NCBI RefSeq assembly: GCF_000299035.1 | Contig: NZ_JH921519.1 | Location: forward strand, 331,013-395,012 | Source of the DNA: Bacillus bingmayongensis | Lineage (GTDB): Bacteria; Bacillota; Bacilli; Bacillales; Bacillaceae_G | Length of the DNA stretch: 64,000 nt | Direction of reading: 5' to 3' | Shown here: piece after piece, positions 1 through 64,000 of the stretch | Numbering within the stretch: position 1 is the stretch's first letter | Layout: every line of letters begins with the position of its first letter | Program-made: the position numbers and the translations under genes | Notes under the pieces: model-generated | Told to the model about the DNA's origin: nothing | The model's input: only the letters and a program-made list of their open reading frames with translations | The model's database searches: none

Positions 1-1128
1 GATTAAGAAAAGTATCCCCGTCACTTTCATTTTCTTCTGCAATCCGCCCATTTCATTAATGTTTTGCGTATGCACTGCATGAATGACGCTTCCGGCCGCT
101 AAGAAAAGCAATGCTTTAAAGAAAGCATGTGTCGTTAAATGAAAGACGCCAGCCACGTATCCTGCCGAGCCAAGCGCGAGCATCATATAGCCGAGCTGGC
201 TTACTGTTGAATATGCGAGGACTCTTTTTATATCCGTTTGTACGAGACCAATGGACGCAGCAAAGATTGCGGTAAAGGCGCCAACAATCGCGACTGTTTG
301 CATCGCCACAGGACTTGCCGAGAATAGCGGAAACATCGTTGCCACTAAGTACACACCTGCCGCGACCATCGTTGCCGCGTGAATGAGTGCCGACACAGGC
401 GTTGGCCCTTCCATCGCATCTGGTAACCACGTATGAAGCGGAAATTGCCCTGATTTCCCCATAGCACCAATAAAGATTAAAATTGCCGTGAGTGTTATCA
501 TGGTAGGTGATATATCTCCCATCTTCATCGCTTTAAAGATAACTTCATATTCGAAGCTACCAGCCTGCCAGAAGAGTAAAATCATCCCAATAAATAAACC
601 GACATCTCCAATACGCGTCATAATAAACGCTTTTTTCGCAGCAGCCTTTGCTTCTTCTTTAAAGAAATAAAAGCCAATTAGTAAAAATGATCCAAGTCCA
701 ACTAATTCCCAAAATATATAGAGCTGTAGTAAATTCGTTGAGATGACAAGCCCAAGCATCGCAAATGTAAAGAGCCCTAAATACGCATAAAAGGTGGGCA
801 ACCTCTCATCGCCATGCATATATCCTTTTGAATACACATGTACAAGGAAACTAACGAGTGTCACAATAAAAAGCATCAAAGCATTTAATGCGTTAATCTC
901 AAAACCAAACGAAAGATCTACATCACCAATTCGGAGCCATAACCACTGATGCTTTACTGTCTCCGATGAAAACCGTTCTATTAATACAGTCGCCGCACCC
1001 ACAAAGGAAAGAAATGTGAGAAAGATGCCAAGTAAGCTGCTTCCTTCTCTCAATTTTTCCCCAAACATAACGAGCAAAAAAAACGAGGCAAGCGGGAAAA
1101 GCGGTATGAGCCATGCATAATCGATCAT
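1..1128 (-). CDS. nuoL: NADH-quinone oxidoreductase subunit L (partial, 3' end outside window)
   Basis: Membrane antiporter-like subunit of the Complex I-type enzyme, taking part in proton translocation. The reading frame opens at an ATG at 1128 and stays open for 376 codons to the window edge, so the C-terminal part is missing here. Translation gives repeated hydrophobic helices and the conserved core of the proton-antiporter family, including FWELVGLGS, GKSGQFPLHTWLPDAM, PVSALIHAATMVAAGVY and the segment around DIKRVLAYSTVSQLGYM. It follows nuoK by 27 bases as part of the nuo operon. Identity is firm from these motifs and from gene order. Confidence 0.95.
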   Translation of the reverse strand, partial: MIDYAWLIPLFPLASFFLLVMFGEKLREGSSLLGIFLTFLSFVGAATVLIERFSSETVKHQWLWLRIGDVDLSFGFEINALNALMLFIVTLVSFLVHVYSKGYMHGDERLPTFYAYLGLFTFAMLGLVISTNLLQLYIFWELVGLGSFLLIGFYFFKEEAKAAAKKAFIMTRIGDVGLFIGMILLFWQAGSFEYEVIFKAMKMGDISPTMITLTAILIFIGAMGKSGQFPLHTWLPDAMEGPTPVSALIHAATMVAAGVYLVATMFPLFSASPVAMQTVAIVGAFTAIFAASIGLVQTDIKRVLAYSTVSQLGYMMLALGSAGYVAGVFHLTTHAFFKALLFLAAGSVIHAVHTQNINEMGGLQKKMKVTGILFLI

Positions 1129-1155
1129 CGTTTCCTTCCCCCTTTTCGGTCACAA

Positions 1156-1470
1156 TTAACCTTTCAGCGAATCCATTTCATCTACGTTAACTGTTGTACG
1201 ATTACGATATAACGCAATTAATATTGCAAGTCCAACTGCCGCTTCAGCTGCCGCAACGGACATCGTAAACAGTGAAAAGATTTGTCCTGTTAAATTCGGA
1301 AAAAAGCCTAATTTACTAAAAGCAACTAAGTTTAAGTTCGCCGCATTTAACATCAGTTCAATACAAACTAAGACAATGACCGTATTCCGCTTTGTTAAAG
1401 CCCCGAATAAACCGATGCAAAATAAAATAATTGCAAGAGCTAAGTAGGCGGAAGCTGGAACACTACTCAT
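1156..1470 (-). CDS. nuoK: NADH-quinone oxidoreductase subunit K
   Basis: Small MrpC-like membrane subunit of the Complex I-type enzyme, 104 residues with three predicted transmembrane helices, the usual family length. Conserved Glu residues lie in the second and third helices ([17 protein letters not shown] and [12 protein letters not shown]). The frame extends upstream, but I chose the ATG at 1470 because it gives the family N-terminus and overlaps the end of nuoJ by eight bases (ATGAGTAG), a typical translational-coupling arrangement. It sits between nuoJ and nuoL. Confidence 0.95.
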
Positions 1471-1987
1471 TGGAATCCCCCTCTTTCTCATCCTTCTTCG
1501 CAAGTACAATTGCCCCAACAAGCGCAACAAGTAGAATAACCGACGTTAATTCAAATGGAATGACATATTTCGAATACAAGAGTGTGCCAATTTGAAGTGT
1601 ATTTTGTTCATGAAGCGGTAAGCTTCCTTGTACACTTCGATTTGTAAAGTCTATATTATTAACAGCAAAGTACATCACCGTGCCAAACGCTACTACTGCA
1701 AAAAAGATAAGCAATTTACGAAAACTAAAACTAGATTCACTTTCAGCGTCATGTTTCGTTAGCATAATGCCGAAAATCATAATAATCGTAATTGCCCCAG
1801 AATAAATTAAAATTTGCGCGATTCCAACAAACTCTGCCGATAAGAGAAAGTACAACCCCGCAATGCTAAGAAACGTAAACACAAGGGCGAGCATCATGTG
1901 CATAACTTTCGTTAAGTTCAGCATAAGAATCCCGCCGATGATCGCCGTTAAGGACAAGGCAAAAAATGCTACCAACTCGCCGTTCAT
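1463..1987 (-). CDS. nuoJ: NADH-quinone oxidoreductase subunit J
   Basis: Membrane subunit J, 174 residues with about five hydrophobic helices. The third helix carries the family signature around [19 protein letters not shown]. The start ATG overlaps the nuoI stop by four bases (ATGA), and its end overlaps the nuoK start, so the three are probably translationally coupled. J and K belong to the chain of membrane subunits linking the quinone site to the antiporter-like subunits. A short charged C-terminus ([11 protein letters not shown]) faces the aqueous side. Nothing unusual in length or composition. Confidence 0.95.
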
Positions 1988-2403
1988 GCTTTATTCTCCT
2001 TTCTGACGTTCTCATCATTTTCATCTAGCCACTGCAAATTTTTAAACAAATCATCACGCGTATACTCCGCTAGCTCAAAATTGTTTGTCATAACAATCGC
2101 CTCGGTTGGACAAACCTCTGTACATAAATCGCAAAGGATACAAATTTCAAAATTAATATCGTACGTATCAATGATTTTTCCTTTTTTCGTAGGGTCCGGA
2201 TGCTTCTTTCCTGTTAGTTGAATACAATCAGTGGGGCAAATGTTGGCACATTGATTACAAACAATACATTTTTCTGGATAAAACTTTTGAATCCCTCGAA
2301 AGCGATCTGGTAGTGGCAATGGTTGATTGGGATAATCGTAGGTTACTTTTTTCTTGCTTAAGTTGCTGAGTGTATACTTTAATCCTTTAAATAGTCCTTT
2401 CAT
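1984..2403 (-). CDS. nuoI: NADH-quinone oxidoreductase subunit I (2x[4Fe-4S] ferredoxin-like)
   Basis: Peripheral-arm electron carrier, 139 residues. Two ferredoxin-type cluster motifs are visible, CIVCNQCANICP and CILCDLCTEVCP, which bind the two 4Fe-4S clusters passing electrons towards the NuoB/D quinone site. A short amphipathic N-terminus (MKGLFKGLKYTL) would dock on the membrane. It is 24 bases downstream of nuoH, and its stop overlaps the nuoJ start. Because no NuoE, F or G gene is present before it, the electron donor to this subunit cannot be read from the locus. Confidence 0.96.
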   Translation of the reverse strand: MKGLFKGLKYTLSNLSKKKVTYDYPNQPLPLPDRFRGIQKFYPEKCIVCNQCANICPTDCIQLTGKKHPDPTKKGKIIDTYDINFEICILCDLCTEVCPTEAIVMTNNFELAEYTRDDLFKNLQWLDENDENVRKENKA

Positions 2404-2427
2404 ATCTTAGTGGCACCCCCTTTTAGA

Positions 2428-3429
2428 TTAGAAGAACAATTCTTTAATCAATGCCGTTAAGAAAATATTTGCAAGCGCGATTGGCAATAATACCTTCCAG
2501 CCAAACTCCATCAATTGATCGCCTCGCAGGCGTGGGAACGTGACGCGGAACCAAATAAGCAGAAAAACTACCGCGCTAAACTTTAAGGCAAACCATACAG
2601 CTCCAGGAATAAAGCCAAGGAACATAACTGGATTCCATCCTCCTAGAAAGAGCACCGTAATGAGCGAAGCCATGCCAAAGAAGTATACGTATTCAGAAAG
2701 CATAAAGAATGCCCAGCGAAACCCTGAATATTCCGTATGATATCCAGAAACAAGTTCCGATTCCGCCTCTGGTAAGTCAAACGGCGTCCGGTTGAGCTCT
2801 GCAACCGCTGCGATTAAGAAAATCACAAAGCCGATTGGCTGCGCAAAAATGTACCAAACCTTCTCCTGCGCTGCTACGATTTCATTTAAATTAAGGCTGC
2901 CAGCTAATAAGACCACGCCAATTACGCTCATTACAAGCGGAATTTCATAGGAAATCATTTGCGCCGCCGCACGCATCCCGCCTAAAAGTGAATATTTATT
3001 GTTTGATGCCCATCCCCCGGTCACAACACCAATCGTTGTAATACCTGATACAGCGATATAGTAAAGAAGCCCTACTCCAATATCTGCAAACTGAAATTTA
3101 TCCGTAAATGGAATGACCGCAAGCACCATAAAAGCTGGTGCAAATGCGATAACAGGCGCCAATATAAACAGCGGCTTATCTGCAGCTTTCGGAATGCTGT
3201 CTTCTTTTAATAAAAGCTTTAAAACGTCAGCAACTGTTTGCAGTAAACCGAATCTGCCGCCGACCTGATTCGGACCAATCCGCCCTTGCATAAATCCCAT
3301 CACCTTTCGCTCTGCTAAAATCCCATATGTAACAAATCCAAGGACGGCAAATAGTAGGAGGACCGCTAATCCGAAAAAAATGAAAAAATTTGTCCAACTC
3401 GCCGATGACTCTAAGAGACGCTCCATCAT
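2428..3429 (-). CDS. nuoH: NADH-quinone oxidoreductase subunit H
   Basis: Largest conserved membrane subunit at the quinone-binding interface; 333 residues with about eight helices. Family motifs include GRIGPNQVGGRFGLLQT, AELNRTPFDLPEAESELV and the Glu/Asp-rich loop that lines the quinone cavity. Three consecutive in-frame starts (GTG, ATG, ATG) lie at its 5' end. I chose the ATG at 3429, which overlaps the nuoD stop in TGATG; the next ATG at 3426 is equally possible. Direct abutment to nuoD shows that nuoE, F and G are absent from their usual place. Confidence 0.95.
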   Translation of the reverse strand: MMERLLESSASWTNFFIFFGLAVLLLFAVLGFVTYGILAERKVMGFMQGRIGPNQVGGRFGLLQTVADVLKLLLKEDSIPKAADKPLFILAPVIAFAPAFMVLAVIPFTDKFQFADIGVGLLYYIAVSGITTIGVVTGGWASNNKYSLLGGMRAAAQMISYEIPLVMSVIGVVLLAGSLNLNEIVAAQEKVWYIFAQPIGFVIFLIAAVAELNRTPFDLPEAESELVSGYHTEYSGFRWAFFMLSEYVYFFGMASLITVLFLGGWNPVMFLGFIPGAVWFALKFSAVVFLLIWFRVTFPRLRGDQLMEFGWKVLLPIALANIFLTALIKELFF

Positions 3430-4529
3430 CACCCATCAACCTCCCCAAGCACAATATCAACGCCACCTAAAATCGTAATTAAGTTCGCGATATTTTCGCC
3501 CTTCAAAAGCTTCGGTAAAATTTGAAGGTTGTAGAAAGATGGCCTGCGAAATTTTAAGCGATACGGTTCTTTCTTCCCTTCACTAGCAATATAACAGCCA
3601 ATTTCTCCGCGCGGTGACTCGATGCGGACAAATGCCTCTCCCTTTGGCGCCTTAATAATTTTTGGCACTTTCGCCAGTACTTGCCCTTCTGCTGGGAATT
3701 GCTCAGCCGCTTGTTCAATAATTTTGAGGGATTCCTCAATTTCCTCCATTCGGCAAACGTAACGATCCCATGCATCTCCGACCGTACCTACCGGAACATC
3801 AAAATCAAAGCGCTCATAAATAGAGTACGGCTCATCCTTACGAAGATCCCACTTCACGCCTGTGCAGCGTAAATTCGCCCCGCTCAGCGAATAAGAAAGT
3901 GCATCTTCCGCGCTGTATATTCCGACGCCCTTCACACGATTTAAGAAAATTTCATTTCCGCTCACAAGGTCGTGATAGCCTTTCAATTGTTCTCTCATAT
4001 ATGGAACAAACTCCCGAACCTTCTCAATCCAACCATCCGGTGCATCCCACTTTACACCACCCACTCGCATGTAATTGAACGTTAGCCGCGCACCACAAAG
4101 TTCATTTAAGAGATTGATAATCATCTCTCGCTCCCGGAATGCGTATAGAAACGGGCTAACCGCTCCAATATCAAGAAGGTTTGTTCCCCACCAGACGAGG
4201 TGACTCGCAACGCGGCCAAGTTCCATCGCAAGTACTCTTAAATATTCTGCACGCTCTGGAATTTCAAGGCCCATCATCGTCTCAACAGCGTGACAGATCA
4301 CATAGTTATTTGTCATCGCTGATAAATAGTCCATTCGGTCTGTATAAGGGATAATTTGTGTATACTGCAAGCTCTCTGCGATTTTCTCTGTTCCGCGGTG
4401 TAAATAACCAATGACAGGTGTAGCTTCCTTAATAATTTCCCCATCAATTTTAATAACAAGCCGAAATACACCGTGCGTACTCGGGTGCTGTGGTCCTACA
4501 TTTAAAAGCATTTCTTCTGTACGGATCAT
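3429..4529 (-). CDS. nuoD: NADH-quinone oxidoreductase subunit D
   Basis: 49-kDa-type subunit related to hydrogenase large subunits; with NuoB it forms the quinone-reduction site. 366 residues. Recognisable segments are NVGPQHPSTHGVFRL near the N-terminus, HRGTEKIAE, and RIESPRGEIGCYI near the C-terminus. An upstream extension of 21 codons overlaps nuoC; I prefer the ATG at 4529 because a GGAGGTG ribosome site lies just before it inside the end of nuoC, and because it gives the family N-terminus MIRTEEMLLN. Confidence 0.95.
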   Translation of the reverse strand: MIRTEEMLLNVGPQHPSTHGVFRLVIKIDGEIIKEATPVIGYLHRGTEKIAESLQYTQIIPYTDRMDYLSAMTNNYVICHAVETMMGLEIPERAEYLRVLAMELGRVASHLVWWGTNLLDIGAVSPFLYAFREREMIINLLNELCGARLTFNYMRVGGVKWDAPDGWIEKVREFVPYMREQLKGYHDLVSGNEIFLNRVKGVGIYSAEDALSYSLSGANLRCTGVKWDLRKDEPYSIYERFDFDVPVGTVGDAWDRYVCRMEEIEESLKIIEQAAEQFPAEGQVLAKVPKIIKAPKGEAFVRIESPRGEIGCYIASEGKKEPYRLKFRRPSFYNLQILPKLLKGENIANLITILGGVDIVLGEVDG

Positions 4530-4533
4530 ATTG

Positions 4534-5847
4534 CTACACCTCCACATCGAGCGGCTCATAATCTTTTCGAAGCGGATGTCCCGCCCAATCATCTGGCATT
4601 AAAATACGCGTTAAATTCGGATGCCCTTCAAAGACAACACCAAGTAAATCATACGCTTCTCGCTCCGGCCAATTCGCCCCGTTCCATAGCGGCGCAATCG
4701 ATGCCACCTGCGGCGCTTCCCTATCCAGCTTCACCTTCACCGCCACAGACTGTTTCTTACCATACGAAAACAAGTGAACATACACTTCCATATGTGTAAC
4801 AAAGTCCGTCGCATGCAGCTCCGACATATAATCAAAGGCAAGTCCTTCATGGCACTTTAATAATTCCATCACTTCGTAGTAACTTTCCGGCTTAATAACA
4901 AGCGTTGGCACATCCTTTGAAAGTTTATTAATATGGTAATCTTCTAATAAATGTTCACCCATTTTCTCCTGAATAATCTCTACATAAGCATCCAAATATG
5001 GCTGATTCGGTGATGGTTCTTCCTGATTCGGTTCTTCTTCTTTCTTGCCTACAGCACCTCTTGCCTTGGCAGCTGCTGCTGCGATTGCCTTCGCCTTTTC
5101 ATCGTCAGATGGTGCTCCACCTTCTGACGTTTTCTGCTTTGCTAGCGCGGCCGCTTTTGCTTTCGCCGCTGCAACTGCCTTCGCTTTCGCTTTTCCCTTC
5201 TCCTCTTCCGATGTCGCTCCGCCTTCTGATGCTTTCTGCTTTGCTAGCGCGGCTACTTTTGCTTTCGCCGCTGCGGCTGCCTTTGCCTTCGCTTTTGCCT
5301 TCTCCTCTTCCGATGTCGCTCCGCCTTCTGACGCTTTCTGCTTTGCTAGCGCGGCCGCTTTTGCTTTCGCCGCTGCGGCTGCCTTCGCCTTCGCTTTTGC
5401 CTTCTCCTCTTCCGATGTCGCTCCGCCTTCTGACGCTTTCTGCTTTGCTAGCGCGGCCGCTTTTGCTTTCGCCGCTGCGGCTGCCTTCGCCTTCGCTTTT
5501 GCCTTCTCCTCTTCCGATGTCGCTCCGCCTTCTGACGCTTTCTGCTTTGCTAGCGCGGCCGCTTTTGCTTTCGCCGCTGCGGCTGCCTTTGCCTTCGCTT
5601 TTGCCTTCTCCTCTTCCGATATCTCTCCGCCTTCTGACACTTTTTGCTTTGCTGATGTGGCTGCTTTCAATTCCTCTATACTTAACTCACCATCTTTTGG
5701 TAGCGCTTTCTCTTTTACTTTTTCTTGTACCTCATCTGTAGACATTTCCGCCTCATGTTTAGCAGCAAGCCGTTTCCGCGCTTCTTCTCTTGCATGTCTT
5801 GCGGCCTCTTTTTTCATATCCTCTATCTCTTTATTTGGATCGCTCAT
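4534..5847 (-). CDS. nuoC: NADH-quinone oxidoreductase subunit C with repetitive N-terminal extension
   Basis: 437 residues. The C-terminal ~150 residues are the 30-kDa Complex I subunit ([55 protein letters not shown]). The first ~280 residues are an Ala/Lys/Glu-rich extension containing five near-identical 34-residue repeats plus diverged flanking copies, probably a long charged helix or disordered arm. The usual family member is under 200 residues, so this protein is more than doubled in length. Start ATG overlaps the nuoB stop by four bases. Catalytic-core identity is firm; the function of the extension is unknown. Confidence 0.93.
5080..5660 (-). repeat. 102-bp in-frame tandem repeat inside nuoC
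   Basis: The six-base landmark GCTAGC recurs at 5141, 5243, 5345, 5447 and 5549, exactly 102 bases apart, and a degenerate copy of the same site (GCTGAT) occurs at 5651. Each unit encodes 34 residues of the form ATSEEEK-(AK)n-(A)n-K-A-K-A3[10 protein letters not shown]. Copies differ by only a few bases. The period is a multiple of three, so changes in copy number leave the reading frame intact. Confidence 0.95.
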
Positions 5848-6362
5848 CTATTCGTCACCTGCTTTCCAGTCTTTGCTTCGTAACGAATCTTCTCTTTTAA
5901 TTTATTAATCCCGTAAATTAAAGCAGCCGGGTTTGGGGGACAACCTGGAATGTACACATCTACCGGTACGATTTGGTCCACTCCTTTCACAACAGCGTAC
6001 GAGTTCACATACGGGCCACCAGCTGTCGCGCAGGACCCCATCGCAATAACCCACTTCGGTTCTGGCATTTGATCGTATAAACGACGCACAATTGGTGCCA
6101 TTTTCTTTGTCACTGTTCCTGAAACAATCATGACATCTGATTGTCTCGGCGATGTCCGGAAAAATGATCCAAACCGGTCTAAATCATAGTGAGACGAACC
6201 TACTCCCATCATTTCAATCGCGCAGCATGCAAGTCCAAATGTCATCGGCCATAAAGAATTACTACGCGCCCATCCCTTCACCTGCTCTAATGTTGTAAAG
6301 AAGATATTTCTCTCTAATTCCGCCCGTTCCTGTGGATGTAGCTCTTCGAAATTTATAGCCAT
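5844..6362 (-). CDS. nuoB: NADH-quinone oxidoreductase subunit B
   Basis: PSST-type subunit carrying the N2 4Fe-4S cluster, 172 residues. Adjacent cysteines in [11 protein letters not shown], then GSCATAGG and PGCPPNP, supply the cluster ligands. I placed the start at the ATG at 6362 ([11 protein letters not shown]), seven codons into a longer open frame, because it gives the family N-terminus and a normal overlap with nuoA. The stop overlaps the nuoC start as ATGA. Confidence 0.95.
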
Positions 6363-6721
6363 TGTAACACCTTCTTTTTCCAAGCATACGCCAAACCAAC
6401 GAGTAGCATAATGACAAAAATCAACATTTCAACAAGTGCGAACAAGCCAAGCTTGTCATATGCAACGGCCCACGGATATAAAAATACGGTTTCCACATCA
6501 AAAATGACAAACAATAATGCAAAAATATAATAACGAGCATGAAAACGAACATTTGCATCATGATAAGGCTCAATTCCACTTTCATACGTCGTTGCCTTCG
6601 CTGCACTTGGTTTATGTGGGCGCAGCAGCTTCCCTAACGTAAGAGCCACTACCGGCAGCAATATGCCCAATAGTAAAAAGATACCAACAATCATATAACT
6701 ATTTTCATATACATTCGCCAC
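6353..6721 (-). CDS. nuoA: NADH-quinone oxidoreductase subunit A
   Basis: First gene of the nuo operon; 122 residues with three transmembrane helices. The conserved loop [19 protein letters not shown] and the second-helix motif [18 protein letters not shown] are typical of NuoA. It overlaps nuoB by ten bases. The 380-base gap upstream, shared with a divergent plus-strand gene, must hold the operon promoter. Confidence 0.95.
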
Positions 6722-6872
6722 CCTGAAACCCTCCCCTCTAAATTAAGAACAAGTTCACTTAGTAAACAATATGTCTCACCTGCATTATTTATTATTTTTA
6801 AATTTTTCTAAATAATGCAACTATTATCATCATTATAGCAAACTTCAAATTCCTATGTCGATATATTGGGAA

Positions 6873-6923
6873 AAAGAAAAACCAAGTAACATATGATAGG
6901 GTTACTCCTTTTAGTTACTTGGT
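6873..6923 (-). terminator. Rho-independent terminator-like hairpin upstream of nuoA
   Basis: Arms 6881-6890 and 6914-6923 are a perfect ten-base inverted repeat (ACCAAGTAAC / GTTACTTGGT). On the minus strand the hairpin is followed by TTTTTCTTTTT. No minus-strand gene lies upstream, so it could block antisense transcription from the divergent gene or attenuate a long nuo leader. A second GAGTAAC copy inside the loop could compete for the 3' arm. The rest of the 6722-7102 gap shows no coding sequence. Confidence 0.6.
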
Positions 6924-7102
6924 GTACAGTAATTTAAACTAGTTAAATGATCACTTAAATCTTCTTCATTTTTACAATGCATCTTAAATGTGTAAGATAA
7001 AATATGACAACTGCAAATATTTTTCAAGTATTTCTCCAAAGACAAGATGCAATATATAAAGAAAAGGATAATATATACTCATCTATATTGCAGGTGAACT
7101 CA

Positions 7103-9838
7103 GTGAAGTCAAAAAAAAGCAAACATGTAACCATCCTTATAGGATTTGTATCCCTATATCTGATGGTACACTATATCTCTTTACTCTTTTTGTCTGGATA
7201 CTCGTTTTCATTTCAAATAATATCGAGCACAACTACCATTCTCCTCGATGTAATAATGTGTAGTTATTTATTCTACTTTTCATTGCGTGCAGATAAACAT
7301 CCTTCTAAAATTTGGATATTATTTACAATCGGTATAATCTTTTATAGTATTGGCGATATTATCGTTTCCTATCAGAGGCTAATTCTGCGTGACTATTATA
7401 CGTTTGTTGATCCATCTGATATTTTTTATTTATTATTTATAATAAGTTTCGTATCCGCCTTTTTATACAAAATGATGTATAACAAAAATATATGGGAGAA
7501 ACTCTTTACTATATGTGATATTTGCATCATTGTGACCGCCCAATTCACTTTAAGTTATTACCTTCTCATTGAACAAGCCATTCATATAGTTACCTTATCT
7601 CTTATCAACATGGGTATTCAAATTATGTATCCGATGGCAAATTTATTATTTCTATTGATAGGAATTAACTTATTATTTCGGTCACTATCACTTATTTCAA
7701 AACAGGTTTCGCTACTACTTGGAAGTTCTCTTATTTTGTATGCAAGTATAGATTCTATTTATGCGTACATTAAATATTTCACACCAGGGTATTCCATGTT
7801 TACGGTCTCACCACTTTACCAAGCTGTACTAATGATGATTACGATTGCATGTGTACTTCACACAAAAAGTATTAAGGAACATGAGCAAGTGCTTGTAACA
7901 CCACAAGCCGGTAAAGCAATCCGTTTATTGCTACCATATATATCTGTTATTGCACTTAGTATATTTATATTAGTGGAGCACGTCTTTACACCCGCTTTAG
8001 TAACTGGGCTTATTGTTACATTTTTCTTTGTATTGATTCGTCATATGTTAGTACGAAGACAAAATAGAATGCTTTTACTAAAACAACTGCATTTCAGTCT
8101 AGAACTAGAAAAACAAATTGAATTGCGCACAGAAGATTTAGTGGATCAAAAAAATAAATTGTTTCAAAGTAAGCAAATGTTTCAATCTTTATATGAACAT
8201 CATCCAGATCCAATTTTTACATTGGATTTATATGGTAATTTTTTAAATGTTAATAATGCTGGAACTACATTGCTTGGCTATCAAACAAATGAGCTATTAC
8301 TAAGACCCTGTCATTCCCTTGTTTATGAAAAGGATGCCCAAAAAGTAATTGATACTCTTCGTTATGTAAAACAAGGACATTCTACTTCTTTAGATATACG
8401 AGCATACCATAAAAACAGAGACATTTATTATTTACACGTTACAGCTGTTCCTATTATTTTAAAGGAACATATTACAGGAATTTATCTGATGATTAAAGAC
8501 ATCACAGAAAGCAAACAACAACAAGAGCAAATTAACTTCCTAGCATATCATGATACATTAACTGAACTAGCAAATCGCCGCGCTTTCCAGGAATACCTTG
8601 AATCTGCCATTATAAGAGCGAAAAAAGAAAAAAGTTCCTTTGCAGTTATGTTTCTTGACTTAGATCGCTTTAAAATTATAAATGATACCCTTGGACATCG
8701 GGTAGGAGACCTTCTCTTAATTGCTGTCGCAAAACGATTGCAACAAATTTCAAAACCAAATGTGAAGATTGCAAGGCTTGCTGGAGATGAGTTTACACTT
8801 CTCGCAGAAGACTATGAGGAAGACTCTGAAGTACAAAGAATTGCAGATAACATTTTATCGTCGATGAATGAACCATTTGAAATTGAAAATCATCTACTGC
8901 AAATCTCACCAAGTATCGGTATCGCTATCTATCCAGAAGATGGTGAAGATGCAATGTCTATTTTGCAGCACGCTGATATGGCGATGTATGAAACAAAACA
9001 TAAAGGAAAAAATGGTAGTTCTTTTTATACGAAAGAACTATATGAGAAGATGGAGCGAAGAGCTAGAATTGAAAAAGACTTACCGCTTGCCTTAGCAAAT
9101 CATGAATTCTCTATCGTCTATCAGCCACAAATTGATATCGTCACAAAAAAGATAATTGGTGCAGAGGCGTTAATTCGTTGGCAACATCCGGAACTAGGAA
9201 TGATTTCTCCGTGTGAGTTCATCCCAATAGCGGAAGAAACGATACAAATGATACCACTCAGTCACTGGATGTTAAAACAAGCTTGTCAACAACTACAAGT
9301 GTGGCATAGATTCGGTTATTGCGATTTAAACATGAGCGTTAATTTATCAGCCAAAGAATTTCAGCAGGATAACTTAATTGATGTAATTCTAAATATACTG
9401 CAAGAAGCAAACTTAGAGCCCAAATTCTTAACACTCGAATTAACGGAACGAATTGCAATGATAGATGAAGAAGAAACTTTATTAAAGCTAAGACAATTAA
9501 AAGAATACGGAATTCAAACATCAATAGATGACTTTGGTACAGGCTACTCATCACTTGCCTATCTATCTCTTTACCCAATTGATACATTAAAAGTACCAAG
9601 AGAATTTACACAAATGGCTAAACATCGCGAAGAAGAAAAAGCGATTGTATCAACAATTCTTTCACTTGCCAATACATTAAAGTTCTCTGTTGTTGCAGAA
9701 GGAATTGAAACAAAAGAACAACTCCAATTCTTACAAAACAATGGTTGTAAATATATGCAAGGCTATTACTTTAGCAAGCCGCTAAGCGGTAAAGAATTTA
9801 TGAAATTCCTACAAAAAACCCCAAGCATGAACAATTAA
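7103..9838 (+). CDS. Membrane-anchored PAS-GGDEF-EAL cyclic-di-GMP protein
   Basis: Predicted to make and/or break cyclic-di-GMP. About 300 residues of N-terminal hydrophobic helices are followed by a PAS domain (around YEHHPDPIFTLDLYGNFLNV), a diguanylate cyclase domain with a degenerate signature AGDEF in place of GGDEF, and an EAL phosphodiesterase domain (GAEALIRW, LELTER, DDFGTGYSS, VVAEGIE, MQGYYFSKPL). The upstream position expected for the RxxD inhibitory site reads KPNV, so product inhibition is probably absent. I prefer the GTG at 7103 preceded by AGGTGA; an ATG at 7004 in the same frame has no visible ribosome site. Single gene, with its own terminator. Confidence 0.88.
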   Translation: MKSKKSKHVTILIGFVSLYLMVHYISLLFLSGYSFSFQIISSTTTILLDVIMCSYLFYFSLRADKHPSKIWILFTIGIIFYSIGDIIVSYQRLILRDYYTFVDPSDIFYLLFIISFVSAFLYKMMYNKNIWEKLFTICDICIIVTAQFTLSYYLLIEQAIHIVTLSLINMGIQIMYPMANLLFLLIGINLLFRSLSLISKQVSLLLGSSLILYASIDSIYAYIKYFTPGYSMFTVSPLYQAVLMMITIACVLHTKSIKEHEQVLVTPQAGKAIRLLLPYISVIALSIFILVEHVFTPALVTGLIVTFFFVLIRHMLVRRQNRMLLLKQLHFSLELEKQIELRTEDLVDQKNKLFQSKQMFQSLYEHHPDPIFTLDLYGNFLNVNNAGTTLLGYQTNELLLRPCHSLVYEKDAQKVIDTLRYVKQGHSTSLDIRAYHKNRDIYYLHVTAVPIILKEHITGIYLMIKDITESKQQQEQINFLAYHDTLTELANRRAFQEYLESAIIRAKKEKSSFAVMFLDLDRFKIINDTLGHRVGDLLLIAVAKRLQQISKPNVKIARLAGDEFTLLAEDYEEDSEVQRIADNILSSMNEPFEIENHLLQISPSIGIAIYPEDGEDAMSILQHADMAMYETKHKGKNGSSFYTKELYEKMERRARIEKDLPLALANHEFSIVYQPQIDIVTKKIIGAEALIRWQHPELGMISPCEFIPIAEETIQMIPLSHWMLKQACQQLQVWHRFGYCDLNMSVNLSAKEFQQDNLIDVILNILQEANLEPKFLTLELTERIAMIDEEETLLKLRQLKEYGIQTSIDDFGTGYSSLAYLSLYPIDTLKVPREFTQMAKHREEEKAIVSTILSLANTLKFSVVAEGIETKEQLQFLQNNGCKYMQGYYFSKPLSGKEFMKFLQKTPSMNN

Positions 9839-9857
9839 TGTTTATGCTTGGGGTTTT
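9819..9857 (+). terminator. Terminator of the GGDEF-EAL gene
   Basis: CCCCAAGCAT at 9819-9828 pairs with ATGCTTGGGG at 9844-9853, followed by TTTT. The stop codon of the gene lies in the loop. Confidence 0.9.
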
Positions 9858-9865
9858 CATCATTC

Positions 9866-9910
9866 AAAAAAATGAGGTACATATGTGCATCTCGTTTCCA
9901 TATGTACTCC
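9866..9910 (-). terminator. Terminator of the DUF975 gene
   Basis: On the minus strand the stem pairs GGAGTACATATG with CATATGTACCTC and is followed by ATTTTTTT. It lies directly after the stop of the minus-strand gene at 9913. Confidence 0.8.
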
Positions 9911-9912
9911 TA

Positions 9913-10704
9913 TCATAATTCTTTATTTGATATATGTTGATAAAAATGTGCCGTTGTTGTTGTAAAATATGGACATAACCAAAGGAATCCTATTCCCAAA
10001 GTAAACATAGCTAACACTGCCCAACCAATGAAGCTCAGCCATAAAAGAAATAAATCCATTTTATGTCCTTTCATAATTGCCTTACTTTCTTTCATTGCTT
10101 GTAAAGCACCATATTCCGGATTGTCTATCATAACATAATAAGTCATCGAATATGAAAAATAAGCAATAATCATGACAATAAATGAAATAAATAATAAAAC
10201 AAAAAATGCGATTGCTGATCCTTCCCCAGCACCTCTTGTCTCATCTCCTAACAAACCAACAATAATCATTAATACGAATGGAATCCATATTCCGGAATAT
10301 AAAGAGATTAAGAGCATCGCCTTCGCAGCATTCATCATTCTTTTAAAACCACGAAATCCTTCAAATAAGGCATCTATTGTAGCACCTTGTCTCCTGCTAA
10401 TATTTAAAAACACATTCGTGTAACCATACGCTGTAATACCATATGTTCCAAGATTCACAAGTATCATAAGAACATAAAAAATAACGAAAGTAACAATAAA
10501 ACCAATTGTCGCTGTTTCCTCTTCAAATAAATTAATAGAACTACCAAGTGACATAAATACAAGTACAAAAGGAATAATAACAATTAAAGTTGCCACTAAT
10601 GAGACAATATAACTTAAAATGCCATATAAAATTGTCGAACCTACACCCAGTCCCCATTTTCCCTTCAATGATTGTAAAGCTTCTCGTTTCATTTCACTAA
10701 TCAA
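9913..10704 (-). CDS. DUF975 family membrane protein
   Basis: 263 residues with about six hydrophobic helices; family recognised from the N-terminal pattern MISEMKREALQSLKGKWG and the repeated long helices. The function of the family is not established, so I assign none. The longest frame opens with a TTG at 10728, but an AAAGGGG ribosome site sits just before a second TTG at 10704, which I take as the start. It is flanked by terminators on both sides and is therefore probably transcribed alone. Confidence 0.75.
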   Translation of the reverse strand: MISEMKREALQSLKGKWGLGVGSTILYGILSYIVSLVATLIVIIPFVLVFMSLGSSINLFEEETATIGFIVTFVIFYVLMILVNLGTYGITAYGYTNVFLNISRRQGATIDALFEGFRGFKRMMNAAKAMLLISLYSGIWIPFVLMIIVGLLGDETRGAGEGSAIAFFVLLFISFIVMIIAYFSYSMTYYVMIDNPEYGALQAMKESKAIMKGHKMDLFLLWLSFIGWAVLAMFTLGIGFLWLCPYFTTTTAHFYQHISNKEL

Positions 10705-10932
10705 TTTCTCATCCCCTTTTTCAATCAAAGCTGTAAAATTATCGTATTCATTACAACCTATAAGATTACTATTTTTTCATAATTCGCTCTAGGCAGAAAC
10801 ACAATAATTATACCATTTTTGGAAAAAATTTTGGGATACATAGTTTCCATTTTTATTTAAAACGTTGATTGCGAAGAATTTTTATCTCTACTCAATCCCT
10901 TTTCTTTTACAGTACTTTAACATCACAATATA

Positions 10933-10969
10933 AAAAAATCCGTAAAGGAATGAACCTTTACGGATTTTT

Positions 10970-10970
<1 letters not shown>
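10933..10970 (-). terminator. Terminator of the atp operon
   Basis: The arms AAAAAATCCGTAAAGG (10933-10948) and CCTTTACGGATTTTTT (10955-10970) pair perfectly and give a U-run on the minus strand. The hairpin touches the atpC stop codon. Confidence 0.93.
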
Positions 10971-11383
<413 letters not shown>

Positions 11384-11391
11384 CTAAGGCC

Positions 11392-12807
<1,416 letters not shown>

Positions 12808-12809
12808 TT

Positions 12810-13141
12810 AAATTAGCCAGCTTTCTATGAGAGTCGGCTTTCATTTTTTATTAGTGTAGCTTGAGCGGCTCTTCCGAGAGAACCGCTTCCGCTTTTTATT
12901 AATCTAGCTCCGGCGGCTAGAACAGTCGGTCGTTTCGCACCTTCCTGCGAGGCAAAGAACGCCTCTTCGTCAGGAGCTCCAACGCCCTCCTGTTCTGGAC
13001 AAGCCGCCTCCGCTTTTTACTGAATCCAGCTACAGCGGTTAGAATGTTCGGTGGCTTCGCTTTTTCCTGCGAGGCAAAGAACGCCTCTACGTCAAAAGCT
13101 CCATCCCCCTCTCATTCTGAACGAACCGCTTCCGCCTTTTT
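12810..13141 (-). repeat. Four copies of a palindromic intergenic repeat between atpG and atpD
   Basis: Reading on the minus strand, two full units of about 122 bases (13141-13020 and 13019-12899) each begin AAAAAG(G)CGGA(A/G)GCGG, contain GAGGCGTTCTTTGCCTC at the tip, and end near GGAGCTAGATT or GTAGCTGGATT. Two shortened copies (about 12898-12851 and 12850-12810) keep only the ends. All are within the atp transcript. The first unit begins a few bases after the atpG stop codon. Belongs to the same family as copies near 14200, 25700, 32600, 34120 and 35760. Confidence 0.85.
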
Positions 13142-13145
13142 AATA

Positions 13146-14012
<867 letters not shown>

Positions 14013-14107
14013 TCACCACCTTTTTCCGGAAGTTGGCACGATTAGTAAGAATCCTTTTGGTTCATCTTCCTAATCTACGTTGCAAGATATTCTTGCTCAT
14101 GATTGAA

Positions 14108-14137
14108 GGAAAAGAATAGGTGCACCTACTCTTTTCC
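14108..14137 (-). repeat. Near-perfect 30-bp palindrome in the atpA-atpG gap
   Basis: GGAAAAGA-A-TAGGTGCACCTA-C-TCTTTTCC forms a hairpin with one mismatched pair. There is no U-run after it on the minus strand, so it looks like an RNA-stability or processing element, not a terminator. Confidence 0.6.
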
Positions 14138-14183
14138 TCTACATAACCGTCAGCAATTCCCGTAAGAGTTGCCTATTTATATA

Positions 14184-14217
14184 ATCTAGCTCCAGCGGCA
14201 CAAGCCGCTTCCGCTTT

Positions 14218-14218
<1 letters not shown>
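14184..14218 (-). repeat. Minimal derivative of the 122-bp repeat abutting the atpA stop
   Basis: Only the two ends of the repeat remain: CTAGCTCCAGCGGC, a four-base loop ACAA, then GCCGCTTCCGCTTTTTA. AGCGGC and GCCGCT form a compact hairpin. The last base of the element overlaps the atpA stop codon. Confidence 0.75.
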
Positions 14219-16792
<2,574 letters not shown>

Positions 16793-16859
16793 TCACTCCC
16801 TTCGTGATATCTAAATTTACTATATGAAAAAAAAAGACATACATTTCGTTCATAAAGCA

Positions 16860-16893
16860 ATGGCGAAGAAAGTCTAAAAACACTCTTCGCCAT
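16860..16893 (-). other. Intercistronic hairpin between atpE and atpF
   Basis: ATGGCGAAGA (16860-16869) and TCTTCGCCAT (16884-16893) form a perfect ten-base stem with a 14-base loop. A second short palindrome (AAGGGGAGTCTCCCTT, 16900-16915) overlaps the atpE stop. No U-run follows immediately, so it is more likely to protect or process the atpE transcript than to end it. Confidence 0.65.
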
Positions 16894-16913
16894 CTATGTA
16901 AGGGGAGTCTCCC

Positions 16914-17132
<219 letters not shown>

Positions 17133-17193
17133 TTAATTTGTCCTCCTTTGTATTATAAAAAAATAGATTTTTTTACTTACTTATTAAAGTATA

Positions 17194-18315
<1,122 letters not shown>

Positions 18316-18319
<4 letters not shown>

Positions 18320-18540
18320 TGCTCTCCCGAATAATAATGTCGAATGAGTCGAATCATTGCGTAAATCCCTGTTCCTAATCCTAGTAATAAACCTATAATA
18401 AGAAACAACGGAAACGTTCCAACCTTACTATCAATCCATTGCCCACCAAAGATTCCAACAAGAATGGAACCGACTAATTGAGCAAGAATTCCTGACATTA
18501 AAGCATAAGCTTTTACTGGGTTGCGATCGTTTTTTTGCAA
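18316..18540 (-). CDS. atpZ: AtpZ/AtpI family small membrane protein
   Basis: First gene of the atp operon: 74 residues with two helices (YALMSGILAQLVGSILVGIF and FPLFLIIGLLLGLGTGIYAM). AtpZ has been linked with AtpI in divalent-cation handling in alkaliphilic Bacillus; that role is from family knowledge only. A longer frame starts with an ATG at 18570, but a GGAGGGATG ribosome site lies nine bases before a TTG at 18540, so I use the TTG. Confidence 0.8.
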
Positions 18541-19032
18541 GGATTCATCCCTCCAATATGTAACCCTCATTCACGATGTGTTAATAATAACTCATTTTTT
18601 TGCATAAATCCTATACAAAATAAAAAGTTTACTTTTTCGTCACGGAATAGATGCAATTTTGTCACTGAAAGCCCTACCATCTATCCCCGTTGTTAGCATA
18701 CAATAGGGTATTAGCAGTGTCAACGAGAAATCGTAAAAAATCAAAAAATTTGAGTATTAGTCATTTCTTCCCAAAAATGAAAACGTTCCCCTTCTAAATA
18801 CTGGTGAAATATATGCAATTTCTAGAAGTTTTCTCTTTATAATGGAAGGAAAAGTTCACAAGTTTGTCACTATTATATTTTTACGATATAACGTTTTTCT
18901 TCTATAATATAGTGTTCCTCAGACGTTAGACTTCTATAGTATATGTGATGTATATGCAAGTTATGTTGCATATACAAAAAATACCATCTACATACACCTT
19001 CACCTTCACCTCCCCCACTCTCCTTATTTACA
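18541..19032 (-). promoter_or_regulatory. atp operon upstream region (no gene seen)
   Basis: About 490 AT-rich bases upstream of atpZ with no credible reading frame on either strand. It must hold the atp promoter, but several weak -10/-35 pairs are possible and I cannot choose between them. No riboswitch-like structure was recognised. Confidence 0.5.
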
Positions 19033-19067
19033 TATAAAAAAGACGAGTAGGGAAATCCCTCTCGTCT
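19033..19067 (-). terminator. Terminator of upp
   Basis: AGACGAG-AGGG and CCCT-CTCGTCT arms (19041-19067) with a TTTTTT run on the minus strand, seven bases after the upp stop. Confidence 0.9.
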
Positions 19068-19073
19068 GTTGTC

Positions 19074-20115
<1,042 letters not shown>

Positions 20116-20160
20116 AAAAAGAGACTGCTGAAACACTATATGCTTCAGCAGTCTCTTTCA
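20116..20160 (-). terminator. Terminator of glyA
   Basis: AAAGAGACTGCTGAA (20118-20132) pairs with TTCAGCAGTCTCTTT (20144-20158); a T-run follows on the minus strand. Confidence 0.92.
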
Positions 20161-20165
20161 ATTCA

Positions 20166-21407
20166 TTATAAATCTGTATACATTGGGAACTTATCTGTTA
20201 ATGCTTCTACACGCTTACGTGCTTCTTCTAATGCAGCCTCATTTTCATGATTTTTTAAAGTATGAGCAATAATTGCTGCAATTTCATCCATTTCTTCTAA
20301 ACCGAAACCACGAGATGTTACCGCTGCTGTACCGATACGTACACCACTTGTCACAAATGGGCTTGCTGTTTCAAATGGAATTGTGTTTTTGTTCACTGTA
20401 ATACCAACTTCATCTAATACGTGCTCAGCAACTTTACCTGTAATATCTAAGTTACGAACATCAATTAAGATAAGATGGTTGTCCGTTCCGCCAGAAACAA
20501 GTGTAAGTCCTTCTTTTTGAAGACCTTCCGCTAAGCGGTTTGCATTATTAATGATGTTTTGTGCATATGTTTTAAAGTCTTCTTGTAAGGCTTCACCAAA
20601 TGCAACAGCTTTCGCTGCAATTACGTGCATTAATGGTCCACCTTGAATACCAGGGAAGATTGATTTATCAATTTGCTTCGCAAATTTCTCTTCACATAAA
20701 ATCATACCGCCGCGTGGGCCACGTAATGTTTTATGTGTTGTTGTTGTAACGAAATGTGCATGTGGCACTGGGTTTGGATGTAAGCCTGCTGCAACTAAAC
20801 CTGCAATATGTGCCATATCTACCATTAAATATGCACCAACTTCGTCTGCGATTTCACGGAATCTCTTGAAATCGATCACACGAGGATACGCACTTGCACC
20901 TGCAACGATTAGTTTTGGCTTATGTTCTTTTGCTTTTGCTAACACATCATCATAATTGATGCGGTGTGAGTCTGCATCAACGCCATATTCTACGAAATTA
21001 TATTGTACTCCACTGAAGTTAACAGGGCTTCCGTGTGTTAAATGACCACCGTGGGATAAGTTCATACCAAGTACTGTATCGCCATGCTCTAAAATCGTGA
21101 AGTATACAGCCATGTTCGCTTGTGCACCAGAGTGTGGTTGAACGTTCACATGCTCTGCACCAAAGATTTCTTTTACGCGATCACGTGCGATATCCTCTAC
21201 CACGTCTACATGTTCACAGCCACCATAGTAACGTTTGCCAGGATATCCTTCTGCATACTTGTTTGTTAAAACAGAACCTTGTGCTTCCATTACAGCTTCA
21301 CTTACGAAGTTTTCTGAAGCAATCAGCTCAATTTTTGAACGTTGTCTTCCTAGTTCTGCTTCAATTGCAGCAAATACCTTTTCATCTTGACGTTTTAAAT
21401 GATCCAC
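20166..21407 (-). CDS. glyA: Serine hydroxymethyltransferase
   Basis: PLP enzyme interconverting serine and glycine with tetrahydrofolate; main source of one-carbon units. 413 residues. Conserved segments: [40 protein letters not shown] and the PLP-lysine motif [15 protein letters not shown]. Adjacent TTG and GTG codons lie at the start; I use the GTG at 21407, spaced from GGGGG, which gives the N-terminus [12 protein letters not shown]. Confidence 0.97.
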
Positions 21408-21552
21408 CAAAATCCCCCTTTTCTGAACGAATTACACCGATTCCCGATAGTTTTTTCTCATTTATCTAGAAAAAAAACGAAAATTCAAGTTGTAATTCTT
21501 TCGAACCTTCATGTTTTCAACTACATTCTAACATGACTTTCTATATCATAAA

Positions 21553-21584
21553 AGAAAAAAAAGACCGAGTTCGGTCTTTTCTTT
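21553..21584 (-). terminator. Terminator of ywlG
   Basis: AAAAGACCGA and TCGGTCTTTT arms (21559-21580) with T-runs on both sides, so it could work in both directions. It lies about 85 bases after the ywlG stop. Confidence 0.85.
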
Positions 21585-21665
21585 TTATCCTTTATGAAGT
21601 CAGACTACATACCTCTTTACATATTATATAAAGATACGATGCATTTCTCGGTTTCTTCTCTACTT

Positions 21666-22238
21666 TTAGCTACAAGTAACAGTTTCTTCTACCGCCGCAT
21701 ATACAGCACGTGCCCCGCCAATAAGTTTCGCACGTGTTTTAGCCATCGTCACATGCGCATTTCCGATTTCTTTTACACGCGTACGAATTGGAACTGCAAC
21801 ATGTTTTAGATGCATACCAATAAACGTATCACCAATATCTATGCCCGCATCTGCCTTTATAAATTCTACCACTACAGGGTCTGTTAAATTGTGGTAGGCA
21901 TACGTTGCTAAAGCACCACCTGCTGATCTAACAGGCGTAACGGTTACAATTTCAAATTGATATTTCATCGCTACTTCTCTCTCTACTACTAAAGCACGAT
22001 TTAAATGCTCACAACATTGAAATGCCAACTCTATACTAGTTTGCTTTTGAAATTGTTTTAGCTCAGAAAAAATTGCTTCCGCCACTTCCATCGTTCCTGA
22101 TGTTCCAATTCTCTCCCCTAGCACTTCACTCGTGCTACAGCCCACTACAAAAATTTGACCGCTTTGTAAAGAAGTTTGCTCTTGAAAATCAGAAAGCGAT
22201 GTTTGTAGCTGCTCTTTCACTTTTACTATTTCCGTCAT
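21666..22238 (-). CDS. ywlG: TIGR01440 / DUF436 family protein (YwlG-like)
   Basis: 190 residues. Recognised by the segments [30 protein letters not shown] and [17 protein letters not shown] and by its position between glyA and rpiB, the same as B. subtilis ywlG. The family's biochemical function is not known to me. An upstream extension of 11 codons overlaps the ribosome site; the ATG at 22238 follows GGAAGAGGC and is preferred. Confidence 0.88.
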
Positions 22239-22304
22239 TACGCCTCTTCCTTTCACAGGTTGGTTCAACAAATTATATTACTTCTCAATAGAAGTTAAAA
22301 TCTA

Positions 22305-22748
22305 TTACTTCGCTTCGTATGTTTTAATTTTCCCTACGCGATTTTCGTGACGTCCACCTTCATAATCAGTTGTTAACCAAATTTTCGCAATGTCACGTGC
22401 TAAACCAGCACCAATTACGCGCTCACCCATCGCTAACATGTTAGTATCATTATGTTCTCTTGTCGCTCTTGCACTAAACGTATCATGTACTAGTGCACAA
22501 CGAATACCGTGCACTTTATTTGCTGCAATTGACATACCAATACCTGTTCCACAAATTAAAATCCCACGGTCTACTTCACCATTTGCAACCATTTCTGCCG
22601 CTGGAAATGCAAAATCAGGATAATCAACAGAACCTGCTTCACATTCACATCCTAAATCAATATATTCAATATTCAATTCTTCTAATAAACTTACGATTTC
22701 TTTGCGGATATTCATTCCACCATGATCAGATGCTACTACTACTTTCAT
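22305..22748 (-). CDS. rpiB: Ribose-5-phosphate isomerase B
   Basis: Interconverts ribose-5-phosphate and ribulose-5-phosphate in the pentose phosphate pathway. 147 residues. Motifs VVASDHGGMNIRKEI, DYPDFAFPAAEMVA, the active-site Cys in ILICGTGIGMSIAANK, and ARATREHNDTNMLAMG are all present. Start preceded by GGAGGGG. It lies between ywlG and ywlE, as in B. subtilis (ywlF). Confidence 0.94.
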   Translation of the reverse strand: MKVVVASDHGGMNIRKEIVSLLEELNIEYIDLGCECEAGSVDYPDFAFPAAEMVANGEVDRGILICGTGIGMSIAANKVHGIRCALVHDTFSARATREHNDTNMLAMGERVIGAGLARDIAKIWLTTDYEGGRHENRVGKIKTYEAK

Positions 22749-22885
22749 TTTAACCCCTCCAAAATTTTAGTACACCTTCTAGCAGTAGAGGCTTTCATCC
22801 CCACTGCTAAATTGCTATCTAAGCTTGACGCTTACTTGCTTATTCCAAGCAAGATTATCTCCAATATCGTATTATACACGAAACA

Positions 22886-23326
22886 TTAACCTTCTGAATG
22901 TTTTTCCACTAAAGTTTGTACAAGTTTTTCCATCTCTACTAACGTCGATTGATAAATAGATAGAGAACCGCCAAACGGGTCTGAAATATCTTTACTTGTA
23001 CCTTCTACAAATTCATATAATGTATGCACTTTCTCTTTTGTACTTGGATAGTGCCCAAGCACAAGTTGTTTATGGCTTTCCGTCATCGCGAGTACCATAT
23101 CAGCCCACTCAAGTAATTCTTCCGTTATTTGCTGCGAAGCATGCAGAATTGGGATTCCCTTTTCTTCTAACGCATCTTTCGCATGCGAAGATGCATCACT
23201 TCCAGGGGATGCAAAAACACCAGCAGATTTCACTTCAAATTTCCCTTTCCCATAATGACGAAGTAACGCCTCTGCCATCGGACTACGACATGTATTTCCA
23301 GTACAAACAAACAACACTCGCTTCAT
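22886..23326 (-). CDS. ywlE: Low-molecular-weight phosphatase, protein-arginine-phosphatase type (YwlE)
   Basis: 146 residues. The P-loop CTGNTCRS starts at Cys8; the Thr at position 12 within the loop is the residue reported to tune B. subtilis YwlE towards phospho-arginine, in place of the aliphatic residue of tyrosine phosphatases. The general-acid Asp is in ISDPFGG. It would oppose McsB-type arginine kinase, which is outside this window. Ribosome site AAGGAGTGA. Confidence 0.88.
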
Positions 23327-23405
23327 CCAAAATCACTCCTTATGGTGAATGTCTACATTCATCATAACGTACATTACAATGGAACAAAAGGAATGTGAAT
23401 ATACA

Positions 23406-23449
23406 AAAAGCGCATTTCTCCTTTATTTTTCCTAAGAGAAATACGCCTT
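23406..23449 (-). terminator. Terminator-like hairpin downstream of the PTS IIA region
   Basis: On the minus strand GGCGTATTTCTC pairs with GAGAAATGCGC(TT) around a 15-base loop, followed by TTTTT. It lies between the short bcr1-like repeat and ywlE. Confidence 0.6.
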
Positions 23450-23535
23450 ATCCACATATATGTGAAACCCTAGTTCCAAGTGCCCTAAATATAATAACAT
23501 ACGTGACTAAAACATCCACGCGAAAAGTCCCATCA

Positions 23536-23596
23536 TGAAATAAAGTGAAACTTTAATCAGCGGGGGTCTTACTGCCCGCAAATAGCGGGATAAAAT
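23536..23596 (+). repeat. Short bcr1-like repeat copy
   Basis: Starts AAATAAAGTGAAACTTTAATC, then AGCGGGGGTCTTACTGCCCGC and ends AATAGCGGGATAAAA. Both ends match the ~160-base copy at 53776-53936, with the middle missing. Confidence 0.65.
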
Positions 23597-23629
23597 AAGG
23601 AATCCATTTCATATGAAACGAATTCCTTA
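23592..23629 (-). terminator. Terminator of the PTS IIA gene
   Basis: On the minus strand AAGGAATTCGTTTCATATGAAA and its complement form a long imperfect stem followed by ATTTTATC, 12 bases after the stop codon. Confidence 0.7.
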
Positions 23630-23640
23630 TCCAAAAACAA

Positions 23641-24138
23641 TTATTTCATTGTAACTTTCATTACTTCTGTTGCACCTTTTGTAGCTGAAACACCTACCGT
23701 TGTGTTAATAGATTCAGCTGCATCTGTATTTGTAATAACTACTGGTGTAATTGTGCTTTTTGCTTTTTCACGAATTAATTCTAAATCGAAAGAAATTAAT
23801 TTGTCGCCAGCTTTCACAGCTTGTCCTTCAGATACGTGAGCTTCAAAACCTTCGCCTTCCATTTTTACAGTTTCTAAACCAACGTGGATTAAAATTTCTG
23901 TACCGTTTTTCGTTTTAATTCCAACAGCATGTTTTGTATGGAATAATTGTACGATTTCACCGTCTACTGGTGATACAACTACACCTTCAGTTGGAACGAT
24001 TGCAACACCGTCACCCATCATACGACCAGCGAATACTGGATCTGGTACTTCTTCGATATTTTTCACTTCTCCAGTTAATGGAGCTAAGATTGTTTCTGCA
24101 TTTGTTTTTGAACCAAGACCGAATAATTTTTTAAACAT
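23641..24138 (-). CDS. PTS glucose-type EIIA component
   Basis: Phosphocarrier of the sugar phosphotransferase system, 165 residues. EIIA-Glc domain: ILAPLTGEVKNIEEVPDPVF, FAGRMMGDGVAIVP, the first active-site His in VQLFHTKHAVGIKT and the phosphorylated His in EILIHVGLETVKMEGEGF. A stand-alone EIIA without IIB/IIC nearby, comparable to B. subtilis YpqE or E. coli Crr; the partner permease cannot be told from here. AAGGAGGAC ribosome site; a CcpA-like site lies about 100 bases upstream. Confidence 0.92.
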   Translation of the reverse strand: MFKKLFGLGSKTNAETILAPLTGEVKNIEEVPDPVFAGRMMGDGVAIVPTEGVVVSPVDGEIVQLFHTKHAVGIKTKNGTEILIHVGLETVKMEGEGFEAHVSEGQAVKAGDKLISFDLELIREKAKSTITPVVITNTDAAESINTTVGVSATKGATEVMKVTMK

Positions 24139-24235
24139 AGGATAGTCCTCCTTATAATTAACTTGAAAATGTATAGGGCAATCTCTAGTAAAGATTGCGA
24201 TACATGTAAGACTTCATACTTCAAATATTATATTG

Positions 24236-24249
24236 TAAAAACGCTTTCG
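24236..24249 (-). promoter_or_regulatory. Possible CcpA (cre) site upstream of the PTS IIA gene
   Basis: TAAAAACGCTTTCG matches the consensus TGWAANCGNTNWCA at 12 of 14 positions. It lies 98 bases upstream of the start codon. Confidence 0.4.
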
Positions 24250-24454
24250 AAATGAAGTACGTGATTACCAATAGAATCTTATTGTATCGCTTTGTAAAAT
24301 TCCAGTCAATTCAGATTGTCTGAATAACAATAATGCGAATTAACTTCTTAACTTATATTTTCTCTTTTTTTCTCCTACTTGTCTAGAGGTCTTTACGGCA
24401 TTTTATTTTTTGTTATTGATTTGTAAAATTCTCTTCATATTTTTCCCGAAAGTT

Positions 24455-24503
24455 ACTTACCTTAAGTAAGTAACTGATTTATTATTACTTACTTAAGGTA
24501 AGT
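24455..24503 (+). promoter_or_regulatory. Large inverted-repeat operator upstream of the DoxX gene
   Basis: ACTTACCTTAAGTAAGTAA (24455-24473) and its exact reverse complement (24485-24503) are separated by 11 bases. Each arm is itself nearly palindromic around CTTAAG, so the site can be read as two dyads or one 49-base hairpin. It ends 25 bases before the DoxX start codon, where a repressor would block initiation. The rest of the 24139-24528 gap shows no gene. Confidence 0.75.
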
Positions 24504-24528
24504 TAATAACTTTTTGGAGGTTTTATAA

Positions 24529-24906
24529 ATGATGAACATCGGTCTTCTTATTATTCGTCTTATTATCGGAATTACATTCATGGGTCATGGTACTCAAAAA
24601 TTATTTGGTTGGTTTGGTGGTCACGGCCTTAAAGGAACAGGCGGCTGGATGGAATCAATCGGCTTACGCCCTGGCGTATTTATGGCTGGTGCAACTGAGT
24701 TATTAGGTGGTTTCTTATTCGCAGCAGGTATCTTAACTTGGGTTGATTCACTATTTATAGTTGGTACAATGCTAGTAGCAATCTTTACTGTACACGGCAA
24801 AAATGGCTACTGGGTAACACAAAACGGATTTGAATATAACATGATCTTAATTGCTATTGCGGTTGGTGTTGCATTAACTGGACCTGGCGCTTACGTTTTA
24901 CTTTAA
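24529..24906 (+). CDS. DoxX family membrane protein
   Basis: 125 residues with four helices. Family signature GLLIIRLIIGITFMGHGTQK and LFGWFGGHGLKGTGGWMESIG. DoxX relatives in Bacillus (CatD) are induced by quinone or thiol stress under MarR/DUF24 repressors; here the large operator just upstream suggests similar control, but the regulator is not in the window. Start ATG lies eight bases after GGAGG. Single gene with its own terminator. Confidence 0.88.
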   Translation: MMNIGLLIIRLIIGITFMGHGTQKLFGWFGGHGLKGTGGWMESIGLRPGVFMAGATELLGGFLFAAGILTWVDSLFIVGTMLVAIFTVHGKNGYWVTQNGFEYNMILIAIAVGVALTGPGAYVLL

Positions 24907-24938
24907 TCAACAATCTCAGTTTCAAGACATTTATTAAG

Positions 24939-24982
24939 AAAAGGAGTAGGTTTCAGTTTGAAACCTACTCCTTTTCTTTTTT
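24939..24982 (+). terminator. Terminator of the DoxX gene
   Basis: AAAAGGAGTAGGTTT pairs with AAACCTACTCCTTTT, then CTTTTTT. Confidence 0.92.
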
Positions 24983-25091
24983 CACTCATTTACAAAAAAC
25001 GTCAAAAAAATATTTTTTTAGCAGGAGTTTCCCTTCATTATCTTGTAAACAAACAAAGAAGTATTCATATCAAGGAAGGGAGATTACAAAT

Positions 25092-25703
25092 ATGCTATCG
25101 ATTAATCCAAATGAACAAACAGAAAAAGATAATTACAAATTATTAACAGGGAGTATTATTCCGCGTCCAGTAGCATTCGTTACTTCTGTTACAAAAGACG
25201 GAGTTTTAAATGGTGCTCCATATAGCTACTTTAATATCGTTGCTGCCAATCCACCGCTCATCTCTGTTTCAGTGCAACGAAAAGAAGGAGAGCGAAAGGA
25301 TACTTCTCGAAACGCAATTGAAAAAGGTGAATTTGTTGTACATATTTCCGATGAATCCTACGTGGGGGCCATCAACAAGACTGCTGCAAATCTTCCCCCA
25401 AATCAAAGTGAAATTGAATTAGCTAAACTAACTCCTATCGAAAGCGATGTTATCTCAGTACCGGGCGTAAAAGAAGCGAATATTCGAATGGAATGCATAC
25501 TAGAACGCGCTATTCCACTAGGTGGAACAGAAGACTCTCCAGCGTGCGACCTATTAATCGGCCGCGTTGTTCGCTTCCACGTTGCAGAACATTTATATGA
25601 AAATGGACGCATTCACGCAGAAGGGTTAAAACCAGTAAGCCGACTAGCAGGACACAACTACGCAAAATTAGGAGAACAATTTGAGCTTGTAAGGCCTATT
25701 TAA
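25092..25703 (+). CDS. Flavin reductase family protein
   Basis: 203 residues of the FMN-binding split-barrel flavin-reductase-like fold. Typical segments: LLTGSIIPRPVAFVTSVTKDG, NGAPYSYFNIVAANPPLISV and FVVHISDE, with C-terminal RLAGHNYAKLGEQFELVRP. Substrate or partner cannot be inferred. Start is preceded by GGAAGGGAG. The stop codon TAA is the first base triplet of the tandem repeat that follows, so the repeat abuts the gene exactly. Confidence 0.85.
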   Translation: MLSINPNEQTEKDNYKLLTGSIIPRPVAFVTSVTKDGVLNGAPYSYFNIVAANPPLISVSVQRKEGERKDTSRNAIEKGEFVVHISDESYVGAINKTAANLPPNQSEIELAKLTPIESDVISVPGVKEANIRMECILERAIPLGGTEDSPACDLLIGRVVRFHVAEHLYENGRIHAEGLKPVSRLAGHNYAKLGEQFELVRPI

Positions 25704-26200
25704 AAGTGGAAGCGGCTCGTTCAGAATGGGAGGAGGATGGAGCTTCTGACGTAGAGGCGCTTTTTGCCTCGCAGGAAGATACGAAGCCGCCGACCATTCT
25801 TGCTGGATATCTTTAAAAGTGGAAGTGGCTCGTTCAGAATGGGAGGAGGATGGAGCTTCTGACGGAGAGGCGCTTTTTGCCTCGTAGGAAGACGCGAAGC
25901 CACCGACCGTTCTTGCCCCTGGAGCTGGATATCTTTAAAAGCGGAATTGGCTCGTTCAGAATGGGAGGAGGATGGAGCTTCTGCCGTAGAGGCGCTTTTT
26001 GCCTCGTAGGAAGACGCGAAGCCACCGACCGTTCTTGCCCCTGGAGCTGGATATCTTTAAAAGCGGAATTGGCTCGTTCAGAATGGGAGGAGGATGGAGC
26101 TTCTGCCGTAGAGGCGCTTTTTGCCTCGTAGGAAGACGCGAAGCCACCGACCGTTCTTGCCCCTGGAGCTGGATATCTTTAAAAGCGGAATTGGCTCGTT
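25700..26200 (+). repeat. 122-bp tandem repeat, four units plus a fragment
   Basis: The landmark GGCTCGTTCA occurs at 25714, 25827, 25949 and 26071, with GGCTCGTT again at 26193. Periods are 113, 122, 122 and 122; the first unit lacks nine bases (CCCCTGGAG). Each unit runs TTTAAAAG(T/C)GGAA, then AGAATGGGAGGAGGATGGAGC, GAGGCGCTTTTTGCCTC and CCATTCTTG or CCGTTCTTG, ending GGAGCTGGATATC. Units two to four are almost identical. Inner and outer parts are self-complementary, giving one long hairpin per unit. Reading frames seen through it on both strands are artefacts. Confidence 0.95.
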
Positions 26201-26215
26201 CATTTAATAGCATAA

Positions 26216-26256
26216 AGAAGCCCAGCTTAAGCATCACCCAAGCTGGACTTCTTTTG
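26216..26256 (+). terminator. Terminator after the tandem repeat
   Basis: AGAAGCCCAGCTT pairs with AAGCTGGACTTCT with one mismatch, followed by TTTGT. It probably served the flavin reductase gene before the repeat arose between them. Confidence 0.75.
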
Positions 26257-26354
26257 TCCAATAAAAAATCCCCGCTATTATAAGTTGGTAATTCATGAAG
26301 GGAAAAGATTTAAAAATATTTCTTAATGATTTCTATCCCTTTTTCATTTAAAAC

Positions 26355-26630
26355 TTAGGCTTCTTTTCGTTTCTTTCTAAAAAAAGGAACCTTATATTGC
26401 TTTAGCATTCCAAGTTTGATAACAAAGAAATATAAGGAAAGAAGTGTAATAACAAATACGATAAAGAGTGGTTAAGGTGAATAGAACATACGGGCATCCT
26501 CTGTTTTCCCTGCAATAAATTTCAAAGAATCTATATTAAAAAAATCAGCAAACATTTGTATGCCAAGCATACTAAACCAAAAAACGAAAAAGCTAATAAT
26601 AATACCAAAAATTTGTTTTACTCTTGTCAT
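26355..26630 (-). pseudogene. Small two-helix membrane protein interrupted by an in-frame stop
   Basis: The frame opens with ATG at 26630 behind a GAAAGGATGA ribosome site and reads MTRVKQIFGIIISFFVFWFS, continuing to FYSP; a TAA stop follows at codon 53 (26474-26472). Without that stop it continues PLFIVFVITLLSLYFFVIKL and ends KKRKEA at codon 91 (26355). Both halves contain one convincing helix with positive flanks, so a single nonsense change is the simplest reading. The 52-residue product could still be made. I do not recognise the family. Confidence 0.65.
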
Positions 26631-26887
26631 TCATATCATCCTTTCTATATATATGGGTGATTTTTATTATAATGAATATGAATAGAAATAATATTTTGCA
26701 CAGAAAGGAATTTATCTTTACTATTCACGAATCAATTTAATCCAGCCGAGAACTGCAATTTGTAGAATAACACCCTACATAATTAACCTCCCTAGCCACC
26801 TCAAAAAAATGTCATCAAACGAACGTACAATTTTAATAAGGTCTCCACGCTTCATATCTCCTGTCACTTCTTTACATCATAACAAAA
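26631..26887 (-). other. mntP downstream region, possible short broken frames
   Basis: On the minus strand an ATG reads MKRGDLIKIVRSFDDIFLR and is stopped by TAG at 26777-26775; the same frame continues GVILQIAVLGWIKLIRE before the next stop. The TAG is directly preceded by an ATG with an AGGGAGG ribosome site. It may be a second decayed small gene or chance. No other content is seen. Confidence 0.3.
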
Positions 26888-27436
26888 TTATATTGGAAAA
26901 AGAAGGGTGAGCCCAAAACCAACAAGAATGATACCACCGAGCACTTCACCATACATACCAAGCAAACGCTTTGCATGCCTCCCAATCAGCAAACCGCCCC
27001 ATGCTAGTATCATGCTAACCAATCCAAATAGCAAGATCGTTACAATCATTTGCGCTCCGTAAATTCCTAGGCTGAGCCCAACTGAAAAACTATCAATACT
27101 CACACTAAACGCAAATACCAGTAAACTTATCCCTACCGGAGCGGATCTTGTCTCTTCCCCTTCTAAAATTGCAGAGTACACAATATAAAAACCTAATCCA
27201 ATTAACAAAATAGCCCCAGCTACAGTGGCAATATGACCAAATTTCTCTGATAAAAAACGACCTAGTATCATACCGAGAAACGGCATGACGATATGAAATA
27301 TCCCTATTGTTATACCTATATAAAAGATCTGCCGCATTTTTAACGTTACCATACCCATGCCGAGGCTTACAGAAAATGCATCCATTCCTAAGGCAAGTGC
27401 CATGATAATCAAAGGTACTAGTTGTTCAATTGTCAT
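26888..27436 (-). CDS. mntP: Manganese efflux pump MntP
   Basis: 182 residues, six helices with internal twofold symmetry. The two halves carry the matching motifs [12 protein letters not shown] and [12 protein letters not shown], whose Asp residues are typical of MntP-type exporters. Position near ywlE and ywlC matches B. subtilis ywlD. Start has GAGGAGGG. No manganese riboswitch was recognised in the 330-base upstream gap, which is filled by repeats. Confidence 0.9.
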
Positions 27437-27514
27437 CTCGACCCTCCTCGGACTTGCTACTTCACAATATGCTCATCCGAGGAAAAATAGAATCTATGAA
27501 ATTTTTCTATATAA

Positions 27515-27725
27515 GGTGAAACTTTAATCAGTGAAGGGCTTCATCCCCACTGATTATTAGCCCTCACCAATCGGGCTTTTATGGGATACATCCATTTTAA
27601 TTGTTCAACATTCACATTACAGGCTATGAAAAGCAAGTGGTGACCCGCACTCATTTTCTCTCTTTGTTTTCACTCGGCATGATTGGACCCTCTCTTCTAC
27701 CTAAAAAGAAAGATTTTTATACCGT
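27515..27725. repeat. Two interspersed repeat fragments upstream of mntP
   Basis: 27515-27590 begins TATAAGGTGAAACTTTAATC, like the bcr1-like copies at 23536 and 53776, then has a palindrome around AGGGCTTCATCCCC. 27640-27720, read on the minus strand, shares TAGGTAGAAGAGAG and GAAAACANAGAGAG with copies at 30410 and 43560. Together they fill the gap between ywlC and mntP; no gene is seen. Confidence 0.6.
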
Positions 27726-27768
27726 TTTTTAATTTATCTTCCTATAGAAAGACGAGTTGCATGCTCAT

Positions 27769-28812
27769 CTACTCTTCAATAATAATATGATGTCCTGCCG
27801 CTTTCGTTAAACGGTTCATAATCGCATTCCCAATTCCTTCATTCGGAAACGACTCACTAAAAATAACATCTACTTCACTTGCATCAAATGTTCTTAGCAC
27901 ATCGTATAATTTGGTTGCAACGCTCGCCAAATCGTTTCGCACACCACAAGACAATACAACATCTGCTTTATACACATGTTGATACTCTTCTGTAGTTAAT
28001 ACACCAACTGTATATCCTTCACTTTTCTTCTTATCCACAAGCTGTTGAATAAAATCACGAGATCCTTCAACAATACTAAGTGGTGCTTTCGGTGCATAAT
28101 GTGTATATTTCATTCCCGGTGCCTTTGGTTTTTCTTTTTCATCCTTTAATGCAGGGTCTAACGAAACAATTCCAATCACTTCTTCTAATTGCTCCTTCGT
28201 AATTCCGCCTGGACGTAAAATTGTTGGTACTTCACTTGTACAATCAATTACCGTTGATTCAACTCCAACACCCGTTGCACCGCCATCAACAATACCAGCA
28301 ATTCTCCCATTTAAATCTTCATATACGTGAGATGCTAAAGTTGGACTCGGACGCCCAGAACGATTGGCACTCGGTGCTGCAACCGGTACATTCGCTTCTT
28401 CAATAAGAGCAAGTGCCACTGGATGATCCGGCATTCTAACTCCAACTGTATCTAAACCGGCCGTAACCTTTTCGGAAATACCCTCTTTTTTCGGTAAGAT
28501 AATTGTTAAAGGTCCCGGCCAAAAGTGTTTCATCAAGACTTCTGCAACCTTTGGTATTTCCCTAACAATTCCTTTTAACTGAGATTTTGCACCAATGTGG
28601 ACAATCAATGGATTATCACTTGGTCTTCCTTTCGCTTCAAAAATTTTCGCAATCGCTTCATCATTCATTGCATTTGCCCCTAGCCCATATACCGTTTCTG
28701 TAGGGAAGGCAATCGCTTCATTTTCCTTTAGTAATCTTGCTGCTTCTTGTAATTGTGGATAATCTTTTTTTATTTCCACAACATTATCCACAACCCACAT
28801 ATTTGTATGCAT
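27769..28812 (-). CDS. ywlC: Threonylcarbamoyl-AMP synthase (Sua5/YwlC)
   Basis: Makes threonylcarbamoyl-AMP for the t6A37 tRNA modification. 347 residues in two parts: an N-terminal YrdC domain (AIAFPTETVYGLGANAM, KGRPSDNPLIVHI, FWPGPLTIIL, PSANRSGRPSPT, STVIDCTS) and a C-terminal Sua5 domain (SIVEGSRDFIQQLVDKKKSE onward). The frame extends 30 codons upstream without a ribosome site; I use the ATG at 28812, though the ATG at 28800 is possible. The 5' end of the gene lies within a DnaA-box cluster. Confidence 0.92.
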   Translation of the reverse strand: MHTNMWVVDNVVEIKKDYPQLQEAARLLKENEAIAFPTETVYGLGANAMNDEAIAKIFEAKGRPSDNPLIVHIGAKSQLKGIVREIPKVAEVLMKHFWPGPLTIILPKKEGISEKVTAGLDTVGVRMPDHPVALALIEEANVPVAAPSANRSGRPSPTLASHVYEDLNGRIAGIVDGGATGVGVESTVIDCTSEVPTILRPGGITKEQLEEVIGIVSLDPALKDEKEKPKAPGMKYTHYAPKAPLSIVEGSRDFIQQLVDKKKSEGYTVGVLTTEEYQHVYKADVVLSCGVRNDLASVATKLYDVLRTFDASEVDVIFSESFPNEGIGNAIMNRLTKAAGHHIIIEE

Positions 28813-29175
28813 TTTTTTCCACGTCCTTTTTTTCCATGAAATACTGTCTATATTTAGTTTACTATGAGATTTATCCAAAAGACAAACAAGGTTTATCCAC
28901 AAAATGTGGATAAACCTGATTAATCAGTGGATAACTTTGTGAATAGCTGACAATTTAGTATTATTACATTCTGCTGTTTTATATTTTCACAAAAATGTTC
29001 TAGCTGCTGAATATCCTCTGGAACTTTATCTTTTTCCACAGTTGTAAAGTGAAAAAACTGAAAGATCGTCACAGATTGTGGATGATTTGTGAGTAAATAC
29101 AATTGTTGAATATTTTTCTCTTTCATATACTGCAAAAACATTTCAAAAAAATATAGGAAAGTCTTGTTATCCACA
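28754..29175. promoter_or_regulatory. DnaA-box cluster around the 5' end of ywlC
   Basis: Five perfect DnaA boxes (TTATCCACA or its complement TGTGGATAA) occur at 28754-28762, 28784-28792, 28893-28901, 28905-28913 and 29167-29175. One-mismatch sites lie near 28871 (TTATCCAAA), 28926 (AGTGGATAA) and 29078 (TGTGGATGA). A nine-base word should appear about once per 130 kb on both strands, so this density is highly non-random. I recall that B. subtilis has an oriC-proximal DnaA-binding cluster at ywlC that affects replication initiation; this looks like its counterpart. Confidence 0.8.
28889..28917 (-). terminator. Hairpin built from two opposed DnaA boxes, terminator-like
   Basis: AGGTTTATCCAC (28889-28900) pairs perfectly with GTGGATAAACCT (28906-28917). 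On the minus strand it is followed by TGTTTGTCTTTT. It lies upstream of ywlC, a few bases after the stop of the gene at 28920, so it may end that transcript and also hold the two boxes. Confidence 0.55.
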
Positions 29176-29378
29176 GTAGGTGTGAACAAACAAGAACGAA
29201 CAAGCGCATTGTCTCCTTTTTGTTCATAACCAACTACAGCCTGTATTTCCCCTTCATCTTCCAATATCATAAATTGCTCATATAACTCATTTATTTTATC
29301 ATCTTTTTTATTAGCTTGTCCGAAAAAAGAATATAATCTTTCAACATCATTTTTTGTAGCAAAGTAAGTCTTTTTCAC
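28920..29378 (-). CDS. Putative GNAT-like acetyltransferase (YwlB position)
   Basis: 152 residues. The pattern of a short helix, EDEGEIQAVVGYEQKGDNAL and LYLLTNHPQSVTIFQFFHF, and the location between ywlC and spoIIR as for B. subtilis ywlB, suggest a GNAT-fold acetyltransferase, but the acetyl-CoA loop is weak, so the call is tentative. I use a GTG at 29378, seven bases after GGGGGG; a TTG at 29384 is too close to the ribosome site. Part of the DnaA-box cluster lies inside it. Confidence 0.55.
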   Translation of the reverse strand: MKKTYFATKNDVERLYSFFGQANKKDDKINELYEQFMILEDEGEIQAVVGYEQKGDNALVRSCLFTPTVDNKTFLYFFEMFLQYMKEKNIQQLYLLTNHPQSVTIFQFFHFTTVEKDKVPEDIQQLEHFCENIKQQNVIILNCQLFTKLSTD

Positions 29379-29428
29379 GATCAATCCCCCCTCACTTCTA
29401 TATATGAGGAGGGATAAGAAAATAGTAC

Positions 29429-30289
29429 TTATTTAGAAAATAAAGAAGAGAATGCTTCTACAATAAACAATTTTACTTCCGGTTCTTCCTCTTGCTCTTC
29501 TACTTCTACTTCTACTATTTCATTTGTTTTTTCTTGTTTCTTTTCCACAGGTTTTATTTCTTCCTGTTTCACACGTTTTTCTTGCTTTGACTCCTCTTTT
29601 GTCTCTTTCACATTTTTTTGTTCTTTAGGAGTAACCTCTTTTTTCGATACTTCTTTTCCAGGTGCTTGTTTGGAAACTATTTCTTTATTTTTATTTTCAA
29701 CCGCTGCTTCTTTTTCTTTCTGCACTGTCACTGGTTGTTCTTCATCCTCAATAGATTCAGCTTTCGCAACATGCTCTTCTTTTTTTACAGCTGATCCACT
29801 AGAGAAATCTAGAAAACACATCGGCGGGAATAACACACACCACCAATTTGCTCCTTCACCTTTACCAATTGAAATAAGTACTGCTTCATATTCCCCTGCG
29901 GGATAAATAAAGTTCCCATATACTTTTGTAGGAAATTTAATATTTTTACCAAATGTAACTTGAAATGATTCCTTACTTCCTTCTCGTTTTAATGTTTTCG
30001 CAACTGTTTTTTCAATTTCCGGGATGTGACTTTGAATGACACGACGTGCATCCTCAAACGATTTCAAATCTGCTACCCATCCATCAATTTGTGCCTTTAC
30101 TTCATCGCGCACTTTCCGCTTTAGCGCTTGATCTTTATCTGAATCACTATTTGCTAAAATACGTAATCGAACAGCTTCTTTCGGAATAACGGTATTTCCC
30201 TTTGCATCAGCTTTCATATATCCAAACTGCACAAGTAGCTGTGCACCAATTAATAATAAAAGAAAATAGGCAATCGCTTGTTTTTTCAT
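29429..30289 (-). CDS. spoIIR: Stage II sporulation protein R
   Basis: Forespore-made signalling protein that crosses into the intermembrane space and triggers SpoIIGA processing of pro-sigma-E. 286 residues: an N-terminal membrane/signal segment (IAYFLLLLIGAQLLVQFGYM), the SpoIIR core (EAVRLRILANSDSDKDQALK, FGKNIKFPTKVYGNFIYPAG, GEGANWWCVLFPPMCFLD), then a Lys/Glu-rich low-complexity tail of about 90 residues before a short hydrophobic end. The ATG at 30289 is chosen; a sigma-F promoter lies just upstream. Confidence 0.93.
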   Translation of the reverse strand: MKKQAIAYFLLLLIGAQLLVQFGYMKADAKGNTVIPKEAVRLRILANSDSDKDQALKRKVRDEVKAQIDGWVADLKSFEDARRVIQSHIPEIEKTVAKTLKREGSKESFQVTFGKNIKFPTKVYGNFIYPAGEYEAVLISIGKGEGANWWCVLFPPMCFLDFSSGSAVKKEEHVAKAESIEDEEQPVTVQKEKEAAVENKNKEIVSKQAPGKEVSKKEVTPKEQKNVKETKEESKQEKRVKQEEIKPVEKKQEKTNEIVEVEVEEQEEEPEVKLFIVEAFSSLFSK

Positions 30290-30313
30290 CTCTTGCACCG
30301 TCCCTTCTGTCAA

Positions 30314-30343
30314 CAGTGTAGACACACTTCTCTTTTTCTAAAC
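30314..30343 (-). promoter_or_regulatory. Sigma-F promoter of spoIIR
   Basis: On the minus strand GTTTA (30343-30339), a 15-base spacer, then GTCTACACTG (30323-30314) match the sigma-F consensus GYWTA-N15-GGNNANANTR with one mismatch. It lies about 25 bases from the start codon, in keeping with known forespore expression of spoIIR. Confidence 0.75.
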
Positions 30344-30409
30344 TATTAAATTCTAAATCTATAGAAAAACTTTCAAGTATATAAAGTGAAAAACTGATAT
30401 AAAACATTT

Positions 30410-30510
30410 CTTTTTAGATAGAAGAGAGCATCTAGCCATGCATGGAAGCGGTCAGGGCCCTTTTCTGCCCCCTCTCAAGTTAGAACAGAGTGAGGAAACG
30501 AGCGTTTTAT
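30410..30510 (+). repeat. Interspersed repeat copy upstream of spoIIR
   Basis: TTTTTAGATAGAAGAGAGCAT, then GAAGCGGTCAGGGCC and AACAGAGTGAGGAAACG align with the reverse complement of the copy at 43560-43690. No gene is seen in the 30344-30565 gap. Confidence 0.6.
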
Positions 30511-30565
30511 ATCTTTTTCACTTCTTGGCAGCGACTTATATGCTGAAAAGTCAAAGTGGATTTAT

Positions 30566-30598
30566 ATAAAAAAAAGGAGTAAGGTTCTACCTTACTCC
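30566..30598 (-). terminator. Terminator of prfA-prmC
   Basis: GGAGTAAGGT (30576-30585) and ACCTTACTCC (30589-30598) form a perfect stem, with TTTTTTTT following on the minus strand. It overlaps the last codons of prmC. Confidence 0.9.
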
Positions 30599-31443
30599 AT
30601 CTCCGCAAAGACCATACGATCTTTTCCGTTAATATCAAAAACAACTTCTACATGGGCATGTGGAAATGTCTGCTGCAATAATCCTTTCACATCTTCACCT
30701 TGCCCTATACCTACTTCAAAAGCAACAATTGCTTTTCTTTGCAAGACGTTTGGCAACTCTTCCATAAAACGGCGATAAAAATCAAGCCCATCCTCTCCAC
30801 CAACAAGCGCACGCTTTGGTTCATGCTCCTTTACAACTGGAGAAAGACCTCTCCAGTCTTCTTCTGGAATATACGGAGGGTTGGAAACAACAACATCTAA
30901 TTTTTGCCCCGTTTCATAAAACGGCGATAATAAATCACCATGATAGAACGTTACATTTGCGCCCAATGCTTTTGCATTTTCTTTCGCAACTTCAATAGAT
31001 TCCTGTGCAATATCTACTGTATATACATGAAAATTTTGGTTTTCTAAAGCAAGCGTAATGGAAATTGCTCCACTTCCCGTACCAATATCAGCTACATGAA
31101 GTTCCCGCTTACCAAACATACGCTGGATTCTATCTAATACGCCTACTATGAGCTCTTCTGTTTCTGGTCTTGGTATTAATACTTCCTCATTTACAAAAAA
31201 CGAACGACCATAAAACATTTCATATCCAATCATATATTGAACAGGAATCCCACCTACATGTTTGTGGATAAATCTCGTAAACGTCTTTTCTTGTTCTTCA
31301 GATATTTCTTCACGCATGTTCATCATTAAACCTGTTCGGTTCGTCTTTAATACATGACAAAGGACGATTTCTCCCGCATTTTCATCTCGTCCATTTTCCT
31401 GTAAAAAAGAAGAAGCCCATTTCAGGGCTTCATAGACGCGCAT
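30592..31443 (-). CDS. prmC: Peptide chain release factor N5-glutamine methyltransferase
   Basis: SAM-dependent enzyme that methylates the GGQ glutamine of release factors. 283 residues: an N-terminal helical domain (EALKWASSFLQENGRDENAG), SAM site VADIGTGSGAISITLALE, and the catalytic NPPY in DVVVSNPPYIPEEDW. Its start codon overlaps the prfA stop (TAATG), so enzyme and substrate are made from one transcript. Confidence 0.96.
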   Translation of the reverse strand: MRVYEALKWASSFLQENGRDENAGEIVLCHVLKTNRTGLMMNMREEISEEQEKTFTRFIHKHVGGIPVQYMIGYEMFYGRSFFVNEEVLIPRPETEELIVGVLDRIQRMFGKRELHVADIGTGSGAISITLALENQNFHVYTVDIAQESIEVAKENAKALGANVTFYHGDLLSPFYETGQKLDVVVSNPPYIPEEDWRGLSPVVKEHEPKRALVGGEDGLDFYRRFMEELPNVLQRKAIVAFEVGIGQGEDVKGLLQQTFPHAHVEVVFDINGKDRMVFAEME

Positions 31444-32510
31444 TACTCAGCTGCCTCCATCTTTTGCGCTTGATCTTCCATCACTAAGGCATTGATGAAA
31501 TCATCTAACTTACCTTGTAAGATTTGATCTAGCTTCTGAATCGTTAAACCAATTCGATGGTCTGTAACACGGTTTTGCGGGAAGTTATACGTACGGATAC
31601 GCTCTGAACGGTCTCCCGTACCAACAGCTTGTTTACGGTTTTGATCGTACTCAGCTTGCGCTTCTTGTCTAAATTTATCATAAACACGTGCACGTAATAC
31701 TTTCATTGCTTTTTCTTTGTTCTTAATTTGTGATTTTTCATCCTGACAAGATACAACTACACCAGTCGGTAAATGAGTTAAACGTACCGCTGACATCGTT
31801 GTATTAACACTTTGTCCACCAGGACCACTAGAAGCAAACGTATCAACACGAACATCTTTTTCATGAATATCGATTTCTACTTCTTCTGCTTCCGGTAATA
31901 CAGCTACAGTTGCTGTAGAAGTATGGATACGTCCTCCAGACTCTGTTTCCGGAACACGTTGCACACGGTGTGCACCATTTTCAAATTTCAATTTTGCGAA
32001 AGCGCCTTTACCGTTAATCATAAAGATAATCTCTTTATATCCACCTAATTCTGTATAGCTCGCTTCGATAATTTCAGTTTTCCAACCTTGCACCTCAGCA
32101 TAACGGCTATACATACGGTATAAATCACCAGCAAATAAAGCAGCCTCATCGCCACCAGCAGCACCACGCACCTCCACGATAACGTTTTTATCATCGTTCG
32201 GGTCTTTTGGAACAAGTAAAATTTTCAGACGCTCTGATAATTCCTTCTCTTGTCCTTCTAGTTCAGAAACTTCTTCCTTTACCATGTCACGCATGTCAGC
32301 ATCTAACTTATCTTCTAACATTGCTTTTGCATCTCGTAATTGCTCACGAACATCTTTATATTCACGATACACTTCTACCGTTTCTTGAATATCAGATTGT
32401 TCCTTTGAATACTCACGAAGCTTATTCGAATCACTAATAACTTCCGGATCACTTAACAGCTCGTTCAACTTCTCATAACGATCTTCTACAGCTTGCAAAC
32501 GATCTAACAC
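31443..32510 (-). CDS. prfA: Peptide chain release factor 1
   Basis: Reads UAA and UAG stop codons. 355 residues. The codon-recognition PxT motif appears as PET in [18 protein letters not shown], and the peptidyl-release GGQ is in [18 protein letters not shown]. The open frame extends three codons to a GTG that lies inside the ribosome site GAGGTGA; the GTG at 32510 is the better start. First gene of prfA-prmC. Confidence 0.96.
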
Positions 32511-32582
32511 ATCATTCACCTCAACATCCTAGTATCTAATACAAATAGTATATGGTACTTAATCAAAAAAACGCAAATTATA

Positions 32583-32985
32583 TTTAAAAGTGGAGGTGGC
32601 TCGCTCAGCTCTGACCGGCTAAGGTTCTCTCGCACAAAAGGTGCTTTTTACCTTTAGTGCGGGAGGTTCTTAGACGTGAAGAGCTTGCCACCGGAACTAG
32701 ATATTATTTTAAAAGCGAAGGCGGCTCGCTCAGAATGAGAGGGGGATGGAGCTTTTAACGTAGAGGCGCCCTTTGCCTCGCAGGAAGAAGCTAAGCCACC
32801 GACCATTCTTGCCGCCGGAGCTAGATATACTTAAAAGCGAAGACGGCTCGCTCAGCTCTGACCAGCTAAGGTTCTTTCGCACACAAGGCGCTTCTTTGCC
32901 TTTTGTGCGGAAGGTTCTTAGATGCGAAGAGCTTGCCTCCGGAGCTAGATATACCTAAAAGTAAAGACGGCTCGCCCCACTCTTC
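32583..32985 (+). repeat. Three repeat units with shared ends but two different cores, plus a fragment
   Basis: Units at about 32583-32709, 32710-32830 and 32831-32956 all start TTTAAAAG(T/C)GRAGNNGGCTCGCTCAG and end CCGGA(G/A)CTAGATAT. The middle unit has the common core (GATGGAGC, GAGGCGCCCTTTGCCTC, CCATTCTTG). The outer two instead contain CTCTGACC(G/A)GCTAAGGTTCT, a hairpin around a GCGCTT/GTGCTTTTT loop, and GGTTCTTAGA. A fourth truncated end follows to 32985. Orientation is opposite to the flanking genes prfA and tdk. Confidence 0.85.
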
Positions 32986-32993
32986 ATCTATTT

Positions 32994-33024
32994 TCGAAAA
33001 AAACCCGCTCTATGTAGCGAGTTT
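32994..33024 (-). terminator. Terminator of tdk
   Basis: On the minus strand AAACTCGCT and AGCGGGTTT pair (one G-U) around ACATAG and are followed by TTTT. It lies four bases after the tdk stop. Confidence 0.85.
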
Positions 33025-33027
33025 TAC

Positions 33028-33612
33028 TTATCTTTGTTTTGTAGGTACAGCATGACAATGACGGCAACGCGGTTCATATGACTCTGAAGCTCCAACTAAA
33101 ATAATTGGATCATCAAAAGAAGCTGGTTCATCATCAATTAAACGCTGTGTACGACTTGCTGGAGATCCGCATACAGAACAAACTGCTTGCAGCTTCGTTA
33201 CATACTCGGCAATCGCCATCAGCTGAGGAACTTGTCCAAATGGTAGACCACGGAAATCTTGGTCTAAACCGGCTACAATGACACGATAGCCACGATTTGC
33301 CAATATTTGCACCACTTCCACAATGTCCCCATCAAAGAATTGCACCTCATCAATTGCAATAACGTCCATTTCTTCTGTTATATGATTAAATATATCTTTT
33401 GAAGCTGAAACAGGAACTGCTTTTACCTTTAATCCATTATGTGATACAACATCTTCTTCACTATAACGATTATCAATACATGGTTTAAATACAATTGCAT
33501 GTTGCTTTGCAAATTGTGTACGGCGTATGCGGCGGATGAGCTCTTCTGATTTTCCAGAAAACATACTCCCGCAAATCACTTCAATCCAACCGTTTTGATT
33601 TATTAAGTACAT
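33028..33612 (-). CDS. tdk: Thymidine kinase
   Basis: Type II thymidine kinase, 194 residues; salvages thymidine to dTMP. P-loop [18 protein letters not shown], the Mg-binding AIDEVQFFD, and four zinc Cys/His ligands in [10 protein letters not shown] and CRHCHAVP. Start preceded by GAAAGGAG. It lies downstream of rpmE2 as in other Bacillus genomes. Confidence 0.96.
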
Positions 33613-33671
33613 GGAGCTCTCCTTTCAGCTACTTTTTTATCCAAAGTAGGGTAAAGGTTTAATATTTTCGC

Positions 33672-33712
33672 AAAAAAAACAGACAAGCGAATAGATACAC
33701 TTGCCTGTTTTA
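33672..33712 (-). terminator. Terminator of rpmE2
   Basis: On the minus strand AAAACAGGCAAG and CTTGTCTGTTTT pair with one G-U, followed by TTTT. Confidence 0.85.
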
Positions 33713-33721
33713 TGTTTTTTA

Positions 33722-33967
33722 TTACTTAAGACCGTATTTCTTATTGAAGCGGTCAACACGTCCGTCTGCAGTAGCAAACTTCTGACGTCCAGTGTAGAAT
33801 GGGTGAGAATCAGAACTGATCTCAACTTTTAGTAATGGATAAGTGTTTCCATCTTCCCACTCAACCGTTTCGCTAGATCCTTTAGTAGATCCGCTTAAGA
33901 ATTTGAAGCCTGTGTTTGTGTCCATGAATACAACTTTCTTGTAATCCGGATGAATTCCTGCTTTCAT
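33722..33967 (-). CDS. rpmE2: 50S ribosomal protein L31 type B
   Basis: 81 residues, [20 protein letters not shown] to [10 protein letters not shown]. It has no cysteines, so it is the zinc-free type B form. The open frame extends 29 codons upstream, but the ATG at 33967 is nine bases after AGGAG and gives the family N-terminus. I looked for a Zur operator upstream and did not see one, so it may be the housekeeping L31 here. Confidence 0.93.
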
Positions 33968-34114
33968 TCTTTTCATCTCCTTCCGCCCTGAATCATTTTC
34001 GAAACAGAGTTTTTCATCTTTAGCTGCAATCACAACTATAATGATGAAACACATATGATGAAATTATAACAAGGCTAACTTCATTTTGCAACTACCTGTT
34101 TTTGTCTTTTTAAA

Positions 34115-34165
34115 ATAAAAACGCAAGCGGCTCGTTCAGCTCCGACCGGCTAAGGTTCTCTCACA
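34115..34165 (+). repeat. Truncated copy of the second-core repeat
   Basis: AAAACGCAAGCGGCTCGTTCAG followed by CTCCGACCGGCTAAGGTTCTC matches the left half of the repeat units at 32583 and 32831, then stops at the rho terminator. Confidence 0.7.
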
Positions 34166-34174
34166 AAAAAGCAT

Positions 34175-34207
34175 GAAAAAACTCGCTTAGCATAAAAATA
34201 AGCGAGT
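34175..34207 (-). terminator. Terminator of rho
   Basis: ACTCGCTTA (34181-34189) pairs with TAAGCGAGT (34199-34207), and TTTTTTC follows on the minus strand. A Rho-independent site ends the rho gene itself. Confidence 0.88.
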
Positions 34208-34222
34208 CATCACCGTTTCCCT

Positions 34223-35494
34223 TTACTTCGTTGTTACATATCTTTTGGAATCTGCAACAATGTTTTGTAAAAATTCTTCATTTGTTTTCGTTTGACGCAG
34301 CTTGCGTAAGAAACTTTCAACGAAGTCTGGTGTATCACGCATTGTTTTGCGAATACCCCATAGCTTGTCTAAATGTTCTTTCGGAATTAATAGATCTTCT
34401 TTACGCGTACCAGAACGGCGAATATCAATCGCTGGGAAGATACGACGCTCAGCTAACGAACGATCTAAATGAAGTTCCATATTACCTGTTCCTTTAAACT
34501 CTTCATAAATCACATCATCCATACGAGATCCTGTATCAACAAGTGCCGTTGCCAAAATTGTTAAGCTACCGCCTTCTTCAATGTTACGAGCTGCCCCAAA
34601 GAATCGCTTTGGTCTATGGAATGCAGCTGGATCAATACCACCTGACAATGTACGTCCACTTGGTGGAATAACGAGGTTGTAAGCACGCGCTAAACGGGTA
34701 ATACTATCCATTAAAATGATAACGTCTTTTTTATGTTCTACAAGACGCATCGCACGTTCTAATACAAGTTCAGCTACTTTAATATGATTTTCTGGAACTT
34801 CATCGAAAGTAGAGCTTACAACATCACCTTTAACGGAACGTTCGATATCAGTTACTTCCTCTGGACGTTCGTCGATTAAAAGTACGATTAATTCTGCTTC
34901 TGGATGGTTCGTTGTGATACTATGAGCAATTTCTTTTAATAGTATCGTTTTACCAGCCTTTGGAGGCGCAACAATTAAACCACGTTGTCCAAATCCAACT
35001 GGTGCAATTAAATCCATGATGCGTGTTGATAGCTTCTTCGGCTCCGTCTCCAATTTCATTTGACGATTTGGATATAACGGTGTTAATGCAGGGAAATGCA
35101 CACGCTCTTTTGCAGATTCTGGGTCATCCCCATTTACTGCTTCAACCTGTAGCAATCCAAAATAGCGTTCATTTTCTTTCGGCGGGCGTACTTTACCAGA
35201 AACCTTATCTCCATTACGCAAATCAAAACGACGAATTTGCGAAGCTGAAATATAAATATCTTCTGAGCTTGGAGAATAGTTGATTGGACGTAGGAACCCA
35301 AATCCTTCTGATTGAATAATTTCGAGTACACCTTCCATAAAGAAGAAACCTTCTTTTTCTGCACGAGCTTTTAATATAGCAAAAATTAACTCTTTCTTTG
35401 TTAATTTGCTGTAATACGAAATCTTAAATTCTTTCGCAAGCTCATATAACTCTTTTAACTTCATGTTTTCTAATGCTGCAATTGACAAATTCAT
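34223..35494 (-). CDS. rho: Transcription termination factor Rho
   Basis: Hexameric RNA-dependent ATPase, 423 residues. N-terminal helical Rho_N region ([20 protein letters not shown]), cold-shock-like RNA-binding domain ([18 protein letters not shown]), P-loop [13 protein letters not shown], Walker [17 protein letters not shown], and R-loop region [19 protein letters not shown]. The ribosome site is weak. It is followed by rpmE2 and tdk. Confidence 0.97.
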
Positions 35495-35656
35495 TCAGAC
35501 ACCACACTTTAACGTTATTCTCTTTTCACATGGGTAAAGGGAAAATATACGGAAGGCAAATACATAATAATGAAAGGCAATAAGTTCAAGTAGGGTAATA
35601 TTCACTATTGTAACCCTTTTGTCTAGTTTTAATCAATACGTTGTAACACAAATACA

Positions 35657-35690
35657 AGAAGCGAAGACAAGAAAAGTTGTCTCCGCTTTT
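35657..35690. repeat. Mini palindrome resembling the repeat ends
   Basis: AAGCGAAGACAA (35659-35670) pairs with TTGTCTCCGCTT (35677-35688) with one mismatch, followed by TTAT. The AAGCGAAGAC end resembles the start of the unit at 32831. The remaining 35495-35750 sequence holds no gene. Confidence 0.45.
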
Positions 35691-35749
35691 ATATCGCTTC
35701 CGTTTCTCTCTATTTATAGCATGTGGATAAGGGCTAGATCAGAGCTGAT

Positions 35750-35892
35750 TAAGCCACCTCCGCTTTTTATTACAATCCAGTTCCAGCAGCTAGAATGGCC
35801 GGTGGCTTCGCGTCTTCCTACGAGGCAAAAAGCGCCTCTTCGTCAGAAGCTCCATCCCCCTCCCATTCTGAACGAGCTGCTTCCACTTTTTA
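35750..35892 (-). repeat. Full 122-bp repeat copy abutting the glpX stop
   Basis: Read on the minus strand from 35892: TAAATAAAAAGTGGAAGCAGC, CAGAATGGGAGGGGGATGGAGC, a GAGGCGCTTTTTGCCTC tip, CGGCCATTCTAGCTGCTGGA and a further CCGCTTTTTATTA end. The glpX TAA stop is separated from the element start by one base triplet at most. Same orientation as glpX. Confidence 0.85.
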
Positions 35893-36855
35893 TTTAATAA
35901 CCAAATTCGGTTTTTTGTTTAAGCTATGACGTCCGTCGACGAAACGAACTGTACCGGATTTTGCACGCATAACAAGAGATTCTGTTGTACCAACGCTGCC
36001 TTTAAATTGAACACCGCGTAGTAATTCTCCATCTGTTACACCTGTTGCTGCAAAGATCGCATCGTCACCTTTCACTAAGTCTTCCATACGAAGAATACGA
36101 TTTATATCTTCAATGCCCATTTTTTTGCAACGAGCTAACTCTGCTTCGTTTTGAGGAAGAAGCTTCCCGTGAATTTCTCCACCTAAGCATTTTAATGCAA
36201 CTGCTGCAAGAACGCCTTCAGGTGCACCACCAGAACCGAATAAAATATCAACACCTGTACGATCAAATGCTGTATTAATCGCTCCAGCTACATCGCCATC
36301 ATTAATCAATTTAATACGAGCGCCAGCTTTACGAATTTCTTCAATAATCGCTTGGTGACGTGGTCGGTTTAGAACTGTTGCAACAACATCTTCAATATCT
36401 TTATTCTTTGCCTTTGCAACGGCACGTAAGTTATCAATAATAGGTGCGTCAATATCAACTGCACCAACCGCTTCTGGTCCAACCGCAATTTTATCCATGT
36501 ACATGTCAGGAGCATGTAACAAATTACCATGATCCGCAATCGCAATAACAGCAAGTGCATTCCAGCCCCCAGCTGCCACGATATTTGTTCCTTCTAACGG
36601 ATCAACTGCAACATCGACACGTGGGCCGTATCCCGTACCTAATTTCTCCCCGATGTATAGCATTGGCGCTTCATCCATTTCTCCTTCGCCAATTACAACT
36701 GTACCTTTCATCGGAATTGTATCGAATACATCACGCATTGCTGATGTTGCTGCACCATCAGCCTCATCTTTCTTTCCGCGTCCCATCCAACGCGCTGATG
36801 ATAATGCTGCAGCCTCTGTTACACGTACTAACTCCATAGATAAACTTCTTTCCAA
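35890..36855 (-). CDS. glpX: Fructose-1,6-bisphosphatase class II
   Basis: Gluconeogenic phosphatase, 321 residues. Metal and substrate motifs: [47 protein letters not shown]. Start codon TTG at 36855, seven bases after GGAGAGG. It lies between murA2 and rho; fba, the aldolase of the same pathway section, is two genes upstream. Confidence 0.95.
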
Positions 36856-37032
36856 AATAATCCCTCTCCTTTAAGTCTTAATATTTATGCCGTATTTTGT
36901 GAACCGTTTCTTTCTATAAAGTGTCGCTTCCGTCAGCAGTGACTCTTCGTCCCCCATTAACGGAAGCACCACCACTTCATCTTTATTTTTGCAATAACAA
37001 GCAAAAAACACATTGCTATCAATCATTGCACC

Positions 37033-38322
37033 TTATGCATTTTTCATTTCTTCAATCTCTTGCTGCGTCATTTGTTCTCGCCAAATGTTTGCACCAAGAC
37101 CTTTAAGCTTGTCTACTATATTTTCATAGCCTCGGTCAATATGTTCGAGCCCTGTCACTTCTGTAATTCCGTCAGCCATTAATCCTGCAATTACAAGTGC
37201 AGCACCTGCTCGTAAGTCGCTCGCTTTTACCTTTGCTCCTTGTAACGGCACAGGCCCTGTCACAATAGCCGAACGGCCTTCTACCTTAATTTGCGCATTC
37301 ATCCGGCGCAATTCATCAATATGTTTAAAACGAGCACCGTAAATTGTATCTGTTACAACTCCTGTTCCATGCGCCTTTGTTAAAAGAGTTGTAAAAGGTT
37401 GCTGCAAATCTGTTGGAAATCCCGGATACACAAGTGTTTTTATATCGACTATCTTTAACTTACGATCCCCATTTACTGTAATTTGATCATCGTTCGTCTC
37501 GACTTGTACACCAGCTTCTCGTAATTTTGCAGTGATTGACTCTAAATGTTGCGGGATTACATTATCAACTGTTACTTCTCCACCAGACGCCGCTCCTAAA
37601 ATCATATACGTACCCGCTTCAATTCGGTCTGGAATAATAGAATGGTGGCATCCGTGCAGAGAATTCACACCATCAATACGAATCACATCTGTACCAGCAC
37701 CTTTAATTCTCGCTCCCATACTTGTTAGTAACGTCGCCACATCAATAATTTCTGGTTCTTTCGCAGCATTTTCAATCACTGTTCTACCTTTTGCACGCAC
37801 AGCTGCTAGCATAATGTTAATTGTTGCTCCTACACTAACAACATCTAAATAAATACGAGCTCCTCGTAATTCATCCGCTCTTAAATAGATTGCACCTTGC
37901 TCATTTGTCACATGTGCACCTAATGCTTCAAATCCTTTAATGTGCTGATCGATTGGTCTTGGTCCTAAGTGACATCCACCAGGAAGCCCAATTACAGCTT
38001 TTTTAAAACGGCCAAGCATAGCGCCCATCAAGTAATAAGAAGCACGTAATTTTTTTACCTTCCCATTTGGCAAGGGCATCGCAACCATTTTGGAAGGATT
38101 AACTGTCATCTCTTCCTCCTGACCATACGTTACAACTCCTCCAATTTCCTCTAATAGGTCCCCTAACATCTTCACATCTGAAATGTTAGGTACACCACCG
38201 ATGGTAACTGGAGTATCAGCTAAAATGGTCGCTGGAATTAGAGCAACCGCACTGTTCTTTGCACCGCTCACGCGAATTGATCCATTTAAAGGTCGTCCAC
38301 CTTCAATCAGCAACTTTTCCAT
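37033..38322 (-). CDS. murA2: UDP-N-acetylglucosamine 1-carboxyvinyltransferase (second paralogue)
   Basis: First committed step of peptidoglycan synthesis, 429 residues. The catalytic Cys is in [16 protein letters not shown]; other motifs are [13 protein letters not shown] at the N-terminus, [12 protein letters not shown] and [10 protein letters not shown]. The position next to fba and rho matches B. subtilis murAB/murZ and not murAA, which sits near the atp operon in that species. Start preceded by AAGGGAG. Confidence 0.93.
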
Positions 38323-38710
38323 GTTGAGCTCCCTTCTTGTGAATGTATTTACTTTCAGTTTCTCCTTCTAATAAGGAAAACAGAAAGCCTTTCCTTAAGA
38401 ATCTCATTCGTTCAGCAAACTATCAACAAAAATATTCTTTTCTTTCTTCCCTGGCCTGAACTTAACAAGCAGTAAGACCTCACCTAAAAATAGTTATACT
38501 TTAAGTGAGTAGATGAAGACTAACTGCCTGTCAAGATTTGTTCATCGATTGCTCTAGATACGTTATTACATTTATTAATAGGACTATGCACATTATGTTC
38601 CACTTTTATATTGAAAAGGAGTAGAGAACTCCCTTCACATATAGATAATACGAAGAAATGTAGAAATTTAATTAATCTTAAGATTTGTTCACGCTTTCAT
38701 TATACAACGA
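38323..38710 (-). other. murA2 upstream region (no gene seen)
   Basis: About 390 AT-rich bases with short weak dyads (for example around CTCACCT and AGTGAG near 38481-38512). No reading frame, riboswitch or repeat copy was recognised; it presumably carries the murA2 promoter. Confidence 0.4.
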
Positions 38711-38746
38711 AAGGAAACCGTCTAAAAGAGTAGACGGTTTCCAAAA
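38711..38746 (-). terminator. Terminator of fba
   Basis: GGAAACCGTCTA (38713-38724) pairs exactly with TAGACGGTTTCC (38731-38742); the U-run on the minus strand is short (TTTC). Confidence 0.8.
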
Positions 38747-38759
38747 CGGAATTTTATTC

Positions 38760-39617
38760 TTACGCTTTACCGTTAGAACCGAATTCGCGAATTTTACCAA
38801 TAACAGTTGCTTTGATAGCTTCGCGGCCAGGTCCGATAAATTTACGAGGATCGTAAACTTCTTGGTCTTTGTTTAATACTTCACGAACAGCTTTTGTAAA
38901 CTCGATTTGGTTCTCAGTGTTTACGTTGATTTTTGAAGTACCTAAAGAAATAGCTTTTGTGATGTCAGCAGTTGGGATACCAGTACCACCGTGAAGTACT
39001 AAAGGTACACCAGTGAAGTCACGAACTTGTTCCATTTCTTTAAATCCTAAGTTAGGCTCACCTTTGTAAGGACCGTGTACAGAACCTAAAGCTGGAGCTA
39101 GGCAATCGATACCTGTTGCTTCAACAAGGTGTTTACACTCTTCAGGATCAGCGTAGATAACGCCTTCAGCGATTACGTCGTCTTCTTGTCCGCCAACTGT
39201 TCCAAGCTCAGCTTCTACAGATACGTTACGAGCGTGTGCGTATTCTACTACTTTTTTAGTAGTTTCAACGTTTTCTTCGAATGGGTGGTGAGAAGCGTCG
39301 ATCATTACAGATGTGAAACCTGCATCGATTGCTTCTTTACATTTTTCGAAGCTTGAACCATGGTCAAGGTGAATCGCTACAGGAACAGTGATGTTCATTT
39401 CTTCGATTAAAGCTTTAACCATAGCTACAACTGTTTTGAAACCAGTCATATGACGAGCTGCACCCTCAGATACACCTAAGATTACAGGAGATTTTTCTTC
39501 TTCCGCAGCAGCTAAGATAGCTTGAGTCCACTCTAAGTTGTTCATGTTGAATTGACCAACTGCGTATTTTCCTTCTAGTGCTTTGTTTAGCATTTCTTTC
39601 ATGGAAACTAAAGGCAT
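38760..39617 (-). CDS. fba: Fructose-bisphosphate aldolase class II
   Basis: Zinc-dependent glycolytic/gluconeogenic aldolase, 285 residues. Zinc and substrate motifs: [42 protein letters not shown] and [11 protein letters not shown]. Start preceded by AGGAGGATT. It lies between spo0F and murA2, the same order as in B. subtilis. Confidence 0.96.
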
Positions 39618-39786
39618 GGTGAATCCTCCTAAAAAACGTTTTTTGTATCCGATAAGTTCTTATCGCTGGTAGTATGACCAGAATAAGGTAAAACATGTAT
39701 ATTTACATACCGGACTTTTTTCTACACTCAATAGGATAACAACTTGTACTCAAAAACTCAACTGTATTCACCTGCTCATCAGTCCA

Positions 39787-39800
39787 TGTAAACGCTTTTT
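39787..39800 (-). promoter_or_regulatory. cre-like site upstream of fba
   Basis: TGTAAACGCTTTTT matches the cre consensus at 12 of 14 positions. It lies between spo0F and fba, about 170 bases before the fba start. Weak evidence. Confidence 0.3.
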
Positions 39801-39828
39801 TTCATATTTTTTATAAAAAATTCATTTT

Positions 39829-40197
39829 TTAAGCCTCTACAGCGATTTCATTTCGTACCGCTTGACGAATTTCATCAATATCAAATGGCTTAGCAAAGTG
39901 CATTAAAGCTCCTAAATCTTTCGCTTCTTGAATCATATCAAGCTCTCCATAAGCAGTCATTAAAATAACTTTAATATCTTCATTAATTTCTTTTACATGT
40001 TTTAAAATCTCTATACCATCCATACCTGGAATTTTCATATCTAAGATAACTAAATCTGGATTATCCTTTTTCACGATATCTAAAGCTTGAAATCCATTTG
40101 CTGCTTGAAACGTTTGATAACCTTCTTTTTGGAACACTTCATGCAATAAAACACGAATGCCATATTGATCATCAACGATTAAAATTTTCCCTTCCAT
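39829..40197 (-). CDS. spo0F: Sporulation phosphorelay response regulator Spo0F
   Basis: Single receiver domain of 122 residues with no output domain; carries phosphate between sporulation kinases and Spo0B. Acidic pair in [14 protein letters not shown], phosphorylated Asp in [13 protein letters not shown], Thr in VILMTAYGE and Lys in MHFAKPFDI. The start ATG at 40197 follows AAGGTTGGGG. A candidate sigma-H promoter lies upstream. Confidence 0.95.
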
Positions 40198-40261
40198 AAT
40201 CCCCAACCTTTCTATAGTAAATACAAGATTAAAAGCTTCTTATATCTATATCGATATTTAT

Positions 40262-40288
40262 TTTCGCTATTCATCACCAAATTCCTTC
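40262..40288 (-). promoter_or_regulatory. Candidate sigma-H promoter of spo0F
   Basis: On the minus strand GAAGGAATT (40288-40280), 11 bases, then AGCGAAA (40268-40262) fit the consensus RNAGGAWWW-N11/12-RNNGAAT with one mismatch. spo0F of B. subtilis is known to use sigma-H. Confidence 0.5.
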
Positions 40289-40404
40289 CTATTCTTTCTT
40301 ATTTTACCGCCTACTATTTTGTTATGCTAGCCCTATTACTTCGCCTTTCTGAAAAAATAGGCTATAATGAAAGCCGCCCTAACATACTCGAAAGGAGCAA
40401 CACG

Positions 40405-40932
40405 ATGTTAAAAATTTTTTCTACTCAACTGAGCGGCTATTTCACAAGAATTTCTCAAAAAGAAGAGATGAACATAGAAGATAGTGCCCGTCTACTTGCC
40501 CAAGCGTTAGTTGGTGATGGCATCGTCTATTTACACGGTACAAAAGAAATGGAAGGCGTTGTTTCAGAAGCATTGCACGGCGCAGAGCCACTAAAACAAG
40601 CAAAGCGCTTAATAGAAAATGGTAATCAAGCAGAGGTTACCTCCGCAGACCGCGTACTTCTTATCAGTCGTTTTTCAACAGATGAAAATATCATTTCATT
40701 GGCGAAAGGGCTGCAAGAAGAAGGGCACTCCATTGTTGGTATTTCAGCTATCCAAAATAGCGAAATCTCGCTAGAGCAATTCACAGATGTACATATTGAT
40801 ACAAAATTGCTCAAAGGTTTAATCCCCGATGATGAAGGTAACCGTTATGGATTCCCAAGTTTAATCTTATCTCTATTTGCTTATCACGGATTAAAATTTA
40901 CAATTGATGAAATAATAAACGAATATGAGTAA
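40405..40932 (+). CDS. ywjG: DUF2529 family protein (YwjG)
   Basis: 175 residues. The SIS-like pattern (GIVYLHGTKEMEGVVSEALH, DRVLLISRFSTDENIISLAK, HSIVGISAIQ) and the position between spo0F and pyrG identify it as YwjG. Function unknown; the fold resembles sugar-phosphate-binding domains, which is inference. The ATG at 40405 follows AAAGGAG at seven bases; 27 further codons upstream are an extension without a ribosome site. Divergent from spo0F and convergent with pyrG. Confidence 0.85.
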   Translation: MLKIFSTQLSGYFTRISQKEEMNIEDSARLLAQALVGDGIVYLHGTKEMEGVVSEALHGAEPLKQAKRLIENGNQAEVTSADRVLLISRFSTDENIISLAKGLQEEGHSIVGISAIQNSEISLEQFTDVHIDTKLLKGLIPDDEGNRYGFPSLILSLFAYHGLKFTIDEIINEYE

Positions 40933-40935
40933 AGG

Positions 40936-40966
40936 AAAAAGGCGTCCAAATTTGGACGCCTTTTTA
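40936..40966. terminator. Bidirectional terminator between ywjG and pyrG
   Basis: AAAAAGGCGTCC and GGACGCCTTTTT (40936-40965) form a perfect stem with U-runs on both strands, serving both convergent genes. Confidence 0.92.
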
Positions 40967-42607
<1,641 letters not shown>

Positions 42608-42687
42608 TCACCGTTGCAAAGCGCAACGTATGTAGATAACACGTATCTATCTTATTGTTAGACTCTTTTTATTTTCTAAACAAAAAA

Positions 42688-42746
42688 CAAAAAAGAAAAT
42701 TGCTCCCCTCATCACCAAAAGTAATAAGTAGGGAGCAATTTTCTTT
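42688..42746 (-). terminator. Terminator of rpoE
   Basis: AGAAAATTGCTCCC and GGGAGCAATTTTCT arms (42694-42744) with TTTTTTG after them on the minus strand. Confidence 0.9.
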
Positions 42747-42830
42747 TATATTTACACTTTAAAAGTATTATCGTCCTGTTTTAAAGAGCCCAAAAATGAT
42801 TCTACATGGACGATAATGAAAAGTCAAGAA

Positions 42831-43343
42831 CTACAGTTCTTCCTCTTCTGTTTCATCATACTCGAGTTCTTCGTCAGCGAATTCTTCTTCCTCTTCTTCT
42901 TCTAAATCATCAAGATCATCGTCGTCCTCAAGAACCTCGTCCAAATCTTCTACATCATCGTCATCGCTGTCGTCTTCACTATCGAAGTCGTCTTCGTCTT
43001 CTTCAATGTAGTCATCAAAATCTTCTTCCTCTTCAACCTTACGTTTTTTCTTAGGCTTTGGTTGAGGTAAGATTTCTTCATCGATTTGCTCATATGGGTA
43101 CCAGCTGCGTAATCCCCAACGGTTTTCTCCTAAATTGATGAAACGTCCATCAATGTTTAAATCTGTATAGAATTGTGCGATCTTCGCAGCAACTTGCTCT
43201 TGAGATAGTCCCAGCACTTGAGCGATTTCTTGAACTAAATCCTGGAATGACGTTGCTTGTCTTTTATCCTCTAAAACACTATGTACAACTTCAATCATGG
43301 AAAATTCTTTTAGCTCTTCTGGTGAATATTGCTTAAAATCCAC
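42831..43343 (-). CDS. rpoE: RNA polymerase delta subunit
   Basis: 170 residues: an N-terminal HARE-type helical domain ([40 protein letters not shown]) and a disordered tail of about 75 residues made almost entirely of Asp and Glu. It promotes RNA polymerase recycling in Gram-positive bacteria. The start is a GTG at 43343. Upstream of pyrG as in B. subtilis. Confidence 0.96.
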
Positions 43344-43559
43344 TTATGCGGCACTTCCTTTCTTAAAATATAATCCTATATATAACGGCCTGTTTAAAAA
43401 AATCCATACTATTCATTATAAACAAAACTCCAACAAATATGCTACAAAAAAAAACGGGAAACTTTTATGAGGAATCGATAAAAGTGATTACAGACTATTA
43501 TTTACGAGATTAACCTGTAGAGACTATATAAATTCATTGTGATTTTTCGACATGTAAGT

Positions 43560-43690
43560 CACTGTTATGAGGAACTAAAGGTAACCTGCATTCGTTTCCT
43601 CTCTCTGTTTTCACTTGGGATGAGGCAGAAAGGTAATCTGACCGCTTCTATGCTCAGACGGACGCTCTCTCCCACCTAAAAAAGGTTGTT
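43560..43690 (-). repeat. Interspersed repeat copy upstream of rpoE
   Basis: Read on the minus strand: TTTTAGGTGGGAGAGAGCGTC, then AGAAGCGGTCAGATTACC and GAAAACAGAGAGAGGAAACG. It aligns with 30410-30510 (plus strand) and 27640-27720 (minus strand). The rest of the 43344-43709 gap shows no gene. Confidence 0.6.
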
Positions 43691-43709
43691 TTTATATTTA
43701 TATAGCTTT

Positions 43710-44339
43710 TTATTTCGGCACCATATGTGCTCCATGTAAGACATACCGAATTTGCATTTCTGTATATTCCTCTAACGTATACAGTTTTTGCAAAGCCCAG
43801 CGTCTAAATCCCCACATTTGTCCTTGAATGAAAATATTATGAGCGAGCAGCTGTATTTCCTTTTTCATTAATGTAAATGTTCCATTTTTCGTGCACTGTT
43901 CTAAAATATTTTCAAACATCCCCACCATTTGAAACTCTTTTTCTAGCACATACGGAAGAGATTCTTTCGGTAAAAAGCGAACTTCTTGATACATAATCAA
44001 CACTTCTTCTTGCAATTCATCCATTACTTTAAAGTAATTTGTTATCGCCACTCTTAAACTTTCAACGCTCCCTATCTCTGTGCATACCACTTCTTCTAGT
44101 CGCTCTTTTACATGTTCATAAATACTATCGCATACTAAATACAACACATCATCTTTCGTACGGATATATTCGTAAAGTGTCCCAATGCTGAACCCGGCAG
44201 CTTTTGCAATTTCCCTCGTCGTTGTACGAGGAAATCCCTTTTGCTTAAAAAGCTGCACAGCTCCTTTAATCATCTGCTCGCGCCTTAGTGCAACCAACTT
44301 CTCATCTTTTACAGACGCATGCACATTATGCTTAACCAT
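43710..44339 (-). CDS. TetR/AcrR family transcriptional regulator
   Basis: 209 residues. N-terminal helix-turn-helix (AVQLFKQKGFPRTTTREIAK, AAGFSIGTLYEYIRTKDDVL) and a helical ligand-binding C-terminus. It follows the acyl-CoA dehydrogenase genes, so an acyl-CoA-responsive role is plausible but inferred. It is not clearly the B. subtilis FadR, which sits in another operon. The start ATG at 44339 follows AGGTG; a GTG three codons earlier lies within the ribosome site. A terminator separates it from acdA. Confidence 0.88.
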   Translation of the reverse strand: MVKHNVHASVKDEKLVALRREQMIKGAVQLFKQKGFPRTTTREIAKAAGFSIGTLYEYIRTKDDVLYLVCDSIYEHVKERLEEVVCTEIGSVESLRVAITNYFKVMDELQEEVLIMYQEVRFLPKESLPYVLEKEFQMVGMFENILEQCTKNGTFTLMKKEIQLLAHNIFIQGQMWGFRRWALQKLYTLEEYTEMQIRYVLHGAHMVPK

Positions 44340-44367
44340 CCTCTTCACCTCTCTCTAACATTTGGAA

Positions 44368-44402
44368 GGAAAAAGCGTAGGAAAATCCCTACGCTTTTTC
44401 TC
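44368..44402 (-). terminator. Terminator between acdA and the TetR gene
   Basis: AAAAAGCGTAGG and CCTACGCTTTTT arms (44370-44399), followed by CC then a short pyrimidine run on the minus strand; it touches the acdA stop. Confidence 0.85.
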
Positions 44403-45542
44403 TTATTTCGTTAACATACGAGAAATTACAAGTCTTTGAATCTCTTGTGTTCCCTCATAAATTTGCGTAATCTTTGCATCGCGCATAAAGCGTTCTACCG
44501 GGTAATCTTTCGTATAACCGTAACCACCAAATACTTGCACTGCTTCAGTCGTTACTTTCATCGCTGTATCCCCAGCAAACACCTTCGACATCGCTGATTC
44601 TTTTCCGTATGGAAGTCCTTCTGATTCTAGCCAAGCAGCTTGATATGTTAATAGGCGCGCTGCCTCTACATTTGTCGCCATATCCGCCAATTTAAAACCA
44701 ATTCCTTGCTGGGCGGCAATTGGCTTCCCAAACTGATGCCGTTCTCTCGCATACTCCACAGAAGCATCTAAAGCTCCTTGCGCGATACCAACAGCCTGCG
44801 CCGCAATGCCATTACGTCCACCGTCTAATGTTTGCATTGCAATTTTGAAACCTTGTCCTTCTTCGCCAAGTAAATTCTCAGCAGGAATACGGCAGTCTTC
44901 AAACATGATTTCTGTTGTTGGTGAAGAGCGGATTCCAAGCTTACTCTCTTTCTTACCAACTGAAAATCCTGGTGCATCACTTTCTACAATGAATGCACTT
45001 GTACCGCGCTGCTTTGATTCTGGATCAGTCAATGCGAAGACAACATAAATATCAGCTATACCACCGTTTGTAATAAAAATCTTGGAACCATTTAAAATGT
45101 AATGGTCTCCATCACGCTTCGCCGTCGTTCTCATTCCACCCGCATCTGAACCAGAACCTGGTTCCGTTAAGCCGTATGCACCAATTTTCTTTCCTTCCGC
45201 CATCGGACGTAAAAATTTTTGCTTTTGTTCCTCTGTTCCAAATTTAAAAATAGGCCAGCCAGCAAGCGAAGTATGAGCAGATAACGTGACACCTGTAGAA
45301 GCGCAAACACGAGATAACTCTTCTACAGCAATCACATATGCTAAGTAATCGCTTCCAATCCCGCCGTATTCTTCAGGCCACGGAATCCCTGTTAAACCAA
45401 GGTCTGCCATTTGATCAAATAAAGCGCGGTCAAATCGTTCTTCTTCATCGCGTTCTGCCGCTGTCGGTGCCACTTCATTTCTCGCAAAATCTCGAACCAT
45501 TTTTCTTATCATTTCATGTTCTTCTGATAATTTGAAATGCAT
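44403..45542 (-). CDS. acdA: Acyl-CoA dehydrogenase (AcdA-like)
   Basis: FAD enzyme for the first step of beta-oxidation, 379 residues. FAD-binding [18 protein letters not shown] and FITNGG, the C-terminal helix [19 protein letters not shown], and the catalytic Glu in [11 protein letters not shown]. Start preceded by GGGGAGGAAG. It is about half identical by eye to its neighbour at 45573, indicating an old tandem duplication. Substrate chain length cannot be told from sequence alone. Confidence 0.93.
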
Positions 45543-45572
45543 GTTTTCTTCCTCCCCACTCTCTTCCCTCTC

Positions 45573-46703
45573 CTATAGTGCGCGGCTAATAACAAGCCGC
45601 TGTATTTCACTCGTTCCCTCATAAATCTCACAAATTTTCGCATCACGGAAAAATCTCTCAACTGGATAATCTTTCGTATAACCATAACCACCAAATACTT
45701 GCACCGCTTCAATTGCGACATCCACCGCCGTTTTCGAAGCGAATAGCTTTGCGATAGATGCTTCCTTTCCGCACGGAAGTCCTTGTGCTCTAAGCGATGC
45801 CGCTCTATATACAAGTAACCTTGCCGCTTCTACGTTCGTAGCCATATCCGCTAGTTTAAAGCCAAGTCCTTGCTGCGCGGCAATCGGCTTTCCAAATTGC
45901 TGACGCTCCTTCGCATAATCCACTGCACACGCTAGCGCTGCCTCGGCGATTCCGAGTGCCTGTGCTCCAATACCAATACGGCCAACATCTAAATTCGCCA
46001 TCGCTACTTTAAAACCTTGTCCTTCTTCGCCAAGCAGATTTTCTGCTGGCACTTTCATATCTTCAAATGTTAGCTGCACTGTACGAGATCCAAGCAGTCC
46101 CATCTTATGTTCATCTTTCCCAACGATTAATCCTGGTGTATCTTTCTCTACAATAAACGCGGAAATCCCACTTTTCCCTGCATCTGGATTCGTAGAAGCA
46201 AATACGATATATGTATCCGCCTCGCCTCCATTTGTAATAAATACTTTTGATCCGTTAATGACATAGTGGTCACCTTGCTTTACAGCCTTTGATTTTAAGC
46301 TACCTGCATCTGAACCTGCATTCGGCTCCGTTAAAGCAAATGCCCCTAAATATTCACCCGTTGCTAGTTTGGAAACATATTTTTGCTTTTGTTCTTCTGT
46401 TCCAAAATATAAAATAGGGTTTGTTCCAACCGATGTATGTACCGCCAAAATAACACCAATTGTCGCACTCACCTTTGATAATTCTTCGATAGCTAAAATG
46501 TAAGAAATGAAATCCATTTCTGCACCGCCATATTTCGCTGGTGCTGGAATTCCCATAAGTCCAAGCTCACCCATTTTCGTCAAAATCTCTCTAGGAAACA
46601 CCCCTTGTTCCATACTTGGAACAAAGGGAGCAATTTCCTTTTGTGCAAAATCTCGAACCATCTTCCTCATCATTTGCTGCTCTTCTGTAAAATGAAAATT
46701 CAT
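45573..46703 (-). CDS. Acyl-CoA dehydrogenase (second copy)
   Basis: 376 residues with the same domain order as the next gene: [53 protein letters not shown] and catalytic Glu in [12 protein letters not shown]. Similar to MmgC-type short- or branched-chain dehydrogenases. The ATG at 46703 follows GGAGGCGGGG; five codons upstream of it lie in that ribosome site. Cotranscribed with acdA (30-base gap). Confidence 0.93.
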
Positions 46704-46796
46704 ATGCCCCGCCTCCATTTGCTATATATCTTTTTCAATCACCTGGTAAGACCACTACTTTGTAAAAAAAGAGGGAGACCTACCTTGCCTTGCTTC

Positions 46797-47648
46797 TTAT
46801 TCGTATACGTAGAAGCCGCGACCTGTTTTTCGTCCTAGCCAACCAGCATTTACATACTTACGTAATAATGGACATGGACGATACTTACTATCTCCTAGTC
46901 CTTCATGCAGAACTTCCATAATGTATAAACACGTATCTAAACCGATAAAATCCGCTAACGTTAGTGGTCCCATCGGATGATTCATACCGAGCTTCATTAC
47001 TTCATCAATTGCTTCTTTCGTTGCTACACCTTCATATAGCGTATAAACCGCTTCATTGATCATCGGTAATAAAATACGGTTAGAAACAAATCCAGGGAAG
47101 TCATTCACTTCAACAGGTACTTTTCCAATTTTCTTTGTAATATCTTCAATTGTTTCGTATACTGCATCGTCTGTTGCAAGTCCGCGGATAATTTCAACAA
47201 GTTTCATAACCGGAACCGGATTCATAAAGTGCATACCAATTACTTTCTCTGGACGCTTTGTTACCGCTGCGATTTCCGTAATTGGTAAAGAAGAGGTATT
47301 TGTCGCCAAAATTGCATGTTCTGGTGCAATTTCATCTAAATTCGCGAAAATTTTCTTTTTAATATCCATTTTTTCAACAGCTGCCTCGATGACAAGATCT
47401 GCTTCTTTTACACAATCTAATTCAAGCGTTGCTGTAAGACGATTTAAAGTCGATTCTTTAACGTCTTCATCCATGCGGCCTTTTTCTACTTGCCTAGCTA
47501 AATTTTTCGTAATAATGGATAATCCCCGATCTAATTGTTCTTGCTTCAAATCTTGCATATACACGTTATATCCTGCCATTGCACAAACCTGTGCAATGCC
47601 GGAACCCATTTGCCCAGCGCCAATTACAACAATTTTTTGTACACTCAT
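46797..47648 (-). CDS. 3-hydroxybutyryl-CoA dehydrogenase (MmgB-like)
   Basis: 283 residues. NAD-binding [20 protein letters not shown], the catalytic His in [19 protein letters not shown], and the C-terminal domain [19 protein letters not shown], with [18 protein letters not shown]. Oxidises 3-hydroxyacyl-CoA to ketoacyl-CoA. Start preceded by AAAAGGGGGAG. Between thiolase and acyl-CoA dehydrogenase. Confidence 0.94.
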
Positions 47649-47666
47649 TTTTTCTCCCCCTTTTAA

Positions 47667-48848
47667 TCAATGAACCTCAATCATAATCGCGTCGCCTTGA
47701 CCACCGCCGCTGCAAATCGAAGCAATTCCAATTCCGCCGCCGCGCTGCTTCAGCGCATGAATAAGCGTTACAATAATCCGTGCTCCACTTGCTCCAATTG
47801 GATGTCCCATCGCAACCGCGCCACCGTTTACGTTAATTTTTTCCGGATCAATTCCAGCAATATTTGCACTCGCAATTGCAACTGCTGCAAAAGCTTCATT
47901 GATTTCGAATAAATCAATTTCATCCACTGTCTTACCTGTTTTTTTCAAAAGTTCATTAATTACATAACCTGGCGTTCTCGGAAAATCTTTCGCTTCTACT
48001 GCAATTGCTGTATGCGCTAAAATCGTTGCTAACGGCTTTCTTCCTTCTTGCTGCGCTCTGTCCTCGCTCATTAATACAAGTGCTGCCCCGCCGTCATTTA
48101 GTCCTGGTGCATTCCCAGCTGTTACTGCCGCTGTTTTATCAAATACAGGTTTTAATTTTGCTAGCTTTTCAATTGTTGTATCTTCACGCGGCGCTTCATC
48201 TTTCGCTACAACAATTGGGTCTCCTTTTCGCTGTGGTACAGATACAGTTACGATTTCCTCTTCAAATCGCCCTTCTTTTTGCGCAGCAACCGCACGCTGA
48301 TGACTGCGATACGCCCATTCATCTTGCGCTTCGCGAGAGATCCCATCTTCCTTCGCGACTTCCCCACCATACACGCCCATATGTATGCCAGAAAATGAAC
48401 ACGTTAAGCCATCTACTACATTTAAATCAGCAACTTCATTATGTCCCATCCGGTATCCCCAGCGCGCACCTTGTAAAATATAAGGACTATTACTCATCGA
48501 TTCCATTCCGCCCGCTACAATAAGCGTTTGATCTCCGGTACGAATAATTTGGTCCGCTAACGTCACGGAGCGAAGCCCGGATGCACAAACTTTATTCACT
48601 GTTTCTGTACGAGTTTCCCAAGGAATCCCTGCTTCTCTCGCCGCTTGGCGCGAAGGAATTTGTCCCTGTCCTCCTTGAACCACCGCTCCAAATATAACTT
48701 CTTCAACATCGTTTGCAGCAACATCTGCTCGCTCAAGCGCAGCTTTAATCGCAATTCCTCCAAGTTCCGTTGCTTTTACATCCTTTAAAGATCCCCCAAA
48801 CTTTCCAACCGGTGTTCTTGCAGCACTTAAAATAACTGTTCTTACCAA
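47667..48848 (-). CDS. Acetyl-CoA acetyltransferase (thiolase)
   Basis: 393 residues, the usual thiolase length. Nucleophile Cys in [18 protein letters not shown], His in [18 protein letters not shown], and second Cys in [18 protein letters not shown]. The open frame begins at an ATG at 48863 inside the ribosome site; the TTG at 48848 ([15 protein letters not shown]) is eight bases after GGGGG and fits the family. Performs the final thiolytic step of the cluster. Confidence 0.94.
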
Positions 48849-48911
48849 GTTTCTTTCCCCCATTTCTTTTTTTTTCGGCGCTGAGCGCCCGCTCGGTACT
48901 CCTACGTTGAG

Positions 48912-48937
48912 AAGAGGTGCAAATCTTGCACCTCTTT
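48912..48937 (-). other. Hairpin between fadF and the thiolase gene
   Basis: AAGAGGTGCAA (48912-48922) pairs perfectly with TTGCACCTCTT (48926-48936) around a three-base loop. The following minus-strand bases are not U-rich, so it may be a processing or partial-termination element within the operon. Confidence 0.6.
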
Positions 48938-48962
48938 CTAAAGTTGTATGGATTCTTACGTA

Positions 48963-51074
48963 TTACATAGCTTCTTTCTTAGACCCAATTACAGAGCGTT
49001 CTAAAATCTCTGTTACATCAAGTGTCTGAACTTGTTCTTCTACCTCTTTTGCTTTCGTACCGTCACTAATCATCGTTAAACAGTACGGACATCCCGTACC
49101 AATGATTGACGGTTTCACAGCAAGCGCTTGCTCTGTACGTGCAACGTTAATGCGCGAGCCTGTCGTTTCTTCCATCCACATAAGCCCGCCACCTGCGCCG
49201 CAGCACATGCCCGTTTCACGGTTACGTTCCATTTCAACAACTTTTACACCTGGAATTGCTTTTAAAATACTGCGCGGTGCTTCATATACTTCGTTGTATC
49301 TTCCTAAATAACAGGAATCATGATACGTAATCGTTTCTTCAATACGGTGAACCGGCTCTAATCGCCCTTCTTTCACCCACTGTGCTAATAATTCTGTATG
49401 ATGATAGACTTCTGCTTGTAGGCCAAAGTCTGGATACTCATTTTTAAATGTGTTATAGGCATGCGGATCAATCGTAACGATTTTCTTCACACCTGCTTTT
49501 TCAAACTCCTCAATATTCTTAGTTGCCATCTCTTGGAACACGAATTCATTTCCGAGGCGGCGCGGCGTATCTCCAGAGTTCTTTTCTTTGTTACCAAGAA
49601 TCGCAAATGATATGCCAGCTTTATTCATCAGCTTCGCAAATGATATTGCAATTTTCTGACTGCGATTATCATACGATCCCATTGATCCAACCCAGAATAA
49701 ATATTCAAATTCTTCGCCAGCTTTTGTTTTCTCTTTTACAGTCGGAACTGTTACTTCATCATCGCCTTGGCGCCATGTTTCACGCTCTTTACGATTCAGC
49801 CCCCACGGGTTCCCTTGGCGTTCAATATTTGTCATTGCACGCTGCGCTTCTGGATCCATCTTTCCTTCTGTTAAAACGAGATAACGGCGTAAATCAATGA
49901 CTTTGTCGACGTGCTCATTCATAACTGGGCACTGATCTTCACAGTTACGGCACGTTGTACATGCCCAAATTTCTTCTTCTGTAATGACGTCCCCAATCAA
50001 GCTTGGATCATAAGCAAGTGCCGTTGCAGCCGATTCTTGTTGTCCTTGCCCCGCTGCCATCATCGCTAACTGATTTCCTTGTGTATTGTTAAAGGCAACT
50101 GCCGGAACCCATGGTACCTTTGATGTCACCGCTGCCCCTTTATCTGTCAAATGATCGCGAAGCTTTACAATTAAATCCATTGGTGACAACATCTTGCCCG
50201 TCCCTGTTGCCGGGCACATATTTGTACAGCGGCCGCACTCTACACAAGCGTATAAATCAATGAGCTGAGTCTGTCTAAAGTCTTCAATTTTTCCAACACC
50301 AAATGTTTCTTGTGTTTCATCTTCAAAATCAATCTTTTCAAGCTTTCCTGGATTAGAAAGACGACTAAAGAATACATTGGCCGGTCCAGCAATTAAATGT
50401 GCATGTTTTGACTGTGGTACATAAACTAAGAACGTTAACAAAATAAGTAGATGCACCCACCAAGAGAAATAGAACACCGAAATGGCTACGGTTTCATTTA
50501 TCCCTGAAAAAACGTAAGCAATTCCAGAAGCAATCGGTTCGCTCCATGAAAGCTCCTCCCCGTGCCATATAATGCCCATACCGTTACCAAGTAGTACAGA
50601 AAGCATTAAGCCCCCGATAAAAATAAGAACAAGGCCTGATTTAAAATTACGTTTTAAACGAACAAGCTTTTCAACGTATCTTCTATGAAAAGCCCAAAAT
50701 ACTGCGATTAAAATCATTAGTGTGACAATTTCCTGGAAGAATGTAAATGCAGGGTATAGTGGTCCAAGTGGAAGATGTGATCCTGGTGCAAGTCCTTTCC
50801 AAATGAAGTCAATTGCTCCAAATTGGACAAGAATAAATCCATAAAAAAACATAACGTGCATGATACCGCTTTTTTTATCTTTCAGCAACTTCTTCTGACC
50901 GAAAACGTTAACCTTCAGAAGATCCCATCGTTCTTTAAAGCGGCGATCAAATTCTACTTTTTTTCCTAATTGTATGTAGGCCATCCTCGTTCGTATAAGA
51001 TATACAAACAAATACCCCGCATAAGCAATAACAGCAATGGCAGCCAGCCAATTCATGATCAGTAAGCTATTCAT
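48963..51074 (-). CDS. fadF: Membrane iron-sulfur oxidoreductase (FadF/YwjF-like)
   Basis: 703 residues. N-terminal ~230 residues: about six helices like a NarI/heterodisulfide-reductase membrane subunit. Then two 4Fe-4S motifs (CVECGRCTNMCPATGTG and CTTCRNCEDQCPVM), and two Cys-rich CCG domains (ITYHDSCYLGRYNEVYEA, GMCCGAGGGLMWMEE). Likely moves electrons from acyl-CoA dehydrogenase/ETF to the menaquinone pool; that role is inferred from the operon. First gene after the FadR-type promoter. Confidence 0.92.
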   Translation of the reverse strand: MNSLLIMNWLAAIAVIAYAGYLFVYLIRTRMAYIQLGKKVEFDRRFKERWDLLKVNVFGQKKLLKDKKSGIMHVMFFYGFILVQFGAIDFIWKGLAPGSHLPLGPLYPAFTFFQEIVTLMILIAVFWAFHRRYVEKLVRLKRNFKSGLVLIFIGGLMLSVLLGNGMGIIWHGEELSWSEPIASGIAYVFSGINETVAISVFYFSWWVHLLILLTFLVYVPQSKHAHLIAGPANVFFSRLSNPGKLEKIDFEDETQETFGVGKIEDFRQTQLIDLYACVECGRCTNMCPATGTGKMLSPMDLIVKLRDHLTDKGAAVTSKVPWVPAVAFNNTQGNQLAMMAAGQGQQESAATALAYDPSLIGDVITEEEIWACTTCRNCEDQCPVMNEHVDKVIDLRRYLVLTEGKMDPEAQRAMTNIERQGNPWGLNRKERETWRQGDDEVTVPTVKEKTKAGEEFEYLFWVGSMGSYDNRSQKIAISFAKLMNKAGISFAILGNKEKNSGDTPRRLGNEFVFQEMATKNIEEFEKAGVKKIVTIDPHAYNTFKNEYPDFGLQAEVYHHTELLAQWVKEGRLEPVHRIEETITYHDSCYLGRYNEVYEAPRSILKAIPGVKVVEMERNRETGMCCGAGGGLMWMEETTGSRINVARTEQALAVKPSIIGTGCPYCLTMISDGTKAKEVEEQVQTLDVTEILERSVIGSKKEAM

Positions 51075-51160
51075 TTTTATGCTACCCCTCTCTTTGTAAG
51101 CCCTCTTTCTTTTAGAATCTTCGAAAATAAATAATTTTCTGAATTATATCCCCTATCCCC

Positions 51161-51188
51161 ATTATATAATGAGTGAGCATTCAGTCAA
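51161..51188 (-). promoter_or_regulatory. Sigma-A promoter with FadR-type operator upstream of fadF
   Basis: On the minus strand TTGACT (51188-51183), a 16-base spacer, then TATAAT (51166-51161). The spacer and flanks contain the palindrome TGACTGAATGCTCACTCA (51187-51170), very close to the Bacillus FadR consensus TGAATGANTANTCATTCA. A repressor bound there would cover both promoter elements. Supports fatty-acid induction of the whole cluster. Confidence 0.8.
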
Positions 51189-51278
51189 CAGTTTTTTGTT
51201 ATACAACAACACATTTTTTCATAAAGCTGTTTATTTGGGTGAAAATATAAGAATGAATTCTTAGGAGGTAATTTGATT

Positions 51279-52472
51279 ATGCTCTTTTTATCTCTCTTAC
51301 TAATATGTTTTGTCATATGGGTCCTACTCGACTTTTTATTTGGAAGGAAACATCATTTAAAAAAAATAAGGCCCCGCTCTTTTCCTTTAAGACGAAGCAA
51401 TTTTAAATTGTATACATGGGGAACCAATTTATACAATGATTTATTTATGGATATACAACAAGCAAATCATCATATACATATTTTATTTTTCATTGTCAAA
51501 AATGATGAAATTAGTCAAAATTTTTTACAGCTTCTCACTGAAAAAGCAAAGCAAGGTATACAAGTACGTCTTCTACTCGATCGTATAGGAAGTCATCATT
51601 TATCGGATGAATCTATTCGTTCACTGCGAGAGCACGGTGTATCTTTTTCATATTGTCATAAAATCAAATTTCCTTTTCTCTTTTTTTCCGCAAATCAAAG
51701 AAACCATCGCAAAATTACGATTATTGATGGGAAAATTGGTTATATCGGCGGATTCAATATCGGAGAGGAATATTTAGGGCATAATCCTAAATTGGGTTTG
51801 TGGCGCGATTATCATTTGCGCCTAACCGGAGAAGGCGTGCAAGATTTACAAAAACAATTTTTACACGATTGGCGTGATGATACAAATGAAGATTTACTAG
51901 AAGAAGCGTCATTTTTTCCTAAACAAGCACCAGGTCCTATGCTACAACGCTTTATCCCAACAGACGGTGCTTATTTACAGGAAACATTTGTATCACTTAT
52001 TGAAAGTGCAAAAGAAGAACTCTACATTGGCACACCCTATTTCATTCCGGGAAAAGTAGTAATGAATGCTTTATTACAAGCGAAAAAACGTGGTGTTCAC
52101 ATTACAATTCTTGTACCCCAAAAAGCAGATCACCCACTCGTTCGCGAAGCTAAATTACCATACTGCCGGAAATTGATGAAAGCAGGCTGTAACATTTATG
52201 AATTTCAGCAAGGGTTCTTTCACGCAAAAATTATTATGGTAGATGACCATACTTGTGATATTGGAACAGCTAATGTTGACATGAGAAGTTTATATATCAA
52301 TCACGAAATAAATTGTCTCTTATATGATTCAGCTTTTATACAAGAAATTAAAACGAAAATTAATGAAGACATAGAAGGATCTGTACTACTTTCTTGGAAA
52401 GATGTTTCCTCCCTATCTTTTATTGATAAAGGAAAGGAATGGATTGGGACATTGCTGGCGTTTTTCTTATAA
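51279..52472 (+). CDS. ywjE: Cardiolipin synthase, phospholipase D family (YwjE-like)
   Basis: 397 residues: one or two N-terminal helices (LFLSLLLICFVIWVLLDFLF) and two HKD catalytic motifs, NHRKITIIDGKIGYIGGFN and FHAKIIMVDDHTCDIGTANV. Condenses phosphatidylglycerol to cardiolipin. A TTG (51273) and an ATG (51279) both follow AGGAGG; the ATG has the better spacing. Position between fadF and uvsE matches B. subtilis ywjE. Confidence 0.92.
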   Translation: MLFLSLLLICFVIWVLLDFLFGRKHHLKKIRPRSFPLRRSNFKLYTWGTNLYNDLFMDIQQANHHIHILFFIVKNDEISQNFLQLLTEKAKQGIQVRLLLDRIGSHHLSDESIRSLREHGVSFSYCHKIKFPFLFFSANQRNHRKITIIDGKIGYIGGFNIGEEYLGHNPKLGLWRDYHLRLTGEGVQDLQKQFLHDWRDDTNEDLLEEASFFPKQAPGPMLQRFIPTDGAYLQETFVSLIESAKEELYIGTPYFIPGKVVMNALLQAKKRGVHITILVPQKADHPLVREAKLPYCRKLMKAGCNIYEFQQGFFHAKIIMVDDHTCDIGTANVDMRSLYINHEINCLLYDSAFIQEIKTKINEDIEGSVLLSWKDVSSLSFIDKGKEWIGTLLAFFL

Positions 52473-52504
52473 CACAACTTACAAAGTAACGAGGTGTTTC
52501 ATAC

Positions 52505-53458
52505 ATGATCATACGCTTTGGATATGTCTCACATGCAGTCGCATTGTGGGACTGTTCTCCTGCCAAAACAATGACATTTACAACGTGGAGCAAGCTAGGA
52601 AAACAAGAACGAGAAGAAAAATTATATAACATTACAATACAAAATCTTATGCATACATTACGTATCCTTCATTACAATATCGCACATGAAATTCCATTAT
52701 ACCGATTATCATCTTCCATTGTTCCACTAGCAACCCATCCTGAAGTCGATTTTGATTATATCAATATCTTTAAACCACTTTGGCATAAGATAGGGGAATT
52801 AATTCGAGAGCATAACTTACGGGTTAGCTTTCATCCAAACCAGTTCACATTATTTACAAGTGAAAAATCTCATATCACAGACAATGCTGTGTTAGATATG
52901 ACATATCACTATAATGTATTAGATGCAATGAGTTTAGCGGATTCTTCTTATATTAATATTCATGTAGGTGGTGCATATGGTAACAAAGAAAAAGCAATTC
53001 TGCGCTTTCATGAGAATATAAAAAAGCTTCCATCACCTATCAAACAGCAAATGACACTTGAAAATGATGATAAAACATATACAGCTTCTGAAACATTAGC
53101 TATTTGCCAGGAAGAAAGAATTCCTTTTGTCTTTGATTATCATCATCACATAGCAAATATTTGTGATGAACCGTTAGAGGAACTACTACCAGTTATTTTC
53201 GAAACGTGGAATCATACACATACAGTTCCTAAAGTCCATATTTCTTCACCGAGGTCAGAAAAGGAATTCAGAGCTCACGCTGACTATATTGATGCTGCAT
53301 TTATAAAACCTTTTTTACACATTGCCAAGGTCATGAATCAGGACTTCGATATCATGATTGAGAGCAAACAAAAAGATTTAGCACTGTTTCAGTTAGTCGA
53401 TGAGCTTGCTTCTATAAGAGGAATAAAACGGACAAGCGGTGCAACGTTACAATGGTAA
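52505..53458 (+). CDS. uvsE: UV DNA damage repair endonuclease UvsE
   Basis: 317 residues of the TIM-barrel UV damage endonuclease family. [20 protein letters not shown] at the N-terminus, [42 protein letters not shown] and [13 protein letters not shown] carry the metal-binding His/Glu/Asp residues. Start preceded by GAGGTG. Follows ywjE at 32 bases; B. subtilis ywjD is its counterpart. Confidence 0.93.
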
Positions 53459-53468
53459 TTGTAACGTT

Positions 53469-53530
53469 CAGGCTGTGGAGAAAGTCTTATCCACAACCTG
53501 AAAAAAGAACCCATCAATGGGTTCTTTTTC
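53469..53530. terminator. Terminator pair between uvsE and papR
   Basis: AAAAGAACCCAT (53503-53514) pairs with ATGGGTTCTTTT (53517-53528), with U-runs both ways, serving convergent uvsE and papR. A second hairpin CAGGCTGTGGA/TCCACAACCTG precedes it at 53470-53500. Confidence 0.88.
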
Positions 53531-53534
53531 TATC

Positions 53535-53672
53535 TTAATGTTCAAATGGTAAATCTGAGGCTAATTGTACTTGTTCCTGTTGATTTGTTAATGCGTGATC
53601 TTGACTCACTCCGAACGCAACACCAGCGAGCATTGCTATCGCCATTAAACCACATGCAAGAAATTTTTTCAT
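53535..53672 (-). CDS. papR: PapR quorum-sensing pheromone precursor
   Basis: 45 residues: signal peptide MKKFLACGLMAIAMLAGVAF, a Gln-rich spacer and the C-terminus SDLPFEH. In the B. cereus group the processed PapR peptide re-enters the cell and activates PlcR; the C-terminal five residues define the pherotype, and LPFEH is one of the four known classes. It was too short to be recognised as an ordinary gene but lies downstream of plcR in the same direction, with AGGGTGATAAG before the start. A PlcR-box lies about 60 bases upstream of it. Confidence 0.95.
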   Translation of the reverse strand: MKKFLACGLMAIAMLAGVAFGVSQDHALTNQQEQVQLASDLPFEH

Positions 53673-53730
53673 CACTTATCACCCTATGTGCTATTTTTTC
53701 TAAATATATCATGAAATAATTTCTTAAAAA

Positions 53731-53746
53731 AATGCAATTATGCATA
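53731..53746 (-). promoter_or_regulatory. PlcR box upstream of papR
   Basis: TATGCATAATTGCATT on the minus strand matches the palindromic PlcR consensus TATGNANNNNTNCATA at every specified base except the last. It lies between the bcr1-like element and papR, so papR can respond to PlcR independently of plcR transcription. Confidence 0.75.
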
Positions 53747-53775
53747 TTCTCGTATGATTTCATTATTTAAAAATA

Positions 53776-53936
53776 TAAAGTGAAACTTCCATCAGCGGGG
53801 GGTTCTTAATCCTACACTGATGGCTAACTCTCGCCGATTAGGCATTTACGGAAAATTATCTTTCACCTATCTTCCTCATTTCTCCCTGAATCTTGAGGTG
53901 GGAGTCCTACTGCCCGCGAATAGCGGATAAATTTAA
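53776..53936 (+). repeat. bcr1-like repeat inserted between plcR and papR
   Basis: About 160 bases from TATAAAGTGAAACTTCCATC to CGCGAATAGCGGATAAATTT. Both ends match the short copy at 23536-23596. The length and the ATAAA/TTTAT-like flanks agree with what I recall of bcr1, a mobile repeat specific to the B. cereus group; I could not compare sequences. One end touches the plcR stop codon. Confidence 0.7.
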
Positions 53937-54827
53937 TTAGTGAGAGAATATTGTCCGTTCATTACGACCAGCTAAGTCCTTTTTTGCTAACAATGTTTCT
54001 TTGTAAGAATGTAAATCTAGTAAATCAAAAAATAATAAAGCCTTTTCATAAACAAATGTAATTTCACTCGGCGGATGGATTAATTTCTCTAAGCACTCTC
54101 CCTTTTGGTAGTACAGTTGTCCAAGAAGCTTCATACTCCCAATAAGACGCGACGTTTCAATTGCTTTGTCTACTTGCTGGAGCGATTTTTCATATTCATT
54201 ATTTAAATATAGAGATTTTGCATAATTATATCGAACTTTAACAACAAAATCCTGATCACTCTGTAATGACTCAAGCTGTTTTAAAATATCTTGAAATAAT
54301 GTAATCGCTTTTTCTAAATGGTTATTTTCTGCATAAATACTAGCAATCGAATTTTCAATATATAAATTTTGAAACACATCCACCCCGCCATACTGCTGAT
54401 GAATTATATTTTTCAGCTCTGAAATGCAATATTCAAAATTAACCTTCTTTAAAGCATAAGCAGATAAATGATAATACCATAGAAGAAACTGCTTAAATTC
54501 AGGGTGACTTTCTTCTTTCTTAAGCTCTTCTGAAACAATTTTGTGGATTTCAGCATATTGCTTCTTCTTACACAATATTTGAATTTGATCCTTAAACTGC
54601 TTCTTTCTTTCAATATCAGAATAAATGAGAACTTCATAAAAATGAATGATGGGAACTTGTAATTTCGCTGCAATCCCTTGAAGTATATCCATACTTGGAT
54701 ATACTGCTCCTGACTCAATCCTGCTTACTTCTGATTGATGACATATATTATCAGACAACTGCTTTTGTGTTAAACCTCTTAACATTCTAATTTTCTTTAT
54801 TTCAGCTCCCAGCTTTTCTGCGTGCAT
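53937..54827 (-). CDS. plcR: PlcR, pheromone-dependent transcriptional activator
   Basis: Master regulator of extracellular virulence and degradative factors in the B. cereus group. 296 residues: N-terminal HTH (EIKKIRMLRGLTQKQLSDNI, HQSEVSRIESGAVYPSMDIL) and TPR-type helical repeats that bind PapR. Its N-terminal half is nearly the same as published PlcR sequences as I remember them. The usual length is about 285; this protein ends LLAKKDLAGRNERTIFSH, about 11 residues longer, and its stop abuts the repeat. A PlcR-box-like site lies upstream. Confidence 0.94.
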   Translation of the reverse strand: MHAEKLGAEIKKIRMLRGLTQKQLSDNICHQSEVSRIESGAVYPSMDILQGIAAKLQVPIIHFYEVLIYSDIERKKQFKDQIQILCKKKQYAEIHKIVSEELKKEESHPEFKQFLLWYYHLSAYALKKVNFEYCISELKNIIHQQYGGVDVFQNLYIENSIASIYAENNHLEKAITLFQDILKQLESLQSDQDFVVKVRYNYAKSLYLNNEYEKSLQQVDKAIETSRLIGSMKLLGQLYYQKGECLEKLIHPPSEITFVYEKALLFFDLLDLHSYKETLLAKKDLAGRNERTIFSH

Positions 54828-54908
54828 AATAGCTCACCATCCCATTACAGAAATCTAACTTTTCAAGTTGTCATACCACTAGAATAATGGTTTTTCGACA
54901 TTTTTAGA

Positions 54909-54924
54909 CATGAAATATTGCATA
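54909..54924 (-). promoter_or_regulatory. PlcR-box-like site upstream of plcR
   Basis: CATGAAATATTGCATA matches TATGNANNNNTNCATA except for the first base. Autoregulation of plcR through an imperfect box is known for the group. Confidence 0.65.
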
Positions 54925-55004
54925 ATATGTATCATTTAGCAAACTTTTCTTGTAAATTATCTTATACAAATACAATACTCTAAGTGTTAGAGATAAGTGA
55001 TAGA

Positions 55005-55466
55005 AAAGTTGCTAGTACATTCCTTACTTTTGTTCTACTGTATCCTTTATCAATAGAAGTAATTTTCGTGTCCCAAAATTGATAAAAGTGAAGTGAATGT
55101 TGAAGTTACTCAACCTAGTTTGATAATTAGTAAATAAAATGAACCACAAAACGTCAAAGTAGGAAATATTGCTAAAACTACTTAAAAGGTGAAGTACAAG
55201 AGGCTAACGCGTAACAAAAACAAGTTACCACTGAAAAAATGTTGATTTTCAACTTACAAGAAAACCAAACCAAAGTATATCTTTTCCAAATATATAAAAA
55301 TGACAAAGTATATGGTCAAGACATCATTGTTAAAGTAGATAAACATGAGGTAATTAAAACTGTTAGTGGTAAAATTCACAAAAATATAGAACAGCAACCT
55401 ATTCTTACTATAACAAATTTTTTGTCGAAAAATGAAGCAAAATCTATATTATGTCATACACTTTAA
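55005..55466 (+). pseudogene. Remnant of a neutral metalloprotease (NprB/thermolysin-type) propeptide
   Basis: An open stretch at 55239-55466 encodes 75 residues (YKNDKVYGQDIIVKVDKHE, then VIKTVSGKIHKNI and LSKNEAKSI) that resemble the FTP/PepSY propeptide of thermolysin-family proteases. Upstream, broken frames give a signal-peptide-like stretch (ASTFLTFVLLYPLS) and NEPQNVKVGNIAKTT, each cut by stops. No catalytic domain follows. From memory, B. cereus reference strains carry nprB here, divergent from plcR; this copy is decayed. Confidence 0.65.
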
Positions 55467-55494
55467 ATTCTAGTGATAGAGATTCAAAAAAGAA

Positions 55495-55533
55495 AAAAAG
55501 ATGTTTACCACTATAAATGGTAAACATCTTTTT
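55495..55533. terminator. Terminator downstream of the response regulator gene
   Basis: AAAAAGATGTTTACCA and TGGTAAACATCTTTTT form a perfect stem (55495-55533) with U-runs on both strands. It overlaps the last bases of the gene at 55532. Confidence 0.92.
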
Positions 55534-56134
55534 ATATCCATCCCTTTTCTTCTGCAATCGAAATGGCTTCAATTCTATTTTTAGCATTTAATTTCGTTAA
55601 TACCTCTGAAATATAATTGCGTACTGTACCAGGAGAAAGATAAAGGGCCTTCGCAATTTCATTCGCTGTTTTCCCTTCTTTCGCCAATTGAAGCACTTCT
55701 TTCTCACGATCTGATAACGGGTTTTGCTCTTGCCATAGTCCAAACATTAATTCCGGAGAAATCTCTCGCTTTCCCTTCATTACATTACGAATTGCTGCCG
55801 CTAAATCTTCACTTGGACTATCTTTTAATAAATAGCCATGAACACCAGCCTTCATCGCTCTTTCAAAATAACCTGGTCGTGCAAACGTTGTTAAAATCAT
55901 TACCCTACATGATAATTTTTTCTTCTGTAATGTTTCAGCAACATCCAATCCACTTTGAATCGGCATTTCAATATCCATAATACTTACATCTGGCTGCAGT
56001 TTTTCAATTAATTTTAAAGCTTCTTCCCCATTCTCTGCTTGCCCAACCACTTCAATATCTTCTTCTAAATCAAGTAGAGCACCTAACGCCCCGCGCAACA
56101 TTCGTTGATCTTCAGCAATAATAATTCGAATCAT
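55532..56134 (-). CDS. yvfU: NarL/LuxR-type response regulator (YvfU-like)
   Basis: 200 residues: receiver domain (IIIAEDQRMLRGALGALL; phosphorylated Asp in DVSIMDIEMPIQSG; Lys in GYLLKDSPSEDL) and a LuxR-type HTH (LSDREKEVLQLAKEG, LSPGTVRNYISEVLTKLNAK). Its start overlaps the end of the kinase gene in ATGA. It probably controls the ABC transporter of the same operon; this follows from context and from the DesKR-like family. Confidence 0.9.
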   Translation of the reverse strand: MIRIIIAEDQRMLRGALGALLDLEEDIEVVGQAENGEEALKLIEKLQPDVSIMDIEMPIQSGLDVAETLQKKKLSCRVMILTTFARPGYFERAMKAGVHGYLLKDSPSEDLAAAIRNVMKGKREISPELMFGLWQEQNPLSDREKEVLQLAKEGKTANEIAKALYLSPGTVRNYISEVLTKLNAKNRIEAISIAEEKGWI

Positions 56135-57261
56135 GCTCTCACCTCATCTTTTCCTGTTCTAATTACAATTGGAACTTTCACCGTTAACATCGTTCCACGA
56201 TTGATTCCATCTAACTCTAGCGTCCCATCAATAAGAGCGAGTCGTTCCCTCATACCTAATATGCCATTTCCATCTTTACCTTGCACTTGTAACCCTACTC
56301 CATTATCCTGAACCTGCAAAGTCAGTTCTCCTTGTGTTTCAAATAAAGAAACTGTACATGCCGTTGCCTTACTATGTTTGACAACATTCGTTACCGCTTC
56401 CCGCAAACACATCCCTAAAATATTTTGCTCAAGTGGTGATAATGCACCAGAACTCGCCTTTTGCTCTACCTCTAGTGAAATATTAGCAGCTTGTAAGATA
56501 GCCTTTATTTGTTCAAGCTCTTCTTCCACAGTAATCATCCGCATATCAGAAATTAACTCCCGAAGTTGCTTTAAAGCTGTACGCGACGTCTGTGTAATTT
56601 CCTTTGCCTCAAGACTTGCACGTTCTGGATTTTTCACAATCAGTTTCTCAACAAGCTGACTTTTTAAAGTAATAAGAGATAATGTATGCCCTAATGTATC
56701 GTGGAGGTCCCTTGCAATTCGCTGACGTTCTTCACGTTTTACTAGGTCTTTAATTTGTTCATTGGCTTCACTTAACTGATGTCTTAATATCTTTTTTTGG
56801 TTGAAATTCCGCATAGCAAATGGTGTAATAAGCATTAAAATAAACATCGGTAAAGATCCGAATATAGATGTTAATGTAAAGTTCTTGCTATACACCAATA
56901 CAAAAGTAACAAGCATTGTTCCTAAAAAAAGTACTAGTAGACGGAAGGCTTTTTTCGTTGGTGTAAATCCTATTGCATTTGCTGTAAAAAATCCTAAATA
57001 GATAAAATACGGATTGTAAAAAACCCCAAATAAAAATACAATCACCATCTGAGTACATGCCCATAAAATAAATGTCTTTTCTACAAAATAAAGCTGACGA
57101 TATGCAATGACAAAGACCACTAACATACCGCTTCCTAATATTAGTTTCCATCCTGATTCATTAGATAAACCGTATATTGGAAACGCCAAGTATACAAACC
57201 ACATATATGGGAAGAATCCCATATGTTTTGGAAAAAGTTCAAACTGCTTCTTCTCTATCAT
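56131..57261 (-). CDS. yvfT: Sensor histidine kinase (YvfT-like)
   Basis: 376 residues: six N-terminal helices without a large extracellular domain, a HisKA_3 dimerisation helix with phospho-His in RQRIARDLHDTLGHTLSL, and an HATPase domain (CLREAVTNVVKHSKA, VQDNGVGLQ). The DesK-like layout suggests sensing within the membrane. It starts one base after the transporter permease gene stops. Confidence 0.9.
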   Translation of the reverse strand: MIEKKQFELFPKHMGFFPYMWFVYLAFPIYGLSNESGWKLILGSGMLVVFVIAYRQLYFVEKTFILWACTQMVIVFLFGVFYNPYFIYLGFFTANAIGFTPTKKAFRLLVLFLGTMLVTFVLVYSKNFTLTSIFGSLPMFILMLITPFAMRNFNQKKILRHQLSEANEQIKDLVKREERQRIARDLHDTLGHTLSLITLKSQLVEKLIVKNPERASLEAKEITQTSRTALKQLRELISDMRMITVEEELEQIKAILQAANISLEVEQKASSGALSPLEQNILGMCLREAVTNVVKHSKATACTVSLFETQGELTLQVQDNGVGLQVQGKDGNGILGMRERLALIDGTLELDGINRGTMLTVKVPIVIRTGKDEVRA

Positions 57262-57262
57262 G

Positions 57263-57997
57263 TTATACCGCTTCCTGTCTTTTTCTTATATATATTGATA
57301 TTACAACAAACATAAGGAAATAACCTCCTAAAATCGCAATATTCTCCCAGCCTATAGATTTGCCTGCTACAATATCCCATGCACCGCTTCCGAAATGATA
57401 TGTCGGTGTCCATTCTCCAATAGATCTTAATACCTTCGGAAACACTTCAATCGGCATCCATAAACCGCCTAGTACTGCTAAACTCATATTTAAAATATTA
57501 GCGAGCCCAGCAGCTGCATCTGCTTTCTTAATTGAACCTACAACCGTTCCAAGTGCTAAAAATGGTGTCACACCTAGTAATAGCCATAATCCCGCGCCAA
57601 TCCATTGTCCAATTGTTAATTCCACGTTATTAATTAATATGCCTGCAACAAAGATTACAAGTATTGAAAAAGCATTTACCACTGTTTGGGCAATAATCTT
57701 AGCTGTTAAATATGCACCCTCTGGAAGTGGTGTAATTTTCAAAAGATGTGTCCATCCTTGCCCCTTTTCTTGAGAAAGTCTCACACCAAAACTAAAAAGC
57801 GCTGTTCCTACAATACTGAAAGTAGCCATCGAAATTAAATAATGTGCTTTCCAAGCATCTCCATTTTGTGGTACTTGAATGACATTCGTAAAAATGTAAT
57901 AGAACATAACTGGCATTAATAGTGAGAAAAAGATAAATAATTTATTGCGGAATGTACGTAAAATCTCTATTTTGCATTGCATCCATAATGCTTTCAT
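57263..57997 (-). CDS. yvfS: ABC-2 type transporter permease (YvfS-like)
   Basis: 244 residues with six helices, an ABC-2 permease; conserved LSQEKGQGWTHLLKITPLPE segment. Its start overlaps the end of the ATPase gene in ATGA. Substrate unknown; such BceAB-unlike two-gene exporters next to DesKR-type systems often export lipids, peptides or antibiotics, which is inference. Confidence 0.88.
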   Translation of the reverse strand: MKALWMQCKIEILRTFRNKLFIFFSLLMPVMFYYIFTNVIQVPQNGDAWKAHYLISMATFSIVGTALFSFGVRLSQEKGQGWTHLLKITPLPEGAYLTAKIIAQTVVNAFSILVIFVAGILINNVELTIGQWIGAGLWLLLGVTPFLALGTVVGSIKKADAAAGLANILNMSLAVLGGLWMPIEVFPKVLRSIGEWTPTYHFGSGAWDIVAGKSIGWENIAILGGYFLMFVVISIYIRKRQEAV

Positions 57998-58896
57998 GCG
58001 ATTCCCTCCTTCTGATTTGCGATAAACTGTTCAAACGCTTCATCAAGACTTCCACGCTCAACTGAAATATCTGTAACAGGTAAATTCTCTTTATAAATTG
58101 CTTGCAACGTAGCATCCGTATCATCTGTTGTGAGAATAACGCGCTGTTCATGGAACTGTACTCCTGTTACATGCGGTAACTCCTTCAGCAAGCCTGTAGG
58201 AATTTTTTCTTTTGGATAAAATGAAATGGTTTTTCGAGAAATCGTCGCTTTCATTTCCTCAGGTGTACCATCTGCAATGATTTTTCCATTTGCAAATAAT
58301 AAAATACGATCCGCTAGTGCATCAGCTTCTTCTAAATAATGCGTTGTTAAAATAATCGTTTTCCCTTCACTCGCTAACTTTCGAATCGTTTCCCAGAAGG
58401 TCTTTCTAGACGTAATATCCATTCCTACAGTCGGTTCATCTAAAAATAATAAATCCGGATTTCCAGCAAGTGCGAGCGCAAAATTTAAACGTCTTTTCTG
58501 ACCACCAGATAGTTTTTCACATCGTTGCTTTATTTCTGACTCTAAGTTTGATAACTGAAGCAATGTTTCTTTTGCAACCAGATTCGTATAATAACTACGA
58601 AACAGATCAATTGCCTCGCCAACTGATATACTATCAATCACACTTACCTCTTGTAACATTGCGCCAAGACGATTACGAACATCTCGATGCTTGGGACTCT
58701 TCCCAAATATAGAAACACTTCCTTCTGATGGATCTTTTAATCCTAGCATCATTGAGATTGTTGTTGTTTTTCCCGCACCATTTGGCCCAAGGAGTGCAAC
58801 AATTTGCCCTTTCTCCACATGAAATGAAACTTTATTTACAGCCTTTTTATGTTTAAATGTTTTCGAAACACCATTTACTTCAATAATCTTTTCCAT
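57994..58896 (-). CDS. yvfR: ABC transporter ATP-binding protein (YvfR-like)
   Basis: 300 residues. Walker A LLGPNGAGKTTTISMMLG, signature CEKLSGGQKRRLNFALAL, Walker B LLFLDEPTVGMD and H-loop LTTHYLEEADAL. A C-terminal domain of about 80 residues follows, as in DrrA-type ATPases. First gene of the yvfRSTU-like operon, with a GGAGGTGGAG ribosome site. Confidence 0.92.
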   Translation of the reverse strand: MEKIIEVNGVSKTFKHKKAVNKVSFHVEKGQIVALLGPNGAGKTTTISMMLGLKDPSEGSVSIFGKSPKHRDVRNRLGAMLQEVSVIDSISVGEAIDLFRSYYTNLVAKETLLQLSNLESEIKQRCEKLSGGQKRRLNFALALAGNPDLLFLDEPTVGMDITSRKTFWETIRKLASEGKTIILTTHYLEEADALADRILLFANGKIIADGTPEEMKATISRKTISFYPKEKIPTGLLKELPHVTGVQFHEQRVILTTDDTDATLQAIYKENLPVTDISVERGSLDEAFEQFIANQKEGIA

Positions 58897-59143
58897 CTCT
58901 CCACCTCCGTCATTCCTTATATTTACATTGTATAAATTGGAAGAGATGGAAAACAGTAAGATACGTCATGATATGCATATGACAGTTGTCATGAAATTCT
59001 TATGAAATGAGTCACACTACTATGTTCTATACCTCTGCAAATCCTTTATAGAGAGGAGCTAATAGCACGCAAGTAGCAGGACAAAAACAAACATGATACA
59101 ATCGTGTAAGATATACATTCGAGGAAGGACAGTGGTTTTTTTT

Positions 59144-59890
59144 ATGATCATTCGTAATGAACAAGATTTAGAAGGTTTACGAAAAATCGGCCGCGTTGTT
59201 GCGCTCGCACGTGAAGAAATGAAAAAGCAAGCGAAACCAGGCATGACAACGAAGGAACTTGATTTGATCGGCAAAAAAGTATTAGACGAGCACGGTGCCA
59301 TTTCTGCACCTGAAAAAGAATATGATTTCCCAGGTGTAACTTGTATTAGTGTCAATGAAGAAGTTGCTCATGGTATTCCAAAAGATCAAGTATTAAAAGA
59401 AGGCGACTTAGTAAATGTGGATGTATCTGCGGCACTTGACGGTTACTATGCAGATACAGGTATTTCTTTTGTTCTTGGGCAAGATGAAGAAAAAGAAAAA
59501 CTTTGCCAAGCTGCAGTAGACGCGTTTTGGGCAGCAATGAAAAAAGTAAAAGCTGGTTCAAAACAAAACCAAATCGGTCGTGCGGTTTCCAATTTTGCAC
59601 ATAAAAATGGCTATGCAGTCATCCAAAACTTAACAGGACACGGCATTGGGCTTAGCTTACACGAAGCACCAAACCATATTTTAAGCTATTATGATCCAAT
59701 GGATAATGCGCTTCTGAAAGACGGCCTTGTTATCGCTGTAGAACCATTTATCTCCATGAAAGCTGATCACATCATTGAACGCGGCGATGATGGCTGGACA
59801 TTTGTAACACCAGATAAAAGCCTTGTTGCACAATGTGAACATACAGTTGTCGTAACACGTGATGAACCAATTATTTTAACTCAGCTATAA
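59144..59890 (+). CDS. map: Methionine aminopeptidase, type I
   Basis: Removes the initiator Met from nascent proteins, 248 residues. Metal ligands: Asp residues in VNVDVSAALDGYYADTGI, His in NLTGHGIGLSLHEAPNH, Glu in VIAVEPFISM and Glu in AQCEHTVVVT. A stand-alone copy of the MapB/YflG type, not the one in the ribosomal protein operon. The ATG at 59144 gives the family N-terminus MIIRNEQDLEGLRKIG; 17 codons upstream are spurious. Confidence 0.93.
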   Translation: MIIRNEQDLEGLRKIGRVVALAREEMKKQAKPGMTTKELDLIGKKVLDEHGAISAPEKEYDFPGVTCISVNEEVAHGIPKDQVLKEGDLVNVDVSAALDGYYADTGISFVLGQDEEKEKLCQAAVDAFWAAMKKVKAGSKQNQIGRAVSNFAHKNGYAVIQNLTGHGIGLSLHEAPNHILSYYDPMDNALLKDGLVIAVEPFISMKADHIIERGDDGWTFVTPDKSLVAQCEHTVVVTRDEPIILTQL

Positions 59891-59895
59891 GAAAT

Positions 59896-60082
59896 AAAAG
59901 GAATGCACATAGCATTCCTTTTTCTATACAAAAAAAAGAGAAATCAACCGTGATTTCTCTTTTTTCATATGGATATCTTACAGCTTCTAATGATTACCAT
60001 GAAATGTGGAAACATGACAATCCTCTTGTTCAAAAGGTTCAAGCATGAGAAAAAGAAATCCCACCCTGAATTTCTTTTTCTC
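59896..60082 (+). terminator. Three consecutive terminator-like hairpins after map
   Basis: AAAAGGAATGC/GCATTCCTTTTT (59896-59923), AAAGAGAAATCA/TGATTTCTCTTTTTT (59935-59966), and GAGAAAAAGAAAT/ATTTCTTTTTCTC (60047-60082). The first two have good U-runs. Confidence 0.8.
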
Positions 60083-60187
60083 TACATAATCTAAAGCTTG
60101 GGTACACTAGATTCATGCAATTTAGGGGCCTTCAATTTGAAAGCGAACCTTTCTCTAGAATAATAGCACATACATCCCTTCTAAAAA

Positions 60188-60203
60188 TATGCAAATATGC
60201 ATA
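60188..60203 (+). promoter_or_regulatory. Perfect PlcR box upstream of the M28 aminopeptidase
   Basis: TATGCAAATATGCATA matches TATGNANNNNTNCATA at every specified position. It lies 128 bases before the start codon, with a GATAGAATAGAGTC stretch between that could hold the -10 region. Confidence 0.88.
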
Positions 60204-60330
60204 CAGAATTATTCTCACTTTTATTTCTCAACTTTAATTAATTGAAAATACAAAAAATAAAAGATAGAATAGAGTCGTTATCCGTCTTCTTTTGTCAGTC
60301 AGATAGAATAGAAGAATGGGAGAGGAATAT

Positions 60331-61731
60331 ATGAAGAGAACATTGAAACAAAAAATAGTAAGCTCTTTGCTTGCTGCAACACTCGCTGTCAGTTTAGCTC
60401 CAATTGGACAAGCAAAAGCTGATTCTCCATCAGAAACTATTAAAACTCCATCTATTACAGAGCAAGTTGATGCTAACCGCGCAATCGAACATGTCCGTTT
60501 TTTATCAGAAACAATTGGTCCCCGTCCTGGTGGAACACAATCAGAACAATGGGCTTCTCGCTATGTTGGAATGAAATTAAAGTCAATGGGATATGAAGTA
60601 GAATACCAACCATTTGCTGTACCCGATCAATATGTAGGGTTCATTGAATCACCGTTGTCCAAATCGCGAAATTGGCAAGCCGGCGCTGCTCCAAATTCCC
60701 TTATTTCAACTGAAGCTGTTACGGCTCCCCTCATTTTTGTGCCAAATGGGACAAAGTTAGACGAAATTCCAAATGAAGTAAATGGAAAAATTGTCTTATT
60801 TGAAAGAGGCGCAACAGTAGCAGATTACAACAAACAAGTAGAAAATGCTGTAGCAAAAGGTGCAAAAGGCGTTCTCTTATATAGTTTAATTGGTGGGCGC
60901 GGCAACTATGGACAAACGTTCAATCCAAGATTAACGAAAAAACAATCAATCCCTGTATTTGGTCTTGCTTATGCACAAGGAAATGCCTTCAAAGAGGAAT
61001 TGGCAAAAAAAGGTGATACAATTCTTTCTTTAAAAGCACGACATGAATCAAACTTACAATCTCTAAATGTTATCGCGAAAAAGAAACCAAAAAACAGCAC
61101 TGGAAATGAAAAAGCTGTTATTGTAAGTTCCCACTATGATAGCGTAATCGGAGCACCTGGAGCGAATGACAATGCTTCTGGAACAGGATTAGTATTAGAA
61201 TTAGCTCGCGCGTTTCAAAATGTAGAAACCGATAAAGAAATCCGCTTTATTGCTTTTGGCTCAGAGGAGATGGGTCTACTTGGCTCTGAACACTACGTTG
61301 ACAACTTATCAAAGCAAGAACGTGATCGTATTTTAGGTGTTTTCAATGCTGATATGGTTGCTACAAGCTATGATAAAGCGAAAAATTTATACGCAATGAC
61401 GCCAGATGGTTCTACGAATCTTGTAACAGATGCTACACTAAATGCTGCTAAACAATTAAATAATAATCTTGTGCTGCAAGGAAAATTCGGTTCTAGTGAC
61501 CATGTGCCATTTGCTTACGCGGGCATTCCTGCAGCTCTATTCATTTGGATGGGAGTAGATAGTTGGGATCCACTTATCTATCACATTGAAAAGGTATACC
61601 ACACACCACAAGATAACATTCTAGAAAACATGTCATCTGAGCGTATGAAAATGGCGTTAGATGTCATTGGTACTGGTGTTTATGATGTTATTCAAAAGCC
61701 AGCTGCAAGCCAAGGACAGAGAGCCGCCTAA
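60331..61731 (+). CDS. Secreted M28 family zinc aminopeptidase
   Basis: 466 residues. Signal peptide (KRTLKQKIVSSLLAATLAVS to GQAKA), a PA (protease-associated) domain insertion around residues 120-230 (VNGKIVLFERGATVADYN), then the M28 catalytic domain: zinc ligands in SSHYDSV, GANDNASGTG, AFGSEEMGLLGSEHYV, FNADMVAT and VYHTPQDNI. Chosen start follows GAGAGGAATAT. A perfect PlcR box upstream places it in the PlcR regulon with other exported degradative enzymes. Confidence 0.93.
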   Translation: MKRTLKQKIVSSLLAATLAVSLAPIGQAKADSPSETIKTPSITEQVDANRAIEHVRFLSETIGPRPGGTQSEQWASRYVGMKLKSMGYEVEYQPFAVPDQYVGFIESPLSKSRNWQAGAAPNSLISTEAVTAPLIFVPNGTKLDEIPNEVNGKIVLFERGATVADYNKQVENAVAKGAKGVLLYSLIGGRGNYGQTFNPRLTKKQSIPVFGLAYAQGNAFKEELAKKGDTILSLKARHESNLQSLNVIAKKKPKNSTGNEKAVIVSSHYDSVIGAPGANDNASGTGLVLELARAFQNVETDKEIRFIAFGSEEMGLLGSEHYVDNLSKQERDRILGVFNADMVATSYDKAKNLYAMTPDGSTNLVTDATLNAAKQLNNNLVLQGKFGSSDHVPFAYAGIPAALFIWMGVDSWDPLIYHIEKVYHTPQDNILENMSSERMKMALDVIGTGVYDVIQKPAASQGQRAA

Positions 61732-61737
61732 TCATAT

Positions 61738-61775
61738 TCAAAGCCACCGTTTACAATTAATCGGTGGCTTTTTAT
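61738..61775 (+). terminator. Terminator of the M28 aminopeptidase
   Basis: AAGCCACCG (61741-61749) pairs with CGGTGGCTT (61762-61770), then TTTTA. Confidence 0.9.
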
Positions 61776-61789
61776 TGAGAAAAAATAAA

Positions 61790-61805
61790 TATGCATAAAA
61801 GCATA
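61790..61805 (+). promoter_or_regulatory. PlcR-box-like palindrome before a gene remnant
   Basis: TATGCATAAAAGCATA has one mismatch to the PlcR consensus (A at position 11) and extends to the inverted repeat AAATATGC/GCATATTT. It lies about 90 bases upstream of the remnant at 61870. Confidence 0.45.
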
Positions 61806-61869
61806 TTTATTACAAGGTATTATCATGTAGAATACCAAATGTAACAATAACTATTATTCCTAAATAAGA

Positions 61870-61980
61870 ATGTATTTCTATTATGAAAAAACGATTCCTG
61901 CAGATGCATTAACTTTTGTTGGATTAACAAGAACTACTGCCTTTGTTTCAGAAACAAAAGCTAACTCTGCAATCATTTAA
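61870..61980 (+). pseudogene. Remnant of a secreted protein's signal peptide region
   Basis: An ATGAAAAAACG start at 61883 is out of frame with a following readable stretch PADALTFVGLTRTTAFVSE and TKANSA, which looks like the second half of a signal peptide ending at an A-x-A site. Stop at 61978-61980. Together with the PlcR-box-like site upstream, it may be a decayed PlcR-regulated exported protein. I do not recognise the parent gene. Confidence 0.45.
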
Positions 61981-62007
61981 GAACAAAGTTTTACAAAATA
62001 CTATTTC

Positions 62008-62135
62008 TAACTTCGCCGTAAAGATGGCTATGCAGTCATTCAAAACTTAATGGAACATGGCATTCGCTTCTTAAAGAGAGTTTTATTATCACTTTAAAGC
62101 CGTTCATCTCTATGAAAGCTGACCATATTATTGAG
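62008..62135 (+). pseudogene. Fragment of a methionine aminopeptidase gene
   Basis: Two blocks match the intact map gene: GATGGCTATGCAGTCATTCA with AAAACTTAATGGAACATGGCA (like 59607-59646) and CATCTCTATGAAAGCTGACC with ATATTATTGAG (like 59749-59777), joined with about 100 bases missing. The rest of the gap to 62323 shows a weak dyad (ACTCCCTT/AAGGGAGT) and no gene. Confidence 0.75.
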
Positions 62136-62323
62136 CTGCTGATTGAGTCCACTTTGAAAGCGCCCTCTTTTTCCGATAAAAAAGACTCCCTTCAGGTTGC
62201 ATTCTTTTCTTCACCTTATCATGAAGTTTTTTTGAATATCTACCTAAAGGGAGTACTATCAATAGTAATTTTTTAATTTGTCCACTACTCAGATTACAGT
62301 GTAATCAATAATCTAAAGCTTTT

Positions 62324-64000
62324 TTATTCTTTTATTCTTTGACGAGCGAATAGAATTCCACCTAAAAGGAATAATACCATACCTCCAACAATTGAAATCA
62401 TTTCCGATGATGTTCCTCCTGTGTTAGGAAGTAATGCTGTCGGCTTATCATTTTCTTTAGTAGGTGGAACTTTGGCATCGTTATTTGAGTTTGTACCTGG
62501 CTCTTTACCTGGATCTGTGCCTGGTTCTTTACCTGGATCTGTGCCTGGTTCTTTACCTGGATCTGTAGGAACTTCACCTGTTCCGTCCTTGATTTTTGTA
62601 TTCGTGATGTCATAACCGTTTACTTCGGATTGGTATCCATCTACCGGTTGTTCTTTCACTTCATACTTATATGCTTTGCCTTCTGCATCGTAGGCTGCTA
62701 AATCTGTAAACACATATTTCCAACCTGTTGCTTCGCTCACTTCTTGTGTTGCGATCACTTTACCATTTTGTAGTAAGTCTACTTTGATCATTTCCGGACG
62801 ATCTTTCGCATTGTCGTCTTTCCATGTTTTCGTTCCTTCTACTTTTGTTTGACCTACTTTTGTATTCGTGATGTCATAACCGTTTATTTTTGATTCATAT
62901 CCGTCTACTGCTTGTTCTTTCACTTCATACTTGTATGCCTTACCTTCGGCATCATATGCCGCTAAATCTTTGAATTCATACTTCCAACCGCTTACCTCTG
63001 TTACTTCTTGCGTTGCGATCACTTGGCCATTTTGTAGTAAGTCTACTTTAATCATTTCCGGACGATCTGTTGCGTTATCGTCTTTCCATGTTTTCGTTCC
63101 TTCTACTTTTGTTTGACCTACTTTTGTGTTCGTAATGTCATAACCGTTTACTTTTGATTCATATCCGTTTACGGCTTGTTCTTTCACTTCATACTTGTAT
63201 GCCTTACCTTCGGCATCGTATGCCGCTAAATCTTTAAATTCATATTTCCAATCGCTTGCTTTACTTACTTCTTGCGTTGCGATCACTTCGCCATTTTGTA
63301 GTAAGTCTACTTTAATCATCGTCGGACGATCTTTCTCGTTATCGTCTTTCCATGTTTTCGTTCCTTCTACTTTTGTTTGACCTACTTTTGTGTTCGTAAT
63401 GTCATAACCGTTTACTTTTGATTCATATCCGTCTACCGGTTGTTCTTTCACTTCATACTTGTATGCCTTACCTTCGGCATCGTATGCCGCTAAATCTTTA
63501 AATTCATATTTCCAATCGCTTGCTTTACTTACTTCTTGCGTTGCGATCACTTCGCCATTTTGTAGTAAGTCTACTTTAATCATCGTCGGACGATCTTTCT
63601 CGTTATCGTCTTTCCATGTTTTCGTTCCTTCTACTTTTGTTTGACCTACTTTTGTGTTCGTAATGTCATAACCGTTTACTTTTGATTCATATCCGTCTAC
63701 CGGTTGTTCTTTCACTTCATACTTGTATGCCTTACCTTCGGCATCGTATGCCGCTAAATCTTTGAATTCATACTTCCAATCGCTCGCCTTACTTACTTCT
63801 TGCGTTGCGATCACTTCGCCATTTTGTAGTAAGTCTACTTTGATTGTTTTTGGACGATCTTTCGCATTGTCGTCCTTCCACGTTTTTGTTCCTTCTACTT
63901 TTGTTTGCGCCACTTTTGTATTTGTAATGTCATAACCATGTACTTCTGTTTGATATCCATCTACGGCTTGTTCTTTCACTTCATACTTATATGCTTTTCC
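62324..64000 (-). CDS. LPXTG-anchored surface protein with CnaB-type repeats (partial, 5' end outside window)
   Basis: 558 residues visible; the frame is open through the window edge. Five full 88-residue repeats and a partial one, each beginning QTKVEGTKTWKDDN and ending GYDITNTKVG, resemble Cna protein B-type domains; the Lys of TKTW, the Glu of YKYEVKE and the Asn of DITNT are candidate isopeptide-bond residues. A Pro/Gly linker of DPGKEPGT repeats spans the wall. The C-terminus has LPNTGG, a hydrophobic helix (ISIVGGMVLFLLGGILFA) and RQRIKE, a sortase-A signal. Probably a surface adhesin or stalk; ligand unknown. Confidence 0.93.
   Translation of the reverse strand, partial: GKAYKYEVKEQAVDGYQTEVHGYDITNTKVAQTKVEGTKTWKDDNAKDRPKTIKVDLLQNGEVIATQEVSKASDWKYEFKDLAAYDAEGKAYKYEVKEQPVDGYESKVNGYDITNTKVGQTKVEGTKTWKDDNEKDRPTMIKVDLLQNGEVIATQEVSKASDWKYEFKDLAAYDAEGKAYKYEVKEQPVDGYESKVNGYDITNTKVGQTKVEGTKTWKDDNEKDRPTMIKVDLLQNGEVIATQEVSKASDWKYEFKDLAAYDAEGKAYKYEVKEQAVNGYESKVNGYDITNTKVGQTKVEGTKTWKDDNATDRPEMIKVDLLQNGQVIATQEVTEVSGWKYEFKDLAAYDAEGKAYKYEVKEQAVDGYESKINGYDITNTKVGQTKVEGTKTWKDDNAKDRPEMIKVDLLQNGKVIATQEVSEATGWKYVFTDLAAYDAEGKAYKYEVKEQPVDGYQSEVNGYDITNTKIKDGTGEVPTDPGKEPGTDPGKEPGTDPGKEPGTNSNNDAKVPPTKENDKPTALLPNTGGTSSEMISIVGGMVLFLLGGILFARQRIKE
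62515..62586 (-). repeat. 24-bp tandem repeat encoding the DPGKEPGT linker
   Basis: Three units of the 24-base sequence around CCTGGTTCTTTACCTGGATC, in frame, encode the wall-spanning linker of the LPXTG protein. Confidence 0.9.
62590..64000 (-). repeat. 264-bp tandem repeat encoding CnaB-type domains
   Basis: The landmark TGTATGCCTTACCTTCGGCATC recurs every 264 bases (near 62933, 63197, 63461 and 63725). The units around 63197-63440 and 63461-63704 are identical base for base over about 240 bases, while the C-terminal-most unit is more diverged. The array continues beyond the window. Confidence 0.93.

Follow-up and report, generated by a model that had tools for sequence, protein, structure and literature searches.

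A recurrent DnaA-box cluster at the start of ywlC in Bacillus bingmayongensis and other Bacillales

The start of ywlC in Bacillus bingmayongensis is embedded in a dense cluster of DnaA boxes whose layout recurs in other Bacillales. Four things are apparent in the sequences that we compared: the boxes themselves, the recurring layout, selection at the DNA level on the boxes that lie in coding sequence, and the overlap of a facing pair of boxes with a terminator-like hairpin. We consider it likely that this is a conserved DnaA-binding cluster that serves both as a DnaA sink and as an operator of ywlC and that, in some genera, carries a terminator as well. In view of the B. subtilis precedent this kind of element is already known, and the window (the whole 64-kb stretch of DNA that was analysed) carries its counterpart. 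What is new here is the depth and exactness with which the ywlC cluster is conserved.

The cluster sits at the junction of two genes of the same strand. The downstream gene was identified as ywlC by its match to TIGR00057 and by its Pfam domains (Sua5_yciO_yrdC from residue 27, plus Sua5_C), and its start agrees with the starts in relatives. The upstream ORF occupies the position of ywlB and is preceded on the same strand by spoIIR, prmC and prfA. A Pfam search of this ORF gave no match; it is weakly acetyltransferase-like, with a sub-threshold match to an ArsN2 N-acetyltransferase model (45.7 of 125 bits). A promoter scan at ywlC returned 13 promoter-like hits, compared to 14.9 in shuffled sequences, and singled out none. 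The features of the locus, with offsets given relative to the ywlC ATG, are as follows.

27769..28812, minus strand: ywlC/tsaC, Sua5-type L-threonylcarbamoyladenylate synthase; ATG at 28812; TIGR00057 at 220.7 bits
28754..28762, minus strand: exact DnaA box within ywlC codons 17-20, offset +50
28784..28792, plus strand: exact DnaA box within ywlC codons 7-10, offset +20
28871..28879, plus strand: one-mismatch box TTATCCAAA, between the facing pair and ywlC
28889..28917, minus strand: hairpin of the box pair and its complementary flanks, with a 13-pair stem (5 G-C), a 3-nt loop and, behind it, a TGTTTGTCTT tail
28893..28901, plus strand: exact DnaA box, ATG-proximal partner of the facing pair, offset -89
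28905..28913, minus strand: exact DnaA box, ATG-distal partner of the facing pair, offset -101
28920..29384, minus strand: ywlB-position ORF, upstream of ywlC, named from its position only
28926..28934, minus strand: one-mismatch box TTATCCACT, overlapping the final codons of the ywlB-position ORF
29032..29040, plus strand: one-mismatch box TTTTCCACA, within the ywlB-position ORF
29077..29085, minus strand: one-mismatch box TCATCCACA, within the ywlB-position ORF
29167..29175, plus strand: exact DnaA box within the ywlB-position ORF, offset -363

The interval 28754-29175, which spans the ywlC start, therefore holds five exact TTATCCACA boxes and four boxes with one mismatch. A preliminary description of this DNA had reported five exact boxes in about 420 bases, and all five were located; it had counted three one-mismatch sites, one fewer than the four found here (28871, 28926, 29032 and 29077). 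It had also described two of the boxes as facing each other in a hairpin four bases apart. The hairpin was confirmed, with its stem of 13 pairs, but the spacer is three bases long (28902-28904). As that description had said, the boxes overlap coding sequence, two of the exact ones falling within the first 20 codons of ywlC.

The whole window contains 10 exact sites, whereas 400 sequences simulated with a first-order Markov model averaged 0.63; the window is thus box-rich as a whole. In the simulated sequences the largest number of exact boxes in any 422 bp was two, a value reached in 1 of the 400. Poisson probabilities for five boxes in 422 bp were 7e-15 and 2e-13 at the rates of two relatives and about 3e-10 at the window's own rate outside the cluster, where five exact boxes occur (23448, 28031, 31263, 35722 and 53487). 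Totals of exact sites in six relatives ranged from 35 to 87 per genome. When up to one mismatch was allowed the excess over the whole window was modest: 30 sites versus 19.05 expected (sd 4.52), with 1 of 100 shuffles as high.

Two other features of the window were recorded. A second facing pair, TGTGGAGAA followed by TTATCCACA with a spacer of four bases, lies at 53474-53495, directly after an ORF (52505-53458) that we take by eye to be UV-endonuclease-like; this pair may be a terminator hairpin with a likeness to DnaA boxes. In addition, the peptide RQKAPLRQKLHPPPILNE is common to the ORF translations at 25850-26283 and 35619-35897, which indicates a dispersed DNA repeat.

Relatives of the window's locus were examined at two depths. 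Among the 45 best-scoring loci of the family and order, which are top hits and not a random draw, the facing pair and the +20 and +50 boxes recur in many combinations, and in Ectobacillus panaciterrae and E. funiculus (L001 and L029) the central boxes lie at the identical offsets -101, -89, +20 and +50. The closest ywlC in any search was 73-74% identical to that of the window; the survey lies beyond the window's species group, which is presumably B. cereus-group-like. Class Bacilli was sampled evenly, with a ywlC hit in 150 of 151 genomes; 130 loci were examined and 20 genomes, mostly with short, partial or remote ywlC matches, were left out. Between -300 and +60, 68 of these 130 loci had at least one exact box and 48 had at least two. 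Control intervals of the same size had at least one exact box in 6 of 130 loci (-960 to -600) and 16 of 130 (+130 to +490), and the reversed box word was found at 0 of the 130 class ywlC loci. These controls, together with the simulations, exclude a chance origin of the cluster. The commonest exact offsets were +20 (37 of 130 loci), +50 (17) and +32 (7), and the bins from -150 to +99 held 126 of the 178 exact boxes counted between -700 and +480.

Conservation of the cluster in distant Bacillus, as the preliminary description proposed, is strongly supported across the Bacillales, yet it is patchy, and this counts against a conserved cluster: 62 of the 130 class loci had no exact core box anywhere between -300 and +60. 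On a tree of 143 rows, built from few columns, exact boxes were absent from all four Clostridia rows and from three clades, each made up of ten class loci, and the character "two or more boxes" required 19 changes as compared to a shuffled mean of 43. At two Macrococcus loci boxes were present and their offsets differed. Since the sampled genomes are related, all of these counts are not independent. The start of one locus (L178) was mis-set in the layout, codon, entropy, covariation and tree counts and was correct in the class box counts and in the stem and partner counts.

Of 299 genomes of the order, 100 had a perfect facing pair. Positions relative to ywlC were counted in 45 of the 60 genomes among the matches listed, the 15 without a listed ywlC place (G065 and G132 among them) being omitted. 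Of the 60 perfect pairs in these 45 genomes, 37 were located upstream of ywlC at a distance of 69-115 bp, each with a spacer of three; in the other 23, which lay elsewhere, the spacer was 2, 3 or 4. Five genomes (G053:C4:211581, G080:C1:504989, G142:C6:160706, G168:C1:2803516 and G304:C1:1963164) had no perfect pair at ywlC but one with a 3-base gap about 111-153 kb from ywlC on the same contig; oriC is a possible location of these pairs. Three genomes (G065, G103 and G132) carried a perfect pair about 3 kb from mnmE, in G065 and G132 at a place other than ywlC.

If the boxes inside ywlC were held as DNA, the choice among synonymous codons should be restricted where they lie. The codon counts were made in a pool of 175 loci (the window, the 45 best-scoring loci and the 130 class loci, one of them shared). 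Residues 8-9 are Val-Asp in 83 loci, and the +20 box was exact in 67 of them. Val8 was GTG in 81 of these 83, against a background of 25% at valines later in the same genes, and the base before it, the third of codon 7, was T in 79 (background 38%); the signal at Asp9 was weak (GAT in 78, or 94%, vs 74%). Exact boxes in the +50 region were present in 38 of the 54 loci with YPQ at residues 18-20. Here Pro19 was CCA in 54 of 54 (background 35%) and the base before Tyr18 was T in 49, and Tyr18 again gave a weak signal (TAT in 43, or 80%, vs 75%). In 61 sequences thinned at 80% nucleotide identity, a step applied only for this test, 47 conserved four-fold columns were compared, and the lowest synonymous entropy, 0.24 bits against a median of 1.82, was that of Val8; the Pro19 column was too poorly conserved to enter. 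The second-lowest value belonged to Val12 (0.75 bits), which is compatible with a +32 box. That box is exact in 11 of the 175 loci and absent from the window, so the case for a third coding site is weaker.

The near-fixation of GTG at Val8, the most constrained column, indicates that the +20 coding box is held as DNA. It could be argued instead that the pattern reflects chance or the protein, with the peptide VD[N/K]...YPQ being needed and the DNA merely following it. The residues are indeed common to many Bacillales YwlC proteins, and codon use at Tyr18 is near background; however, a need for the peptide does not account for frozen synonymous choices at Val8, at codon 7 and at Pro19, nor for the entropy minimum at Val8. 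The +20 and +50 stretches, moreover, precede the Pfam Sua5 domain, and the DNA word is therefore a better explanation of the codons than the protein. Protein constraint alone is rejected by the codon test, and we regard this explanation as highly improbable. An RNA hairpin as the sole constraint on the +20 box was likewise rejected, as 16 of the 68 loci with an exact +20 box lack a facing partner (up to one mismatch, +29 to +120).

The facing pair upstream of ywlC probably doubles as an intrinsic terminator in the nearer clades, judging from its sequence. In the window the hairpin at 28889..28917 lies directly after the stop codon of the ywlB-position ORF and has the stem-loop and U-rich tract of an intrinsic terminator. 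A scan of 5 kb gave eight terminator-like stems, compared to 2.8 in shuffled sequences, and this hairpin was the longest of them. The RNA from 28868 to 28927 is predicted to fold at -22.3 kcal/mol (z -5.57), and in this fold the T-rich tail is also paired, as part of another small hairpin. Within the 175-locus pool, a facing pair with no more than two mismatches lies between -250 and 0 in 89 loci, and the gap is three bases in 74 of them. Flank positions 1-3 of these 74 are Watson-Crick paired in 46, 55 and 51 loci, as compared to 22.8, 22.8 and 25.2 expected, and the pairing arises through several pair types, as in covariation. The flanks lengthen the stem by at least four pairs in 35 of the 74, of which 31 are followed by ten bases that include five or more T, whereas the other 39 retain boxes (up to two mismatches) without an extended stem. 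These data suggest a terminator in the nearer clades and boxes kept without one elsewhere. Departures from the boxes within the pair comprise 23 G-U on the ywlB-sense strand, 9 C-A and 34 plain mismatches. A DNA cruciform is not favoured by the excess of G-U departures on the ywlB-sense strand (23 vs 9 on the other strand), although this evidence is weak because 12 of the 23 represent a single change, mostly in one clade.

One could go further and see the pair above all as an RNA element, namely an intrinsic terminator whose likeness to DnaA boxes is incidental. The long stem with its T-rich tail, the low fold z score, the covarying flanks, the T tracts behind extended stems and the preponderance of G-U over C-A departures all fit such an origin. 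On the other hand, more than half of the gap-3 pairs keep their boxes without the extended stem, few of the stem pairs in the window are G-C, the tail is paired in the predicted fold, and 34 of the departures within the pair are plain mismatches. The coding boxes, in addition, need no hairpin: of the 9 loci that lack a downstream facing partner, 8 have GTG at Val8. A terminator as the sole explanation is ruled out by these coding boxes, and we think it very unlikely that the box likeness of the pair is incidental.

DnaA-box clusters of B. subtilis were reportedly treated by Okumura et al. in 2012. We found no statement in the literature on conservation of the ywlC cluster in other Bacillus; Okumura et al. 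2012, which our literature survey did not cover, may discuss it. In the in vitro DnaA map of B. subtilis, region 6 of the top 20 is "upstream of ywlC; downstream of ywlB" and has 9 sites, with a Kd of 0.25 uM for ATP-DnaA and 0.45 uM for ADP-DnaA (PMC4447404); the B. subtilis cluster that the preliminary description had cited is thus real. DnaA "appears to directly repress" ywlC in that species (PMC4447404), and ywlC is one of eight directly DnaA-regulated gene sets (PMC8203912). Region 6 (Smith and Grossman 2015) and the locus described here share the ywlB/ywlC junction and a large number of boxes. They differ in that binding has been mapped in B. subtilis while the B. bingmayongensis sequence has exact boxes early in ywlC and a perfect facing pair. 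Extra-origin clusters are described as sequestering DnaA (PMC11019786). B. subtilis without six of them initiates early (PMC5295017, PMC13220808); the effect is strong only once all six are removed, and a review notes that no B. subtilis clusters with significant roles had been identified so far (PMC5295017). The table that lists ywlC also contains DnaA regions at gcp/tsaD-ydiF, yqeG-sda, yydA/rlmH and trmE/mnmE, and trmE and dnaA fall within one 7-kb region (PMC4447404).

Several of these B. subtilis regions recur in relatives, ywlC and tsaD most often and yqeG least. We take the B. subtilis names gcp, yydA and trmE to be equivalent to tsaD, rlmH and mnmE, respectively. These regions differ from the ywlC cluster in the genes concerned, in the 3' location of the tsaD boxes and in the narrower range of yqeG/sda. 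In a set of 30 genomes taken from the class sample, 28 had exact boxes up to 1.5 kb 3' of tsaD (at least two within 420 bp in 22), as compared to one box in one genome on its 5' side; the G035 locus (from the L281-L310 set) extends only about 100 bases 3' of the gene, which makes its zero uninformative. Upstream of mnmE there were exact boxes in 23 of 30 genomes (at least two in 12); the corresponding counts were 22 of 29 for rlmH (at least two in 15) and 10 of 29 for yqeG (at least two in 9), and the opposite side of each compared gene had a mean of 0.00-0.03. In G385 the YqeG match (L340) was below the cut-off and was left out, no RlmH match was found and the MnmE match was partial. At ywlC at least two exact boxes were present in 23 of 30 genomes, a figure that is biased upward as the genomes were picked for good ywlC hits. 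In the 13 of 30 genomes whose ywlC and mnmE share a contig, the two genes were about 123-557 kb apart.

We infer an extra-origin DnaA-binding cluster that is the positional counterpart of the one at B. subtilis ywlC. DnaA would bind the box array which, if it lies fairly near oriC as in relatives, would be duplicated early; the duplicated array would soak up DnaA soon after initiation and so delay the next round. Bound to the boxes from -101 to +58, DnaA would block transcription of ywlC, and the facing pair would probably end transcription from upstream (prfA, prmC, spoIIR and the ywlB-position ORF), insulating ywlC in this and the nearer genera.

Another possibility is that the cluster is mainly an operator through which DnaA represses ywlC, and with it t6A synthesis, in step with DnaA activity, titration being a side effect. 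The crowding of class boxes around the ywlC start, including the stretch just behind the start codon, would fit this, as does the repression reported in B. subtilis (PMC4447404). However, promoter repression is not an obvious role for the tsaD boxes, and the exact box at 29167 lies deep within the ywlB-position ORF. We regard a role mainly as an operator as possible, though on balance unlikely. A sink is favoured because the tsaD boxes sit 3' of their gene and an operator because boxes hug the ywlC start; sequence alone cannot separate the two.

The cluster might also resemble the E. coli elements that alter the nucleotide state of DnaA instead of storing it. DARS are non-origin loci of E. coli with several DnaA boxes that affect initiation. 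The E. coli datA locus is of the same general kind, and it requires IHF and acts on DnaA-ATP hydrolysis (PMC5295017). Ordered boxes at fixed spacing would suit such an element, as would the somewhat better binding of ATP-DnaA at B. subtilis ywlC (PMC4447404), but B. subtilis is described as having no Hda, SeqA, IHF, datA or DARS loci (PMC13220808). A datA- or DARS-like element is therefore improbable here, and we return to the sink and operator as the likely roles.

The two most recurrent of the five loci compared, tsaC (ywlC) and tsaD, are both t6A genes, and the level of DnaA may thus be coupled to t6A supply and hence to translation. It could be speculated that the first 20 or so tsaC codons are largely written by DnaA across the Bacillales, with a fixed scaffold (the facing pair with its 3-nt gap and boxes at +20, +32 or +50) being kept while the protein adapted to it, DnaA being coupled to t6A and the hairpin serving as binding site and terminator at once. 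A literature search on a link between DnaA and t6A gave a single hit, unrelated by its title, and we offer this reading only tentatively, as a doubtful one.

Conservation that is exact in place and reaches to single codons over an order argues that the ywlC cluster is under selection. The constrained arrangement can be named: a facing pair with a 3-nt gap, and boxes at +20, at +50 and more rarely at +32. It provides an example of regulatory DNA that dictates which codons an enzyme gene uses, and one sequence may act in it as both initiator site and terminator. Replication control through ywlC may likewise be conserved across Bacillus, as the layout suggests. The cluster bears on the timing of replication in B. 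subtilis and its kin, which do without Hda, SeqA or datA (PMC13220808).
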